A DNA stretch of 64,000 nucleotides from Planctomyces sp. (lineage in GTDB: Bacteria > Planctomycetota > Planctomycetia > Planctomycetales > Planctomycetaceae). A model generated the notes under the pieces. That model was not told the origin of the DNA and did not search any database. It worked only from the letters and a program-made list of their open reading frames with translations. The stretch's first letter is position 1; the number at the start of each line of letters is the position of its first letter. The DNA lies in assembly GCA_019636235.1 (NCBI GenBank), contig JAHBXW010000006.1, positions 124,001-188,000 of the forward strand, given 5' to 3'. The translations under genes and the position numbers were made by a program. Shown one piece after another: positions 1 through 64,000 of this stretch.

Positions 1-566
1 AACGTTCCGTCTCCCAGATTCTGCAGCAGCACGTTCCGGCCGTAGCAGTTCAGGTACAGGTCCGGAAAGCCGTCGGAGTTGTAGTCGCCGACCGCCAGGC
101 CCGCCGTATAGCCCCGATGCCCGGTCCCCGATGCGGACGTCGTCTCCGAGAACTTCCAGTCGCCGGTGCTGCGGTACAGCCGGTTCGAGGCGTTCTCGGG
201 CCGGAGTTCGACCGGGAAGTCGTTGCCGGTGGCAAAGTACAGATCCGGCCGGCCGTCGAGGTCGTAGTCCCAGGCCGCGATGCCGCTGCCGTTGGCGGCG
301 GGGAACGGCTTCTCCGAGGAGTCGCCCGTGCGGTGGACGAAGTCGATGCCCGACCGTTCCCGCATGGAGGCGAAACGGATCTCACCCACCGGGCCGTTGG
401 CGCCGGCTGTGGACGTCGCGCCCTGTGACGAATCGGTCGTGGCCCCGGCGTCCCCTCCCGGGAGGGAAACATTCGAGGGCGCCGTGGCTGTCTCCCGACA
501 ACCTCCGAGCAGCGCGACGGCGCCGGCCACCAGCCAGTTCAGCACGCGCTCGTTCATCCGCGGCAT
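1..566 (-). CDS. CRTAC1/FG-GAP repeat lipoprotein, 3' end outside the window
   Basis: This is the N-terminal part of a secreted beta-propeller protein of the CRTAC1 (FG-GAP/VCBS, often ASPIC/UnbV) type; the gene runs off the left edge. The first residues carry a lipoprotein signal ending in LLGGC (Cys about 23), so the product is probably lipid-anchored outside the cytoplasm. Two calcium-type FG-GAP loops are visible: DYDLDG (about 100-105), followed by RPDLYFATGND, and DYNSDG (about 161-166), followed by FPDLYLN. The chosen ATG at 566 directly abuts the TGA of the upstream cytochrome gene, which suggests translational coupling; a second in-frame ATG lies at 557. Third gene of the operon TPR protein - multihaem cytochrome - CRTAC1. 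The role of CRTAC1 proteins in bacteria is not settled. Family call is firm, function is not. Confidence 0.8.
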   Translation of the reverse strand, partial: MPRMNERVLNWLVAGAVALLGGCRETATAPSNVSLPGGDAGATTDSSQGATSTAGANGPVGEIRFASMRERSGIDFVHRTGDSSEKPFPAANGSGIAAWDYDLDGRPDLYFATGNDFPVELRPENASNRLYRSTGDWKFSETTSASGTGHRGYTAGLAVGDYNSDGFPDLYLNCYGRNVLLQNLGDGT

Positions 567-2015
567 TCAGGGAGACGGGGAAGGGGGGGTCGCGGACGGG
601 TTCGCGAGGATGTCGGCCTCGATCCGCTCGCTGGCTTCAGGCCACTTGCCGATCAAATGGTCCCGCAGCAGCGGCAGCAGGTCGCCCTCGCTGTCCTGCG
701 CCGTCACCTCCGCGTCGCGTCGCGACGGCATGTGGCATTCTACGCAGCGCCCATCAATGCCGGAACCAAGCCTCGCCCGCGCGCCGCAGTCGTCGACCGC
801 ATGGCAGTTCGCGCACCGCGCCGAAAACGACTCCCGCTGCCCCCGCTCGTGGTGATGCGGGTCATGACAGGTCGTGCAGCGCAGGTCGTCGCTCTCCTGG
901 TAGCAACGGCTTCGCATCAGCCGGCCCAACTGGTTCGCGCTGTGCGGGTCGTCGTTCTGTTCCCCCTCCCCGGTCAGGTCGATGTCCAGATGCGACTGCA
1001 GCGGGTCGCCCGGCACATACGTGAAGGCCGGCTGCAGGAGTTCGCCGGCGCCCGAGTGGCATTGGGCGCAGGCCTCGTTCGCGCGGTCCCGGCTTAGCGC
1101 GGCGGGATTGATGATGTCCCGCCCCGTCGAATCCTCCGGATGGCTGCGATGGTGCGCCACGTGCCGATCCGCCGGACCATGGCAGCGCACGCACGTCACC
1201 CCCAGAATCCAGCCGCTGCGGACGTACCGGTTGACGGTGCGGGGTATGTGGCTGAACCAGGTGCTGTGGCAGTCGAGGCAGCGATCAGTGACGGGTCGGG
1301 CGAAGTCCGCCGTGCCGTCGCGGGCGATGCCGGGATTGTTCGTCCAGCGGTCGAATTCGGAGAAGTAGCTGACCGGCAGCTGGCAGAGCATCCCGTCGGC
1401 CCAATGCAGATAGCTTTGACCGTGGTTGCCGCTGCCGACGACGAAGGCGATCGGCACGTCGGCGCGGTAGGTCCGCCGGCCGCGACGGACGTCGAGCCCT
1501 ACCAGGAATTCGCCGTCGCGTTCGAACATCTCGAATTCCAGACCCTCGACGGCGGTGGGGAGGCGGTTGTCCGGAGGCGTGAGCGCTCCCAGAATCGTGT
1601 CTCGGCTGGGCAGCGTCATCGTCCGCGCGTGAGCCGTCTCGAAGTACGATTCCACGATCTCGCGATGGCAGTCGACGCATGCCGATGGCTCCAACCATCC
1701 CGGGCCGGGTTCCGGGGCCCGGCTGTCGGATCGTCGCCCCTGGCGCTCGCCCGGAAGCGCCACCCACCCGACCCCTTCCGGCGGGTTCAGAAACGCGAAC
1801 TCCACCCAGTCCTCCGCGGGAATCCGCAGCACTCCGGGCAGAGTTTCGATCGGCAGCGGTCCCTGCGGACGCAGCTGCCAGGCCGCGAAAGCGGCCATGC
1901 ACAACCCCAGCACGCACCACCCGGCAACGATCCTTCTCTTTCGGCCGCGTTCCACGCCAGGCGCGGGCGCCGGGGCCGGCTGCACGCTGTCGGAGTGGTC
2001 CGAGGCTTCTGGCAT
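567..2015 (-). CDS. Membrane-anchored seven-haem cytochrome c
   Basis: A 482-residue protein with seven CxxCH haem c sites: CVDCH (113-117), CLDCH (246-250), CVRCH (275-279), CAQCH (316-320), CTTCH (380-384), CANCH (401-405) and CVECH (424-428). Residues 29-48 form one hydrophobic segment after a basic stretch (RGRKRR), so the haem domain is expected on the outer face of the cytoplasmic membrane. Haems 1 and 2 are separated by about 130 residues of non-haem domain containing VGSGNHGQSYL, a motif I associate with DmsE/NapC-like multihaem electron carriers. The gene lies 54 bases after the TPR gene and abuts the CRTAC1 gene with no gap. Electron transfer to or from a periplasmic or surface partner is the inferred role; the partner and redox couple are unknown. 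Confidence 0.85.
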   Translation of the reverse strand: MPEASDHSDSVQPAPAPAPGVERGRKRRIVAGWCVLGLCMAAFAAWQLRPQGPLPIETLPGVLRIPAEDWVEFAFLNPPEGVGWVALPGERQGRRSDSRAPEPGPGWLEPSACVDCHREIVESYFETAHARTMTLPSRDTILGALTPPDNRLPTAVEGLEFEMFERDGEFLVGLDVRRGRRTYRADVPIAFVVGSGNHGQSYLHWADGMLCQLPVSYFSEFDRWTNNPGIARDGTADFARPVTDRCLDCHSTWFSHIPRTVNRYVRSGWILGVTCVRCHGPADRHVAHHRSHPEDSTGRDIINPAALSRDRANEACAQCHSGAGELLQPAFTYVPGDPLQSHLDIDLTGEGEQNDDPHSANQLGRLMRSRCYQESDDLRCTTCHDPHHHERGQRESFSARCANCHAVDDCGARARLGSGIDGRCVECHMPSRRDAEVTAQDSEGDLLPLLRDHLIGKWPEASERIEADILANPSATPPSPSP

Positions 2016-2069
2016 CAGTGCGGCAGTTGAGGGTCGAACGGGCGGGCCGGGAAGGCGTCCGGCATCGGG

Positions 2070-3368
2070 TCAGAACCGGACCATGGGCAGGTCCGACAAC
2101 GGGGGCAGCGTCCCTCGCGATTTCACGGCCGCGTCGAGCGCCTGAATGAAAGGTTGATCGGGCGCGGTCGGCGCCAGCGGCTTGAGGATGCGTTCCGCCT
2201 CATCCCAGTTGCCCTCCTCGGCGAAGCGGTGCGCCCGTATGACGTGCGCCCAGTTCGACTCCGGCGAGTCGCGGAGGATCTGATCGGTCGTGTTGCGGAT
2301 GCTTTCCGACTTCCGCAGCTCGTCGGCGCGGTCCCGCCAGTGCGTCGCCTGGGCCGTGTCGCCGCGGAGGGTATAAATCCGCTGGAACAGGTAGGCGATC
2401 TCGCCGGTCATCTCTCCGGAGGATTGCAGCGGCGACAGGAATTCGAAGGCCTGCTCGGCGTTGCGCTGGGTCAGGGCGAGCTGCGCGAGGCCCACGCGCG
2501 GCGGCAGCGCGCCTGGCTCGAGCTCGAGCGCTCGCTGGAGGTTCTCATTCGCCGACTCGACCTGCCCCAGCTGGACCTGTGCATTGCCCAGTGCGACGAG
2601 CGTCGGCGCGGCCTCTTCGAGTTCCAGGCTCCGCTGGAACTGTTCGGCCGCCAGCGTCATCTCACCGATGCCGTACAGCACCCGGCCATACTCCAGGAAA
2701 AACTCCGCCGGGCCGATCTGCAGATCGGCCGCATCCGGCCGCAGTCGCAGCACGTCCCCCCAGGCTGTCGCCGCCTGCTGCAGGTTGCCGCGGTCGCGAT
2801 GAATGGTTCCCAGCAACAATTGGCCGCGCGCTTCCATGCCGGGCTGTTTCGAGAACTTCTCGGCCGACTCCAGCGCCCCGTCAAAATCGCCCAGCCGGGA
2901 CTTGCAGCCGGCGAGTTCATGCAGCACGTCGGCCTTATGCAGATCGGTCGTCTCCAGGACTTTCAGGATCGGCAGCGCGGCGCTCCATTGCTGGCGGTGC
3001 AGCAACGCCTGCGCGAGGGCATGCAGGTCCTTGGGGTCCGCGGCGCCGACCCGCTCATACAGATCGATCGCCGCGTCCACCTGCCCCGAAGCCGACAACG
3101 TCCGCGCCTTCAACGCCAGGCCCCGGCCATGCTGCGGATGCTCCCGCAGAAACCGGTTGACGGAAATCAGCGCCTTGCGGGGCTCGCCCGCGTCCAGCAG
3201 ACGCTCCACTTCCGCGAGGGGACGCTCCTCCCACCAGACGAACGCGTACAGGCCCGCCGCGGATGCCCCCGCCACAAACGCCAGCGCGATTGCCAGCCGC
3301 AGGAACGGTCGGTTCCCGAGCGGCGCGGGAGGCTGCGGGCGCGGGACAGCGGCGACGGGACCAGCCAT
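2070..3368 (-). CDS. Membrane-anchored tetratricopeptide repeat protein
   Basis: A 432-residue protein with a proline-rich N-terminus, one membrane segment at about residues 23-45 and a long array of TPR helices (for example ALISVNRFLREHPQHG, AIDLYERVGAADPKD and NLQRALELEPGALPPRVG). TPR arrays are protein-protein docking surfaces; this one should face the periplasm. I chose the ATG at 3368, which places a short polar tail before the membrane helix; an upstream in-frame start would add a non-conserved leader. First gene of the three-gene operon with the seven-haem cytochrome and the CRTAC1 lipoprotein, so it may scaffold that system. The divergent neighbour is thrS. Confidence 0.8.
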   Translation of the reverse strand: MAGPVAAVPRPQPPAPLGNRPFLRLAIALAFVAGASAAGLYAFVWWEERPLAEVERLLDAGEPRKALISVNRFLREHPQHGRGLALKARTLSASGQVDAAIDLYERVGAADPKDLHALAQALLHRQQWSAALPILKVLETTDLHKADVLHELAGCKSRLGDFDGALESAEKFSKQPGMEARGQLLLGTIHRDRGNLQQAATAWGDVLRLRPDAADLQIGPAEFFLEYGRVLYGIGEMTLAAEQFQRSLELEEAAPTLVALGNAQVQLGQVESANENLQRALELEPGALPPRVGLAQLALTQRNAEQAFEFLSPLQSSGEMTGEIAYLFQRIYTLRGDTAQATHWRDRADELRKSESIRNTTDQILRDSPESNWAHVIRAHRFAEEGNWDEAERILKPLAPTAPDQPFIQALDAAVKSRGTLPPLSDLPMVRF

Positions 3369-3629
3369 TGCGGGGATGCGGGACGTTCCGGACTCGGGAC
3401 AACCGGGGATGGATTCCGGGCAATTGTATGAAGTCCCCGGCACATTCCGCAGTCAAGAATCGCCGTCGCGGGCTCCCCGTTGCCCAACCCGCCCGCACCC
3501 GATAGAACGCCTGCAGCCGACCGCGCCCGATGCCGCCCTTCGTACCGGCGGCCGGCGGTCCGCGAACCACGGCGCCCCCGGACGGGTCTCTGACGTCCGG
3601 TATCGCTGTTTTTGAATCTTGAGATCGCC

Positions 3630-5813
3630 ATGCCCCGCGTCCAGCTTCCCGATGGGAGCGTCAAGGAGTTTCCCGAGTCCGCGTCCGCGCTCGATGTCGC
3701 CCGTTCGATCGGCGAACGGCTGGCCGCCGCCACGCTCGCGGCGGACGTCAACGGCACGATCGTCGACGCCGCGCGGCCCCTGGCCGAGGCCTCGCCGTCC
3801 GATCCGCTGTCCCTCAAACTCCTCACCGAAAAGGACCCCCGCGCCCTGGGCGTCCTGCGGCACTCCTGCGCGCACATCATGGCCCGGGCCGTCATGCGGC
3901 TGTACGACGGAGTCAGCCTGGCCTTCGGCCCGACGACCGGCAACGGCTTCTATTACGACTTCGATCTGCCTCAGAAAATCAGCGAAGAGGACTTCCCGCG
4001 AATCGAGGCCGAGATGGCCGAGATCATCGCCGCGGCCGAACCGTTCGAGCGGTTCCATCTGCCCCGCGGCGAGGCCAGCCAGTTCTGCGGCGATCTCAAG
4101 CAGGACCTGAAGGTCGAACACATCGAAACCGGTCTGGCCGACCACGAGTCCCTGAGCTTCTACCGCCAGGGAGAGTTCGTCGACCTTTGCCGCGGCCCGC
4201 ACATCCCCGACGCCGGCCGCATCAAGGCCTTCAAACTGCTCAGCGTCGCCGGTTCGTACTGGAAGGGGGACGCGGACAACCGGCGGCTGCAGCGCCTGTA
4301 CGGCACCGCGTTCTTCAATCAGAAGGAACTCGATGCCCACCTGAACCAGATCGAAGAGGCCAAACGCCGGGACCATCGCGTGCTGGGCAAGCAGCACGGC
4401 CTGTTCACCATCAGCAACGACGTTGGCCAGGGGCTCTGCCTGTGGCTGCCCAAAGGCGCCACCGTGAGGATGCTGCTGGAGGACTTCATCAAGCAGGAGC
4501 TGCTGCGCCGCGGCTACCAGCCGGTGTTTTCGCCGCACGTGGGGCGCGTGGAACTCTACGAGACCAGCGGGCATTTTCCGTACTACCGGGATTCCCAGTT
4601 TCCGCCGTTGTTCGGGCATCCGGCCGGACAGCTCGTGGACTACTGGAAGCAGCGGTTGGAAGAAGGGCGGATTACCGAGAAGGCGGAACGCGGGTTCTTC
4701 GCCGCCGCCGGGGAACTCAACTGCGACTTCCACGATTACCCGTTCAACGGTCCGATCGAAGACCGGATCGCGTACCTCCGGAAATGGGAGCGGAACCAGG
4801 AGCGGTATCTGCTCAAACCCATGAACTGCCCGCACCACGTGCAGATCTATAAGGCGGCGCCGCGCAGCTACAAAGACCTGCCCGTCCGCCTGGCCGAATT
4901 CGGCGCCGTGTACCGGCATGAACAGTCCGGCGAACTCAATGGCATGCTCCGCGTCCGCGGGCTGACCCAGGACGACGCCCATTTGTTTGTCTCGCCCGAC
5001 CAGGTCGAAGAGGAGTTCCGCACCACGCTGGACCTCGTCAAGTTCGTCCTGTCCAGCGTCGGCCTCGAGGACTACCGGGTCCAGCTTTCGCGGCGCGATC
5101 CCGCGTCCGACAAGTACGTCGGCTCCCCGGAACTCTGGAATCAGGCGGAAGGCACCCTGCAGCGCGTGCTGGAAAACTCCGGCCTGGGGTTCACTTCGGC
5201 CGAGGGCGAAGCCGCGTTTTACGGGCCGAAGGCCGACTTCATGGTCCGCGACTGCCTGGGGCGCGAGTGGCAGCTCGGCACCGTTCAGCTCGACTACAAC
5301 CTGCCCGAGCGGTTCCAGCTCGAGTACATCGGCGCGGACAACGCGGCCCACCGGCCGGTGATGATCCATCGCGCGCCGTTCGGATCGATGGAACGGTTCT
5401 GCGGCATGCTGATCGAGCACTTCGCCGCGGCGTTTCCGTTGTGGCTGGCGCCGGAGCAGGTGCGGATTCTCGGGTTGAACGACAGCATGCTGCCGTATGC
5501 CCGGGAGGTGCAGGCGAAGCTGCAGTCAGCCGGCTTCCGAGTCACCGTGGATGCCCGCAGCGCCAACGTGAACAAGAAGATCCGGGATGCGCAGCTGGAA
5601 CTCGTGCCGTACATGCTGGTCGTGGGTCCGAAGGACCAGTCGGCCGGGGGCGTGAGCGTCAGGGATCGGATCGACGGCGATCTGGGCTTCATGTCGCTGG
5701 ACGCGGCCGTGGCGCGGCTCCGCAGCGAAGTGGAGAGCCGACAGATTCGCCAGGTGGTGAAGAGCGCGTTCGCACCGGCGGCGGAGACTGACGAGTTCGT
5801 CAACGAATACTGA
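3630..5813 (+). CDS. thrS: Threonine-tRNA ligase with an insertion in the catalytic domain
   Basis: Charges tRNA(Thr) with threonine in the cytoplasm. The domain order is standard: TGS (about 1-62), SAD editing domain (HSCAHIMAR from about 78 and CRGPHIPD), class II core and C-terminal anticodon-binding domain (about 600-727). The three zinc ligands of the family are present: Cys400 in MNCPHH, His451 in DDAHLF and His580 in [13 protein letters not shown]. At 727 residues it is about 85 longer than the E. coli enzyme. Most of the excess is one insertion of roughly 65 residues between [11 protein letters not shown] and [10 protein letters not shown] (about 325-395). The MNCPHH form and flanking text resemble Bacteroidetes-type ThrRS. 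Start chosen at ATG 3630 ([10 protein letters not shown]), where the TGS domain begins, rather than an in-frame TTG at 3612. Single gene. Confidence 0.97.
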
Positions 5814-5958
5814 CGGCCGGCTGCAGGGTCGCATCAACCGGGTCCGGGCGCGGGTCCGGGGCCTCATGGATTGAAATGGGCCCAGGCCGACGGCTCGGGC
5901 GCCGGGAATCAGGAACGGCAGCGTTCCAGGCGCGCGGCTCCCGTCGGCATGGCTGCCC

Positions 5959-7314
5959 TCAGCTCAACAGCTCTGCAATGGGCTGCGCCTCCGGATCAGC
6001 GAGCGGAATGGGGCGGCCGACGTTCGACATGTTCTGCAGCGAGGGATCGATGCCGACGGCCCGGGCCATCGTCGCAAACAGGTCGTGCACGCTGACCGGC
6101 CGGTCGGCGACCGTCATGCCGTCGTCGCTGGTCCGGCCGCACGACTGGCCGCCGCGGATCCCGCCGCCCGCCAGGACGCTGCTCCACGCGACCGGGAAGT
6201 GGTCCCGCCCCGTCTGTTCGTTGATCTTTGGCGTCCGCCCGAACTCGCCCATCCACACGACCAATGTCGAGTCCAGGAGTCCGCGCTGCTCGAGATCGCT
6301 GAGCAGCGTCGACCAGGCCGGGTCGAGCACGCCGCACAGCCCGCTGACCATGTTGAAGTTGTCAGCATGCGTGTCCCAGCCGATCCCGCCGTTCGTTTCC
6401 GTGCCATTCAGCGACACCTCGACGAACGACACGCCGCGCTCGATCAGCCGCCGCGCCAGCAGGCAGCCCTGCCCGAACGGGTTCCGGCCGTAGGCGTCCC
6501 GCAGCGCGTCCGCTTCCTCATCGAGATCGAACGCCTGCACGCCCGAGGAGCGCATCATCAGCACGGCCTTTTCATAAGCCGATTGCCGGCTCTCGCCGAC
6601 GATGCCCGGATGTTCGGCATGGAAGGACGTTTCCAGAACGCTCCGCAGACCGAGCCGCGCATCGGCCCGCGCGACGTCGATGCCGGCTGGCGATTCGATG
6701 TTCCGCACCCGCAGCGCCCCGGCGGCGTCGTTTCGCGCCGGCTGGATGGCGTTGTTGTCCCCCACGACCAGCGGAGCGTAGCGCGGCCCCAGAAAGCCGG
6801 GTCCGAACGCGCCCGGGCTGAGGAACCGGTTGGGCGCGATGCTCACAAATCCGGGGATCTCCGACCGGCTGTCGCCCAGTTCCTTGCTGAACAATGAGCC
6901 GAGCGTCGGGTAGCGGATGGGCCCCTGCGGCAGGTTGCCGGTCCGCACGAAGTAGGTCGCGCGGCTGTGGTCCCCTTCCTTGGTCGTCATTGAGCGGATG
7001 ACGGCCGCATGGTGCATCTGCTTCGCCAGGAGCGGCAGGTTCTCGGCGATCAGCACGCCGGGGGCCGAGGTTTCGATGGCCTGCGTCGGCCCGCCATTCT
7101 CATGGCCGGGTTTGGGATCAAACGTGTCGATCTGGCTGGGCCCGCCGCTCATCCACAGCAGGATGCAGGCGCGACGGCGTCCCGGCGCGGCGGCGACTTC
7201 GGCAGCGAACGACTTGAGAACCGTCGCCGTGTTCAGCGAGACGGCCGAGGCAGCGGCGATCCGCAGCCAGTCGCGGCGACTCAAACCCGACAGCAATGAC
7301 GCCTGTCCGGACAT
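5959..7314 (-). CDS. DUF1501 family exported protein
   Basis: A 451-residue protein of the DUF1501 family, an alkaline-phosphatase/sulfatase-fold group greatly expanded in planctomycetes and with no agreed substrate. It begins with a twin-arginine-like signal (SRRDWLRIAAASAVSL, from residue 12), so export by the Tat route is likely. Family motifs are visible: LWMSGGPSQIDTFDPKPG near the N-terminus, WDTHADNFN and LVVWMGEFGRTPKINEQTGR in the C-terminal half. In many planctomycete operons DUF1501 genes follow DUF1549/DUF1553 genes. Here no such partner is adjacent; the neighbours are thrS (convergent) and rpsT upstream on the same strand, 106 bases away. A second DUF1501 gene lies at 60907-62280. 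Confidence 0.88.
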   Translation of the reverse strand: MSGQASLLSGLSRRDWLRIAAASAVSLNTATVLKSFAAEVAAAPGRRRACILLWMSGGPSQIDTFDPKPGHENGGPTQAIETSAPGVLIAENLPLLAKQMHHAAVIRSMTTKEGDHSRATYFVRTGNLPQGPIRYPTLGSLFSKELGDSRSEIPGFVSIAPNRFLSPGAFGPGFLGPRYAPLVVGDNNAIQPARNDAAGALRVRNIESPAGIDVARADARLGLRSVLETSFHAEHPGIVGESRQSAYEKAVLMMRSSGVQAFDLDEEADALRDAYGRNPFGQGCLLARRLIERGVSFVEVSLNGTETNGGIGWDTHADNFNMVSGLCGVLDPAWSTLLSDLEQRGLLDSTLVVWMGEFGRTPKINEQTGRDHFPVAWSSVLAGGGIRGGQSCGRTSDDGMTVADRPVSVHDLFATMARAVGIDPSLQNMSNVGRPIPLADPEAQPIAELLS

Positions 7315-7420
7315 GGCAGAAGTCTCCCGTGGAACAACGTCCCCGGGGACTTTCTACGCGATTCCCGACGCCAGCGTTGGAAGCAGACGGGGGAACTCGT
7401 GAAAAGGCCGCGGAAACGTC

Positions 7421-7699
7421 TCAGCCCTGGGCCGGCTTCGCCGTCGACTTCGCGTGCAGCTTCGCCAGCCGCGACTTCGTCCGCGCCGCCGTATTCTTGT
7501 GAATCAAATGCTTCGCCGCCGCCTGATCGAGCTTCTTGGTGGCCTGGCGGAGCGCCTCGACGGCATCCTCCGCTCCCTCGGCCGCGGCGGACCGCGCCTT
7601 CTTCACGACCGTCCGAAGCGCCGACCGCTGCGAGCGATTCTGCAAACGCCGCTTGGTGTTCTGGCGGAGGGCCTTTTTTGCGCTGCTGGTGTTGGGCAT
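7421..7699 (-). CDS. rpsT: Small ribosomal subunit protein bS20
   Basis: A 92-residue basic helical protein of the 30S subunit. It starts [18 protein letters not shown], the typical S20 opening, and has the characteristic Lys/Arg/Ala-rich helices with [20 protein letters not shown] near the end. Start chosen at ATG 7699; an in-frame start at 7726 would add nine residues not seen in S20 proteins. The gene is divergent from metK. Upstream on this strand lie a TATACT -10 candidate (7792-7797) and a stem-loop in the presumed leader (7724-7752). Confidence 0.96.
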
Positions 7700-7723
7700 G
7701 AAAACTTCAACCTGACTCGATAT

Positions 7724-7752
7724 CACGCCGGTCGAAACCGGTTCCCGGCGTG
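7724..7752 (-). promoter_or_regulatory. Stem-loop in the presumed rpsT leader
   Basis: An 8-base inverted repeat (CACGCCGG / CCGGCGTG) with a 13-base loop that itself contains ACCGGT. It ends 24 bases before the rpsT start codon. S20 synthesis is known in E. coli to be controlled at translation by the protein itself; that this hairpin serves such control is inference. Confidence 0.35.
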
Positions 7753-8098
7753 AAGGCAGACAATCTGCTCACGGCGCCTGTCGGGCCAGGGAGTATAACC
7801 GCCATCCGGCGCGAACTCCAGACAGGAGAACGGGTTTTCCGCCCCGCGCTTGCGGGGCCCCGACACGGCCCGATGCCGTCCCGCTGACACCGCGGCGATC
7901 GCCCGCTGGTCGCGCGCCTCTCACCGGCGGTCCACGACCGTTTCCATCCGCCCCAACCTCCCTGTCCGCCCTTCGGCCGATTCCCGGCCGACACAATCTT
8001 TCGCAACGTCCGCCCCGCCCCTAAGATGCTGCCTGTCGGCGGGCCGCCACAGAGGTCCTCTGCAGGCTCAATCTCCATCCCCTCAAAGGTTTCGGCGG
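7753..8098. other. Divergent intergenic region rpsT/metK
   Basis: About 350 bases upstream of both rpsT and metK. Apart from the rpsT -10 candidate nothing else is recognised. I looked for an S-adenosylmethionine riboswitch ahead of metK and saw no convincing fold, and found no long open frame with protein-like composition. Confidence 0.5.
7792..7797 (-). promoter_or_regulatory. Candidate -10 box (TATACT) of the rpsT promoter
   Basis: On the minus strand the sequence reads TATACT, a good sigma-70 -10 match, about 93 bases upstream of the rpsT ATG, in a GC-rich region where such a hexamer stands out. No convincing -35 was found 16-18 bases upstream. Confidence 0.35.
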
Positions 8099-9283
8099 AT
8101 GTCGCGGTTTATCTTCACGAGTGAGTCGGTCAGCATGGGACACCCCGACAAGGTGTCCGATCAGGTTTCGGACGGCATTCTCGACGCCATTCTCGCACAG
8201 GACAGCACCGCCCGCGTCGCCTGCGAAACCCTCTGCACGACGGACTTCGTCTGCCTCGCCGGGGAGATCACCTCGCACGCCAAAGTCGACTACGCCGCCG
8301 TCGCCCGCAAGGTCATCCGGGAAATCGGGTACACCTCGCATGACATCGGCTTCAACGCCGACACCTGCGAAGTCCTGGTCAAACTGCACAGCCAGAGCCC
8401 CGACATCGCCCAGGGCGTCGACACCGGGGGCGCCGGCGACCAGGGACTGATGTTCGGCTTCGCCTGCAATCAGACCCCCGAACTGATGCCCCTGCCGATC
8501 TCCCTTTCGCACCGCATCCTCAACCGGCTCACCGAACTCCGGCAGCAGCAGGACGTCGACTGGCTGCGGCCCGACAGCAAAAGCCAGGTGTCGATCGAAT
8601 ACGACGGCGACCGCCCCGTCGGCATCACGGCCATCGTCGTCTCGACGCAGCACGCCCCGTCCGTCTCCCAGCAGGAAATTCGCGACTACGTCATCAATCG
8701 CGTTGTTCCTGACGCCGTCCCGGCCGAGCTGTTGTCCTCGAAGATCAAGTATCACATCAACCCCACGGGCAGCTTCGTCGTCGGCGGGCCGCATGGCGAC
8801 TGCGGCCTCACCGGCCGGAAGATCATTGTCGACACCTATGGCGGCTGGGGCCGGCACGGCGGGGGCGCCTTCAGCGGCAAGGACTCGACCAAAGTCGATC
8901 GTTCGGCCGCCTACATGGCCCGCTACGTCGCGAAGAACATCGTCGCGGCCGGCCTCGCCCAGACCTGCGAAATCCAGTTCGCGTACGCCATCGGCGTCGC
9001 GGAACCGGTCAGCATTCGCGTCGACACGCAGGGCACGGCGGAGGTCGATGAGTCCCGCCTTGCGTCCGCCGTTCGCGAAGTCTTCCCGCTGACGCCCAAA
9101 GGCATCATCGAACACCTGCAGCTGCGGCGGCCCGTGTTCCAGAAGACGGCATACGGCGGCCACTTCGGCCGGACCGACGCCGACTTCACCTGGGAGGCGA
9201 CCGACCGCACGTCCGAACTCCGCAAGTCGCTCGGACTCGATGCCCGCGTGCCGGAAGTCAAACTCACGCCCGTCGGCGTCTGA
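8099..9283 (+). CDS. metK: S-adenosylmethionine synthase
   Basis: Makes S-adenosylmethionine from methionine and ATP in the cytoplasm. The 394-residue protein is full length for the family. Signatures include GHPDKVSDQ (14-22, with the catalytic His and Asp), [16 protein letters not shown] (ATP site), [17 protein letters not shown], the glycine-rich [20 protein letters not shown], and HFGR near the C-terminus. ATG 8099 is chosen because [18 protein letters not shown] is the normal N-terminus; the frame is open upstream but the extension is not protein-like. A putative membrane protein gene follows 43 bases downstream, possibly co-transcribed. Confidence 0.97.
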
Positions 9284-9326
9284 GGACGCCCCAACGGGAC
9301 GAATCGCTCACCACGGAGGGATGGGC

Positions 9327-10163
9327 ATGTTCCATCGCATGAGGCTGAGCCCCGCGGAACGGGGAATCGCGGCGGCGGCGCTGCTTGGCGCTGCGGTGTT
9401 CGCCGCGGCCGTGCTCGTCGCCAGGCTCCCTGTCTCGGGCGCTTCGTCCACGGCGTCGGCCGCCTGGGTGCTGCTGACAGCCGCCCTCGTCGGCGGACTG
9501 GCGTTGTCCGGCACGCATCTGCTGCTGACCGCGCAGCCCGAACCGGCCGACGTCCGCGTGCGTCTGCTGGCGGCCCTCGCCGCCAGCGGCATCGCCGCCG
9601 TCGCCACGCTGACTGTGGCAGCTCAGGGCGCCCCGTGGGTGTTCGGCGGCGCGATACTCACCTCGCTGGGACTGATCGCCGGCAGCAGCGCGGCCGCGCT
9701 GCGGGGCGTTTCCCTGGCTGTCGTCGCCCGCCCCGCCGCGCTCGATGCGGGAACTCTGTCCGGCCGTCCAACCGCAGCCGCCTGGCCCGTCGCCCCGACC
9801 GGTCCCGCGGCGAACGCCGCGGCCGAGCCTCTCGCCGCCGACCTGCCCCCGGGAGTCGAACAGTCCTGGCAGCGCTCGCGCATTGATGGCCGCGACCTTC
9901 TCGAAGGCGTCGTCCGGATCACGTTCGAGGCCGGGGAATCGACAGCCATCGTCCATGTGCCGCTGCAGCCCGCCATGGCGCAGGTTCCGGACGTGGAGTG
10001 CGAACCGGTGGACGACGCCGAGATCCGCGTCGCGGCCGATCCCGTTCTCCCTTACGGCGTGCGTCTGACCTGCCGCCGATCCGGCGAGACGGCGCAGCCG
10101 CTGTCGACGGCCATCGCTGTCGCCATTTCGTGCCCCGCACACGAAGCCGCCCGAGCCGCCTGA
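9327..10163 (+). CDS. Predicted integral membrane protein, unknown function
   Basis: A 278-residue protein. The N-terminal 150 residues hold four hydrophobic segments (for example LLGAAVFAAAVLVARL, AAWVLLTAALVGGLALSG, LLAALAASGIAAVATLTVAA and FGGAILTSLGLIAGSSAAA). The C-terminal half is soluble, with a beta-rich stretch around SWQRSRIDGRDLLEGVVRI. I do not recognise a family. ATG 9327 is preceded by GGAGGG with six bases of spacing, a real Shine-Dalgarno match, which favours it over the in-frame ATG at 9321 that overlaps that motif. It follows metK closely on the same strand and may be read from its transcript. A long antisense frame here is rejected. Confidence 0.7.
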   Translation: MFHRMRLSPAERGIAAAALLGAAVFAAAVLVARLPVSGASSTASAAWVLLTAALVGGLALSGTHLLLTAQPEPADVRVRLLAALAASGIAAVATLTVAAQGAPWVFGGAILTSLGLIAGSSAAALRGVSLAVVARPAALDAGTLSGRPTAAAWPVAPTGPAANAAAEPLAADLPPGVEQSWQRSRIDGRDLLEGVVRITFEAGESTAIVHVPLQPAMAQVPDVECEPVDDAEIRVAADPVLPYGVRLTCRRSGETAQPLSTAIAVAISCPAHEAARAA

Positions 10164-10586
10164 ACGGCAGCGCCGGCCCGGCCTGCGGCCGCCTGCATCG
10201 TGCTCAGCCGCGGCGTCGGAGCGCGCGTCTGCCCCGCGAGGCGGCTCCTCTCCCAACCGGGACTGCCCCTCTTCGTGGAGAGCGCACAACCTGCAGCTCC
10301 TGCGAGTCCGGCAAATTGATGTGAATCCGCTCCTCCGATTCGGCCGATACATCGTTCATGTCCGTCAAGGCCGGAACGAACCGCCAGGTCGTCTCCGCAA
10401 GACGGCGTTCGCGGAGTCATCCGCGCAGGGGAGCATAGGACGGTCTACGGAATCCGCTGCGGCGTTCGGCGGCAGCGAGAAAACAATGTCCCGGGGGGGA
10501 CGGCGCGGCCGGCTGTCGTGTCGGCGGCGCTGAGATTTGAATCATCGAGAGCAATCGGGTCTGTCCCGGCTCTCAGGGGGGCACGG
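10164..10586. other. Intergenic region without recognised features
   Basis: About 420 bases between the membrane protein gene and the HEAT-repeat lipoprotein gene. Short open frames on both strands have arginine/proline-rich, non-protein-like translations. It presumably holds the promoter of the downstream lipoprotein gene; no clear -35/-10 pair or terminator was seen. Confidence 0.5.
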
Positions 10587-11966
10587 ATGCAATTCCCGTC
10601 TCGGTATGCGCTGTTGGTCATCGCTCCCATGTGCCTGGCGGCGACCGGCTGCACCTCCCGCATGGGGGTGGCCCGACTGTCCAGCCCGAACATCGAGCCG
10701 GACGCCACCCGCCGCATCCTCGCGATCGCTGAAAGCTACGAGGAAAAAGGAGAGCTGCAGGCCGCTCATCGCCTGTACTGCCAGGTGCTCCAGCAGAACC
10801 CCAACCATGCCGTCGCCCGGCAGCACGCTGAGGCGCTCGTCGTCGCCATCCAGAAGTCGAGGCAGCCCGGCACGCTGGAAGAGCCGCCCGCCACGGCCAT
10901 CGCGTCCGTGCCGAAATCGAATCGTCCGGCCTCGAAGCGGGCCACGCTGCTCAGCGACGCGGAAATCGCGGCCCGCGTGCCCAAGCCGCGCCCGCGCCCG
11001 GCCCGCTCGGAGAGCTTCGCCATCGGCACGGCCATCGCCAGCGTTCCCGTTCGTCCCGTCGCCGGGAACGCCGACGCGGAATTCGCCGAGAGCTGGAACG
11101 ATCCCGAGTTGGACCACGAGACGCTGGACATCGATCGTCCCGGCCTCGCTGTCGCCTCCGCCGCGAACACCGTCGTCGTCGAACAATCGGTGCGCATCGT
11201 CGCCAGCGAGAACCCGTTCGACACGGCCGGCTGGGAACCCACGGAACTGTCGCGGCTCTGTGCGGAATGCAGCCCGGAAACGAAATCACTGCTCGAGGAT
11301 CTGGCCGACGCTGACCCGGCGGTCCGCAAGTCGGCTCTCGAATCGCTGGCCGCGATTGGCGAGGAAGCGACGGCTGTCGCCCCGGCGATCGAGGCCTGCC
11401 TGTCGGATGTCGACCCGGTCGTTCAGGCGTACGCCGCATGGGCGCTGTGGGAAGCGACAGGAGACGTCGATTCGTCCGTCCCCGCGCTGCGAACGCTGCT
11501 CGCCTCCGAATCCGCCGAGGCCTGCGCCTTCGCCTGCTATGTGCTGGGCAACATGGGCCGCTCGGCGGAGTACCTGGTTGAGTCCATCGCGCCGCTGCAG
11601 AACCATGCCTCCGGCGTGGTGCGGATTCATGCCGCCGAGGCGCTGCTGAAGATTTCCGATGGGAACAGCGGCTCGGTGATCGTGCTCGCGAACTCGCTGC
11701 AGGTCGGCGATTCGGGCGAACGGGCGCTGGCCGTGGTGGCGCTGGGCGCCGCGAAGGGCCTGGACCGGGCCGCGGCCATCACGACGCTGGTGACCGCTCT
11801 GAGCGATTCCGCTCCGACCGTTCAGGCGTCGGCGGCGCTGTCGCTGGGCGGTTTTGGAGCGAAGGCCGCATCGGCCTCCGAAGCGCTCCAGCAGACGGCG
11901 GACTCGGACAATGTCGAAGCCAGCGAAGCGGCTCGAACCGCGCTGGCCTGCATTCAGAAAAACTGA
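10587..11966 (+). CDS. HEAT-repeat lipoprotein
   Basis: A 459-residue protein starting with a lipoprotein signal whose lipobox is LAATGC, so it should be lipid-anchored outside the cytoplasm. The N-terminal part contains a TPR-like pair (RRILAIAESYEEKGELQAAH), followed by a low-complexity linker. The C-terminal half is a run of HEAT/PBS-lyase-type alpha repeats (DLADADPAVRKSALESLAAI, DPVVQAYAAWALWEA, SGVVRIHAAEALLKI and APTVQASAALSLGGF). HEAT repeats form protein-binding solenoids; no enzymatic site is visible. Start placed at ATG 10587, where the signal peptide begins. The gene ends at a strong intrinsic terminator (12025-12058) and appears monocistronic. Confidence 0.82.
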   Translation: MQFPSRYALLVIAPMCLAATGCTSRMGVARLSSPNIEPDATRRILAIAESYEEKGELQAAHRLYCQVLQQNPNHAVARQHAEALVVAIQKSRQPGTLEEPPATAIASVPKSNRPASKRATLLSDAEIAARVPKPRPRPARSESFAIGTAIASVPVRPVAGNADAEFAESWNDPELDHETLDIDRPGLAVASAANTVVVEQSVRIVASENPFDTAGWEPTELSRLCAECSPETKSLLEDLADADPAVRKSALESLAAIGEEATAVAPAIEACLSDVDPVVQAYAAWALWEATGDVDSSVPALRTLLASESAEACAFACYVLGNMGRSAEYLVESIAPLQNHASGVVRIHAAEALLKISDGNSGSVIVLANSLQVGDSGERALAVVALGAAKGLDRAAAITTLVTALSDSAPTVQASAALSLGGFGAKAASASEALQQTADSDNVEASEAARTALACIQKN

Positions 11967-12024
11967 CCTGCGACCGTCGAGGTCCCGGGGCATTCCACTT
12001 CCCGATGCGAATCGGATTCCCGCA

Positions 12025-12058
12025 GCCCGGCCATCCCGTTTGGGATGGTCGGGCTTTT
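12025..12058 (+). terminator. Intrinsic terminator of the HEAT-repeat lipoprotein gene
   Basis: A 13-base-pair stem, GCCCGGCCATCCC with GGGATGGTCGGGC (one G-U pair), closed by a four-base loop and followed by TTTT. It begins 58 bases after the stop codon. This is one of the clearest rho-independent terminators in the window. Confidence 0.88.
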
Positions 12059-12204
12059 CTATGTTCTGATCGCATGCGCGGCGCATGGCCGATGGCTGGA
12101 CCGGACGCAGAGAGGGAGGCCCGGGGCGCGCCTGAGCCGAGGGGTTGATCCCATCCGCCACGCGAATGGCGGACATCGCAAATTGCTGGCATCCTCTGCC
12201 GGCA

Positions 12205-12567
12205 TCACCCGCCGGACGCCGCTTCCTGCCCGATCCACAGCCGGTTGCCGTCGGGATCGTCGATGCGGAATTCCCGCATTCCGTAGAACGTCACATCGAG
12301 GTCCGGGACGTCCAGCCCACGAGCCCCCGCCTGCCGATGAAACTCGACGATGTCGTCGGGATACAGATAGATGACCGACTGCCGCGGCGCGTCCGGGTGC
12401 TGATTGATCGACTGGTCCAGCATCAGCCGGCAGTCGCCGCAGCGGAGCATCGCCCAGCCCCAGTCGTCGTGGCGCCGTTCGACGTCGAAGCCCAGCGACT
12501 CGTAAAACCGCACGCTGGCCGACAGGCTGCGGACCGGCAGCATGGGGATGATGCGTGTCAAAGGCAT
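12205..12567 (-). CDS. Glyoxalase/bleomycin-resistance (VOC) fold protein
   Basis: A 120-residue protein with the vicinal oxygen chelate fold in bleomycin-resistance style: an opening strand-helix (IPMLPVRSLSASVRFYESLGF), a central IYLYPDDIVEFHRQ and the terminal signature REFRIDDPDGNRLWIGQ. Members either sequester glycopeptide drugs or act as metal-dependent lyases or dioxygenases; the substrate cannot be told from sequence. ATG 12567 (MPLTRIIPMLPV) fits the domain start. It stands alone on the minus strand downstream of gltD, 221 bases away, and converges with the HEAT-repeat lipoprotein gene. Confidence 0.85.
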   Translation of the reverse strand: MPLTRIIPMLPVRSLSASVRFYESLGFDVERRHDDWGWAMLRCGDCRLMLDQSINQHPDAPRQSVIYLYPDDIVEFHRQAGARGLDVPDLDVTFYGMREFRIDDPDGNRLWIGQEAASGG

Positions 12568-12788
12568 CGGCCGGACTTCCCTGCAAGAGGCGGCGAGTTG
12601 ACCCCGGGCCACGGCGCCGTCGAGTCTGAAGAACTGACGCCGACCGCGCTGTCCAGGTCATTGAACAGCTTCTCCCTCTCCTGCACCAGCGCGACGGCTG
12701 TGAAGTACAGCGCCCGTCGGACCGCTGCCACTTCGCCTGTTGACGTCGGCGTCATGGCCCGCCTGATGTCTTGCCGGGATCGGTTTGC

Positions 12789-14285
<1,497 letters not shown>

Positions 14286-14328
14286 GACGGTTCAGTTCTC
14301 GTCCAATCAATGCCTTCGACCTGCGACA

Positions 14329-14676
14329 TCAGAACGGAAGATGTTCCACCCGATTTCTGATGTCCGCCGGCTCGAAGCACGTCGCCAACAATTCCAAGTC
14401 TTGAATCAATCTGCCAAAAGTCGCATGCAGCGGATGGCAGTAGACGATCCCCTCAAAGTCACGCTGGTCCGCCTGCCATTCCGCCGCGATCTTCAGGAAG
14501 TCGGCATCCTGGGTGAACAGGACACGACCAGTCGTCGTCGCATGCTGCAAAAGTTCTTCGTCACTCAACCGGTCAACGGCCTGTTCCTGTGCGATCGCCA
14601 CATTGACGCCCCTCATTCGCAGCCCCTGCGCGACCGCGAACGCGACATGCACATCCATCAACAGGTTGACGCTCAA
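14329..14676 (-). CDS. DUF5615 PIN-like toxin
   Basis: A 115-residue protein of the PIN-like DUF5615 family, known as the toxin partner of DUF433 antitoxins and presumed to be an RNase. The expected acidic positions are present: Asp8 in LLMDVHV, the Asp in LSDEEL and two in FTQDADFL. The start is a TTG at 14676 that overlaps the antitoxin TGA by two bases (TTGA), which implies translational coupling; an internal ATG at 14658 would cut into the first strand. The gene sits between the antitoxin and gltD in the glt operon. Intactness of the acidic residues suggests a functional toxin. Confidence 0.8.
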   Translation of the reverse strand: MSVNLLMDVHVAFAVAQGLRMRGVNVAIAQEQAVDRLSDEELLQHATTTGRVLFTQDADFLKIAAEWQADQRDFEGIVYCHPLHATFGRLIQDLELLATCFEPADIRNRVEHLPF

Positions 14677-14981
14677 GGCCGGACCATCCGGCGCAGCCTC
14701 TGACGGCCGGGGGAATCGTCGTTGGCGCTGGCCAGCCGCTCCGCCTCTGCCGCCTGCTGGCCGATCTCCTCGTCATAGGCCGCCTGATTGTCCCAGTAGT
14801 GCATCAGCGCCGCATGGATCTGCCCCATGCTGAGGTGCGGAAACTGAAAGTGAATCTCCTCCGGACTGAACCCATGCGCCAGGTGGGACAGCGCGACTTC
14901 GATCACTTTCGTATTGGCGTCGATCACCCAGGCGACGCCATGATCATCAATCTGGATATGGGAAATGGAAACTGTCTGCAT
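14673..14981 (-). CDS. DUF433 family antitoxin
   Basis: The protein from ATG 14981 has 102 residues and contains the DUF433 winged-helix core: VAWVIDANTKVIEVALSHLA, then GFSPEEIHFQFPHLSMGQIH and AALMHYWDNQ. DUF433 proteins are antitoxins and DNA-binding regulators of DUF5615 or PIN toxins. An alternative GTG start at 15017 would overlap the gltB stop (GTGA) and add 12 residues; either start couples this gene to gltB. The stop overlaps the toxin start. The arrangement puts toxin-antitoxin expression under whatever controls gltB. Confidence 0.8.
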   Translation of the reverse strand: MQTVSISHIQIDDHGVAWVIDANTKVIEVALSHLAHGFSPEEIHFQFPHLSMGQIHAALMHYWDNQAAYDEEIGQQAAEAERLASANDDSPGRQRLRRMVRP

Positions 14982-15013
14982 CGCTCGCCGCCTCCAAGGG
15001 CCGCTCGTCAGAT

Positions 15014-18000
15014 TCACCGCGCTGCCGCTTCCTCGGGCGCCTCTTCGCCGGCGGCCTCCGCCTCCGACTCCGCCCGCAGCTCCGACAACGCCCGCTTGTA
15101 ATCCACGGGCATCACCTTGTGGAACTGCCCCAGCGACTCCTCCCAGTTGTCCAGGATCCGTGCCGCCACCGCAGAACCCGTGTACAACTGATGGTTCGTG
15201 ATCAGCTCCCGCAGTTCGGCGATGTCGTCCTCGTCTTCGAGCTTCTCCAGCTCGACCATCTCCAGGTTCACATTCTCCAGCAGCCGTTCCTCGGGGTCCC
15301 AGACGAAGGCCACGCCGCCCGACATGCCGGCCGCGAAGTTTCTGCCTGTCGGCCCCAGAACGACCGCCCGGCCCCCCGTCATGTACTCGCAGCCGTGGTC
15401 TCCCACGCCTTCCACGACGGCCCGGGCCCCGGAGTTCCGGACGCAGAACCGTTCGGCCGCCCGACCCCGGAAATACGCCTCGCCGGACGTCGCGCCATAC
15501 AGCGCCACGTTGCCGATCAGAATGTTTTCCTCGGGAACGAACGTCGATTCGTCTGGCGGATAGATCATGATCTTCGCCCCGGACAGTCCCTTGCCGACGT
15601 AGTCGTTCGCGTCACCGATCACTTCGATGGTCAGCCCGCGCACGCCCCACGCCCCCAGAGACTGCCCCGCCGAGCCCCGGCACCGCAGCCGGATCGTATC
15701 CTCCGGCAGCCCCTGCGGACCCCACTTCTTCGACACCTCGTGCGACAGCGTCGTGCCGAACGCCCGGTCGATGTTCTGGATGTCGATATCCAGCGTCACC
15801 CGCTCCGCACGCTCGATCGCCGGCTGGCACTGCGGAATCAGCAGCGTCTGGTCCAGCGTCGTCTCCAGCCCGTGCCGCTGCGGAATCTGGCAGTAGGTCC
15901 CCACATCCGGACGCGGCTTCTTCTGCCGCAGCAGCGGCGCCAGGTCCAGGTGCTTCGCCTTCCAGTGGGCGATCGACGTATCGAGTTCCAGCAGGTCCGT
16001 CCGGCCGACCATCTCGTTGATCGTCCGGAAGCCCAACTGGGCCATCAGTTCGCGGACTTCCTCGGCCACCATGAACAGGTAGTTCACGACGTGCTCAGCC
16101 TGGCCCCGGAACTTCTCCCGCAACTCGGGATCCTGCGTGGCGATGCCCACCGGGCAGGTGTTCAGGTGGCACTTGCGCATCATGATGCAGCCCATCGTGA
16201 TCAGCGGCGCCGTCGCGAAGCCGAACTCCTCGGCTCCCAGCATGCAGGCGATGACCACGTCGCGGCCGGTCTTGAACTGGCCGTCCGTCTCCAGCCGCAC
16301 GCGGCTGCGCAGGTCGTTCAGCACCAGCGTCTGGTGCGTCTCGGCGATGCCCAGCTCCCAGGGAAGTCCGGCGTGCTTGATGCTGGTCAGCGGCGAGGCG
16401 CCCGTGCCGCCGGAATCCCCCGAAATGAGGATCTTGTCGGCGTGCCCCTTCGCGACGCCGGAGGCGATTGTCCCCACGCCCACCTCGGAGACCAGCTTCA
16501 CGCTGATCCGCGCCGCGGGGTTTGAGTTCTTCAGGTCGAAGATGAGCTGCGACAGGTCCTCGATGGAGTAGATGTCGTGGTGCGGCGGCGGGCTGATGAG
16601 CCCCACGCCGGGGGTGGACAGCCGGGTCGAGGCGATGACTTTGTCGACCTTGTGGCCGGGCAGCTCGCCGCCTTCGCCGGGCTTGGCCCCCTGGGCCATT
16701 TTGATCTGCAGTTCGTCCGCATTCGTGAGGTACCACGAGGTCACGCCGAACCGGCCGCTTGCGACCTGCTTGATCGCCGACCGCTTGGAATACAGGTTCT
16801 TCGACGACTCCCCGTTCAGCCGCCATTGCGACGCGACGTTCTGGATCGCCTGGTGGCGGTCGGCCGGCAGCTCGAGCGGCACGAACCGTTCGTAGTCCTC
16901 GCCCCCCTCGCCCGTGTTGCTCTTGCCGCCCAGGAGGTTCATGGCGACGGCCAGCGTCTCGTGCGCCTCCTTGGAGATCGAACCGTAGCTCATCGCCCCG
17001 GTGCAGAACCGCTTGACGATTTCCGCGGCGGGTTCAACATCCTTGAGCGGCACGGCCGGCTGAACGTCGGACTTGAACCGCAGCAGTCCGCGGAGGTGGC
17101 ACTGCCGGGCGACGTTCTCGTTGACCATTTTCGAGAACCGCTTGTAGGCGTCCCTGTCCCCGGCCCGCGCCGCCTGCTGAATCTCCGCGATCGTGAACGG
17201 GTTCCAGGCGTGCCGCTCGCCGCCGTGCCGCCAGTGGAACAGCCCGTTGTTGGGCAGCACGGGGAGGCGCTCGGTCTCCTCGCGGCTGGGGAAGCCCAGT
17301 TCGTGCCGGCGGATCGCTTCCTCGGCGATGATGTCGAAGCCGATGCCCTTAATGCGGCTGGCCGTTCCGCCGAAGCAGCGGCTGACGACGGCATCGGACA
17401 GGCCGACGGCCTCGAAAATCTGCGCGCCCTTGTAGCTCTGGAGCGTGGAGATCCCCATCTTGCCCATCACCTTGAGCATCCCCTTGAAGACGCCCTTGCG
17501 ATAAGCCGCGACGATCTTCTCGTCGGTGTAGTCCCCCTTCACGTCCCCCCGGCTCCGCGCATCCCGGATCGACTCGAACGCCAGGTACGGGTTGATCGCG
17601 TCCGCGCCGTAGCCGGTCAGCAGGCAGAAGTGATGCACCTCCCGGGCCTCGGCGCTTTCCAGCACGATGCCCAGCCGCGTCCGCTTCTCTTTCCGGATCA
17701 GGTGATGATGCACGGCTCCGCACACCAACAGCGCCGGCAGGGCGACGCGGTCCGGACCCGTGGCCCGGTCGGACAGCACAACCAGCGCCTCGCCGGCGCC
17801 AATCGCCGCCTCCGCCTCCCGGCAGATCCGATCCAGAGCCGGCAGCAGCCCCGCCGTGCCCTCGGACTTCGCCCAGGTCGTGTCGATCGTCCGCGACTTC
17901 CAGCCCCGATGGTTCAGGTGCTTGATCTCCGCCAGCTCCTCGTCGGTGAGGATCGGATGCGGAACCGCCAGCCGGCGGCACTGCTGCTCAGTGCTTTCCA

Positions 18001-19708
18001 GCAGGTTGCCTTCCGGCCCGATGAAGCATTCCAGCGTCATCACGATCTCTTCGCGGATCGAGTCGATCGGCGGATTCGTGACCTGCGCGAAGAGCTGCTT
18101 GAAGTAGTCGTACAACAGCCGGGGCTGGTCCGACAGGCAGGCCAGCGCCGTGTCGTCCCCCATCGAACCCAGGGGGTCCTTCTTGGTCTGCAGCAGCGGA
18201 ATCAGCATGAACTGCAGCGTTTCGGTCGTGTAGCCGAACGCCTGCATCTGCCGCAGCAGGTTCTCGCCGGTGATCCGTTCGGGGCCTCCCTGGCCGTTCG
18301 AGTCGCTCGCGGCCTGGACAATCTCCTCGAGCGTCAGCCGCTGCTTCTTCAGCCAGTCGCGGTAGGGCCGTCGGCCGGCGATGTCGCTCTTCAGCTCCTC
18401 GTCGTCGATGATCCGTCCCTGTTCGAAATCGACCAGGAACATCTTGCCGGGCTGCAGCCGTCCCTTGAGCTTGACGTTTTCCGGTTCGATGTCGAGGACG
18501 CCGACTTCACTGGCCATGATGACGCGGTCGTCATGGGTCACGTAGTAGCGGCTGGGGCGCAGGCCGTTGCGGTCCAGGATGGCGCCGATGCACTTGCCGT
18601 CGGTGAAGCTGACGGAGGCGGGGCCGTCCCAGGGCTCCTGCAGCGCGGAGTAGTATTCGTAGAACGCCCGCTTGTCCTCGGGCATCGACGGATGGTTCTG
18701 CCAGGCCTCGGGGATCATCATCATGACGACCTCCGGCAGGCTCCGGCCGCTGTGGTACAGCAGCTCCAGAGCGTTGTCGAAGTTGCCGCTGTCGGAGCAG
18801 TGCGGCTCGATGACCGGGAACAGCTTGCGGAGGTCGCTGTTGAACAACGGCGAGGACATGACCCCCTGCCGGGCCGTCATCCAGTTCGCGTTCCCGCGGA
18901 GCGTGTTGATTTCGCCGTTGTGGGCCATGAACCGCAGCGGGTGAGCGCGGTCCCAGCTGGGGAACGTGTTGGTCGAGAACCGGCTGTGCACCATCGCCAG
19001 GTGGCTCGCGAAGTCCCGATCCTGCAGGTCCGGGTAGTACCGCATCACCTGCGACGACGTCAGCATGCCCTTGTACACGAGCACTTTGGTCGACAGCGTG
19101 CAGATGTAGAACATCAGCGCCTGCGGAATCTCGCTTTCAGTCCGCAGATGCCGGGACGCCCACTTGCGGATGATGAACAACTGCCGTTCAAAGTCCTCCT
19201 GGCTGAGCCCCGGCGCCGCGGCGACGAACAACTGCTCGATGACCGGTTCGGCCGCGCGGGCCGACGGACCGATGTCGGCCGCCTCCGGAGCGGTCGGCAC
19301 CTCGCGCCAGCCCAGCAGCGTCTGCCCCTGCTTGCCGATGATCTCGTTGACGACCTCCTTGCAGAACTCCCTTTGTTCGCGGTCCGTCGGCAGGAACACG
19401 TTGCCCGCCGCGTACAGACCCTCGGCCGGCAGCTCCATTCCCAAGTCCGATTCCGCGACCTTTCGCAGAAACGGATCGGGCAGCGCGGTCAGCATGCCGG
19501 CCCCGTCCCCCGTGTTCTCCTCGCAGCCGCAGGCGCCGCGGTGGTCCATGTGGCGCAGCATCCGCTCAGCGTCGTCAATGATCTGCCGCGACGCCTTGCC
19601 CTTCAGATGCGCCACGAATCCCACGCCGCAGGCATCGTGCTCCTGGTCGGGAGAATACAGCCCGAACGGATGCGGCCATTCGCGATGGAGGGGGGTCGGG
19701 TTTGACAT
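15014..19708 (-). CDS. gltB: Glutamate synthase [NADPH] large subunit
   Basis: The alpha subunit: it hydrolyses glutamine and transfers the ammonia to 2-oxoglutarate to give glutamate. With start ATG 19708 (MSNPTPLHREW) the protein has 1564 residues. The N-terminal nucleophile is Cys27 in HDACGVGF, so 26 residues are removed on maturation. The FMN/3Fe-4S region contains CIMMRKCHLNTCPVG, with the C-x5-C-x4-C spacing of the 3Fe-4S cluster. The C-terminal GXGXG beta-helix domain is present (TGGRAVVLGPTGRNFAAGMSGG). The frame remains open 165 bases upstream, but that extension is not family-like and overlaps the lysR end. Preceded by lysR on the same strand (82-base gap) and followed by the antitoxin-toxin pair and gltD. 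Confidence 0.97.
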   Translation of the reverse strand: MSNPTPLHREWPHPFGLYSPDQEHDACGVGFVAHLKGKASRQIIDDAERMLRHMDHRGACGCEENTGDGAGMLTALPDPFLRKVAESDLGMELPAEGLYAAGNVFLPTDREQREFCKEVVNEIIGKQGQTLLGWREVPTAPEAADIGPSARAAEPVIEQLFVAAAPGLSQEDFERQLFIIRKWASRHLRTESEIPQALMFYICTLSTKVLVYKGMLTSSQVMRYYPDLQDRDFASHLAMVHSRFSTNTFPSWDRAHPLRFMAHNGEINTLRGNANWMTARQGVMSSPLFNSDLRKLFPVIEPHCSDSGNFDNALELLYHSGRSLPEVVMMMIPEAWQNHPSMPEDKRAFYEYYSALQEPWDGPASVSFTDGKCIGAILDRNGLRPSRYYVTHDDRVIMASEVGVLDIEPENVKLKGRLQPGKMFLVDFEQGRIIDDEELKSDIAGRRPYRDWLKKQRLTLEEIVQAASDSNGQGGPERITGENLLRQMQAFGYTTETLQFMLIPLLQTKKDPLGSMGDDTALACLSDQPRLLYDYFKQLFAQVTNPPIDSIREEIVMTLECFIGPEGNLLESTEQQCRRLAVPHPILTDEELAEIKHLNHRGWKSRTIDTTWAKSEGTAGLLPALDRICREAEAAIGAGEALVVLSDRATGPDRVALPALLVCGAVHHHLIRKEKRTRLGIVLESAEAREVHHFCLLTGYGADAINPYLAFESIRDARSRGDVKGDYTDEKIVAAYRKGVFKGMLKVMGKMGISTLQSYKGAQIFEAVGLSDAVVSRCFGGTASRIKGIGFDIIAEEAIRRHELGFPSREETERLPVLPNNGLFHWRHGGERHAWNPFTIAEIQQAARAGDRDAYKRFSKMVNENVARQCHLRGLLRFKSDVQPAVPLKDVEPAAEIVKRFCTGAMSYGSISKEAHETLAVAMNLLGGKSNTGEGGEDYERFVPLELPADRHQAIQNVASQWRLNGESSKNLYSKRSAIKQVASGRFGVTSWYLTNADELQIKMAQGAKPGEGGELPGHKVDKVIASTRLSTPGVGLISPPPHHDIYSIEDLSQLIFDLKNSNPAARISVKLVSEVGVGTIASGVAKGHADKILISGDSGGTGASPLTSIKHAGLPWELGIAETHQTLVLNDLRSRVRLETDGQFKTGRDVVIACMLGAEEFGFATAPLITMGCIMMRKCHLNTCPVGIATQDPELREKFRGQAEHVVNYLFMVAEEVRELMAQLGFRTINEMVGRTDLLELDTSIAHWKAKHLDLAPLLRQKKPRPDVGTYCQIPQRHGLETTLDQTLLIPQCQPAIERAERVTLDIDIQNIDRAFGTTLSHEVSKKWGPQGLPEDTIRLRCRGSAGQSLGAWGVRGLTIEVIGDANDYVGKGLSGAKIMIYPPDESTFVPEENILIGNVALYGATSGEAYFRGRAAERFCVRNSGARAVVEGVGDHGCEYMTGGRAVVLGPTGRNFAAGMSGGVAFVWDPEERLLENVNLEMVELEKLEDEDDIAELRELITNHQLYTGSAVAARILDNWEESLGQFHKVMPVDYKRALSELRAESEAEAAGEEAPEEAAAR

Positions 19709-19790
19709 GCTGGGCGTCCTCGCTTCGAGCACCCCGCCGGGGGTCTGCATCAGATCGGCGGCGACGGGTGCTCTGAAACCTTCAGAGTGT

Positions 19791-20726
19791 TCAGTCGGCC
19801 TTGGCCCGCGTCGCGGGCACGAGCTTCGTCCAGGGGTCGTCAGTCCCTGACGGTTCATGCAGCAGGTCCACAAACCGTGCTGCCGCAGTCGAGAGATGTT
19901 TGTGACGCCGTTTGACGATCCCCAGCGGACGGTGCCACTTGAGCCCCGCCAGGGGAACGGCCTTCAACAGGCCGGCGTCGACCTCGCGGCGGACGGTCGG
20001 CAGCGGCAGGATCGAAATCCCGGCGCCGATCTCGACCGCCCGCTTGATGTTTTCGACGTTGTCGAAGTGGTGGACAGCGCTCACCGAGACCTTGTGCTTG
20101 CGCAGCATCCGGTCGGTCTCTTTCCGGATTCGCAGATCCTGAGTGAATGCGACGAAGTCCTCGCCGTCCAGCTCAGTCAGCGGAGCTTCCGTCAGACTCG
20201 CCAGACGATGCCCGGGCGGAACCACCACCCCCATCACCTGGTCGATCCACGGAATGCACTCGATCTCGCCCCCATCCTTCGGAAACGACACCAGCCCCAC
20301 GTCCGCCTCGTCGTTCACCAGACGGTCGTAAACCTCGTCCGGATGCAGATAGTCGAGCTGCAGCACCACGTCCGGGTACCGTTCCTCAAACCGCGCGACG
20401 TAACCCACCATCTGCAGCAGGCCGACCGAATAAATCGAAGCCACCCGCACCCGGCCCGTGACCTTCGAACTCAGGTTCTGGACCCGGTCCTCGAGCGATC
20501 GATAGTCGTCGAACAGCTTCCGGCAGCCCTCGAAATACGCCTCCCCCGAAGGGGTCAACTGCAGCGGCCGCTGAGAACGATCGATCAGCGTGACGCCCAG
20601 ATGCTCTTCCAGTTGCTGAATCGCCTGGCTGATCGCAGGCTGCGACATCCCCCGGGCCGCCGCGGCTTTCGAGAAGCTGCGGCGGAGCGCGACGTCACAG
20701 AAAATCTCTGCGTTTCGCAGGAACAT
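19791..20726 (-). CDS. LysR-type transcriptional regulator
   Basis: A 311-residue LTTR: winged helix-turn-helix in residues 1-60 (FSKAAAARGMSQPAISQAIQ, then LEEHLGVTLIDRSQRPLQLT) followed by the two-lobed effector-binding domain (RVRVASIYSVGLLQMVGYV, then GISILPLPTVRREVDAGLL). It resembles CysB/CbbR-like regulators in general shape; the effector is unknown. It lies 82 bases upstream of gltB in the same orientation, so it is probably first gene of the lysR-gltB-antitoxin-toxin-gltD unit. A dyad that could be its operator lies 79 bases upstream of its start codon and overlaps a TTGACA-containing promoter candidate. Confidence 0.92.
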   Translation of the reverse strand: MFLRNAEIFCDVALRRSFSKAAAARGMSQPAISQAIQQLEEHLGVTLIDRSQRPLQLTPSGEAYFEGCRKLFDDYRSLEDRVQNLSSKVTGRVRVASIYSVGLLQMVGYVARFEERYPDVVLQLDYLHPDEVYDRLVNDEADVGLVSFPKDGGEIECIPWIDQVMGVVVPPGHRLASLTEAPLTELDGEDFVAFTQDLRIRKETDRMLRKHKVSVSAVHHFDNVENIKRAVEIGAGISILPLPTVRREVDAGLLKAVPLAGLKWHRPLGIVKRRHKHLSTAAARFVDLLHEPSGTDDPWTKLVPATRAKAD

Positions 20727-20804
20727 GCGGCTGGGCGATGGGAAAGAACAGAACGCCCGATGCGGGCGGCGACATTAACGAGACGAATAACGTGACCGAT
20801 GTTT

Positions 20805-20844
20805 TATCAGCGAGAAGCTTATTGCTCGCTGGTAGGACTGTCAA
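20805..20844 (-). promoter_or_regulatory. Candidate LysR operator overlapping the lysR-glt promoter
   Basis: A 10-base inverted repeat (TATCAGCGAG and CTCGCTGGTA, one mismatch) with a 10-base spacer occupies 20805-20834. On the minus strand a perfect TTGACA lies at 20839-20844, and the weak -10 TAAGCT follows after 17 bases at 20816-20821, so the dyad covers the promoter spacer. A second AT-rich patch, ATTAACGAGACGAATAA, lies at 20774-20790. Autoregulation by the adjacent LysR protein is inference from position. Confidence 0.5.
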
Positions 20845-20933
20845 CCAAAGGAATGGTTCGCTCGTTTCTTTCCGGACGGGGCCGGGCCTACAATCGGCGG
20901 CCAGTGCTCCCCTCCGCTTCATGGACGTCCGCC

Positions 20934-22259
20934 ATGCTTCTCCACCGCCTGCTGCTCGCCGCCCTGCTGGCCGGATTCGTCTCCGCCAGCCATTCGGCCG
21001 TTTTCGCCGAGGACTGGCCCCAGTGGCAGGGGCCCCGCCGAACCGGCGAGTGGACCGAAACGGGGGTCATCGAACGGTTTGCCCCCGGCGGGCCCAAGTT
21101 CCGCTGGCGGGCCAAGGTCGCGGGCGGCTACTCCGGACCGTCGATCGCCGACGGCCGCGTGTTCGTGTCTGACTACGTCCGCACCCAGGGGGACGCCGCC
21201 CCCAGCCCGGATCGCCGGAACGTCCTCCAGGGGGAGGAACGGCTGCAGTGCTTTGACCTTCGCACCGGCGAACGGCTCTGGGACTACGCGTATCCGCAGC
21301 GTTACGAAATCTCGTACCCCGCCGGGCCCCGGGCGACGCCGACCGTCGACGGCGACCGCGTCTACATGCTCGGCGCAGAGGGACGCCTGACCTGCCTCGA
21401 CGTCCGCGACGGGACCGAAGTCTGGAACATCGACTTCAAGCGGAAGTACAACGCCGCCACGCCCATCTGGGGCTTCTGCGCCCATCCGCTGATCGTCGGC
21501 GACCGGCTGTACGTCACGGCCGGCGGGGACGGCACGACGGCGCTCTGCCTGAACAAGACCAACGGCGAGGAGATCTGGCGGTCGCTGACCGCGAAGGACG
21601 CCGGCTACTGTCCGCCGACGATGATCGAGACCAGCGGCCGCCGCGAGCTGCTGATCTGGACCCCGGAATCGCTCAACGGCCTGAATCCGGAGGATGGAGC
21701 GGTGCATTGGTCCGTGCCGCTGGAACCGAATTACGGCATGTCGATCGTCGCGCCCGTGCAGTCGGGGGACCGCGTCTTCGCCGGCGGGATCGTCAACGTC
21801 GGCGTGATGCTGGACCTCCGCGCCGAGGCCCCTCCTGAAGTGTTGTGGAAGTCGACGCCGACGGTGGGGCTCGGTCCGGTGCACAGCCCGGTGCTGGTCG
21901 TCGGGGAACACCTGTACGGAGTCGATCGCGAGGGAGAGCTGATGTGCCTCGAGGCGGCCACGGGCCGGCGTCTGTGGCAGACCTATGCGGCGACGACCGG
22001 CGACCGCCGGGCCGGTTCGGCGACTGCCTTCCTGACGCGGAATGGCGACCGCTTCTACATTTTCAACGAGCAGGGGGACCTGATCATCGCCCGGTTGACC
22101 CCCGAGAAATACGAGGAACTGAGTCGTGCCCACGTCCTGAAGCCCACGCATGACGCGTTCGGACGAACGGTCGTCTGGAGCGCTCCCGCGTTCGCGAATC
22201 GCTGCCTGTTCGTCCGCAACGACGAAGAGGTCGTGTGCGTCGACCTCGCCGCGCCGTAG
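20934..22259 (+). CDS. Exported PQQ-like beta-propeller protein
   Basis: A 441-residue protein with an N-terminal signal peptide (LLLAALLAGFVSASHSAVFA) and a quinoprotein-type eight-bladed propeller. It opens with DWPQWQGPRRTGEW, typical of planctomycete PQQ-like proteins, and has blade motifs such as RLTCLDVRDGTEVWNIDF, LNKTNGEEIWRSL and CLEAATGRRLWQTY. No alcohol dehydrogenase active-site context is visible, so it is more likely a binding or scaffold propeller than a PQQ enzyme. Start placed at ATG 20934, where the signal sequence begins. Divergent from lysR and sharing the intergenic region with the dyad at 20805-20834, so it could be co-regulated. Confidence 0.85.
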   Translation: MLLHRLLLAALLAGFVSASHSAVFAEDWPQWQGPRRTGEWTETGVIERFAPGGPKFRWRAKVAGGYSGPSIADGRVFVSDYVRTQGDAAPSPDRRNVLQGEERLQCFDLRTGERLWDYAYPQRYEISYPAGPRATPTVDGDRVYMLGAEGRLTCLDVRDGTEVWNIDFKRKYNAATPIWGFCAHPLIVGDRLYVTAGGDGTTALCLNKTNGEEIWRSLTAKDAGYCPPTMIETSGRRELLIWTPESLNGLNPEDGAVHWSVPLEPNYGMSIVAPVQSGDRVFAGGIVNVGVMLDLRAEAPPEVLWKSTPTVGLGPVHSPVLVVGEHLYGVDREGELMCLEAATGRRLWQTYAATTGDRRAGSATAFLTRNGDRFYIFNEQGDLIIARLTPEKYEELSRAHVLKPTHDAFGRTVVWSAPAFANRCLFVRNDEEVVCVDLAAP

Positions 22260-22608
22260 GCGAATAGGCAGTGCGGACATTCAATCTGGCGGCGAAGCGG
22301 TCGTCCCTGAGAATCACATCGACATCCAAGACGCTCCGCAGGAGCCCCGCCTCGAGGAGGCCGGACGCTTTGGCCAGGCTCACGCCGACCTGACCCGCGA
22401 GGCATAGCCAGAGCAGGCAGGCGACCAGGGGCGGGCCATCTCCTACGCTCCAGGCCGCCCCTCGTCCGATCGTCCGTCTAACCCAGGCTCGAGCAGCGTC
22501 GCGGCATTGGATGCCGGTCCGCGGCGGGCCTGCTATTCTTGCTCCGGCATCGGCCGATTCCACGAGGCATCGACCGGTTCGGCGACTGGCACTTTGGAAG
22601 GCGACCTC
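22260..22608. other. Intergenic region without recognised features
   Basis: About 350 bases between the propeller gene and the cytochrome gene. A minus-strand open frame crosses it, with a leucine-rich stretch near 22310-22430. Its flanks are arginine-rich and it has no recognisable domain, so I do not call it. A decayed gene cannot be excluded. Confidence 0.4.
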
Positions 22609-23088
22609 ATGCACCGCACGTTTGGATTCCTTGCCGCCCTGGGACTGCTGGCGGCTGGTTTGGCGACCCTCGTCTCCTCACCGGCGCAGGCCGTGCGCGC
22701 CGCCGATCCGCCGGCCACCACCGGCGAGGCCGCCCCGGTCGAGTCCGACATGCACGAGTTCATGGAATACGTGTTCGAGCCGACGTACCTGCGACTCAAG
22801 CCGAAGCTGGCCGCGGAGACCGCCGACAACGCCGCGTTCAAGGCCATCAAGTCCGACTCCCTGATCCTCGCCGAGGCCGGCAACCTGCTGCTCATCCGAC
22901 AGCCGGACGAAGATCAGGCCGACTGGGCGAAGCACAGCATCGGCGTACGGGACGCGGGGGGCGAGCTGTACCGCGCGGCCAAGGCCAAGAACTTCCCCGC
23001 GAGCAAGCAACACTTCGCGGCGATGATCCAGCACTGCAACGCCTGCCACGATCAGTTCGCGGGCGGAGAGCACCAGTTGAATCCGTAA
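22609..23088 (+). CDS. Cytochrome c'-like (class II) monohaem protein
   Basis: A 159-residue protein with a cleavable signal (FGFLAALGLLAAGLATLVSS, ending around AQA-VRA) and a helical body with one haem site, CNACH at 143-147, close to the C-terminus. A C-terminal CxxCH in a four-helix protein is the mark of class II cytochromes of the c' type. These bind gases or act as small electron carriers in the periplasm. In-frame ATG 22609 is chosen because the signal peptide starts there. The gene ends 38 bases before the first copy of the repeat that bounds the Rhs-remnant island. Confidence 0.82.
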   Translation: MHRTFGFLAALGLLAAGLATLVSSPAQAVRAADPPATTGEAAPVESDMHEFMEYVFEPTYLRLKPKLAAETADNAAFKAIKSDSLILAEAGNLLLIRQPDEDQADWAKHSIGVRDAGGELYRAAKAKNFPASKQHFAAMIQHCNACHDQFAGGEHQLNP

Positions 23089-23126
23089 GGGCGATGGAAC
23101 CGCGAGGCGGTCCCCGGAGCGAGCTC

Positions 23127-23179
23127 CCCCGGCAGGGTGGCTGGGGTCGGAGAGGAGCGAAGCCCCCAGCCGAGCGCGG
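23127..23179 (+). repeat. Inverted flank repeat, left copy (about 53 bp)
   Basis: Matches the reverse complement of 24652-24704 with about four mismatches; the core is GGTGGCTGGGGTCGGAG. The two copies face each other and bracket the two Rhs remnants and all internal direct repeats. The left copy begins 38 bases after the cytochrome stop codon. Confidence 0.8.
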
Positions 23180-23294
23180 ACTGTGGCCTCCGTTGCGCAG
23201 AAACCGCCCCACGTTCATGCCGCCCACTCCCGGGGAATCGGATCCACAGCCATTGGTCCCGGTCTTTGCAGTTCACACCAGCCCGCACTGGACC

Positions 23295-23364
23295 ACTTCC
23301 AGTCTTGTAGGGTGGGTCAAGCTTGCGCAGACCCACCATCGCAGGGTGGAATTCCGGTGGGTCA
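23295..23364 (+). repeat. 70-bp direct repeat, copy 1
   Basis: Identical over 70 bases to 23992-24061. Internally it contains GGTGGGTC and GACCCACC as an inverted pair, so it can fold as a hairpin, like REP-type or MITE-type elements. In copy 1 it overlaps the 3' part of the minus-strand Rhs remnant and supplies codons to its open frame. Confidence 0.88.
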
Positions 23365-23960
23365 CTGACCTCGTAACCGGCATCACTCAACGCTCTTTCA
23401 GCCTTGCGAATCATCGCTTCTTCAGCGTTGCTGAATCCTTTCAGGTCTCCGATTCTTCGTGGACCAACCAACCTCAGCCGTTGCAGAACGCCCAGGCCGC
23501 GATCATGCACGCTCTGGACGGCGGAACGCGCCGAACCATACGCCTTCGTCAGAAATTTCCGCAGTTCGTACTGCCGAATCCATTGCAGCCCCGCCCGGCC
23601 GCCAATCTGGAAGGCCGCGACGCCCGCGGCCATCTCCGCGAAGAAGAACTCGTGGCCGGTGCGTTCAATGGCGTCGCTGGGATCCTCGGGTTGCTCCGCG
23701 CCGGCCCAGGCCGCCAGCTCGCGCAGCGTGGTTCCCTGGAAAACTCGCCCTGTCCACAGAAAACCTGGAGAATGCACCGTCCCCGTGAACCGGTGCTCCT
23801 CGAATCCATATTTCCGGAACTCTTCCTCAGTCTCCCGGACGACCCGCTGCCGGGCCGCGTTCCAGACGTACGTGGTGCGGCCGGAGATCGCTGAACCGGG
23901 GCGCGAGGCTTGGAAGGCCCGTGGGAGGAGCGCGATGTTGAACTGGTGGTCCATTCCCAA
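23365..23960 (-). pseudogene. Rhs/YD-repeat gene remnant 1 with unknown C-terminal tip
   Basis: Read on the minus strand from ATG 23960, the frame begins MGMDHQFNIALLPRAFQ, reaches one YD-repeat unit (RTTYVWNAARQRVVRETEEE) and then enters about 150 residues of unique sequence (from FRKYGFEEHRFTGTVHSPG to EEAMIRKAERALSDAGYEV). This is the arrangement of a polymorphic-toxin C-terminus behind an Rhs core, but the core is reduced to one repeat and no secretion signal is present. The open frame then runs through the 70-bp repeat into intergenic DNA and stops at 23052, so the C-terminus is not native. I interpret it as an orphan, truncated Rhs tip; the unique domain matches nothing I recognise. Confidence 0.6.
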
Positions 23961-23995
23961 GGCACTCGCTGGGCCAAGGCCCAGCCTACATCACT
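23865..23995 (+). repeat. 131-bp direct repeat, copy A
   Basis: Matches 24490-24620 with three mismatches in 131 bases. It encodes, on the minus strand, the start of both Rhs remnants (MGMDHQFN through ISGRTTYV) and continues upstream into an inverted CTGGGCC/GGCCCAG motif. It marks a duplication of the 5' end of the Rhs fragment. Confidence 0.88.
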
Positions 23996-24061
23996 TCCAG
24001 TCTTGTAGGGTGGGTCAAGCTTGCGCAGACCCACCATCGCAGGGTGGAATTCCGGTGGGTC
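23992..24061 (+). repeat. 70-bp direct repeat, copy 2
   Basis: Identical to 23295-23364 and directly adjoining copy A of the 131-bp repeat. It continues into CTCGTGCCTCGACCCACCC, giving a longer imperfect hairpin. A 22-base part at 24053-24074 recurs exactly, in reverse orientation, at 56461-56482. Confidence 0.88.
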
Positions 24062-24078
24062 TCGTGCCTCGACCCACC

Positions 24079-24585
24079 CTACAGGGCTCCTTGAGACGAG
24101 TCCGTGAGCGCCTGGGCGCTGCCCAGCGCGTCGAAGTGGTAGAACGCGCTCTCCCCCTCCCGCCGCTGGCTCACCAGGTTGCCGAACGGCTGCGGTTGGG
24201 GCTGCGGCTCGGAGCCCTCCGCTGAGGGCCGGGGGACGGTCAGCGTGTAGTCGGCCAGGACGCCGCCGGCGTCGGATTCCCGGACCACGTCCGGTCCGGA
24301 CCACAGGTAGCGGACCTCCTCCGTCTCGGTCTCCCGGACGACCCGCCGCCGGGCCGCGTTCCAGACGTACGTGGTGCGCGTCCCGTCCGGACGCTCCACG
24401 CCGCGGAGCTGGTTCTCGGCGTCCCAGGCGCTGGTCGTGACGTCCCCCAGAGGATCCTCGACCGTCCGCACGTTCCCGGCCGCGTCGTAGACGTACGTCG
24501 TGCGGCCGGAGATCGCGGAACCGGGGCGCGAGGCTTGGAAGGCCCGTGGGAGGAGCGCGATGTTGAACTGGTGGTCCATTCCCAA
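24079..24585 (-). pseudogene. Rhs/YD-repeat gene remnant 2
   Basis: On the minus strand from ATG 24585 the frame reads MGMDHQFN, then three YD-type units (TTYVYDAAGNVRTVEDPLGD, AWDAENQLRGVERPDGTR, YVWNAARRRVVRETE), an Rhs core continuation (EEVRYLWSGPDVVRESDAGG) and FYHFDALGSAQALTDSSQG, where it stops as it meets the repeat next to 24061. In intact Rhs proteins this core would continue to a conserved closing motif before the variable tip. Missing both ends, it is a fragment. Remnant 1 looks like the same sequence with the DNA between two YD units deleted. Confidence 0.7.
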
Positions 24586-24620
24586 GGCACTCGCTGGGCC
24601 AAGGCCCAGCCTACGTCACT
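24490..24620 (+). repeat. 131-bp direct repeat, copy B
   Basis: The second copy of the sequence at 23865-23995 (three differences). It supplies the 5' end of Rhs remnant 2 and ends 31 bases before the right inverted flank repeat. Confidence 0.88.
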
Positions 24621-24651
24621 GCGACGCCCAGGCACTGCTGCGTCTCCTGTT

Positions 24652-24704
24652 CGCGCTCGGCTGTGGGCTTCGCTCCGCTCCGACCCCAGCCACCCAGCCG
24701 GGGT
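24652..24704 (-). repeat. Inverted flank repeat, right copy (about 53 bp)
   Basis: The reverse complement of 23127-23179 with about four mismatches. It ends four bases before the stop codon of the Skp-like gene at 24709, so the whole island sits tightly between the 3' ends of two convergent genes. Confidence 0.8.
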
Positions 24705-24708
24705 GTCG

Positions 24709-25260
24709 TCACTGACCGTGAGCCGACTCCCGCACGAAATCCCTGACCGCTTCGCGAAAGCGAGCGCTGACCTCCTCCGTGATGTCCAGTTCATCCGCGA
24801 TGTAGAGCGGCATCCCGTAACGCGACGCCGCCCACAACATCACGTCATCGTCCCGGTCCGACTGCACGGGATCATGAGAGTTGACGACGAACTGCACTCC
24901 CTTCGAGCGGGCGGCCTCAGAGACAGCCCGTCGGAGCCGCTGGTCAAACCGGACCGCTTCCAGGGCGGCCGCGTGGCGGGCGTGCTGTTTGCTGAGTAGC
25001 TCGAACTCCTCGGCCGTGCGGTTTTCGGGCGTCGGCGGCGGGAACATCGCGTCCGCGTCGAACTCCTCTCGCCAGATTCTTCTGAGCACGGAGACATCAA
25101 CCACTCCAATCCTGCTTCGCGAATCATCAATCCGCGAGGCCGCAGGCCATGCCATCAAGAGAAGCAGGACCGACCCGACCCCGACGAGAACTGCGGGCGT
25201 TGCGAATGCTCGGACAAGCAGCACGATTCCGGCCAGGAGACGGTTCGGAACGGGTTTCAT
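24709..25260 (-). CDS. Skp/OmpH-like membrane-anchored protein
   Basis: A 183-residue protein with a long hydrophobic N-terminal segment (AVLVGVGSVLLLLMAWPAA, about residues 24-42) followed by a soluble domain that opens IGVVDVSVLRRIWREEF. It continues with charged helices (LSKQHARHAAALEAVRFDQR) and ends YIADELDITEEVSARFREAV. The beta strand IGVVDV followed by helices and a final DIT segment recalls OmpH/Skp periplasmic chaperones, but similarity is weak and the helical arms are short. It is the third minus-strand gene after a lipoprotein and a small membrane protein. Its stop codon adjoins the right flank repeat of the Rhs island. Function tentative. Confidence 0.6.
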   Translation of the reverse strand: MKPVPNRLLAGIVLLVRAFATPAVLVGVGSVLLLLMAWPAASRIDDSRSRIGVVDVSVLRRIWREEFDADAMFPPPTPENRTAEEFELLSKQHARHAAALEAVRFDQRLRRAVSEAARSKGVQFVVNSHDPVQSDRDDDVMLWAASRYGMPLYIADELDITEEVSARFREAVRDFVRESAHGQ

Positions 25261-25360
25261 CGGCAGCCTCCCAAGGGCTTTCAGCGCTCAACCGCCAGCG
25301 ATCAGTGCGACATCGCCTGCGCAGGCTGGACCACACGAGTCGATTCTGTGCGTTAGCGCA

Positions 25361-25624
25361 TCACGGTTCGTTCGGACGATGCCCGTACAATTCGCCCTGT
25401 GCATTTGAAGAAGACCTTCGCCATTGCGTCGTTGGCGACTGGAAGTTCCACAGCTTCCACATGACCCAGCCGCCCAGTGCGCCCCCAAGCAACGCGGTTG
25501 CCCAACCCGTCCCGTACGCCCATCCGCAGAGCGCGCCGCAACACGCCCCCGCTGTCGACGTCCACAGGCGATCGGCCAGCCGCAGCAGCCACTGCAGGCG
25601 GCGAATCGCTCTCCCTTCCGTCAC
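25361..25624 (-). CDS. Small membrane protein coupled to the lipoprotein gene
   Basis: An 87-residue protein starting at GTG 25624, which overlaps the TGA of the upstream lipoprotein gene (GTGA), an arrangement typical of translational coupling. A glycine- and tryptophan-rich hydrophobic stretch (TAGACCGALCGWAYGTGWAT, then ALLGGALGGWVMWKLWNF) should form one or two membrane helices, flanked by basic and polar ends. No family recognised. A competing open frame on the same strand (25353-25643) is arginine/valine-rich and less protein-like. Support is the overlap and composition only. Confidence 0.5.
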   Translation of the reverse strand: MTEGRAIRRLQWLLRLADRLWTSTAGACCGALCGWAYGTGWATALLGGALGGWVMWKLWNFQSPTTQWRRSSSNAQGELYGHRPNEP

Positions 25625-26124
25625 TGCCCCTCGCCCCGGTCAATCGTCACATTGATCGTCGTTTGAGACTGCAGCTCAGCCGTGACCGTCACCATGCACA
25701 TCGCTCCATCCTTCCCCGCCGCCACGAAATGCGAGCCGTTCGCCTGCGAGGCGTCCATTTCGGACCAGCCCTGCTCCGTCAGCCCCGTGCGGTAGAACGT
25801 CCAGGCCGCTTCGGGCGCGTCCGGCGTGTTGAGCGAAATCACACACAGGCGCCCGCCCGTCGAGGCCATCGTCAACGTCGCGGCTGGATAAATCGGGACG
25901 TCTGCGGGGAAGTCCGGCGGCAGGTCGATGCCTGGCGACGCCTCGGCTCCCGGCTGCGCGGCGGTCGCCAAATCCTCAGCGATGGGGCCGGCGGCGGTTT
26001 GCACCGGCGCGGCGGGCGGCGGCGCCGTGGCCGTGGGCGATTCGCCACATCCGATCGCGATCGGAACGAGGCACGCCATGAGCAGGAAACAGCGTCCCGG
26101 AACCTGCCTCGCGGGTCTTTGCAT
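25621..26124 (-). CDS. Lipoprotein, unknown function
   Basis: A 167-residue protein with signal peptide CFLLMACLVPIAIGC (lipobox AIGC, Cys26), a proline/alanine/threonine-rich linker and a C-terminal domain of about 95 residues (from DLPPDFPADVPIYPAATL to TINVTIDRGEGQ). That domain contains SLNTPDAPEAAWTFYRTGLT followed by EQGWSE. The pattern of a short alpha/beta domain asking for 'pressure-like' PDAP-W-FY-L--GW motifs occurs in many planctomycete and myxobacterial lipoproteins of unknown role. Start ATG 26124 is preceded by GGGAG at suitable distance. First gene of a three-gene minus-strand cluster, divergent from the giant propeller gene. Confidence 0.7.
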   Translation of the reverse strand: MQRPARQVPGRCFLLMACLVPIAIGCGESPTATAPPPAAPVQTAAGPIAEDLATAAQPGAEASPGIDLPPDFPADVPIYPAATLTMASTGGRLCVISLNTPDAPEAAWTFYRTGLTEQGWSEMDASQANGSHFVAAGKDGAMCMVTVTAELQSQTTINVTIDRGEGQ

Positions 26125-26359
26125 CGGTCGCTCCCGCCGCGTCGTGTAGTGCATCGACCGGGTCCGGCCCGGCTCCCCGAGCAATGAGATTAACCGAACT
26201 GCATCGAAACGGCACGCCGGCAGCAGCGCCGCCCTCACACTCCAATGGACCCGGACGCCGCAGACTGGTTTGGCCAAATCAGGGGCGTGCAGCGTATGAT
26301 TGCGGAGCGCAGGGAGTCTCGCGGGCAGGGATGGAGAACGCGTGGGAATCGGAGATCGC

Positions 26360-29300
26360 ATGAGGTCACGGCGCGCAGCGCATTCGGTCTGGTCCTCCGC
26401 GGGCCAGCGGTTCGCGATCGCAGCGACCGTGCTGCTGCTGGCTTGCGCTGGCCGGGCAACGGCCCAGGTTCGGCTGGACGGGGCCGACGCCGACCTGGAC
26501 AGCTTCCTGCGGCAGCGGGTCGAAGTCCGGAACGCGCGGCTGGAATCGGTGCTGAAGCGGGCGCGCAGCGTCCTCGAATCCAATCCCGACCAGGCAATCG
26601 ATTTGATCCAGTCGATCCTCGCCGCGCCGGAGGATGCGCCGGTGGCCTACCCGGAGTTCACTGCGGATGCGGTCTGGAACGGGCCGAGCATCAAGGATGC
26701 GGCCGAGGATCTGCTGCGGCTGACCACCCCGGAGATTCAGGATCTTTACGAACGGCGGTTCGGCGGCGCGGCGCAAAGTCTGGTCGAGGCGGCGCTCCGT
26801 CGCGGCGAATCGCAGGGACTGCATGAGGCGGCGCGCGAGTACGCGATGACGGCGGCCGGCCGGAACGCGATGTGGCGGCTGGCAATGCTGGCCTTCGACC
26901 GAGGCGAACCGGCCACGGTGGGCCGCTGGTGCGATCGCGTCGGCCGACATCCCGGACGGGTCGCGCTCGAACCGCAATTGACGCTTGTGGCCGCCTGGGC
27001 TGCCCGGGAATCGGGAGCCGACGACGACGCGGCGCGGATGCTGGCCTCGTTGCGGGAACGGTTCCCCGACGGTTTGCCGCTCGGCGCGCGTCGCCTTGCG
27101 TGGCCCGCCGGAGGCGAACTGGAGGGCGCGTGGCTGGATGGGATTCTGCCGCCGCGGATGCCGCGGGAGCCCGCCGCAGGGCTGCCCGCCTGGACCGTCG
27201 CGCACGGCGACTTCCGCCGCAACGCCCCGTCCCCGGCCGCGCCCCCGCTGCTGGACTCCGCCTGGACGTCCCCCGTCATCGACCGCTACGACTCCCGCAA
27301 GCCTGAGCATGTGCTGTTGATCGAGCAGCAGGCGAACCAGCTCAACGAGCGGCAGAACGCGGCCTCGCCATCGCTGCCGGTGGCGACGCCGCTGGTGGTC
27401 GACGATCGCGTGATCTACGCGGGCTACGGATCGGTGAAGGCCGCGCGGCTCTCCACGGGCGAACTGCTGTGGTCGACGATGCCGATCGACGACACGCTGA
27501 CGTCGGTGCTGGCCGATGACGATCCCGGCACGGCCGAGCGCCGCCCTGCGATCTCCCGGCTGTTCCTGGGGCAACGCGCCTTCCGGGATCATGTGGACGG
27601 TTCGATCAGCACCGACGGGAAGCGCGTGTACCGAATCTCACATGGCGGGCTGGTCGGACAGGTTCAACTGCAGCAGACGTTCGCCGGCAATCTGGCGATC
27701 GGCCGGAGCTTCGGGCCGATGCTGCCCCGGAACTACAACTATCTGCATGCCTACACGCTGAGCGGCGGACGGCTGTGCTGGGACTCCCGGGGGAACCCGA
27801 AAGGGGGGCCGCCGAGACAGGCGAACGCCGACCTCCTGACGCTCGAGGAGGACCTGCCGGGAACGTATTTCTGCAGCGCTCCGCTGCCCTGGAACGGCGA
27901 GCTGTTGTGCGTCGTCGAGCAGTCGGGGCAGTTGCGGCTGATCTCACTGGACGCGGAGCGCGGAACGCCGCTGTGGTCGCAGGGGTTGTCCAACTCCGAG
28001 CGGGATCTGACGTCCGATCCGGATCGGCGGTTCGCGGGGGTGTCCCCGGCGCTCGATGGCTCGACGCTGGTGGCATCCGTGGGCAGCGGGACGCTGATGC
28101 GGATCGTGGCGTTTGACGTCAGCCAGCGGCGATGGCTGTGGTCGTATACGTTCGCGACGCGCGTCAGCAGCGAGCAGCAGCGTCTGAACGTGCTGGCGAT
28201 GCGTCGCGTCGTGCGGCCCGGGGAGACGACGCTGGAGGCGATGTTGAACGTGGACGACTGGGCCGATTCGCGGGCGGTGATCGCGGGGGGCCGCGTGCTG
28301 GCGACGCCGGTGGGTCAGTCGCAGTTGATGTGCCTGGACCTGGCGACGGGAGAACGTCTGTGGCGCCGCGACCGGAATTGGGCGCTGTACCTGGCGGGCG
28401 TGCATGATTCGACGGTCGTACTCGTCGGTCGGTCGGAGGTGCGGGGCCTCAGCCTGGCGGACGGCTCGACGTTGTGGACGACGCCCATTCCGCCGCCGAG
28501 CGGGCGGGGCGTGCGCGTGGGCGATCGATACACACTGCCGTTGACGTCCGCCGAGATGCTGACGCTCGATCTGCGGGACGGGCAGGTGCTGGCGCGAACG
28601 AGTCTGCCGTCGGGCGTTGCGGCGGGGAATCTGGTGTCGGCGCCGGGCCGGCTCCTCACGCAGACGGCGAACGAGGTCCGCGCGTTCCAGTCGCTGTCGG
28701 ACATCGAAACGACGATCGGCGAGCGGCTGGCGTCGAACGAACGGGACGCGGAGGGGCTGCGGCTGCGCGGCGAACTGCGGCTGCACAACGGAGCCATCGA
28801 ACAGGGCGAGGCGGACCTGACGATCGCGGCGGAAGGCGCTGACCCGCGGCAGCGCCGGTCGCTGGCCTGGTCGCTGGTCAGCGGGTTGCGGCGCGATTTC
28901 GACCGCTACTTCCCGCGGATGGCCGAACTCGAGTCGTTGTCGGCCGATCCGGGGCTGTTGTCGCAGGCCTGGCTGGCGGTGGCGGACGGGCTGGTGGAGC
29001 GCGGCGATCCGGGGGGCGCGCTGCTGGCCGTCATCCGCTCGGCGGAAGAAATCGATGGCGACTCGGACCGCCTGATCGACCGGGATGGGTCATTGCGCGT
29101 CCGGGAGCGAGGTTTGCTGAAAGGGCGGGCGCTCGACCTGTGGGCGGCCCTGCCGGAAGAGCAGCGGCCGGCGCTGATCGCGGCCGTGCGCGATCATCTC
29201 GAGCTGCTGCCCCCGCAGTCCGGCGTCATCGAGCGGGCGTTGTCCGTCCTGCCGCGGGAAACGGTTCCCGAACAATTCGAGCTGGCGCGGATCGAGCAGA

Positions 29301-30979
29301 ATCTGCTCCCCGTCCATGAGGCGGAGTCGCGGCTGCTGTCGTTCCTGGGGAGTTCCGATCCGGAGATCGCGACGCGGGCGGCGCTGCAGCTCGCCCGGTC
29401 GGGGTTCGCGGATTCGAAAGGAGTCGTGCCGCCGCGGCTCGCAGCCCGCCTGCAGGGTCCGCTGGCCGACGTCCCCATCGGCGAGGGCCGAACCGCCCTC
29501 GACGCGTGGCGTGAGATCGTCGCCGGGGCCGATCCCGCGCATCTGCAGCTTCGCCGCCCGCTCGCCTCAGACGACCTGAGCGTCAGCGTGCTGTCCAACG
29601 TCGGCGGCGTCCCCGAGAACCAGACCTCCGTGCGGATCGCGGGACGGCCGTCGCGCCTGCTCGAAGGCTGGGTGTTCATCCTCGACCAGGCGACGGCCAG
29701 TCTGTCCGCGTACGACGCCACGGGCGCGTTTCGCTGGCGGGAGTCGACAGGCTTCCGGGGCGCGCACAACGCGGTCCGGATCAGCGCCGCCGGGCGGCTG
29801 CTGCTGCTGGAGCTGGGAGACGGCTTCCGCGTGATCGACGCGCTCACCGCGCAGACGCTGCAGACCGTCGGCACCTACGACTCGTCCGATCAGATGATGA
29901 TCCGGATTCAGGCCCGCGCGTTGGCGGCCACCGCGGTGACGCGGCTGGTCGGGCCGATCACGAGCCGCTTCATCGCGTATGTCGAATCGCCCCGGGCGCG
30001 TGTCGAGTCGGACGTTCCGCCGCGGCTGACGCTGATCGATCCCTACACCCGCCGCGAGCTGTGGTCGCGGGCCATCAGTTCCATCGGCGAGGTCCTGACG
30101 AGCGACGACGCCGTCGTCGTGGTGTCGCCGCTGGGCGATCATCTGGCGTTCCGGACGGCCGATGGCCGGCCCTATCCGGCGACGCGTGTTCCCGACGGCT
30201 GGGCCGTGGACCGCAACTATCGCATCGGCGTGCTGCGGTTTCTGTTCCGTCCCACTGCCGACGGCATCGAGTACGGCATGCTCGACCCGGTGTCGGGGGA
30301 GATCCTCTGGACGCGGACCGCCGGCGCGGCGGCGCGATACGCCTTTTCCGGCGGCGAGATCGCCGTTGTCGATCCCCAGGGGCGGTTCGAACTCGTCGAT
30401 GGCGACACCGGCGAACTGCTCGTCGCATCCCGCCTCGAACCGCAGACCGACCTCGATCGGATCTCCGTCGTCCAGGACAGCGAACGCGTCTACGTCAGCC
30501 GCAACCGCAGCGTCAGCGTCCCGACGTCCATCCCGCTGAACCTGGAGGGGGTCGACGGCGGACTGGCGGCCATCGACCGGCAGACGGGCGAGACGCTCTG
30601 GCAGCGGACGATGGACCGGCTGTCGTACGATCCGCAGCAGCCCCGTTCGTGGCCCTTCCTGATCCTCTCCGGCACGGACGTGCACATCCGCGGACCGGCC
30701 CGGCAGACGACCGTGCAGCTCATCGACCGCGCGACGGGGCGCGACGTCTTCCGGGAATCGTTCCCCGCCACCACAGACGCCCGCCGCAGCTGGAAGCAGG
30801 ATCCCTCCGATGGGGCGATGACGCTGCGCATCGGCGATGTGGCGATTCTCATCACGCCCCGCTCCCCGGAAGGCGCGGACCCGCCCGCCGGCGAACCCAG
30901 CCTGCCCGAGCAGCCCCCTGAACCAGGCGATCCGCAGCCCCCCGCGCCGCCGATCGCCGTTCCGCCGCCGGAATCCTGA
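26360..30979 (+). CDS. Giant exported double beta-propeller protein
   Basis: A 1539-residue protein with a signal peptide ([19 protein letters not shown]). Residues about 40-280 are helical and TPR-like. A first PQQ-type propeller spans about 330-790 (blade motifs [35 protein letters not shown] and [16 protein letters not shown]). A helical bridge follows (about 790-1070), then a second propeller (about 1100-1510, with [16 protein letters not shown] and [16 protein letters not shown]). The C-terminus is proline-rich. No membrane anchor or catalytic motif is evident, so periplasmic or surface binding is inferred. The ATG at 26360 is chosen over an upstream TTG because the signal peptide follows it. 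The MoxR gene starts 58 bases downstream, so the two are likely co-transcribed. Confidence 0.82.
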
Positions 30980-31037
30980 ACCGGCCCGCCCAACCGCGGC
31001 CTTCGACGCACTTCCCCGAACGACCTCCGAGACGTCC

Positions 31038-32054
31038 ATGCCGACTCCGACCGCCGACGATGCGGACCTCCGACAGCTCGCCGAAGTCCACGCTGCCTTC
31101 GCTCGCCTCAAGCAGGAGGTCGGCCGGGTCATCGTCGGCCAGCACGACGTCGTGGAGCAGGTGCTGGTGGCGATTCTGTCCGGCGGGCATTGTCTGCTCG
31201 TCGGCGTGCCGGGGCTGGCGAAGACGCTGCTCGTGAAGTCGATCGCCGAAAGTCTGGGACTGTCGTTCAGTCGGATTCAGTTCACTCCCGACCTGATGCC
31301 GGCCGACATTACGGGGACGGAGGTCATTCAGGAGGATCGCTCGACCGGCGCGCGGGAGCTGCGGTTCCTGCCCGGCCCGATCTTCGCGCAGGTCGTTCTG
31401 GCGGACGAGATCAACAGAACGCCGCCGAAGACTCAGGCGGCGCTGCTCGAAGCGATGCAGGAACGGCAGGTGACAGTGGGGGGCGCGCGGCAGCCGCTGC
31501 CCAGGCCATTCTTCGTTCTGGCAACGCAGAACCCGATCGAGCAGGAGGGGACGTACCCCCTGCCGGAGGCTCAGCGGGACCGGTTTCTGTTCGAAGTCCG
31601 GGTTCGGTACCCGTCGGAAGAAGAAGAACTGCAGATCGTCCGCCAGACGACGCTCGCGTCCGGCGCCGGGCTGTCGCCCATCCTGTCGGCCGAGCAGATG
31701 CTGGCGCATCAGGAGTTCGTGCGGCGGATTCCGGCCCCCGAGCACGTGCTGCGATACGCGACGCTGCTGGCGCGGAGCACCCGTCCGGACGATTCCGGCG
31801 CTCCGGAATTCGTGCGGCAGTACGTGACGTGGGGCGCTGGGCCGCGGGCCAGCCAGTCGCTGGTGCTGGCGGCGCTGGCGCGGGCGGGCCTGCATGGCCG
31901 CCCCTGTGCGACGCTGGACGATCTGCGAGCGGTCGCGGCGCCCGTATTCCGGCATCGGCTGGTGCTGAATTTCTCGGCCGAGGCGGACAATATCGGTCCG
32001 GACGATCTGGTCCGCCGGCTGCTGGAATGCATTCCGCGCGAGGCCGGCGCATAA
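31038..32054 (+). CDS. MoxR family AAA+ ATPase
   Basis: A 338-residue MoxR ATPase: Walker A GVPGLAKT (56-63), Walker [10 protein letters not shown] (118-126), sensor ATQNP in [20 protein letters not shown], and a C-terminal lid with FRHRLVLNF. MoxR proteins act as chaperones that insert cofactors or activate partner complexes, typically together with DUF58 and von Willebrand factor A proteins encoded next door. No such partner is present here; upstream is the giant propeller gene and downstream, after 279 bases, the CPBP protease gene. ATG 31038 starts the normal MoxR N-terminus; the open frame upstream overlaps the propeller gene and is not used. Confidence 0.93.
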
Positions 32055-32333
32055 TGCGGCGGGCGCTGCAAAGTTCGTCGCCGTAAAGTGCTGCTGTCGT
32101 CAGACTCAGCGCGGGAATGCTGCCCCACAGAACCCGCACGCGGGGACCGCGAAAACCGGGAGCTTAGGAGGATTGCCGGCCTCTCGAGGCGGCGGCTGGA
32201 CATACTCGTGCAAGTTCCAGGCGGAGGCCCGGGCGCTCGTGCCCGCGCCGATTGCGGGCTGCGGCCACTCGAGAGTCCGCCCCGGGTTTCGGACGTTTCC
32301 CCACCCGTCTTTCCGACGGCGACAGACCCAGCG

Positions 32334-32957
32334 ATGCCACACGGGAGATTCCAAAATTGCGACGGCTTCCTGCCGATGGCGGCCGCGTTCTACGCGGCCC
32401 TCTTGGCGGCGACGGCCGTCATCGCCTGGGCCGCGGGCGTCGACCTTGGCGAAGTGATCTTCCTCAGCAGCCGCGGTCTGGCGATCGGAGTGATCGCCGT
32501 CGCGCCGATGCTTCCGCTGTATTTCGTTGCGGGCAGCCTCCGCGAACTGGTGATCCGCGTGCTGGGGGGAGCGCTCAGCCGCCTGAACCTGCCGCAACTG
32601 GGGCTGCTGGCGGTCCTGGCCGGAGTGACGGAAGAGTGCCTGTTCCGCGGCGTGCTGCAGGCCTGGTGGGGGCGGATGCATCCGCTGGCGGGTCTGATCG
32701 GCGCGAACCTGGTGTTCGGTCTGCTGCACGCGGTGACGCCGCTGTACTTCGTGGTGGCGACGGCGCTGGGGTTCTACCTGAGCGCGGTGGCCGACATGGA
32801 TGAGTCGCGGAACCTGCTGGCGCCGATTGTCACGCACACGCTGTACGACTTCCTGGGATTCGTCGTCATCGCCCGCGAGTTCCGGCGCCGGACGCGAAAC
32901 GCCCCGGACCTGCCGTTCGCGGACTCCGATGCCGATTCCGGACCGCCGCTCGTCTGA
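32334..32957 (+). CDS. CPBP family intramembrane metalloprotease
   Basis: A 207-residue membrane protein with the CPBP/Abi (CAAX-protease-like) signatures: the EE-x3-R motif in VTEECLFRGVLQ (Glu100, Glu101, Arg105), a His in FGLLHAV (132) and a His in VTHTLYDFLG (168). Four to six hydrophobic segments surround these. Members cleave or process membrane peptides; substrates here are unknown. Start taken at ATG 32334; an in-frame ATG at 32376 lies directly before the first helix and is possible. It converges with the small membrane protein gene at 32982. The preceding 279 bases after MoxR hold no recognised gene. Confidence 0.82.
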   Translation: MPHGRFQNCDGFLPMAAAFYAALLAATAVIAWAAGVDLGEVIFLSSRGLAIGVIAVAPMLPLYFVAGSLRELVIRVLGGALSRLNLPQLGLLAVLAGVTEECLFRGVLQAWWGRMHPLAGLIGANLVFGLLHAVTPLYFVVATALGFYLSAVADMDESRNLLAPIVTHTLYDFLGFVVIAREFRRRTRNAPDLPFADSDADSGPPLV

Positions 32958-32981
32958 CCCGGCGCCTCGCCGCCCGCGGAC

Positions 32982-33158
32982 CTACAGCCGGTGCGACAAC
33001 AGGAACAGCACGCCGCCGATCAGCACCAGGAAGAACACCAGCCAGAAGAACATCCGGGTCGCTCGAAACACGATGCAGCGCGGCTGCTCGTAGCGGCTGG
33101 CGTTCCAGACCAGGCTGATGACCGCGGCCAGCGGGATCGCCCACCAGGTGATTGCCAC
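32982..33158 (-). CDS. Small two-helix membrane protein
   Basis: A 58-residue open frame beginning at GTG 33158 and ending in TAG. Its translation starts VAITWWAIPLAAVISLVW, continues with a polar loop (NASRYEQPRCIVFRATR) and then MFFWLVFFLVLIGGVLFLLS before ending HRL. Two well-formed membrane helices separated by a basic loop make chance unlikely, although the frame is short. It lies 75 bases downstream of the DUF6677 gene on the same strand and is probably co-transcribed with it. No family recognised; the GTG start is the only reasonable one in frame. Confidence 0.6.
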   Translation of the reverse strand: MAITWWAIPLAAVISLVWNASRYEQPRCIVFRATRMFFWLVFFLVLIGGVLFLLSHRL

Positions 33159-33233
33159 AACGTCACTCGACTTTCGGGTGCAGGGTGTTTCCAGGTCGTC
33201 GCCGCAGCTTGAACCGCGCGGCCCGGGGCGGCG

Positions 33234-34064
33234 TCAGCGTCCGACCGGCACCGCCGCGAACTTCTCCGACTCCGCATCGCTGTATCCGTACGCCGGCCCC
33301 TCCAGCGCGTCCCAGATCGCCAGCACGTTCAACAGGCCCGCGATCCACGTCAGCACCATCGCCAGCTCGTGCCACTTGCCCAGGCGGCCCTCCAACGCCC
33401 GCTGTTCGTTGTCGTTCAGCGGCACGCCCAGCCAGTCCCCCAGCGGCCGCGGAATGCCGCCCTGCAGATCGCCGGCCGCGCCGCCCCCCTCGGCATTGAC
33501 CTTGGAAGCGACCTGCCGCAAACGGCTGGAATCGATCCGCTGCGCGAGATGCGCCTCTTCCAGCGTCAGTTGAATCGTTTGGCCATCCTCGCCGACGCCC
33601 TCGAACCGGCCGCCGATGATCGGCCCCGTCCGTGTCGCTTGAGGCACGAACGTCACCGTGCCGGTCACGCGCTGCGGCGCGCGGGCGCCGGGGCCGAACG
33701 GCGTGAAGCGCCCCTCGAACGGCGCGCTGAATGACGACTCGATCGCCTTCACGGGACGGTTCTCCGCGGAGAGGTATCGCCGCGTCTGCACCATCGCGCC
33801 CAGTGCCGGCAGCCCCATCCCGACCTGCGCCGCGAACTTCAGCATCAGCAGATTCCGTCCCTTCATCCGGTACTGGAACGGAGGCGCCTGGATCGCGTGC
33901 CAGTCGGCCATCCGGGCGCCCGTCAGGAACATGCCCGAAATGCAGACGAAGTAGATCAGCGCCTTGAACAGCCGGCCCTGGTAGACGTGGCCCAGCCCCG
34001 GCACGAGGAACGCCAGCAGGCCGGCGATCCAGGGATTCTTCAGACGAATACGCGAGTCAGCCAT
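33234..34064 (-). CDS. DUF6677 family membrane protein
   Basis: A 276-residue protein. It opens with a TM2-like hairpin (KNPWIAGLLAFLVPGLGHVY then QGRLFKALIYFVCISGMFL), continues with a soluble middle domain (about 105-215) and ends with a C-terminal membrane segment (LAMVLTWIAGLLNVLAIWDA) followed by a short polar tail. This matches what I know as DUF6677, a planctomycete family without assigned function. The N-terminal 'PGLGHVYQGR' motif is shared with proteins that sit in the cytoplasmic membrane as small-domain anchors. Its downstream partner is the 58-residue two-helix protein. Confidence 0.72.
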   Translation of the reverse strand: MADSRIRLKNPWIAGLLAFLVPGLGHVYQGRLFKALIYFVCISGMFLTGARMADWHAIQAPPFQYRMKGRNLLMLKFAAQVGMGLPALGAMVQTRRYLSAENRPVKAIESSFSAPFEGRFTPFGPGARAPQRVTGTVTFVPQATRTGPIIGGRFEGVGEDGQTIQLTLEEAHLAQRIDSSRLRQVASKVNAEGGGAAGDLQGGIPRPLGDWLGVPLNDNEQRALEGRLGKWHELAMVLTWIAGLLNVLAIWDALEGPAYGYSDAESEKFAAVPVGR

Positions 34065-34653
34065 AGCATCCTTCGACCGTGGCGGGCGGCGCGGTCCAGG
34101 CCGCGGTCACGAAACAGCTCTGCGAACGGGGGCGGCCGGATCGCACTCGACATTGGCGTCGCCCCGGCTCAGGACAACGGCCGGACCGTCCCCACAGACC
34201 AGCGAATCTTAAGGTCGGCGATGGAAATCGCAAAGCCGGGGGCCGCTGTCGCCGGAGCGGTTCGGAGATTGCAACGGCTTCCAGCCAGCGGCCATCGGGA
34301 ACGCTCCCCGGGGCCCGCGGCACGCAACTGGACGCGTTCTGCGGGCGGTGACGGATGTTGCGGAGAATCAACATGCAGCGGCTGGCAAACGCGGGGAAGC
34401 CGAACAGCCGGGGCGAACCCGGGCGGTATCGTAGATTCGGCGGAGTGTCCAAAGCGTGGCGAATTGCGGCTCTGGAGGCTCCGCGCAACCAAATCGCATC
34501 CATCGACGCCGAGCGCACGATTCTTGCGGTTTCGCGGCCTGTTTGTGTTTGAACGATCCTGCGCGTCGTGGCAGCATGCTTCGCGGACTGACTGCGACGG
34601 GACGCGCATTTCACCTGGCCCGAGAAGGGCATCAAGTTTCGGGGGACTTTGGA
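34065..34653. other. Intergenic region upstream of the YTV protein gene
   Basis: About 590 bases between the DUF6677 gene and the divergent YTV gene. Several short frames exist on both strands but translate to proline/arginine-rich text without conserved character. It should contain both promoters; I could not pick out convincing boxes. No repeats were noticed. Confidence 0.45.
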
Positions 34654-35991
34654 ATGAAACGCGTTCTGGGACTCGCGGCCTTGCTGGCCGTCGCAGCCGC
34701 TCAGCAGGCGCAGGCCGGCTGGGGGTGCGGAACCGGGGGTTACGCCTGCTGTCCGGTGCAGACCTGCCAGCCGACGGCCTGCTACACCGCCTGCCGCGTC
34801 GAGCGGGAAACCTGCTATCAGACGGTCTACGAGACCCGCTACGAGCCGGAGCAGGTCACCTGCATGAAGACCGTCGTCGACACGGTCTGGGAGGACGTCG
34901 CCGAGACGTGCTACCGCGTCGAGTACGAGACGGCCTATCGCGAGTGCAACTACCAGGTCTGCCGGCCGGTGACGAACACCACCTACCGCAACGAGACCTA
35001 CTGCGTTCAGAAGCCGGTCTGGGAAACCGCCTACCGCGAGTGCAACTACCAGGTGCAGGAGCCGGTCTGGGAAACCGTCAACGAACAGGTCTGTCGCACC
35101 GTCTACGAGCCGGTGACCGAAACAATCAACCGGCAGGTCTGCCGCACGGTCTATCGCCAGGTCACGGAAACCGTGAACCAGGAGCGCTGCTACACCGTCA
35201 TGCAGCCCGTCACCACGATGCGCACCGTCCGGCAGGACTGCGGCCGCTGGGTCGTCCAGCAGCAGTACCACCCGGGTCCGATGGTGCCGCGCTGCACGAT
35301 CGACCACTGCGGCGTTCCGCGGATGTGCATGGTCCAGGCGCCGGGCATCACGACGTGCCGCCGCGTCTGGTGCCCGCAGATCGTGGAACGCCAGATCCCG
35401 CAGACGACCTACTGCCCGCAGGTGGTCCGCCAGGTCTGCCCGATCCAGGTGTGCCGCGTCGTGCCAGAGCAGGTCGTCGAGAACTGTCCTGTCCAGGTCT
35501 GCCGAATGGTCCCCCGCCAGGTCACTCAGTCCGTGCCGCGGCGCGTCTGCCGGATGACCTGTCGGACCGTCACCCAGCAGATCCCTTACCGCGTCTGCCG
35601 GATGGTGACTGAAGAGCTCACCCGGCAGGTGCCCGTCACGACCTGCGAGATGATCACCGAGACGCAGACGCAGCGGGTGCGCTACTGCGTCGCCAAGCAG
35701 GTGCCGTACACCGTCACCCGCAAGGTGGCGAAGTGCGTCCAGCGGCAGGAGCCGACGACCTACACCCGCATGGTGGCCCGCTGCGTGCCCCGGCAGGTCG
35801 CGTACGAGGTGTGCCGGATGGTTCCAGTGCAGGCCTGCATGCCGTGCGATTCCTGCGGGACTTCGAACGTCTCCGGCACGGGCGCCTACGAGCAGAACAC
35901 GGCCCGACCGGAGTCGAACGGACTGAACGGCGCCCCGGCGCAAGAAGAATCCGCTCCGGCGACCGATCCGGTTCCCGGCCGCAGCATCTGA
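34654..35991 (+). CDS. Cys-rich YTV-type cell-wall protein
   Basis: A 445-residue exported protein: signal peptide MKRVLGLAALLAVAAAQQAQA, then a Cys-rich head (GWGCGTGGYACCPVQTCQPT), then about 370 residues of short degenerate repeats built on Tyr/Thr/Val with regularly spaced Cys and Arg (CRTVYEPVTETINRQ, CRTVYRQVTETVNQ, QVCRMVPRQVTQSVPRRV). Such YTV-repeat proteins were described from Rhodopirellula and found in planctomycete cell-wall preparations, where disulphide cross-linking into an insoluble protein wall is proposed. The tail (from about 410) is acidic and non-repetitive. Start chosen at ATG 34654, where the signal peptide begins. Single gene with its own terminator at 36033-36067. 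Confidence 0.88.
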   Translation: MKRVLGLAALLAVAAAQQAQAGWGCGTGGYACCPVQTCQPTACYTACRVERETCYQTVYETRYEPEQVTCMKTVVDTVWEDVAETCYRVEYETAYRECNYQVCRPVTNTTYRNETYCVQKPVWETAYRECNYQVQEPVWETVNEQVCRTVYEPVTETINRQVCRTVYRQVTETVNQERCYTVMQPVTTMRTVRQDCGRWVVQQQYHPGPMVPRCTIDHCGVPRMCMVQAPGITTCRRVWCPQIVERQIPQTTYCPQVVRQVCPIQVCRVVPEQVVENCPVQVCRMVPRQVTQSVPRRVCRMTCRTVTQQIPYRVCRMVTEELTRQVPVTTCEMITETQTQRVRYCVAKQVPYTVTRKVAKCVQRQEPTTYTRMVARCVPRQVAYEVCRMVPVQACMPCDSCGTSNVSGTGAYEQNTARPESNGLNGAPAQEESAPATDPVPGRSI

Positions 35992-36032
35992 TTCGCGAGG
36001 GAGAGACCTCGGTTTGCAAATTGAGCGCTGAG

Positions 36033-36067
36033 CGGCCCGGGGGGACCAGGTTCTTCCGGGCCGTTTT
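36033..36067 (+). terminator. Intrinsic terminator of the YTV protein gene
   Basis: A perfect 8-base stem, CGGCCCGG with CCGGGCCG, a 15-base loop and then TTTT. It starts 42 bases after the YTV stop codon. Confidence 0.8.
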
Positions 36068-36079
36068 CTCGCGCGCCGC

Positions 36080-36490
36080 TCAGGGCTGGTTCGACAGCGG
36101 GCTGGACCGCATCGCCCGGCGACGTTCGGCCGACGGCCGCGCATCGGCCGGAGAGCACTCGTGCAGCACGCGTTTGAGGTACAGCTGCAGCCGGCGGTCG
36201 GCCGGCGACGGCTCGCTGGCGGCTCGCGGCGCCCAGACGGCCGGCGCGGGAGACGGCGTCGTCTCGTGCACCGGATCCAGCAGCAGCGTTTCCGACATCC
36301 GCGTCGTGATCAACAGCCCCAGGAACACGCAGGCCCCCAGGAACAGCTCGGCCAGGATCACCATGATGGCCAGCGACATCGGATCGTCGGTGCCGTACCA
36401 GCGTGCGAGGTGGTAGGTCAGCGATCCGGCGCCGATGCACAGCACGACGCCCGTCAGCCAGCGACGGATGGACAGCGTTTCGATCCACAT
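36080..36490 (-). CDS. Small membrane protein, unknown function
   Basis: A 136-residue protein with two membrane segments (LTGVVLCIGAGSLTYHL, about 12-28, and LAIMVILAELFLGACVFLGL, about 40-59) and a charged soluble tail ending in an arginine-rich stretch. No family recognised. It lies between the convergent YTV gene and the BON-domain gene, from which it is separated by a strong terminator (36634-36673), so it needs its own promoter in the short interval 36491-36633. Confidence 0.6.
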   Translation of the reverse strand: MWIETLSIRRWLTGVVLCIGAGSLTYHLARWYGTDDPMSLAIMVILAELFLGACVFLGLLITTRMSETLLLDPVHETTPSPAPAVWAPRAASEPSPADRRLQLYLKRVLHECSPADARPSAERRRAMRSSPLSNQP

Positions 36491-36633
36491 GGGCCAGCAT
36501 CCTTGCCGTCAGGGGAGGCGGTCGCCGCGCCGATCGCGGGCCGCCTCTGAAGGCGGGAGTTCTATCTCGATCTCCGGGATCGCGGCAATGCGATTTCCCC
36601 GGCGGGCGTGGCCGCGGTTCCGGGGGCCGGGGA

Positions 36634-36673
36634 TCAAAACGATCAGACCCCGCCGGATGTCCGGCGGGGTCTG
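36634..36673 (-). terminator. Intrinsic terminator of the BON-domain gene
   Basis: A perfect 14-base inverted repeat (CAGACCCCGCCGGA and its complement) separated by two bases, at 36644-36673, followed on the minus strand by ATCGTTTTG. It begins 29 bases beyond the BON gene stop. Confidence 0.85.
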
Positions 36674-36701
36674 GCGTCATTCGATCTGAATCAGAAGTGG
36701 T

Positions 36702-37850
36702 TCACTCGTGCCAGTTCTCGGGATTCATGAACCACCACCACTTGTCCGTCCGCGAGTTGAACTTCAGGCTCCAGTAGCCGTCGTCCCACTCCAGCGTCGC
36801 CTTCCGCCACCCCAGGGGAACCTGCGGGTAGGGGTAGTACGGACCGATGTACGGCCAGGCGCTGGCGTCGTACATGCTCGGGTACGTGACGGCCGCGGAG
36901 TTGTCGTACGCGGCGTAGCTGGGCCAGGCGTACGGCGGAACGTTCGGCTGGTTGTAGACCATGTGGCCGGCCGGATTGACGCCGCCCGGAGCGGGGTAGC
37001 CGCCCTGGGCCGGAGCCGGTCCGTGACCCTGCATCATGGCCATTTGCGCGGCCTGCGGATGCATGGCCATCTGAGCCTGCTGCGGGTGCATCGCCATCAT
37101 CGGCGGCTGGCCCTGTCCCGGATAGCCCTGCGGAGGCATCTGCGGATAGCCCTGCTGGGACATCTGCGGATAGCCGGTCTGCTGAATGGCGGCCTGCGGC
37201 CGGGCGATGGGACGCCCGTTGACTGTCAGCCGGTTCGTGACGTTCTGGACGCCATCGACGGCGCGGCAGGCCTGTTCGGCCTTCGCGGCAGCCTGCGGGC
37301 TGTCCACCTTGCCGCCCAGCGTCGCCGTGCCGTTGGAGAAGCGGACTTCGATGTCGAAACCGCTGAGCCCGGTCGCGGACAGCGCGTCCGCGATGTTCTG
37401 GGCGACTTCCTGATTGTCGAACGCCGGAGCCTCATGATTCACGCGCTGCACGCGCTGCATGGGCTGTCCGGCCTCGCCTTCAAAGGCGGCCTGGGCGACG
37501 GCGCCCGGCATCGGACGCGGCGCTCCGCCAGCGACCTTCAACCGGTTGTCGACGGTGTCGACCCCCGGCACGCCGGAGATGACCTTCGTCGCCAAAGTCC
37601 GCTGCTGCGGATCGGCGACTTCGCCGGTGATCGTGCAGGAGCCGCTCTTGTATTCGAGCGAGATCCCCTTGCCCTTCAGTTTGGCTTCCTTCAGAGCGGC
37701 CGCGATCTTGCGGGCCATCTCCTGGTTCTGGTTGTTGGCCGGCGCCGACTGTGCGGCCTCCCCGCGCTGATCGACCGGTCCGGCCCACGTGGCGCCCGGG
37801 GCCGTCGCCAGCAGTCCCACGCTCAGGACCCATCTCCGTGGCAGACGCAT
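36702..37850 (-). CDS. Exported protein with two BON domains and a Pro/Gln/Met-rich tail
   Basis: A 382-residue exported protein. After the signal peptide (SVGLLATAPGATWA) come two BON domains (about 43-110, with CTITGEVADPQQRTLATKVI, and about 148-212, with ATLGGKVDSPQAAAKAEQAC), each of the form associated with binding to phospholipid membranes in OsmY-like proteins. A long low-complexity region follows (about 215-310) rich in Gln, Pro, Met and Gly, with repeated MAMHPQ and GYPQM units. The C-terminus is a compact aromatic motif (VPLGWRKATLEWDDGYWSLK, then KWWWFMNPENWHE) that I have seen on several exported planctomycete proteins. An envelope role is inferred. Single gene ending at a strong terminator. 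Confidence 0.82.
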   Translation of the reverse strand: MRLPRRWVLSVGLLATAPGATWAGPVDQRGEAAQSAPANNQNQEMARKIAAALKEAKLKGKGISLEYKSGSCTITGEVADPQQRTLATKVISGVPGVDTVDNRLKVAGGAPRPMPGAVAQAAFEGEAGQPMQRVQRVNHEAPAFDNQEVAQNIADALSATGLSGFDIEVRFSNGTATLGGKVDSPQAAAKAEQACRAVDGVQNVTNRLTVNGRPIARPQAAIQQTGYPQMSQQGYPQMPPQGYPGQGQPPMMAMHPQQAQMAMHPQAAQMAMMQGHGPAPAQGGYPAPGGVNPAGHMVYNQPNVPPYAWPSYAAYDNSAAVTYPSMYDASAWPYIGPYYPYPQVPLGWRKATLEWDDGYWSLKFNSRTDKWWWFMNPENWHE

Positions 37851-38084
37851 GAACTGACTCCTTCAGTTTCGGGTTCTCAAGAGTCGCTGCAGCGGTTCGC
37901 CCCGGCGCGGACTCGATCGAATGACATCGCTTCTGGTATCGGCCCGGATGAACGGATGAGTTCAACGATTCCGATTCTCTCGGTTGAAGCGGTTGTGCCC
38001 GAAACGCCGTCGTCGACGCAGATCATTACCGCCGCACAGGTTGCGATTTTGCACCGCTGTCGCGGCTGACGGCCGCAGGCGACG

Positions 38085-39032
38085 TCACTCGCCGCAGTGC
38101 ACGCACTCGGTCGGCGGAATCGGCCACTGAATCCGGTTCATCTCCGCGATCGCCCCCCGCCGTGCCGGCCCGCAGGCGACGCAGCCCGGCAGCCGCTGGG
38201 CGTCCCATAAGTCGGCGAACACCCGGCCCCGATCCATCGCCAGGCCCCGCCGCTGAGCCTCTTCGAGACTCGCCAGCCCCGGCGGCGAAAACCGCCCTGC
38301 CTTCGCCAACCGGTCCAGATAGCCGTTCCCCGCCCGGGCCGGAATCACCGAACAACACTCGACGCCGCAATCAAACGCCGCGGCCAGCGACCTCTCCGCC
38401 CAATGGACGCCTTCGGCCTCCGTCATCTCCGGCGGCCGGAGCATCACAAAGGCGCGGAGCGCCACCCCCTCGGCCTGCAGAAACTCCGCCGCCCGCGCGA
38501 AGTCGTCGAACGTCATCCCCTTGTTCAATCGCGGCAGGATCTCGGGATGAATCGTCTCCAGTCCCAGCGCGACTTCGAGCCGCGCGGGAGCGATCAGGTC
38601 GCGGAACCGCAGGCAGTCCTCGCCGGTGAGCCGGGGATGATTCTCGACGATGACCCTGCGGAACGATTTCACACGCTCGGCGATCGCCGGATGGTCCTCG
38701 ATGGGAACCGCGCGGCGATCGAAGAAGTTTCCGCTGTTGTACAGCTTGATGTCGGCTGCGGTCCGTGCGGCGGATCCCAGCCGCTCGAAGGCGTCGTCGA
38801 TCTGCGCCGGGATGGCGCCGCGCGGCGTCGGGGTTTCCAGCGTGTTCTTCCAGAGATCGCAGAAGCTGCACGTGAATGGGCACTCGCTGTTGACGAGGAA
38901 CAGCGTGGCGACATCGGCGAGGACGCGATCGGGACCGCATTCGGGCTCGACGAAGCAGGCGTGCACGCGCCAGGGATCGACGTTATTGCGAGTGGGTCGC
39001 GCGGCGCGGATTTCACGGGTGAGCGCGCTCAT
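38085..39032 (-). CDS. Radical SAM protein with extra C-terminal CxxC motifs
   Basis: A 315-residue radical SAM enzyme. The cluster-binding CPFTCSFC (Cys51, Cys55, Cys58) is of the CxxxCxxC type, followed by family-like text (IKLYNSGNFFDRRAVP and VIVENHPRLTGEDCLRFRD, with EVALGLETIHPEILPRLNKG). Two CxxC pairs near the C-terminus (GCVACG around 283 and ECVHCG at the end) could bind a further cluster or zinc. I do not recognise the subfamily and cannot name a substrate. Start ATG 39032 is chosen; the frame is open 69 bases further upstream but the added text is arginine-rich and not conserved-looking. No obvious operon partner. Confidence 0.85.
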   Translation of the reverse strand: MSALTREIRAARPTRNNVDPWRVHACFVEPECGPDRVLADVATLFLVNSECPFTCSFCDLWKNTLETPTPRGAIPAQIDDAFERLGSAARTAADIKLYNSGNFFDRRAVPIEDHPAIAERVKSFRRVIVENHPRLTGEDCLRFRDLIAPARLEVALGLETIHPEILPRLNKGMTFDDFARAAEFLQAEGVALRAFVMLRPPEMTEAEGVHWAERSLAAAFDCGVECCSVIPARAGNGYLDRLAKAGRFSPPGLASLEEAQRRGLAMDRGRVFADLWDAQRLPGCVACGPARRGAIAEMNRIQWPIPPTECVHCGE

Positions 39033-39419
39033 GCATCCACTGTGGCGCTCGACGGGGGAGCGCGTCCAGCGCCGGGTCGCGGATCGACGCGAGACGGCCA
39101 TTTGTTGGCCGGGAAGGCCGATCAGGGGGGTCGGGGAGAGATAAGATCGGCTTCATAGTGCCGCAAGGCTTTATGGGAGCGTCTCTTGCGGCAAAACGAG
39201 TGGGCTTGGTTCTTCCTAGGTGGGCAGCCGATTCAGAGGAATAATGAACGACGTTCCCGCGCGCTGAAACCACGGCGCGCGAACGGCTTCGGGAAAGACC
39301 GCTGCGACAGCGCTGAGATGTGTCGTAGCGGCCGCGGAGTCCAGAGTTCATGTGGCGCTCATGTGAGATGTGAACTCCTCCGCCGCGGAAGTCACGACCA
39401 CTGACGGGAAGGCACGACC
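39033..39419. other. Intergenic region without recognised features
   Basis: About 390 bases between the divergent radical SAM and carbonic anhydrase genes. A 72-codon plus-strand frame (39186-39404) is arginine/cysteine-rich with no recognisable character and is not called. It probably contains both promoters, none clear by eye. Confidence 0.45.
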
Positions 39420-40094
39420 ATGCAGCGGCTCATCCAGGGCATCCACACGTTCCAGAAGGACACGTTCCGGGAGCTGGAGAACCTCTTCGAGAAATTGGCC
39501 CGGGGCCAGACGCCGGAGACGCTGTTCATCACCTGCTCGGATTCGCGCATCGATCCCAACCTGTTGACGCGCTCGAACCCCGGGGAGCTGTTCATTCTGC
39601 GGAACGCGGGGAACATTGTGCCGCCCTACGGCGCGGCGAATGGCGGCGAGGGGGCGACGATCGAATTTGCGGTCGCGGGGCTGGGAGTCCAGGACATCAT
39701 CATCTGCGGGCATTCCTGCTGCGGGGCAATGAAAGGGCTGTTGAGCCCGGAGGCGGTCGCCAGCCTGCCGGCCGTCGAAGCGTGGCTGAAGCACGCGGAA
39801 ACGACGCGGCGGATCGTGCAGGAAAACTATTCGGAGCTGAGCGGCGAAAGCCTGTTGCGAGCGACGACGGAAGAGAACGTGCTGGTGCAGCTTGAGAATC
39901 TGCGGACGCTGCCGGCGGTGGCGTCGCGGATGGTGAAGGGCGACCTGCACCTCCATGGCTGGGTGTACGACATCGCCAGCGGCGCGGTGTCGGCGTATGA
40001 CGTCAACGAAGGGCAGTTCGTCCCGCTGGCGGAATACAAGAATCACCCCAGCGAGCTGTCGTCGAGAAAGCGAGTCGCGAACGGTCACATCTGA
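39420..40094 (+). CDS. Beta-class carbonic anhydrase
   Basis: Interconverts carbon dioxide and bicarbonate in the cytoplasm. The 224-residue protein carries the complete zinc site: Cys39 and the Asp41-Arg43 dyad in TCSDSR, then His98 and Cys101 in GHSCCGA. Its C-terminus is normal length. It is followed after 19 bases by a SulP transporter gene, so the pair is likely one transcript; a carbonic anhydrase beside a SulP protein usually points to bicarbonate transport. Distinguishing bicarbonate from sulfate uptake cannot be done from sequence. Confidence 0.95.
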   Translation: MQRLIQGIHTFQKDTFRELENLFEKLARGQTPETLFITCSDSRIDPNLLTRSNPGELFILRNAGNIVPPYGAANGGEGATIEFAVAGLGVQDIIICGHSCCGAMKGLLSPEAVASLPAVEAWLKHAETTRRIVQENYSELSGESLLRATTEENVLVQLENLRTLPAVASRMVKGDLHLHGWVYDIASGAVSAYDVNEGQFVPLAEYKNHPSELSSRKRVANGHI

Positions 40095-40113
40095 AGTTAA
40101 CTCCTGTTGAAAC

Positions 40114-41667
40114 ATGGCCAACCCTCATCCTGCGTCGGGCTGGACGCAGGACCTCATCTCGAACGTCAAGAACGACCTGCCAGCATCGCTGGTCGTGTTC
40201 CTGATCGCGCTGCCGCTGTCGATCGGCATCGCCGTGGCGTCGGGCGTGCCGGAGGAGCAGGCGGCGACGGTGGGGCTGGTGACGGCCGTCATCGGCGGCA
40301 TTGTGGTCGGAATGTTCGCCGGCTGCCCGCTGCAGGTCAGCGGTCCGGCGGCCGGCCTGATTGTTCTGGTGGCACAGATCATCAGCGAGGCGGGGCTGGA
40401 ACAGCTCGGCCCGATCGTCTGCCTGGCGGGGCTGATTCAGATCATCGCCGCCCGGCTGGGCCTGGGGCGGTGGTTCCGGGCGATCTCTCCAGCGGTCATT
40501 GAGGGCATGCTGGCCGGCATCGGCATTCTGATCTTCGCTTCCCAGTTCCACATGATGGTGGACGACCTGCCCCCCGGGACGGGCAAGCATTTCGGCGGCA
40601 TCGTCAACCTGGTGACGATTCCCAACGCCGTCTGGAAAGGGTTGACCTCGCTGGAACATCGGGGTCCGGCCATTCTGGGGCTGGCGGCGATCATCACGAT
40701 TCTCACGTGGGAGTTTTTCCGTCCCCGCCGCTTCCGGATCGTGCCGGCGTCGCTGCTGGGCGTTATCGTGGCGACGCTCGTCGACCAGGCGTTCAACATC
40801 CATGCGAAGTCAATCGCGCCGCCGACGCATATCTGGAGCCATTTCGTGCCGCGGTTCGACGGCTGGGGGGCGGCGCTGATCAGCGTCGAAGCCTGGTTGT
40901 TCGCCGTGACGGTGGCCGTGATCGCGAGCGCGGAGTCGCTGATTACCGCGACGGCGATCGATTCGATGCAGAACCGCGCCGCGCGAACCCGCCACAACCG
41001 GGAGCTGTTCGCCCAGGGCATGGGCAACACGTGCGCCGGCCTGGTGGGGGTGTTGCCGATCACGGGCGTCGTCGTCCGCGGTTCGGCGAACGTGATGACG
41101 GGGGCGACGTCGCGCGCATCCACGATCATGCACGGGCTGTGGATCCTGCTGTTCGTGGCGGTCATCCCCGGGGTGTTGCGACTGATTCCCAGCGCCGCGC
41201 TGGCGGCCATTCTGGTGTACACAGGCATCCGACTGGCGTCGCCGGCGACGTTCATCAAGCTGTGGAAGGAGGACCGCGGCGAGTTCTTCGTAGGCCTGAT
41301 GACGATGCTGATCGTGTTTGGCGTCGACCTGCTGACGGGCATCATCGCCGGCCTGGTGCTGGCCTGCGTGCGGCTGTTGTACGTGTTCTCCAAGCTGCGG
41401 ATCGACACGATTCTCGATGCCGACAACCGGCGGGCGACGATCGTGCTGAACGGCGCGGCGACGTTCGTCCGACTGCCCGATCTCGAGGACGCGCTGAAGA
41501 GCATCCCCAAGGACTACTCGCTGCATGTGAATGCCGAGAACGTGACGTACATGGACCATGCGGCGCTCAAGCTGCTGCTGCACTGGGGGCAGCTCAACGC
41601 CGGTCAGTACCAGTTCACCGGCCCGGCGATGACGTCGCCGCAGCCGCCGACGCGCCGCGCCGGGTAG
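40114..41667 (+). CDS. SulP family anion transporter, probably bicarbonate
   Basis: A 517-residue SulP/SLC26 transporter: a membrane core of ten or more helices (DLPASLVVFLIALPLSIGIA at the N-terminus, GLVGVLPITGVVVRGSANVM in the middle) and a C-terminal STAS-like domain (LPDLEDALKSIPKDYSLHVN, then ENVTYMDHAALKLL). It lies 19 bases after a beta-carbonic anhydrase gene. SulP proteins linked to carbonic anhydrase are commonly bicarbonate transporters, here the inferred substrate; sulfate cannot be excluded. The STAS region is somewhat shortened and ends in a Pro/Arg tail. Confidence 0.92.
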   Translation: MANPHPASGWTQDLISNVKNDLPASLVVFLIALPLSIGIAVASGVPEEQAATVGLVTAVIGGIVVGMFAGCPLQVSGPAAGLIVLVAQIISEAGLEQLGPIVCLAGLIQIIAARLGLGRWFRAISPAVIEGMLAGIGILIFASQFHMMVDDLPPGTGKHFGGIVNLVTIPNAVWKGLTSLEHRGPAILGLAAIITILTWEFFRPRRFRIVPASLLGVIVATLVDQAFNIHAKSIAPPTHIWSHFVPRFDGWGAALISVEAWLFAVTVAVIASAESLITATAIDSMQNRAARTRHNRELFAQGMGNTCAGLVGVLPITGVVVRGSANVMTGATSRASTIMHGLWILLFVAVIPGVLRLIPSAALAAILVYTGIRLASPATFIKLWKEDRGEFFVGLMTMLIVFGVDLLTGIIAGLVLACVRLLYVFSKLRIDTILDADNRRATIVLNGAATFVRLPDLEDALKSIPKDYSLHVNAENVTYMDHAALKLLLHWGQLNAGQYQFTGPAMTSPQPPTRRAG

Positions 41668-41698
41668 GCGGCGCCGCTTCAACACTCATCCCCGCCGT

Positions 41699-42265
41699 TC
41701 ACCGGCCGACCGCCAGGCTGATCGCCGCCGTGCCGAGCGCCGCCCCGATCGCCACGGCCAGCCAACCGCCTGCGATTGGCGGCGCGTCTCGCCCGATGCC
41801 GAATCGCGGCCCCAGCCCGTTCCACAGCGCCAGCCCCGAGGGCACGCAGACCGCCCCGAACAGCCACAGGCTCCAGCGCGGCGACCCGCTGCGCAGCAGG
41901 TCCCCGGCATCGCCAATCCCGCCCAGCGAACCAACCCCGACGTACGCGCCATTCGCGATCAGGCAGAACCCCGCGAAAAACCGCAGCAGAAACTCGCAGC
42001 CACATCCCATCCGCCGCACCGCCCCCCACAACGCCAGCGGCAGCAGGCACCCCAGCGCCGGACCGGCCCACGTCACCAGTCCGGGCCGCGGATTGGCCGA
42101 CAGGTCCGTTCGCGAAATCTCCAGCGGATGCAGCACGACCCGCTCGATGCGTCCGCCCGTCGCCAGCCCCGCGACGACATGGCCCAGCTCATGCACTTGC
42201 TGCATGCCCAGCCACGAGGCCGTCAGCGTGGCGGCGATCAACAGGCAGGCCCGGGGAGTCGGCAT
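41699..42265 (-). CDS. M50-like integral membrane zinc metallopeptidase homologue
   Basis: A 188-residue membrane protein carrying HELGH at residues 25-29 in QQVHELGHVVAGLATGG, the site-2-protease zinc motif, embedded at the end of the first helix. Several further hydrophobic segments follow (VTWAGPALGCLLPLALWGAV, FFAGFCLIANGAYVGVGSL, LFGAVCVPSGLALWNGLG). The second metal-ligand motif of M50 enzymes (usually an Asp in NLLP-type text) is not obvious; GDAGDLL (about 119-125) could supply it. Related short M50-like proteins exist in many planctomycetes. Activity uncertain. Convergent with the SulP gene. Confidence 0.72.
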   Translation of the reverse strand: MPTPRACLLIAATLTASWLGMQQVHELGHVVAGLATGGRIERVVLHPLEISRTDLSANPRPGLVTWAGPALGCLLPLALWGAVRRMGCGCEFLLRFFAGFCLIANGAYVGVGSLGGIGDAGDLLRSGSPRWSLWLFGAVCVPSGLALWNGLGPRFGIGRDAPPIAGGWLAVAIGAALGTAAISLAVGR

Positions 42266-42321
42266 GCCGGCATTGTCGCTGCGACGGGGAGCACGGAACA
42301 GCCGCTGCGCGATCGCCGCCC

Positions 42322-43368
42322 TCAGAACCGGAGGCCGAGCTGAATCGTCGCAGAGTTCTGCAGGGAGTAATCATCTCCCAGACGGTCGAATTCGACGCGA
42401 CGGCCGAAGACCAGCCCCCCCTCCATGAACCAGCCGATGCCGTCCGGACACTTCTGCTCGACGCCCGCCAACGCGCGATAATCGCGATACGACAACGTGT
42501 CGGGCTGACCGTCGTCCCGTTCGATGGCCCAGCTTCCGCCGCCCAGTTCTCCAACCAGGTACACCCAGCGCTGGATGTCGCCGCGCTTGGAGTACCGCCA
42601 CGAGAACTTCGGCCGGGGAAACCAGAGTTCCGCCCGAAACGTGTCCGACGGGATGTACGACAGGCCGACAAGCGGCAGCGCTGTGATGTCCGCGCGGTCG
42701 AGGTACATGAACCCGCCCGCGAGCGTCAGGACCTCGTTCCATTTGTAGAACACAAGCGCGCGGCACGGGATCCGGAACTCATCCCCGCCCGCGCCGGAAA
42801 AATCGCTGAAGATGCCGGGCGAAATGGCCCCCGAGATCGTCCAGACGTCGTTCAGCGGCAGGCCGAACGCGACCTCAAGGGTGGCGTCGTACAGCTCCGG
42901 CGGGATGTTGGGAATCTCCGTGCTGCCCAGAAAGTGCATGCCAAACTGCGGTCCCAGCCAGACGGCCGGCGCCCGGGGAAATGAGATCGTGCTGGTGAGG
43001 ATGACGTCTCCCCAGCCGAGGCCCTCGGCCGAGTCCTGAATGAAGCCGCCCTGGACCTGCGTCCAGTCCCGGGCGATCCAGGCGGGCTCTTCGGGCGCGG
43101 CCCAGGGGGATTGCGGCGCCTGCGTGAGGCCGGGGTTGCCCCAGGGGGACGTTCCGGCGCTGCCGGGAGGCTGCTCGTAGGGGTCGTTTTCCAGCGGGTA
43201 TTGGGCGATCCGGGGCGGAGACCGCGTGCCGTCCGGCTCGCCGGCGACAGGGCTCGACCCGCTCTGGGAAGTCCATCCCGACGCCGCTGGCGGCGCCTGC
43301 GCCGGCAAGGGCCGGGAGGCGCACACTGTGAGCAGGAGCGGGAGCAACCCGGCGGACGTCCGGCGCAT
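42322..43368 (-). CDS. Outer-membrane beta-barrel protein (DUF6268-like)
   Basis: A 348-residue protein with a signal peptide (SAGLLPLLLTVCASRPLPAQA), a proline/glycine-rich linker and about 230 residues of alternating amphipathic strands (VILTSTISFPRAPAVWLGPQ, DVWTISGAISPGIFSDFSGA, RIPCRALVFYKWNEVLTLAG, LSYIPSDTFRAELWFPRPKF). It ends TIQLGLRF, a C-terminal Phe typical of outer-membrane barrels. I associate this pattern with DUF6268 proteins common in planctomycetes. Start ATG 43368 precedes the signal peptide; longer frame upstream is arginine-rich. It could be co-transcribed with thyX 170 bases upstream. Confidence 0.75.
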   Translation of the reverse strand: MRRTSAGLLPLLLTVCASRPLPAQAPPAASGWTSQSGSSPVAGEPDGTRSPPRIAQYPLENDPYEQPPGSAGTSPWGNPGLTQAPQSPWAAPEEPAWIARDWTQVQGGFIQDSAEGLGWGDVILTSTISFPRAPAVWLGPQFGMHFLGSTEIPNIPPELYDATLEVAFGLPLNDVWTISGAISPGIFSDFSGAGGDEFRIPCRALVFYKWNEVLTLAGGFMYLDRADITALPLVGLSYIPSDTFRAELWFPRPKFSWRYSKRGDIQRWVYLVGELGGGSWAIERDDGQPDTLSYRDYRALAGVEQKCPDGIGWFMEGGLVFGRRVEFDRLGDDYSLQNSATIQLGLRF

Positions 43369-43537
43369 CTTCGACACCGAAAGGGGGCGGCCGCATGCGC
43401 GAGGCCTTCGCCGGAGCGCGCCGCGCGCACCGGTTCGAACGGGCAACTACCGGCGCCGGGGGACCGAGGTCAAGGCGACCGCCGCCAGCCGGGTCGGCAG
43501 CTGCGGGAGTTGCCGGAGTTCGCCCGCTCCCAAGCGG

Positions 43538-44443
43538 TCAGGAGGGCCGCACAAGCCCCAGTTCGATGAGCTTGTCGCGGCATTCATCCCGCTCACGCGA
43601 CCGCGTCAGCTCTCTCCAAGTTGCGTCCTGGGCCTCGAGAAACGCAGCTTCGGGATACGGCGGCGCCTGCCGCTCCGCCGCCGCCCAGGCCATCAGCCGC
43701 TGGATCACTCCCCGCTCCAGCCGTGACAGCGATGACGCGCCCATGCGGTAATCCTCGAACGCCTCCCAGACGCAGGGAAACAACGGCTGGACGATCTGGC
43801 GGCCGATCGTCGTCGCGTACTCGCGGATCTCCCACTGGGCATGGGCGTCCATCCGCAGCGCCAGAAAGTGCAGCAGGTTGTGGAGGTCGATTTTCCAGTA
43901 CGCCTCCGTGTATGTGGAGAGCGGCAGGTCCTTGCGGGCCTGTTCCCGGGCGACGCCGGCCGAGAGGCGATCCTGGTACAGGTTCGCGGATCCCAGTTGA
44001 AAGGCGCGTTCGTCGGCGGTGAGCTGCCCCCCGATCTCCGGATCGAGGAACCCCGCGCTGCCCTGGCGATTCGTCGCCGACTGCGTGCGCCACTGGTCGG
44101 GCTCGGTCGTCTGCATCGAGTCGATGGCGACCGAATATCGCGTGCTGTACTCGTTGACGCTCGCCATTCGATGCCGGATCCACTGCCGCCAGCAGTCCAT
44201 GGGGACCCGCACCAGGAGCTTGATCTCCGCCATTTCGAACGGCGTGGTGTGCCGATGCCGCAGGAGGTAGCGGATCAGCGTGCGGTCGTCGGAGACTTTC
44301 TTCGTGCCGGCGCCGTAGCTGACGCGGGCCGCCTGGACGACGGCGGAGTCGTCCCCCATCACGTCGACGAGGCAGACGAAGCCATCGTTGAGAACGGGAA
44401 ATTTGTTCCAGCGCAGCCGTTCGAGCGTGGCGGTGTCGGGCAT
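43538..44443 (-). CDS. thyX: FAD-dependent thymidylate synthase
   Basis: Makes dTMP from dUMP with methylenetetrahydrofolate and NADPH. The ThyX signature RHR-x3-S-x-N-E-x-S-x-R is intact as RHRMASVNEYSTR at residues 90-102, with supporting motifs WKIDLHNLLHFLALRMD and REYATTIGRQI. It has 301 residues, near the upper end for ThyX, owing to a C-terminal extension (from about 250) rich in Arg, Glu and Ala. Its presence suggests that this genome may rely on ThyX rather than ThyA, but ThyA cannot be excluded from a window of this size. Confidence 0.96.
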   Translation of the reverse strand: MPDTATLERLRWNKFPVLNDGFVCLVDVMGDDSAVVQAARVSYGAGTKKVSDDRTLIRYLLRHRHTTPFEMAEIKLLVRVPMDCWRQWIRHRMASVNEYSTRYSVAIDSMQTTEPDQWRTQSATNRQGSAGFLDPEIGGQLTADERAFQLGSANLYQDRLSAGVAREQARKDLPLSTYTEAYWKIDLHNLLHFLALRMDAHAQWEIREYATTIGRQIVQPLFPCVWEAFEDYRMGASSLSRLERGVIQRLMAWAAAERQAPPYPEAAFLEAQDATWRELTRSRERDECRDKLIELGLVRPS

Positions 44444-44594
44444 GAGTCGCAGGGTGAGGGGACGCGGCGGTGACGGGCGCTCCCGCGGCGCGGTCGGGCC
44501 GTCCCCGGGAAGCGGGGCGAATCTTCGGCAAAGTCCGCTCGGGCATCAATGCAGCAGGCCGGTCGCGAGTCCCGTGATGCTGGCCTCACGTCAT

Positions 44595-45947
44595 TCAGGG
44601 AATTTCGGCCGTGGCGGACGTCGCCGTTGCAAGTTCGCCCGCCATCGCGGGATTCGGCGTGCGCGGGCGCCGGCGACCAACGCTGCGTCGCCACGCCTGA
44701 CGCAACACCTCGATCGCCGCGATCGGCCCCGCGCCCATCGCCAGCAGCCACCGCCAGTTCCAGTCTGGCGGAATGCGGTAAATGACGGCGCCGCCGTCGG
44801 GCGCCAGCAGGGCCATCGCCGATCCGCCGACCCGCACGTCTGGCTGCACGTACCCGGAAGGCGTCGCCGAGGGAACACGCAGCGGTCCAAACCTCCGGCC
44901 GGTCGAGGTCTCCGTCGCCATCAGGTGCGTGGCGGGCGGCGTGAAGGCCGGGTTCCAGGCGATCCCCATCTTCAACAGCCAGTTCCTGAGCGCGCCCGGC
45001 AGTCGCAACCCTTCCCAGCGGTGTCCGGTCACGATGACGTCGCCCGTGGGGCAGTACGACACCTGAAACAGTCCGGCCGGCAGCGGCGTGCGTCGCAGTT
45101 CCCGACCGTCCTCGGCGGACCAGCTCAAGACGCTGGAATTGGCCACTCCCACGATCTCGCGTCCGCCCCGGGAAAACATCGGAGGGAGCACGGAGGTGAG
45201 GATCGACCACACCGTCTGGCCCGATTCCCGATCGATGACGCTGTACATCCCCCCCGGCCGGGGCGGTTGAATCTCGTACCGTCCGGACGGGTCGACGATC
45301 CCGGGGCGCGAAGCCAGCCTCGTCGGTGTCGGCACGATGTCCCCCGTGGCGACGCGGCGGTGCTCGGAGAACATCTGCGTCTGGCGGTCGTAAACGAGCC
45401 GCAACGTGTCGGCGGCGGCGAATTCCAGGACGTGCGCGCGATCCGCGTCGACGGAGCAGTGCTCGTGGCCGTCATCGATGCGGAGGACGCGCACCGCGGA
45501 CCCGGCGTGCACGGCGATGTTCGCCGTGTTCGGGCACAGGCGCCAGCGGCTGATCGGCGCCTCGCCGTCGAACCGCCAGAGTTGCCGGCCGTCCCGCAGG
45601 TCGACCACGGCGAACCCGGTCGTCGTGAAGACCAGCGCCTGATCCCGCGGACGCAGACAGGCGACGGATGTCGTTGCGTCGCCGATTTCGGGCGTCCGCC
45701 AGCGCCCCGTTCCAGGTTCGCGGACGCGGACCGGCCCCAGCCCGCGCGTTTCCTCGGGATCCCGCGCGCGCAGCACAAGGCCGCCATCGTTGAGCAGATT
45801 GTCCAGCCGCCAGCCGGCTTCGGGCGACAGGATTTCCGCAGGCACATACGGCCGCTCAGCCCGCCACCACAGAAAGACCCCCATCAGCCACAGCGGACAG
45901 ACCAGGCAGCGCCAGGCGAACAGCGGCATGCTGCAACGTCGCTCCAT
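44595..45947 (-). CDS. Membrane-anchored WD40-like propeller protein
   Basis: A 450-residue protein with an N-terminal membrane segment (FAWRCLVCPLWLMGVFLWWR, about 10-29), a beta-rich domain of about 350 residues with propeller-like blades (ALVFTTTGFAVVDLRDGRQL, MYSVIDRESGQTVWSI, SVLSWSAEDGRELRRT) and a C-terminal hydrophobic segment (WNWRWLLAMGAGPIAAIEVL). The blades resemble WD40/PQQ-type repeats, but no enzymatic motif is visible. Start is ATG 45947; ATG 45929 is an alternative. It stands alone between thyX and the aminotransferase gene, all on the minus strand. Function unknown. Confidence 0.72.
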   Translation of the reverse strand: MERRCSMPLFAWRCLVCPLWLMGVFLWWRAERPYVPAEILSPEAGWRLDNLLNDGGLVLRARDPEETRGLGPVRVREPGTGRWRTPEIGDATTSVACLRPRDQALVFTTTGFAVVDLRDGRQLWRFDGEAPISRWRLCPNTANIAVHAGSAVRVLRIDDGHEHCSVDADRAHVLEFAAADTLRLVYDRQTQMFSEHRRVATGDIVPTPTRLASRPGIVDPSGRYEIQPPRPGGMYSVIDRESGQTVWSILTSVLPPMFSRGGREIVGVANSSVLSWSAEDGRELRRTPLPAGLFQVSYCPTGDVIVTGHRWEGLRLPGALRNWLLKMGIAWNPAFTPPATHLMATETSTGRRFGPLRVPSATPSGYVQPDVRVGGSAMALLAPDGGAVIYRIPPDWNWRWLLAMGAGPIAAIEVLRQAWRRSVGRRRPRTPNPAMAGELATATSATAEIP

Positions 45948-46110
45948 GACTGGGCTCCGCGGAGAGAGACGCCTCTGGCCGACCGGGGCCAGCTTGGGAG
46001 TCTAGCAGATCGGCCTGCGGCCGGGATGCGCGCGCGGCTCCATCGGAAAGTCATCCGTTGCGTCGGCAGGCCGCGCGGGGGCTGGCCGGGGCCCCATTCC
46101 GCGGGCAGAG

Positions 46111-47301
46111 CTAGCCCTTGAGGAACGCGGCCAGCCGGTCGATGCCCGCTTCGAGCTGCGGCATCGCGGATGCGAACGACAGTCGCGCGTACCCCGGCGC
46201 GCCGAAGGCGTCCCCCGTCACGAGCGCGACGTGCGCTTCCTCAAGCAGCGCCGTACAGAAGTCCGACGCGTTCGACACCCGGCGGCCCCCCTGCAGCGGG
46301 CGATCAAAATGCCGGCTCGCGTCGAAGAACATGTAGAAGGCCCCGGTCGGCTCCACGAATCCCAGATCGGGCAGGTCCCGAAACCGCTGCACGACGTACT
46401 CCCTGCGACGCGTGAACTCCGCCAGCATGTCGGACACGCATTGCTGCGGGCCATCCAGCGCCGCGATCGCCGCGTACTGGCTGACGCTGCACGGGTTCGA
46501 TGTCTCCTGGCTTTGCAGATTGTCAATGGCCTGCGTGAGTTCGACAGGGGCGATCGACCAGCCGATCCGCCAGCCCGTCATCGCGTAGGCCTTGCTGACG
46601 CCGCTGACGATGATCGTCCGCGCGGCGATCTCGGGACTGAACGTGGCCACGCAGCGGAACTCGGCGTCGCCGTACAGCAGCTTCTCGTAGATTTCGTCGG
46701 ACAGAATCATCAATCCGCGGGCGACGCAGACCTGCGCCAGCTCTTCCAGCCGCGCGGGCGGATAGACGCTGCCGGTCGGGTTGCTGGGTGAGTTGAGCAT
46801 CAGCAGCCGGGTGCGGGGGGTGATGGCGGCCTCGAGCTGCGCGGCCGTCAGGCAGAACCCGGATTCCGCCGTCGTTTCAATCAGCACGGGGACAGCGCCG
46901 GTGAGTTCGACGAGCGCGCTGTAGCTGACCCAGTAGGGTGTCGGAATGATGACTTCGTCGCCTGGCCCACAGAGGGCGGTCAGCACGTTGTGGATGCAGT
47001 GCTTGGCGCCGTTGGAGACGACGATCTGGTTGGGCGCGACCTTGAGTCCATAGTCGCGTTCATAGGCCCGGCCGATGGCCTGCTTGAGTTCAAGGATGCC
47101 GCCGGACGGCGTGTAGTGCGTATGCCCCGCGCGCATCGCCTCGATGGCCGCCTGCTGGATGTGTTCCGGCGTGTTGAAGTCCGGTTCGCCCAGCGTGAAG
47201 TCGTAGACCTTGACCCCCGACTGCTTGAGCTGCTTGGCCTTCGCGGCTGCGGCGATGGTGGCGGAAGGCTTGAGCGTTTGAACAGCGGGGGACAGGCGCA
47301 T
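46111..47301 (-). CDS. Pyridoxal-phosphate aminotransferase, aspartate aminotransferase type
   Basis: A 396-residue class I aminotransferase of the short aspartate-aminotransferase group found in thermophiles and many bacteria. The PLP lysine is Lys237 in SGVSKAYAMTGWRIGW, the pyridine-pairing Asp lies in ILSDEIYEKLLYG and the phosphate-binding Arg in TGWRIGW. DFTLGEPDFNTPEH at the N-terminus and SPSNPTGSVYP also fit. The likely reaction is aspartate plus 2-oxoglutarate to oxaloacetate plus glutamate, though prephenate or other acidic amino acids are possible. ATG 47301 is chosen because MRLSPAVQTLKPSAT is the conserved start. Divergent from the DUF1573-like lipoprotein gene. Confidence 0.93.
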   Translation of the reverse strand: MRLSPAVQTLKPSATIAAAAKAKQLKQSGVKVYDFTLGEPDFNTPEHIQQAAIEAMRAGHTHYTPSGGILELKQAIGRAYERDYGLKVAPNQIVVSNGAKHCIHNVLTALCGPGDEVIIPTPYWVSYSALVELTGAVPVLIETTAESGFCLTAAQLEAAITPRTRLLMLNSPSNPTGSVYPPARLEELAQVCVARGLMILSDEIYEKLLYGDAEFRCVATFSPEIAARTIIVSGVSKAYAMTGWRIGWSIAPVELTQAIDNLQSQETSNPCSVSQYAAIAALDGPQQCVSDMLAEFTRRREYVVQRFRDLPDLGFVEPTGAFYMFFDASRHFDRPLQGGRRVSNASDFCTALLEEAHVALVTGDAFGAPGYARLSFASAMPQLEAGIDRLAAFLKG

Positions 47302-47618
47302 GAGCTGACCGATTGGGCCGGCATTCGCCGGGCCGCAGGGGAGACGAGGAAACGGGGACGCATCCGGGAACGCGAAACGAGACGCGGAAAATGACGCGCG
47401 GGTTCGCATCCCGCGGCCGTCCGGCCGGTGGCAGGCGCGATTGTTTGCCGCCCGGGGCAGGGCGTCAAGGATTCGTCGACGACGGCCCGGCTCTCTGCAG
47501 GACGGCATCAATTGGCCGCCGGCTGCCGCGCCGCAGACAGCGCCGGCGCGCTGTCCGCCCGGTTCCCCGCTTGGTAACCTGCATTCCGCTGCTTCGGGTC
47601 AATCAGGGGGCCAGGGTG
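47302..47618. other. Divergent intergenic region without recognised features
   Basis: About 320 bases between the aminotransferase gene and the DUF1573-like lipoprotein gene. It should contain both promoters; no clear boxes, repeats or additional genes were seen. Confidence 0.45.
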
Positions 47619-48845
47619 ATGTCCACGTGCCCGTTTCTGCTGCGCGCAGGCGCCGCCATCCTGGTGTTCGCGTGCGGGGGATGTACCCGACCCACCGGGA
47701 CGGTCTCACTGGCGGACCCGGAGGTCGAGTCGCCGCCGCTTCTGGTCAGCGAACTGGCGGATGTCGGATCGCTGCCGGTGCGCATCGACCCGCCGCTGGT
47801 ATTCCGAAATCCGTCCGGCGAGGAGACTCGGTTGACGCTCACCGGGAAAGGCTGCTCGTGTTACGGCCTGACGACGGAAGCCGGCGAGTGGAAACCGGAG
47901 CAGGCGTTGAGCGTTCCGGGGGAAGGCCAGCGGCAGTTCGAGTTTCTGGCCCAGATTCCGCCGGCGCGGGCCGACCATCGCTTCCGGGCGGAGTTTCAGG
48001 CGGAGCAGAACGGCGTCGCGGTGACGCTGCAGGCGGCGGCCCGGCTAAGGATTTTTGACGACTTGGAAGTCGATCCAGGCGTGCTGACATTCGACGTGGC
48101 CAGGCCCCCGGAATCGAATGCCGAATCGGCGAGCGACGGCTGGATGCAGCGATTCGAGGTCCGGCGGACGACGCGGGGACGCCCCTTGGACGTCGAGCCC
48201 CCCGAATTCGACGGGCTGCCGCCCTGGGCGCTGGCGGGCGACTGGACCCCTCCGGGCGAACCCGAGCAGGCCGCCGAGGGACTGTGGCGGTTGCGCTGGG
48301 AGGGCATGATCCGCGTGCGAAATCCGCCGGAGGACGTATCGGACGGCGTGCGTCGCACGGTGCGGCTGACATTCCCGGCGGATGACGCGCCCCCGGTCGC
48401 GGCCGCTGCGTTGCCGATCGGCGAGCCATCCCCAAGGTCCGCGATGACGGACGCCGCGGCGCATGACGCGCGCCGGCTGACGGACCTGCTGACGAGTCGG
48501 CCCCCGCGAGAGGCGTCTCTGGAGCTGCGCATCGTGCGCCGGCAGGGGATCGTCGCGCCCGGCAGCGTGCACTTCGGAGTCCTGCGACCGGGGCAATCGC
48601 GGACGCGGCGGTTGGTGCTGACGGCGGTCGACGGCCTGGCGTTCCGGTTGTCGGCGACGGACCCGATCGAGGGCGTCCAGGTCGAGATGTCCGAGGCGGG
48701 GGCCGCGCCCCAGCACTGGGTCACGGTGACGCTGACGCCCTCGGAAGGCGCGCGGGGCGACATCCGCGAGACGCTGCTGCTGTCGACCGATCATCCGCAC
48801 CATCCGCGGGTCTCGATCACGCTGAGGGGCCTGGCGGCGGAATGA
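47619..48845 (+). CDS. DUF1573-like lipoprotein
   Basis: A 408-residue lipoprotein: signal peptide AAILVFACGGC with the lipid-attachment Cys22, then a beta-rich domain containing LTGKGCSCYG, the Cys-x-Cys motif I associate with DUF1573 domains that occur widely in Planctomycetes and Bacteroidetes. A later segment (TVTLTPSEGARGDIRETLLL then STDHPHHPRVSITLRG) has the alternating strand pattern of an immunoglobulin-like domain. Function unknown; an extracytoplasmic structural role is inferred. ATG 47619 matches the lipoprotein signal start. Convergent with the kinase gene, 64 bases away. Confidence 0.75.
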   Translation: MSTCPFLLRAGAAILVFACGGCTRPTGTVSLADPEVESPPLLVSELADVGSLPVRIDPPLVFRNPSGEETRLTLTGKGCSCYGLTTEAGEWKPEQALSVPGEGQRQFEFLAQIPPARADHRFRAEFQAEQNGVAVTLQAAARLRIFDDLEVDPGVLTFDVARPPESNAESASDGWMQRFEVRRTTRGRPLDVEPPEFDGLPPWALAGDWTPPGEPEQAAEGLWRLRWEGMIRVRNPPEDVSDGVRRTVRLTFPADDAPPVAAAALPIGEPSPRSAMTDAAAHDARRLTDLLTSRPPREASLELRIVRRQGIVAPGSVHFGVLRPGQSRTRRLVLTAVDGLAFRLSATDPIEGVQVEMSEAGAAPQHWVTVTLTPSEGARGDIRETLLLSTDHPHHPRVSITLRGLAAE

Positions 48846-48909
48846 CGTGGCTTGCGGCGCGCCCCGGGAGCGAGTCGGCGGCCCGTTTCTGTCAGCGGGG
48901 CGGTTGCGG

Positions 48910-51549
48910 TTACGGCTCGACCGCGCCGATGAAACCGCCGTCGATCCGCAGCGCATCGGTGTTCGGCTTGAGATACAGAGCCGACTTTGGATCAGTCGAC
49001 TGAAACCGGGCGAGGGTCGCTCCGCGGCGGCCGCGGGTTTCGAAGATGTCGATCTCGCCGGGAACCGGCTCATCCGGAACGAGCCGGTCCGACCAGTTGT
49101 CCGCCGCCGAGTTGCCGTTGGCTTCGAGGAACATGCGCCAACTTTCCGAGACGTCGCCGTCGATGCGGACCTCAGCGCCCTCCTGCAGCGCGAACAGGTT
49201 CCGCAGAATCTCGACCGGTCCGGAATCGCCCGCGGGCAGGCCGACGAACAGCACGCCTGTGTCGCAGCGATGAAATGTGTTCTGGCTGATTGTGACGCCG
49301 CGCACGTCCTGGTTCGTTTGGGCGAAGCGGATGCCAGCGCCGACCCGGTCGAGAATGCAGCGTTCGATGGACACGTTCCAGGCGGGGCCGCTGAACTCGA
49401 TGCCGGCCGCCAGCGGCCCGATCAGCCGGACGCCCTGGAAGTCGATTTCGCCCGTGCGGTCGGCGCCGGTGGCGGCGCAGCGAATCGCCACCGCCTCGGG
49501 CCGATTCTCCTGCACGGTGACGCGTTCAAACCGAACCTCCTGGTCGGGGAATCCGTCGAGGTTCTGTGCTTCGATGCCGGTTTTCAGAAAGCCCCGCACC
49601 GTGATGTCCTGCAGACGGGAACTCACCAGGAACCCGGACACCCGCAGGGCGACGTTGCCTCCCGCGGCGTCGAACACGACGTTCGAGATCACCAGGTCTT
49701 CAATGTCCGCCAGAATGGCGATCGGCTCTCCCGTGTGGGCCGGCTTCAGAATGGCGGGCGAGTCGGGATCGCCCAGGATCCGCAGGCCCCGCGGCGCCGC
49801 TCCCCGGCCCTTGCCGTTCAGCCGGATCGCCTCGGTCGACGTCGCGCCGGGCGCCAGCCGGATCACGCGGGCCTCCAGCGACCGCGCGGCGATCGCGTCC
49901 AGAGCTTCGGTGACTGTCGCGAAATGTCCGGTTGGGCCGACCGTGAGTTCGCGATCCGCCGCGCTGACGGCCGGACGCGCCGGAGGACGATTGCCCAGCA
50001 GGTTCAGCCCCAGCCAGCCGATCAACAGCGTGATGGCGACCGCGCCGGCGGCCTGCAGTTGTTGCCTTTGCTTCCGCGCGGGATCGACTCCGCCGGGATT
50101 CGACCGGGCCGCGCGGTGCAATCCGCTCGATGAGGAACGGCCAGCGCGGCCGGCAGCGGCCGGACGGGGCGTGACGGGATCGGTGGGGTGGGCGGCCGGA
50201 GCCGCGGTCGATTCCTGGAACGGACCATCCGACATATGCACGGTCGACGGGCTGGAGTCCGAATCGGAGATCTGCTCGAAGAACCGCTCGAGTTCGGAAG
50301 CCGGGGGCGCGTCGAGCCGGAAGGGGGTCGGCGATTCGAGGACCGTGTCGGTCTCATCCCCCCGGCGGGCGCGTTCAATCGCTTCGAAGTCCGGAATCTG
50401 GAACTCGTCGGAGTCCCCGGGGGGAGGCGCGGCGGGAGCGGACGACTCGGGCGTCGCGGCGCCCGAAACGGGCGCGGACGCGGGACGCGGCGCAGGTTCC
50501 TTCTGAGCGGCGAACCGCTTCAGGAAGGCGTCGAGCGCCTCGGCCACTTCCCCCGTCGACGCGTAGCGGTCCTCCGGCCGCTTGCGCATCATCTTCCGGA
50601 CGATCTCGATGAGTTCCTCCGGCACGTCGAGACGCTTCTCCGAAATCGAAGGCGGCTCGCGCGTCTGGTGAGCGATCAGCCGCTGGGCCAGCGTCCCGCT
50701 GTTGAACGGCGGATGCCCCATCAGCAGGTAATACAGCGTGCAGCCCAGGCTGTAGATGTCGGAGCGGGCATCGACGGAGTGGCTGTCGATCGCCTGCTCG
50801 GGCGAGCAGTAATTGGCGGTGCCCAGGACGCGCTCGTCCTGGTGGACGGTGAGCTGCTCTTCATTGGACTCGAAGAACCGCGCCAGCCCAAGGTCCATGA
50901 CCTTGATGACCCCCTGCCGGTCGAGGATCAGGTTCTCCGGCTTGACGTCCCGATGGATCAGCCCGGCGCGATGCGCGTGCTCGAGACCCAGCGAGGCCTG
51001 GCGGACATAGTCGGCCGCTTTGGCCACGGGCAGCGGGCCGCTCGAGCGGATCAGTTCGAACAGCGTCTTGCCCTGCACGTACTCCATGACGAGGAAGTGC
51101 AGTTCCAGCGCGCCGTCCTGCGACTGATCGATGTCGTACGCGCGAACAATGTTCGGGTGATCGAGCGCCGCCACCGCCCGGGCCTCGCGATGGAACCGCG
51201 TGATGTAACCGGGGTTCCGGGCCTTCTTGGCGGGCAGCACCTTCACTGCGCAGAACCGCTTCATGACGGTGTGCTGCGCGAGGTACACGCTGCTCATGCC
51301 CCCTTTGCCGAGCATGGAATGCAGCCGGTATCGGCCGAGATGGAAGCCGCGGTGCTTGCCCTGCAGCAGTTTTTCGGCCTGCCAGACGCTGAGCTGGCGG
51401 GTCCGGCAGAGATGTTCGGCGAAGTGCCGGGCTTCGTCCCCCTTGGGATGGCCGGCGCGCCACTGGCTGAGCGCCGCCTGAATCGCGGCGGGATCGAGCA
51501 GTTCGCTGCGTTCCAGGGTGGCGACAAACGTGTCGAGCGTCGTCCGCAT
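48910..51549 (-). CDS. Transmembrane Ser/Thr protein kinase with parallel beta-helix sensor domain
   Basis: An 879-residue eukaryotic-type kinase. Residues 1-70 form a planctomycete-style lead segment ending VWQAEKLLQGKHRGFHLGRY. The kinase domain spans about 72-345: glycine loop GKGGMSSVY (81-89), Lys103 in AVKVLP, catalytic HRDVKPEN (199-206), metal-binding DLG (219-221) and GTANYCSPEQ in the activation loop. A proline-rich linker follows, then a single membrane helix (about 498-518, VAITLLIGWLGLNLLGN), then about 350 extracytoplasmic residues of right-handed parallel beta-helix text (DLVISNVVFDAAGGNVALRV, SSRLQDITVRGFLKTGIEAQ, WNVSIERCILDRVGAGIRFA), a pectate-lyase/NosD-like fold that binds polysaccharide in other proteins. 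Ligand sensing is inference. Confidence 0.92.
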   Translation of the reverse strand: MRTTLDTFVATLERSELLDPAAIQAALSQWRAGHPKGDEARHFAEHLCRTRQLSVWQAEKLLQGKHRGFHLGRYRLHSMLGKGGMSSVYLAQHTVMKRFCAVKVLPAKKARNPGYITRFHREARAVAALDHPNIVRAYDIDQSQDGALELHFLVMEYVQGKTLFELIRSSGPLPVAKAADYVRQASLGLEHAHRAGLIHRDVKPENLILDRQGVIKVMDLGLARFFESNEEQLTVHQDERVLGTANYCSPEQAIDSHSVDARSDIYSLGCTLYYLLMGHPPFNSGTLAQRLIAHQTREPPSISEKRLDVPEELIEIVRKMMRKRPEDRYASTGEVAEALDAFLKRFAAQKEPAPRPASAPVSGAATPESSAPAAPPPGDSDEFQIPDFEAIERARRGDETDTVLESPTPFRLDAPPASELERFFEQISDSDSSPSTVHMSDGPFQESTAAPAAHPTDPVTPRPAAAGRAGRSSSSGLHRAARSNPGGVDPARKQRQQLQAAGAVAITLLIGWLGLNLLGNRPPARPAVSAADRELTVGPTGHFATVTEALDAIAARSLEARVIRLAPGATSTEAIRLNGKGRGAAPRGLRILGDPDSPAILKPAHTGEPIAILADIEDLVISNVVFDAAGGNVALRVSGFLVSSRLQDITVRGFLKTGIEAQNLDGFPDQEVRFERVTVQENRPEAVAIRCAATGADRTGEIDFQGVRLIGPLAAGIEFSGPAWNVSIERCILDRVGAGIRFAQTNQDVRGVTISQNTFHRCDTGVLFVGLPAGDSGPVEILRNLFALQEGAEVRIDGDVSESWRMFLEANGNSAADNWSDRLVPDEPVPGEIDIFETRGRRGATLARFQSTDPKSALYLKPNTDALRIDGGFIGAVEP

Positions 51550-52335
51550 TCGGCGAATCGTCGGAGTCGTGAGCGTCTGGGAGACATGAGCGCCGCGGCG
51601 CGTCGAACGCGCGCCCTGTTGGCACAGGACCCGGCAGGGGCAATGCCTAAATTAACACACCTCGGGGCTTGCGCGCGTCGAAATTGTTGGGGGACAGGGC
51701 GAGACGGACAATTTGAAAAGATGAAGATTCTTTGATCCGTCCGTAATTCCCGTCGGAATTGATGCCGGGTTCGAGCTCCGCTGCTCGGCCGGCGCGGGCT
51801 CCGATCGGGTCGCAGGACGCCCCATCGGAAGCGGCGTGAGGCCGCCGGCGGGGCATCGGCGGGGCAATTTCCCGGAACTGCTCTTTTCACGGGCGGATGA
51901 CGCCCCTAATATCCTGCGCACGGCGGTGTTGCGCGCGAGGTTCGTGCGAGCGATGGCCGGCCGAACCCGGCGCGCCAATTGGCCGCTGATCCGGCGCGAA
52001 GACGCCGGCGAAACGGGCCATCCCGTGATGTGTCTTCGGGCGAAGTTGTCCGGAGAGTGTTTCCCGTCGAGTCCGATTCGAATTGCGAAGGAACCCTGCC
52101 CATGGACGATCATCATCAGCCGTCGCTGCGGCGAATGGTCTGACACGGCAGTCCTTCGTCAGCACGCGACTCCGCTGAAACACACCGCTTCTCCGCCAGG
52201 GCGCCGGGCGGCAGACGCTTTCCAGGCTCCCACCGTTGCATGTTCCCTGATCCGGCGGCGTCCGGAACGGGGAGGTCCCCAGGCCCGTTGACTTCCGCGA
52301 GACCCGCACTCACTCCCTCCTGACACCCCGCTCCT
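51550..52335. other. Long intergenic region upstream of fusA
   Basis: About 790 bases between the divergent kinase and fusA genes. The kinase-proximal part (about 51650-51770) is more AT-rich and contains AATTCC-CGTC-GGAATT, a six-base inverted repeat at 51745-51760. Short frames on both strands are non-protein-like. The region probably holds the fusA promoter and leader; no terminator or recognised regulatory RNA was found. Confidence 0.45.
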
Positions 52336-54486
52336 ATGTCACTCCAGTTCATTCGCAACATCGGCATCTCCGCTCACATCGACTCGGGCAAAACGACCCT
52401 CAGCGAGCGGATCCTGTTCTACTCGGGCCGCATTCACAGGATGAATGAGGTCAAGGGAGACGGCGACGGCGCGACCATGGACTTCATGGACCTGGAGCGC
52501 GAGCGCGGCATCACCATCACCTCCGCCGCCACGCAGGTCCGCTGGACCGAACGCGAAGGCCGCGGCGACTTCACGATCAATCTGATCGACACCCCCGGAC
52601 ACGTGGACTTCACCGTCGAGGTGGAGCGCAGCCTCCGCGTCCTCGACGGAGCCATCCTGGTGCTGTGCGCCGTCGGCGGCGTCCAGAGCCAGTCGCTGAC
52701 CGTCGACCGCCAGATGAAGCGCTACGGCGTGCCGCGGATCGCGTTCATCAACAAGATGGACCGCACCGGCGCCGATTCCGCCAAAGTCATTCGGCAGGTC
52801 AAGGACAAGCTGGGCGTCACCCCGCTGCCGATTCAGTTGCCGATGGGCTCGGGCGCGCAGTTCGAGGGCATCATCGACCTGATCACCATGCAGGCCCTGT
52901 ACTTCGAGGGCAAGCAGGGCGAGGACGTCCGCCGCGAGCCGATTCCGGCCGACTATCAGGACGCCGCCCAGGCCGCGCGCAACGAAATGCTCGAAACGTT
53001 GTCGATGTTCGACGACAACCTGATGACGCTGTTGCTCGAAGAGGCCGACATCCCCGTCGACGAGATCCACCGCCTGATCCGCGAGACCACGCTGGCCCGC
53101 GAACTGACGCCCGTCATGCTCGGCACGGCCTTCAAGAACAAGGGCGTCCAGGAGCTGATCGACGCCGTCTGCCGGTATCTGCCGAGCCCGCTCGACCGCA
53201 CGGTGAGAGCGACGGACGTCGTCGCCACCCGCAAGGCCAAGGAGGCCGGCGAGACGGGAGACGACGCGGTCAAGAAGGTCACGCTGACCACCAACGGCAG
53301 CGATCCGCTGGTGGCGATGGCGTTCAAGACGGTCGTCGAGCCCTTCGGCCAGCTGACGTACACCCGCATCTACCAGGGCAAGATCAAGAAGGGCGAGAGC
53401 TACATCAACTCCCGCACGGACAAGAAGGTCCGCTTCGGCCGGCTGCTGCGGATGCATGCGGACGACCGCGAGGACATCGATGAGGCGGGCCCCGGCGACA
53501 TTGTGGCCGTGGTCGGCGTGGACTGCGCGTCCGGCGACACCTTCTGCGGCGGCGATGTGACGTACGCGCTGGAAAGCATTTTCGTTCCCGAGCCCGTGAT
53601 CCGGCTGTCCATCGCCCCGCTGGCCCGCGACGGCGGCGACAAGCTGGGCAAAGCCCTGGAGCGCTTCCGTCGCGAGGACCCCACGTTCCGCGTGATGAGC
53701 GATCCCGAAACCAACGAGACGATCATCGCCGGCATGGGGCAGTTGCACCTCGAGATCTACATCGAGCGCATCAAGCGCGAATACAAGTGCGACACGATCG
53801 TCGGCGAGCCGAAGGTGGCCTACCGCGAAACGCCCACGAAGCAGGTCGAGTTCAACTTCAAGCACAAGAAACAGACCGGCGGCTCGGGGCAGTACGCCCA
53901 CATTGTCGGCGTGCTCCTGCCGCTGGGCGAGGACGCCACCGAGCAGTTCCTGTTCGAGAACGAGATCAGCCAGGGGCGCATTCCCAAGGAATACATCCCG
54001 GGCGTCGAGTACGGCATGGGCCGGGCGCTGGAGAAAGGCCCGCTCTGCGAGTGCGAAGTCACCGGCGTCAACGTCAAGCTGCAGGACGGCAGCTATCACG
54101 ACGTCGACTCGTCGCTGATGGCCTTCGAAGTGGCCGGGTTCAACTGCATGCGGGAATCCCTGCAGAAGTCGAACATGGCCCTGCTCGAGCCCATCATGAA
54201 GCTCGAAGTCGAAACGCCCGATGAGTACACCGGCTCGCTGACGGGGCACCTGTCCAGCAAGCGCGGCGTCATCACCGGCACCGACACCCGCCAGAACGTG
54301 ACCGTCATCAACGCCGAAGTGCCGCTGGCCAGCATGTTCGACTACGCCAACGAGCTGCGCTCGCTGACGCAGGGCAAAGCCAGCTTCAGCATGGAGTTCT
54401 CGCGGTACAAGCAGGTCCCGCGGAGCATCCAGGAGGAAGTCATCGAACGCCGGATGCGCGAGAAGAAGGAACGGCAGGCCAGCTGA
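52336..54486 (+). CDS. fusA: Elongation factor G, spirochaete/planctomycete-mitochondrial type
   Basis: A 716-residue translocation GTPase. The G1 motif is AHIDSGKTT (13-21), with Ser where most bacterial EF-Gs have Ala; DTPGH and NKMD motifs follow. Domains II-V are complete, with switch-related GRIPKEYIPGVEYGM near domain IV. The AHIDSGKTT form is known from EF-Gs of spirochaetes, planctomycetes, some deltaproteobacteria and mitochondria (the spdEFG1/mtEFG1 group), so this is likely the translocase of that pair; a second EF-G would be expected elsewhere. It has a long leader of its own, separate from any rpsL-rpsG operon. The formyltransferase-like gene follows 50 bases downstream. Confidence 0.96.
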   Translation: MSLQFIRNIGISAHIDSGKTTLSERILFYSGRIHRMNEVKGDGDGATMDFMDLERERGITITSAATQVRWTEREGRGDFTINLIDTPGHVDFTVEVERSLRVLDGAILVLCAVGGVQSQSLTVDRQMKRYGVPRIAFINKMDRTGADSAKVIRQVKDKLGVTPLPIQLPMGSGAQFEGIIDLITMQALYFEGKQGEDVRREPIPADYQDAAQAARNEMLETLSMFDDNLMTLLLEEADIPVDEIHRLIRETTLARELTPVMLGTAFKNKGVQELIDAVCRYLPSPLDRTVRATDVVATRKAKEAGETGDDAVKKVTLTTNGSDPLVAMAFKTVVEPFGQLTYTRIYQGKIKKGESYINSRTDKKVRFGRLLRMHADDREDIDEAGPGDIVAVVGVDCASGDTFCGGDVTYALESIFVPEPVIRLSIAPLARDGGDKLGKALERFRREDPTFRVMSDPETNETIIAGMGQLHLEIYIERIKREYKCDTIVGEPKVAYRETPTKQVEFNFKHKKQTGGSGQYAHIVGVLLPLGEDATEQFLFENEISQGRIPKEYIPGVEYGMGRALEKGPLCECEVTGVNVKLQDGSYHDVDSSLMAFEVAGFNCMRESLQKSNMALLEPIMKLEVETPDEYTGSLTGHLSSKRGVITGTDTRQNVTVINAEVPLASMFDYANELRSLTQGKASFSMEFSRYKQVPRSIQEEVIERRMREKKERQAS

Positions 54487-54536
54487 TTGGGCCCGGGGCC
54501 GACCCGACACGCGAGCGCCGGACACGGGAGCCAGGG

Positions 54537-55220
54537 ATGGACAAGTCGGACGTCTCGGTGCTGTTTCTGGGCAAGGCGGAGGATGCGACGTGTCAACGGG
54601 CGCTGGAGTTCTGCCAGCGCTCGTTTCGATCCGTCGCTTTTGCGCTCGGCAAGTGGGGCGACCCCGCGCCGCCTGAGTTCGAGGCCTGGTCGGGCGACCT
54701 CGTCGTGTCGTATCTGTCGCGGTGGGTCGTTCCCGACCGGCTGATCCGCCGCGCCAGGCTGGCCGCGATCAACTTCCATCCCGCCTCGCCCGAATACCCG
54801 GGGATCGGCTGCAACAACTTCGCGCTGTACGAAGGGGCCGCGGAATACGGCGCCACCTGCCACCACATGGCGGCCACCGTCGACACCGGGCCGATCATCG
54901 CGGTCCGCCGGTTCCCGATCGCGGACGACGACACCGTCGCCTCGTTGCTCGACAAGACGTATCAGCAGCAGTACGAGCTGTTCGAGGACGTGCTGGCGAT
55001 CGTGCTTCGCGGCGAACCGCTGCCGGAATCGCCGGAACGCTGGACGCGACGGCCGTTCACCCGCCGCGAGTTCAATGAACTGGGACGGATTGATCCGGGG
55101 ATGGATGCGGAGGAAATCGCCCGCCGCGTCCGGGCCACCAGTTTCGGCCCCTGGCAGCCGCGCATCGAACTGGCGGGCTACGTGTTTGAACTGCGGCCCG
55201 CAGAGCCTGCTGGACGCTGA
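54537..55220 (+). CDS. Formyltransferase-fold protein
   Basis: A 227-residue protein with the formyltransferase N-terminal fold and its catalytic set: Asn79 and His81 in AINFHPASPEYPGIG and Asp116 in TVDTGPIIA, the same N-H-D arrangement as in methionyl-tRNA and GAR formyltransferases. The C-terminal part is short and lacks the tRNA-binding domain of full methionyl-tRNA formyltransferase. Candidates are a sugar or nucleotide formyltransferase, or a reduced Fmt-like enzyme. It follows fusA by 50 bases and may be co-transcribed. Substrate unknown. Confidence 0.8.
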   Translation: MDKSDVSVLFLGKAEDATCQRALEFCQRSFRSVAFALGKWGDPAPPEFEAWSGDLVVSYLSRWVVPDRLIRRARLAAINFHPASPEYPGIGCNNFALYEGAAEYGATCHHMAATVDTGPIIAVRRFPIADDDTVASLLDKTYQQQYELFEDVLAIVLRGEPLPESPERWTRRPFTRREFNELGRIDPGMDAEEIARRVRATSFGPWQPRIELAGYVFELRPAEPAGR

Positions 55221-55238
55221 ACCGGACCGCCGCCGCCG

Positions 55239-56291
55239 TCAGGCCCCCGCCGCGCAGCTCAGCCCGCCGGGTTCCCGAGCAGCGCCCGTTTCGAAAGCCA
55301 TCTGGTCCAGCGTAGCGCGGAAGTCGTCCGGCAGCCGGGACTGGAACTCCAGCCACAGGCCGCTTACCGGGTGCGGGAACTCGAGGCGGATCGCGTGCAG
55401 CGCGTGCCGCCGGAGCGCGTAGCCCGTCTCGATGTCCGAGGGGTCTTCGTCCGGCGCGGCCGTGTCATCCGGGCTGCGCCGCGGGCGCAGCGGCTTGATC
55501 GCCCCGTGGGCTTCGTAGAACTCGTCCCCCAGCAGGGGGTGCCCGATGTGCGCGAAGTGCACCCGGATCTGATGGTTCCGTCCCGTCACCGGCCGCGCGA
55601 CGACCAGCGTATGTCGGTCGAACCGCCGCAGCACCTTGAAATGCGTCTTGGCCGGGCGCCGGTCGAGCGCGTCCGCGCGGCAGGACATCAGCACCTGCCG
55701 GCCCGTGGGCGTGCGGCCGATCGGCAGGTCCAGCACCCCCGAATCGGGGCCGATCAGCCCATCGACAATGGCCACGTACGTCTTCGCGACGCGGCTGGTC
55801 TCGAAGCAGGCCGCCAGGCCCCGATGCGCCACGTAGTTCAACGCCACCACCATCAGTCCGCTCGTCTGCCGGTCCAGTCGATGCACGATCCCCGGACGCA
55901 TCAGGCCGCGTGCGGCGGTCCGCTCGTCCAGCCGGTGCTGAAGCACGTTGGCCAGCGACCCGGTGGGGTACTCGCCGGCCGGGTGAGCAATCAGCCCCGC
56001 GGGTTTGTCGACGACCCAGATCCACGCATCCTCAAACAGGACCGGGACCTCGCGAGGCTCGGGGGGCAGCAGCTTGTCGGGGGGTTCCAGCAGCGTGATG
56101 GCCACGCGCTGGCCGAGGTACACGCGGTCCCGCTCATCGGCGAGGGCGTAGTCGATCGTCGCTCCCCCCGCGCGGACGATCCGCTGCAGCCTCCAGGACG
56201 TGTAGTTCCGGAACTGCCGTTCGAGGAACGTGTCGATCCGAACGCCGTTGGCATCGCGGTCGACGATCAGTTCAAAGGACGGCGGAACCAC
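55239..56291 (-). CDS. RluA/RluD family pseudouridine synthase
   Basis: Isomerises uridine to pseudouridine in RNA, most likely 23S rRNA. Visible are the N-terminal S4-like region (RIDTFLERQFRNYTSWRLQR), the entry strand WIWVVDKPAGLIAHP, the catalytic motif GIVHRLDRQTSGLMVVA with the essential Asp, and the later TGRNHQIRVHFAHIGHPLLG. The GTG at 56291 is chosen; the frame is open further to 56504 but the upstream 70 residues read through a dispersed repeat and are unlike any RluA protein. The final extension (DDTAAPDEDPSDIETGY) is a lineage-specific insert before the last strand. Convergent with the formyltransferase-like gene, 18 bases apart. Confidence 0.88.
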   Translation of the reverse strand: MVPPSFELIVDRDANGVRIDTFLERQFRNYTSWRLQRIVRAGGATIDYALADERDRVYLGQRVAITLLEPPDKLLPPEPREVPVLFEDAWIWVVDKPAGLIAHPAGEYPTGSLANVLQHRLDERTAARGLMRPGIVHRLDRQTSGLMVVALNYVAHRGLAACFETSRVAKTYVAIVDGLIGPDSGVLDLPIGRTPTGRQVLMSCRADALDRRPAKTHFKVLRRFDRHTLVVARPVTGRNHQIRVHFAHIGHPLLGDEFYEAHGAIKPLRPRRSPDDTAAPDEDPSDIETGYALRRHALHAIRLEFPHPVSGLWLEFQSRLPDDFRATLDQMAFETGAAREPGGLSCAAGA

Positions 56292-56416
56292 GACGGAGCA
56301 ATTGGCAGGAAACGTGACGCGAGCAGCACGACCCGGCAGCGCAGCGAATGGGCCTGGTCGGGCGACCCGGCGGTCGATTGTGACGCATTCCTCCGCCGCG
56401 TCCAGCACGCGGAATC

Positions 56417-56445
56417 GACTGAGCGCAGCGAGGGAAGCCCCGGGG
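56417..56445 (+). repeat. 29-bp direct repeat, copy 1
   Basis: Starts GACTGAGCGCAGCGAGGG and ends in CCCGGGG; matches 56768-56796 with one difference (G/T at the sixth base). Confidence 0.8.
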
Positions 56446-56460
56446 AGGGCCGAAGGGTGT

Positions 56461-56482
56461 GGTCGAGGCACGAGACCCACCG
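56461..56482 (-). repeat. Dispersed repeat, copy shared with the Rhs island
   Basis: These 22 bases are the exact reverse complement of 24053-24074, which lies at the edge of the 70-bp repeat in the Rhs island, some 32 kb away. It shows that a short hairpin-forming repeat family is scattered in this genome. Confidence 0.75.
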
Positions 56483-56604
56483 CATGTATGGCGGGCATTT
56501 GCAAATTGCGTGTGACCGGCGACCAGGATTGGTCATAGGTCAGCAGCAGTGGGTCATTTGGAGAGGCGAACGGGGGACGGGGCGTCCCCTGTGGACTTCA
56601 CTCC

Positions 56605-56640
56605 TGGTGGGTCTCGCTGCGCTCGACGCCACCCTACGGC
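56605..56640 (+). repeat. Hairpin-forming dispersed repeat unit
   Basis: Reads TGGTGGGTC, then TCGCTGCGCTCGAC, then GCCACCCTACGGC. The GGTGGGTC and GACGCCACC arms are nearly complementary. Same style as the GGTGGGTC/GACCCACC units of the Rhs island. Confidence 0.65.
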
Positions 56641-56767
56641 TTCGCACTGCGTCTGGTGCTGGTTCGTTCGATGGCAAATGCCCTGTCCGCGATGACCATC
56701 GTCCCATCCATCGCAGTGTGCGGCCGGAGCCATCCGCGTGGCGCAACACGATGTGTCGCCGGGGCTG

Positions 56768-56796
56768 GACTGATCGCAGCGAGGGAAGCCCCGGGG
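56768..56796 (+). repeat. 29-bp direct repeat, copy 2
   Basis: The second copy of 56417-56445, with one base difference, again inside non-coding DNA. Confidence 0.8.
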
Positions 56797-56931
56797 GGAA
56801 CGTTCACCCGGTACGACCGTGGCAGCCGGACAAAGCGCCCGGTAGGTTGGCGTCGAGCCAGGCGGGCCTTCAGGGTGATCCTGTGCAACCTGCCGCCACA
56901 CCCCCGTGTATTTCAATGATGATCGAAGCCA

Positions 56932-57423
56932 ATGAAGCAGCCTGACTTCACGGAGCTGTTCTTTGAGACGTTCTGGAAATGCGACGCCGGCGTCGACTTC
57001 CGGGTGCGCGGCGTGCCAATGATGCAGCATGACATCGTGTTTCTGTCCAGCCTGCTGCACGATGCGACGTTTTCGCTCGCCAGCGTGCAGCGGCGCGGCA
57101 AGCGTGTGGACATATCGCTCACACGAGACCGGTGGGAGCAGTTTCGAAAGAACGGAGGATCGCTCGACAGCATCGCCTCGCGATTGTCGCTGGCGGAGGT
57201 TTACGAGCTGGAGGTGTCGACACGCGAATGCCGGGCGTCGTCAGCCTGCGGCCTCATGGTCGAAATCATCGAATGCCGTCTTGGGGATGGCGAGGATGAC
57301 GAACGGTGTTTCATCGATATCCATTGCCGGTGTTCGTGCGGCGGGAGGACGGCGTTGCGGTTCTGCATGGAGTTGTATCCGACAACCATTCGTCTCCGTG
57401 ACGAAAAAACGGAGCCGAGATAG
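56932..57423 (+). CDS. Hypothetical protein
   Basis: A 163-residue soluble protein starting MKQPDFTELFFETFWKCDAG. It has plausible alpha/beta composition (MMQHDIVFLSSLLHDATFSL, VYELEVSTRECRASSACGLM) and several cysteines towards the C-terminus (FIDIHCRCSCGG), which could bind a metal. No family recognised. It follows the repeat-rich gap and converges with apgM, 61 bases apart. Support is frame length and composition. Confidence 0.55.
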   Translation: MKQPDFTELFFETFWKCDAGVDFRVRGVPMMQHDIVFLSSLLHDATFSLASVQRRGKRVDISLTRDRWEQFRKNGGSLDSIASRLSLAEVYELEVSTRECRASSACGLMVEIIECRLGDGEDDERCFIDIHCRCSCGGRTALRFCMELYPTTIRLRDEKTEPR

Positions 57424-57484
57424 CGATCGCCGCAGGGCGGCGTCGAGCCGCGAAACCGCTCGGGTCCCGGCCGCCAGTCCCCCG

Positions 57485-58693
57485 TCACTTTCCAAAGAAC
57501 CTGCCCATCAGCTCGCAACCGCGGGGCAGCGACAAACCCGTCGATGCCGCCGCGGCTTCGTCGTACGTCGCTGCGCCGTCCCCCGCAATCCCCGCCCCGC
57601 ACATCGCGAACGGCACTGGACCATGGCTGTGCGTCTTCGTCCGTAGAAACGTGGGATGGTCCGGGCAGACCACGATCCGGTACTCCCCCTGGCCGCGGAG
57701 ATACTCGTGCACCGGCCCCACGATGTGCCGGTCGATGTTCTCCAGCGCTTCGACTTTCGCGTCCGCATGCCCCTCGTGCGACGCCTCGTCCGTCGCCTCC
57801 ACGTGCACGACCACGAAATCGGAGCCCGACTTCAGCGTCTCGATCGCCGTGCGGCCTTTCGCCGCGTAGTCCGTGTCCAGATAGCCCGTCGCCCCGGGGG
57901 ATTCGACGACCTGCCAGCCCAACAGCCGTCCGATGCCGCGCAGCAGATCCACCGCCGTGATCACCGCGCCGCGCACGCCGTAACGCTCCGCGAATGGCAC
58001 GAGCGCCGGACGCCGTCCCTGCCCCCACAGCCAGATCTGCGTCGCCGGAGGCTCGCCTCGCGATTCCCGTTCGCGGTTGACGTCCGATTCCGCGAACAGG
58101 GGGATGCTCTTCTCCATCAGGGCCCGCAGGTCGCAGGCGCCGGAGCCCATCGGCAGGTGCTGGGCGATGAGCTGATCGGTGATGTCGTGCGGCGGGACAG
58201 TCCAGGAGTCGTTGCTGAAGGGGGCGCGGCCGTCGCGGGCGCGGTACAGCAGCAGATTGCGATAGCTGACGCCCGGGTGAAACTTCCAGTGTGCGTCCCC
58301 GCAGAAGGCTTTCTGGAGGAGTTCGATGAGCCGGCGGGCGTCGGCGTTCGCGATCTGTCCGGCGGTGAAGCTTTCCATGCGGCCGTCGCGGACGGTCACG
58401 AGGTTGCAGCGGACGGCCCAGTCGTCGGGGCCGAGTGCGATGCCCTGGGCGGCGGCTTCCAGCGGGGCGCGGCCGGTATGAAATTCGAGCGGGTCGTAGC
58501 CGAACAGGCTCATGGTGCCGACGTCGCTGCCGGAAGGCATGCTGGCGGGGACGTGATCGGCGAGGCCGGATTCCCCCCGGCGGGCGATGTCGTCCATGTG
58601 CGGGACCCGGGCGGCCTGCAGGGGGGTGCGGCCGCCGAGCGCGGGCTGCGGTTCGTCGGCGCAGCCATCGGGGATGACGAGGGCGTACTTCAT
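57485..58693 (-). CDS. apgM: 2,3-bisphosphoglycerate-independent phosphoglycerate mutase, archaeal (ApgM) type
   Basis: Interconverts 3- and 2-phosphoglycerate in glycolysis and gluconeogenesis. The 402-residue protein starts MKYALVIPDGCADEPQPALG, with the metal-binding Asp9, followed by ASMPSGSDVGTMSLFGYDP, holding the catalytic Ser, and later VVVHVEATDEASHEGHADAK and VCPDHPTFLRTKTHSHGPVP with metal-ligand Asp/His residues. This is the alkaline-phosphatase-fold ApgM family common in archaea and some bacteria, not the GpmI form. Start ATG 58693 begins the conserved N-terminus; the frame is open further upstream but that text is not family-like. Single gene upstream of the tRNA on the opposite strand. 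Confidence 0.92.
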   Translation of the reverse strand: MKYALVIPDGCADEPQPALGGRTPLQAARVPHMDDIARRGESGLADHVPASMPSGSDVGTMSLFGYDPLEFHTGRAPLEAAAQGIALGPDDWAVRCNLVTVRDGRMESFTAGQIANADARRLIELLQKAFCGDAHWKFHPGVSYRNLLLYRARDGRAPFSNDSWTVPPHDITDQLIAQHLPMGSGACDLRALMEKSIPLFAESDVNRERESRGEPPATQIWLWGQGRRPALVPFAERYGVRGAVITAVDLLRGIGRLLGWQVVESPGATGYLDTDYAAKGRTAIETLKSGSDFVVVHVEATDEASHEGHADAKVEALENIDRHIVGPVHEYLRGQGEYRIVVCPDHPTFLRTKTHSHGPVPFAMCGAGIAGDGAATYDEAAAASTGLSLPRGCELMGRFFGK

Positions 58694-58962
58694 GGAATGG
58701 AACGGGCGTGGGAAGACCCGGACGGGCCGCGAGCGTGCGGCGGATTCCGGGGTCGAACCGGCCAGTGTCTCAGGCTCCTCGATTTCGGGCAACGTAGCCC
58801 CCTGGCTGCGTCTCCGGGCGTTTCGCTCTCCCGCGCCGCCGACCGCTGGCCCCGATGAACCCAACACCTTGCTCCGTGTGGAGGCGACCGGTAGGCTCCT
58901 TGGCTGGGGCGTCGGGCTGAACCTGCCCGTGGCGAGTCGCGTCTCAGGGATGAACCGCATCC

Positions 58963-59345
<383 letters not shown>

Positions 59346-60695
59346 ATGGAATTGATTGAGGAGGGGCCGACCGGCAGCGCCGGCCTCAGCGACCCGCGAC
59401 GGAGGGAACAGCTGGTTCTGGTGATTCTGGCCGCGGTCCAGTTCGCGACGATCGTCGATTTCATGATCGTCATGCCGCTGGGGCCGCAGCTGATGCGGAC
59501 GCTGCGGATCGGGCCGGCGGAATTCGGTGTGATTGTTTCGTCGTACACGTTCGCCGCCGGGGCGGCCGGGCTGGTGGCGTCCGCGATCGTGGACCGGTTT
59601 GCGCGGCGAACGACATTCCTGGTGCTGTACACGGGGTTTCTGCTGGGCACGCTGCTGTGCGGCCTGGCGCCGACGTACGCGACGCTGGTGGCGGCGCGGA
59701 TCGGGACGGGCGCCTTCGGCGGAATCCTGGGCGGGCTGTCGATGGCCATCATCGGAGACGTCTTTCCCGAATCTCATCGCGGTCGGGCGACGGGCGCGAT
59801 GATGACGGGGTTCGCGCTGGCGTCCGTGGCCGGCGTGCCGCTGGGGCTATTCCTGGGGACACGGTACGGATGGCATGTGCCGTTTGTGGCGCTGGCGATC
59901 GCCGGGGCGCCGGGGATTGTGCTGGCGCGGCTGGCGCTGCCCCCGCTGGACGGGCATGTCGGCAAGCAGCATCCGCACCCGCTGCGTTCGCTGGCGGAGA
60001 CGATGTCTCAGGCGAACCACTGGCGAGCTTTCGGGTTGATCGTCGCGCTGGCGCTGGGCAGCTTCACGGTGTTTCCCTACCTGAGCGCGTACCTGGTGGC
60101 GAACGTCGGGATGACCGAAGCGCAGCTGCCGCTGATGTACGTCGCCGGTGGCGGGCTGACGCTGATCGCGGCGCCGCTCATCGGCCGGCTGGCGGATCGT
60201 CACGGCAAATTGACGGTGTACCAGCGGGTAATTCCGGCGTCCGCACTCCTGCTGGTGGCGATCACGCACCTGCCCCCCTCGCCAGCGGCCCTGGCGATCG
60301 TCGTGTTCGGAGGGCTGATGGTCAGCAATGTGGGCCGGATGATCGCGGCGATGGCGATGATCACCAGCAGCGTGGAACCGCGCCGGCGGGGGGCGTTTTT
60401 GAGTGCGAACTCATCGGTCCAGCACGTCGCCAGCGGACTGGGCGCGTCGATCGGCGGGTTCGTCGTGTCGGAATCGGCGAACGGCCGCATCGAGCACTTC
60501 GGCACGGTGGGCTGGATCGCCGCGGCGGCGACGATCGCCAGCCTGTGGTTCGCGCGGCGGATCCGAGCCGTCGAAGATACGCCAGCGCCGGCCGGCCTGA
60601 CTTCCGATGCGGTCGGCGCAGCGGTCAACGCCGAGGCGTCGGACGCGGAGTTGCTGACGACGTCGATGGCGACGGCTTGCGGCGGCGCGGACTGA
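59346..60695 (+). CDS. Major facilitator superfamily transporter
   Basis: A 449-residue, probably twelve-helix membrane transporter. It has the MFS loop 2-3 region (GLVASAIVDRFARRTTFLVL), the motif RIGTGAFGGILGGLSMAIIG, and VSNVGRMIAAMAMITSSVEP in the C-terminal half. Arrangement resembles drug/sugar-efflux (AraJ-like) MFS proteins; substrate unknown. The last 40 residues are a polar alanine-rich tail. ATG 59346 is preceded by a purine-rich stretch. The DUF1501 gene follows after 211 bases. Confidence 0.88.
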   Translation: MELIEEGPTGSAGLSDPRRREQLVLVILAAVQFATIVDFMIVMPLGPQLMRTLRIGPAEFGVIVSSYTFAAGAAGLVASAIVDRFARRTTFLVLYTGFLLGTLLCGLAPTYATLVAARIGTGAFGGILGGLSMAIIGDVFPESHRGRATGAMMTGFALASVAGVPLGLFLGTRYGWHVPFVALAIAGAPGIVLARLALPPLDGHVGKQHPHPLRSLAETMSQANHWRAFGLIVALALGSFTVFPYLSAYLVANVGMTEAQLPLMYVAGGGLTLIAAPLIGRLADRHGKLTVYQRVIPASALLLVAITHLPPSPAALAIVVFGGLMVSNVGRMIAAMAMITSSVEPRRRGAFLSANSSVQHVASGLGASIGGFVVSESANGRIEHFGTVGWIAAAATIASLWFARRIRAVEDTPAPAGLTSDAVGAAVNAEASDAELLTTSMATACGGAD

Positions 60696-60906
60696 CGCCA
60701 GGCGGGTCGCCGCGGGCCGCGTCGCGGCAAGCGTGCGTCGACGAAGGTCGTTCGAATGCCTTGAGTGGGGTTGCTGGATCACCCTGGCGACTGGACAATC
60801 GGGATCGGAGCAAGAACCTGCTTCGCCCACCTTTTGACGGCGTCCTGCCTGCCGACGCCGCGCGCGTCGCCCCGTCACACCCCCCGGAATCCACGGAGCC
60901 CCCTGC

Positions 60907-62280
60907 ATGACTCCGGTTCGCGGCTCGCTGTCATCGCTCATTCACCGTCGCCACGCCCTGAAGATCGGCGGGGCGGGGTTCCTGGGGCTGTCCTCGCTTC
61001 ACTATCTGCGGGCGTCGGAGCTGCCCGTCCGCGCGAAGTCCGTCATCTTCCTGTACCAGTTCGGCGGGCCCAGCCACCACGACACGTTCGACCTCAAGCC
61101 GCAGGCGCCCTCCGGCGTGCGCGGCGAGTTCACCGGCATCGACACCAGCCTGCCGGGGCTGCAGATCTGCGAGCATCTGCCGGAGACCGCCAAAGTGATG
61201 GACAAGGTGACGCTGCTGCGCAGCGTGCACCACACGATGAAGAATCACAATTCGGCGTCGTACAACGTCCTGACGGGGCATGCGCCCCCCGTCGACGACA
61301 TCCGCCTCCGCGATTCGCAGGAGCTGTTTCCGGCGTATGGCTCGGTCGTCGACCGGTTCGCTCCCAACGCCAATGGCCTGCCGACGTTCGTGGCCTTTCC
61401 GCACATCATTCGCGATGGCTCCGTCACGCCCGGCCAGCACGCCAGCTTCCTGGGCAAGCAGCACGATCCGCTGCTCGTCACGGCCGACCCCAACCGCCGC
61501 GACTTCTCCCTGCCGGAACTGAGCCTGCCGCGAGGCATCTCGTTCGACCGGCTGCAGCAGCGACGGGAAATGCAGCAGCTGATCAATTCCCAGCAGCAGG
61601 CGCTCGACTCGACGGCCGAGGCGCAGGGGATGAATGCGTACTACGAGAAGGCGCTGGGGATGCTGAATTCGTCCGCCGTGCGGGACGCGTTCGACATTTC
61701 CCGCGAGCCGCGCGAGGTCCGCGACCGATACGGGCGGACGACGTACGGCCAGAGCTGTCTCTTGGCGCGGCGGCTGGTCGAGGCGGGGGTCCGGTTCATC
61801 AACGTCTATTTCGATGAGAGCATCGGCGGGCAGAGCGAGAAGGCCGGCGGCTGGGATACGCACGGATTCAACAACACCCGGATGTATCCGATCATCAGGA
61901 ACCGGCACCTGCCGATCACCGAACACACCCTGCCGGTGCTGCTCAACGACCTGGACGAGCGGGGCCTGCTGGATTCCACGCTGGTGCTGTGGATGGGCGA
62001 GTTCGGGCGCACGCCGAAGCTGAACGACAACATCAGCCGGGACCACTGGCCGCAGTGCTTCACCGTGCTGATGGCCGGAGGGGGCGTGAAGCGCGGTGCG
62101 GTGTATGGGGCTTCGGACAAGAACGGGGCGTTTCCGGCGCGGGATCCGGTGTCGATGGGAGACCTGTCCGCGACGATGTTCGCGCTGCTGGGGCTGGATC
62201 CGGAGACGGAGATGCGGGACGCGCTGAACCGCCCGTTCCCGATCGCCGACGGCCGCGTGATCCGCGAAGTCTTCGCGTAA
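60907..62280 (+). CDS. DUF1501 family exported protein
   Basis: The second DUF1501 protein of the window, 457 residues. It has a Tat-like leader with RRHALKIGGAGFLGLSSL (the pair of arginines at 14-15), then IFLYQFGGPSHHDTFDLKPQ, GGWDTHGFNNTRMYP, and LVLWMGEFGRTPKLNDN near the C-terminus, all signatures of the family. It differs considerably from the 5959-7314 copy, so the two are paralogues rather than a recent duplicate. It stands alone here without a DUF1549/DUF1553 partner. Convergent with fhcA, 11 bases apart. Confidence 0.88.
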   Translation: MTPVRGSLSSLIHRRHALKIGGAGFLGLSSLHYLRASELPVRAKSVIFLYQFGGPSHHDTFDLKPQAPSGVRGEFTGIDTSLPGLQICEHLPETAKVMDKVTLLRSVHHTMKNHNSASYNVLTGHAPPVDDIRLRDSQELFPAYGSVVDRFAPNANGLPTFVAFPHIIRDGSVTPGQHASFLGKQHDPLLVTADPNRRDFSLPELSLPRGISFDRLQQRREMQQLINSQQQALDSTAEAQGMNAYYEKALGMLNSSAVRDAFDISREPREVRDRYGRTTYGQSCLLARRLVEAGVRFINVYFDESIGGQSEKAGGWDTHGFNNTRMYPIIRNRHLPITEHTLPVLLNDLDERGLLDSTLVLWMGEFGRTPKLNDNISRDHWPQCFTVLMAGGGVKRGAVYGASDKNGAFPARDPVSMGDLSATMFALLGLDPETEMRDALNRPFPIADGRVIREVFA

Positions 62281-62291
62281 GCGGCGCGGGT

Positions 62292-63971
62292 TCAGCTCCG
62301 CACGGGCACGATCTCGTGGTGGTGCAGGTAGCTGGGATCCACCGGGTAGTTCCGGAACTGGATCGAATAGCTGGCCTCGAACCACTTCTGGATGTCGGGC
62401 ATGCACTCGGCGTCGTAGTCGGGCGCGACGTGCAGCAGCCGGCCCAGGCCGGGATCCTCAAGCGCGTCCTCGTCCGGAATCCGCAGTTCGCCGTTTTCGA
62501 CGACGACGCGGCCCCCTTTCACGACGTAGCGGGGAATCTCGAACATCCGCTGGATGTCGGCATTGCGGTCGTAGACGGTGATGTCCGCGTCGGCGCCCGG
62601 ACCGAGGTGCCCCTTGCGGTCGAGTCCCAGCATGCGGGCCGGGGCGGCGCGGGTGATGATGGCGATCTCGTTGAGCGTGTACTCGCGGTCGAGGTCGGCC
62701 AGCGTGCAGCGCTCGCGGAAGCCCTTCGGGGCGCGTTCCAGCATCGCCCGACGACGTTCGCGATCCATCAACAGCGCAATGATTTCCGGATAGGCCAGGA
62801 ACGACCCGCCGTTGGGATGGTCCGTGCTCATCGCGGCCCGCCAGGGATCATTGACCAGCAGGTACCACTCGAGGCCGATCGCCCACTGCAGCGTGTGGAC
62901 GAGACTCTTGTCCTTGTACTCGATCGGCACGATGCCGCAGCCGGCTTCCATTTCCGTGTCGGCGTTGAACCACTTCCGGCCGAAGACCTGGTGCAGGTAG
63001 TAGCCCAGCGGCCCGTCCCCCGTCATGGAGGTCGTGTCGCCGAACATCACCTGGCCGACGTCCAGCGTCAGGTTCGGATGCGAGTTGAAGTACTCGGCCA
63101 GCTCGGGGACCCTGGAACAGAACGTCGACTGGTCGTCGACGCCGCCGCCGTAGCTGTGGAACTGGATATGCGTCAGGTGCCCGCGATGCCCTTCAAGAGC
63201 CCGCATGGTGTCGAGCGTCGTCGTCCAGTTGCCGGGCAGGCCGAGGTTGTTGCAGTGGATGTGCACTGAATGCGGCAGGCGGAGTTCGTCGACCGTGCGG
63301 GCGACTTCCCGCACAATCTGCCTCGGCGAGACGTTGAAGTGATCGACCGGATCGTCGAGCGACTTGGCGTTGCCGCCGGATGTCTTCCAGACCTCGACGC
63401 CGCCGGGGTTGACGAGCTTCGTCGCGAATCCGCCGGTGGCGTTCAGCAGCCAGGCGAGGTAGGCCCGCAGGCGGTCCGGCTCGTTCGCGGCGACCTGCTT
63501 CATCACATAGTGGTTGTTGCCGACCAGGACGTAGAAGCCCTTGTCGATGATCGGCGTGTCGTCGAACTCCTCGTGGACGTGGCGGGCGGCGATCGGCGGG
63601 ACGGCGGCATCGAATGCGGCCGTGTAGCCGAGGCCGGTGTAGAGGTAGCCCGTCGCGAACGTGCTGGGCACGCTGCCGGTCGTTCCCGAGCGGGTGTTGG
63701 CGGTGCGTCGGACGACGCGGGCGGTGCGTTTTTCCTCCGGGCGCATTTTGCGGGCGGCGTTGACCTTGGGGCCGGCGATGTGGCAGTGCATGTCGACGCC
63801 GCCGGGCATGACGACCATGCCCTGAGCGTCAATCGTGCGATCCGCGCGCACGTCGGGCTCGACGGGAGCGGGTATGATGCGTCCATCCCGAATCCAGAGA
63901 TCCATGACGACGCCGTCCACGCCATTGCGGGGATCGTGGACGGTTCCATTGGCGATTTTCAGCATCGACAT
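62292..63971 (-). CDS. fhcA: Formylmethanofuran dehydrogenase subunit A (formyltransferase/hydrolase complex)
   Basis: A 559-residue amidohydrolase-fold subunit that, in bacteria using tetrahydromethanopterin (H4MPT), belongs to the Fhc complex releasing formate from formyl-H4MPT via a methanofuran-like carrier. Metal-binding DMHCHIAG (His62, His64) lies at the start, with STFATGYLYTGLGYTAAFDA, SVHIHCNNLGLPGNW, STDHPNGGSFLAYPEI and later RAAPARMLGLDRKGHLGPGA. The overall text matches FwdA/FmdA/FhcA proteins. No other fhc or H4MPT gene is in the window; the partners are presumably upstream of 63971, beyond the right edge, or elsewhere. Start is ATG 63971, with ATG 63965 (MLKIANG) as alternative. 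Confidence 0.93.
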   Translation of the reverse strand: MSMLKIANGTVHDPRNGVDGVVMDLWIRDGRIIPAPVEPDVRADRTIDAQGMVVMPGGVDMHCHIAGPKVNAARKMRPEEKRTARVVRRTANTRSGTTGSVPSTFATGYLYTGLGYTAAFDAAVPPIAARHVHEEFDDTPIIDKGFYVLVGNNHYVMKQVAANEPDRLRAYLAWLLNATGGFATKLVNPGGVEVWKTSGGNAKSLDDPVDHFNVSPRQIVREVARTVDELRLPHSVHIHCNNLGLPGNWTTTLDTMRALEGHRGHLTHIQFHSYGGGVDDQSTFCSRVPELAEYFNSHPNLTLDVGQVMFGDTTSMTGDGPLGYYLHQVFGRKWFNADTEMEAGCGIVPIEYKDKSLVHTLQWAIGLEWYLLVNDPWRAAMSTDHPNGGSFLAYPEIIALLMDRERRRAMLERAPKGFRERCTLADLDREYTLNEIAIITRAAPARMLGLDRKGHLGPGADADITVYDRNADIQRMFEIPRYVVKGGRVVVENGELRIPDEDALEDPGLGRLLHVAPDYDAECMPDIQKWFEASYSIQFRNYPVDPSYLHHHEIVPVRS

Positions 63972-64000
63972 GCGGGACGGGCGTCTGAGGCTGGGCGAAG

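Follow-up and report, generated by a model that had tools for sequence, protein, structure and literature searches.

A membrane-anchored planctomycetal Ser/Thr kinase with a predicted β-helix ectodomain, a candidate glycan receptor

Gene layout, kinase half and membrane topology

The stretch of DNA analysed here (the window; 64,000 nucleotides of a Planctomyces sp. genome, contig JAHBXW010000006.1, positions 124,001 to 188,000) carries on its reverse strand a complete open reading frame with its ATG at 51549 and its stop at 48910. Chance or a wrong frame was ruled out as its source, since relatives conserve the frame over its whole length. A full-length model built on 38 sequences resolves a helical bundle (residues 5–62), a kinase (approximately 69–349), a linker (351–493), a helix (494–515) and a β-helix (534 to the end), although the whole-protein pTM is only 0.49 and the mutual placement of these parts carries no meaning. 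A Ser/Thr kinase, a single membrane helix and a β-helix are thus joined in one protein, as a reading from the sequence alone had proposed. The features are:

48910..51549, reverse strand: complete open reading frame, 879 aa plus stop
51364..51537, reverse strand: N-terminal helical bundle, residues 5–62, conserved in the subfamily, with invariant L17 and W56
50560..51330, reverse strand: Ser/Thr protein kinase domain, residues 74–330, with K103, D201 and D219; T234 and T244 invariant (38 rows)
50071..50499, reverse strand: disordered Pro-rich linker, residues 351–493 in the full-length model, putatively cytoplasmic; kinase-to-membrane distance 113–696 aa (38 rows)
50005..50070, reverse strand: single membrane helix, residues 494–515, from the model and a hydrophobic segment
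48913..49950, reverse strand: predicted right-handed parallel β-helix ectodomain, residues 534–879, from an AF2 model and structural matches
52336..54486, forward strand: elongation factor G (EF-G), divergent neighbour outside the system; shows synteny with a genome of the same genus (G087)

The kinase domain matches PF00069 over residues 74–330 (E 1.1e-52; 179.4 bits against a cut-off of 31.7) and retains the catalytic Lys (K103), the Asp of the HRD motif (D201) and the metal-binding Asp (D219, in DLG), and so is complete as predicted. For comparison we fetched 40 loci, hand-chosen to spread over genera, all of which carry the β-helix. An intact kinase shares its frame in 37 of them, and the three catalytic residues are present in 38 of 41 rows when the window is included. 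The three rows lacking them, omitted from alignment A2, are interrupted by an in-frame TGA (L088), run into a contig end (L104) or belong to a kinase-less paralogue (L110). In the first case (genome G409), the single TGA at 9471..9473 on the reverse strand cuts the kinase domain of the orthologue and parts it from the β-helix, through either sequencing error or decay. Two threonines in the activation-loop region, T234 and T244, are invariant in all 38 full-length rows, an invariance from which this Hanks-type kinase half looks active.

The window protein has one hydrophobic segment, at residues 500–518, which coincides with the modelled helix and bears out the expectation of a single membrane helix. 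All 41 rows have one or more hydrophobic segments strong enough for a membrane helix, and some of them also have Ala/Pro-rich linker segments. Between kinase and membrane helix lie 113–696 aa (median 226) in the 38 full-length rows. A protein that crosses the membrane once and has its kinase in the cytoplasm would have its C-terminus outside. The balance of Lys and Arg around the helix points the same way at family level, being greater on the N-terminal side in 25 of 40 rows, equal in seven and smaller in eight, although the window protein itself is among the ties (3:3).

Fold and conservation of the β-helix

Structure prediction of the C-terminal part, suggested earlier as a check, confirmed the expected fold at the level of the model. 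The C-terminal 366 aa, modelled alone (AF2, 41 sequences), are predicted to form a right-handed, pectin-lyase-like β-helix with a pLDDT of 93.7 and a pTM of 0.92. The top Foldseek match of this model is the pectate lyase Pel9A (E 1.3e-4). In VIA-align the best match is the glycoside hydrolase BT_1002 (5mqp; Z 26.9, rmsd 3.0 over 290 residues), followed by a rhamnogalacturonan lyase of family PL9 (5olq; Z 26.4, rmsd 3.3 over 312 residues) and Pel9A (Z 26.0, rmsd 3.3 over 310 residues), with alginate lyase, polygalacturonases, phage tailspikes and the adhesin PfbA further down. The statement that β-helices often bind polysaccharide agrees with these neighbours, most of which act on or bind polysaccharides.

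At the sequence level the relationship is distant. The only Pfam match of the window C-terminus searched alone is to Beta_helix (PF13229), at 20.0 bits and under the cut-off of 25.9; this family matches 36 of 41 members of the family alignment at E <= 0.01. NosD (PF05048) matches nine of the 41 at the same threshold, the window not among them, and the label 'NosD type' given to this protein is consequently wrong. A search of the PDB with the single window sequence gave no match; the family profile finds pectinesterase 5c1e (E 2.4e-6) and PfbA 3zpp (E 1.7e-6).

Conservation within the β-helix resides chiefly in Gly, Asn, Pro and hydrophobic positions, as maintenance of the fold alone would give. 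The best-kept charged or Asn positions among 40 relatives are N818 (39/40), E573 (37/40) and N784 (37/40), and W819 (30/40) is the only column of aromatic Trp or Tyr to reach 60%. E573 falls within an N-terminal motif common to pectinesterases, whereas N784, N818 and W819 sit closer to the C-terminus. Not one Asp, Lys or His is invariant among these relatives. Pectinesterases (CE8) use a catalytic Asp in a QD motif. In a distant profile alignment, the catalytic Asp of 5c1e falls on a consensus Lys of the family and its second Asp lies in an insert that is absent here; by this alignment the family lacks the catalytic Asp of the QD motif. Polysaccharide lyase family 9 relies on a catalytic Lys and a set of calcium-binding Asp residues; the comparison with PL9 is at the level of the fold only (Z 26.0–26.4), and neither Lys nor Asp is invariant in our family. 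The lack of invariant Asp, Lys and His suggests that the β-helix is probably non-catalytic, and favours binding over catalysis. The two halves differ in divergence: identity to the window across the 38 full-length rows is 55–66% in the kinase (median 60%) and 24–35% in the β-helix (median 29%).

Distribution, loss and recurrence

Of 392 genomes sampled across the phylum, 23 match the β-helix part, and 22 of these 23 belong to the family of the window, the Planctomycetaceae. Within the family it is found in 123 of 170 genomes (101 of the 130 of good quality), spread over 51 of 58 genera and nearly always in a single copy, so that a one-genome curiosity was ruled out. A profile at E <= 1e-12, with at most 11 candidates scored per genome, gives 126 of 170 genomes and 53 of 58 genera, a second kind of β-helix kinase included. 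The genome of the window has 46 kinase match places, only one of which bears this C-terminus among the candidates scored (at most four per genome). Outside the family, generic β-helix proteins reach a best E of 2.1e-10 among the same number of candidates per genome, and three such proteins (L227, L229, L230) have no kinase match in frame. A collection scan for named relatives, dominated by the general kinase motif, returned one full-length relative, from uncultured Schlesneria, whose kinase falls inside the clade of the family.

One orthologue has lost the ectodomain. In G087, a gene beside EF-G (L120, 8428..10053, reverse strand) groups with the window kinase (support 100/97) and keeps kinase, linker and membrane helix, stopping shortly after the latter with no β-helix. 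A decayed β-helix beside it was ruled out, as no remnant was found in the fetched 18 kb by tblastn (best E 2.0) or with the family profile (best E 0.25). The nearest outside kinase (from Thermogutta) and a Gemmata relative likewise end at the membrane helix. The tree suggests that the β-helix may have been added to an older form, in which the kinase had only a membrane tail, though an early gain with later losses is left open by a β-helix kinase outside the main clade (L124). That locus has two related kinases in tandem (4953..6899 and 7112..9628, forward strand), one with the β-helix and the other with a different short ectodomain.

Related β-helices also occur on other kinases. We checked 20 frames with weaker profile matches (17 newly fetched, plus L233–L235), 19 of which combine a kinase with a β-helix. 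Eighteen of the 19 have an intervening hydrophobic segment scoring at least 1.65 (0.92 in L253), and the twentieth frame (L259) is a copy of the window's type at the end of a contig. In the kinase tree, the kinases of the weaker-match frames are placed away from the lineage of the window, most of them in a single region and L253 in a separate one, and the first tree required at least five changes of the β-helix label. A single origin of the β-helix kinases was rejected by an AU test holding 35 β-helix rows together (p-AU 5.3e-81), with the caveat that the group was named only after the first tree had been seen and that gains and losses are not separable in every case. The tree for this test kept 17 rows of the first lineage and left out the long-branch rows L014b, L028, L029 and L030 as well as L259 and L248. 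Since these kinases lie elsewhere in the tree and one clade is rejected, related β-helices serve as ectodomains of several kinase lineages. The comparison of β-helix kinases within the phylum that had been called for thus returned both a family-wide type and related β-helices on other lineages. Together with the loss in G087 and the outside kinases that end at the membrane helix, this points to a removable and recurrent ectodomain.

A close paralogue of the β-helix stands behind a membrane helix with no kinase at two loci (L110, 7658..10909, genome G315, and L236, 6552..9767, genome G274, both on the reverse strand); the former carries a HlyD-like region (PF13437, E 9.8e-8) in place of the kinase.

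The genomic surroundings offer no partner. No carbohydrate enzyme is among the seven Pfam-scanned neighbours in the window, and of the seven neighbours taken as queries EF-G was the only one to turn up next to a kinase, and this only in G087. Seven clusters of common flanking genes, each Pfam-scanned by one member and each present in 6 to 13 of 43 compared loci, share no theme, and a conserved operon partner was thereby ruled out (further clusters of at most six loci were left out). The genes common to subsets of loci are ordinary, namely an RlmI-like methyltransferase, a DUF2064 protein, a glutaredoxin-like protein and a response regulator; one cluster (12 loci, represented by L080 6962..7702) has no Pfam match. 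The receiver-domain cluster occurs in nine of 43 loci, its member at L082 (12160..12732, forward strand) lying near the kinase on the opposite strand. In the window, the convergent neighbour (47313..48845, forward strand) has by eye a lipoprotein-like signal sequence inside its frame and no Pfam match over the cut-off.

Proposed function and comparison with known systems

From the sequence and its domains, the modelled fold, the pattern of conservation, the presence of related β-helices on other kinases and the loss in one relative, we infer, with a probability of about 0.5, a single-pass membrane receptor kinase. In this proposal the cytoplasmic N-terminal half would be a Hanks-type Ser/Thr kinase that looks active and is attached to a flexible linker, and the outer half a non-catalytic β-helix descended from a carbohydrate-enzyme fold. 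At the surface or in the periplasm, the latter would bind an extended ligand, for which an envelope or matrix glycan is the likeliest candidate, and binding would cluster or dimerise the protein and promote autophosphorylation in trans; any step downstream of clustering would be equally conditional. A linker that is disordered and varies so widely in length would suit clustering better than rigid transfer of a signal. Against a receptor stand a conservation of the β-helix for which upkeep of the fold would suffice, the persistence of the nearest outside kinase and the same-genus orthologue without any β-helix, and the lack of a conserved flanking gene pointing to glycans.

Given the modelled fold, a glycan is the natural first guess for the ligand, and carbohydrate sensing, as put forward from the sequence with planctomycetes that digest complex sugars in mind, is plausible on the same ground. 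A nearly always single-copy protein is unlike a diet-tuned set of sensors, however, and a relative of the same genus does without the β-helix. Given its single-copy retention across the family and the lack of carbohydrate genes among seven neighbours, a cue from the cell's own envelope is no less likely than dietary sugar. A constitutive envelope cue, for instance the matrix or a polymer of the wall, fits no less well than carbohydrate sensing. A tentative alternative casts the protein as an envelope housekeeping kinase, whose β-helix would recognise the cell's own wall, lipopolysaccharide, a matrix polymer or a protein partner rather than food polysaccharide; the two explanations overlap if what the receptor binds is an envelope glycan. 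The near-universal presence in single copy within the family and the ordinary flanking genes agree with this alternative, whereas the low identity of the β-helix relative to the kinase could mean that ligands vary between genera.

Alternatively, the β-helix may act as a spacer or in the manner of an adhesin, anchoring the kinase but passing no signal. The same-genus genome that lost it while retaining kinase and membrane helix, the Thermogutta and Gemmata relatives that stop at the membrane helix and the long disordered linker would all suit such a passive role, but we consider it unlikely given retention of the β-helix in 51 of 58 genera and its recruitment by other kinases. That the β-helix is a polysaccharide lyase or hydrolase and the protein a bifunctional enzyme, as the top structural matches (BT_1002, the PL9 lyase, Pel9A, polygalacturonases) might suggest, is highly improbable in view of the absence of any invariant Asp, Lys or His in 40 relatives and the Lys that replaces the pectinesterase Asp in the family consensus.

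Returning to the receptor reading, we tentatively postulate a planctomycetal class of receptor kinases in which a carbohydrate-enzyme β-helix, devoid of catalysis and reading a ligand, has been grafted independently onto several kinase lineages, the lineage of the window being a near-core receptor for a glycan of the cell's own envelope or matrix. It would then show clearly how an enzyme fold has been redeployed, several times over, for reception of signals. Each planctomycete genome encodes dozens of Ser/Thr kinases (here 46 match places) whose signals are largely unknown, and a kinase present in single copy across the family, with an ectodomain predicted at high confidence and a natural relative that lacks it, provides a clean start for a ligand search.

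Ser/Thr kinases that span the membrane and carry a WD40, TPR, sulfatase-modifying or DUF1080 domain in the periplasm are already known from planctomycetes (PMC11032199), and our protein shares with them the phylum, the general plan and a single membrane helix with a periplasmic accessory domain. It differs from them in its β-helix, the words helix, pectin and NosD being absent from the main text of that article, and we found no description of a β-helix Ser/Thr kinase in the open-access PubMed Central literature. With pectin-lyase-like proteins it has the predicted fold in common (Z 23–27 for PL9, GH28-type, AlgE and PfbA entries) and, for pectinesterase 5c1e and PfbA 3zpp, distant sequence similarity; unlike them, its β-helix is tethered through a membrane helix to a kinase and has no conserved catalytic constellation that we could see. 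In the PknB plan, a cytoplasmic kinase is followed by a linker, one membrane helix and an extracytoplasmic C-terminal ectodomain. The window protein resembles the PASTA kinases PknB and PrkC in each of these elements, and its best NCBIfam match is PknB_PASTA_kin (NF033483, residues 72–355). It departs from them in scoring 320.4 bits, short of the equivalog cut-off of 450, in having no PASTA family among its Pfam matches up to E 0.1, and in presenting a predicted β-helix as its ectodomain.
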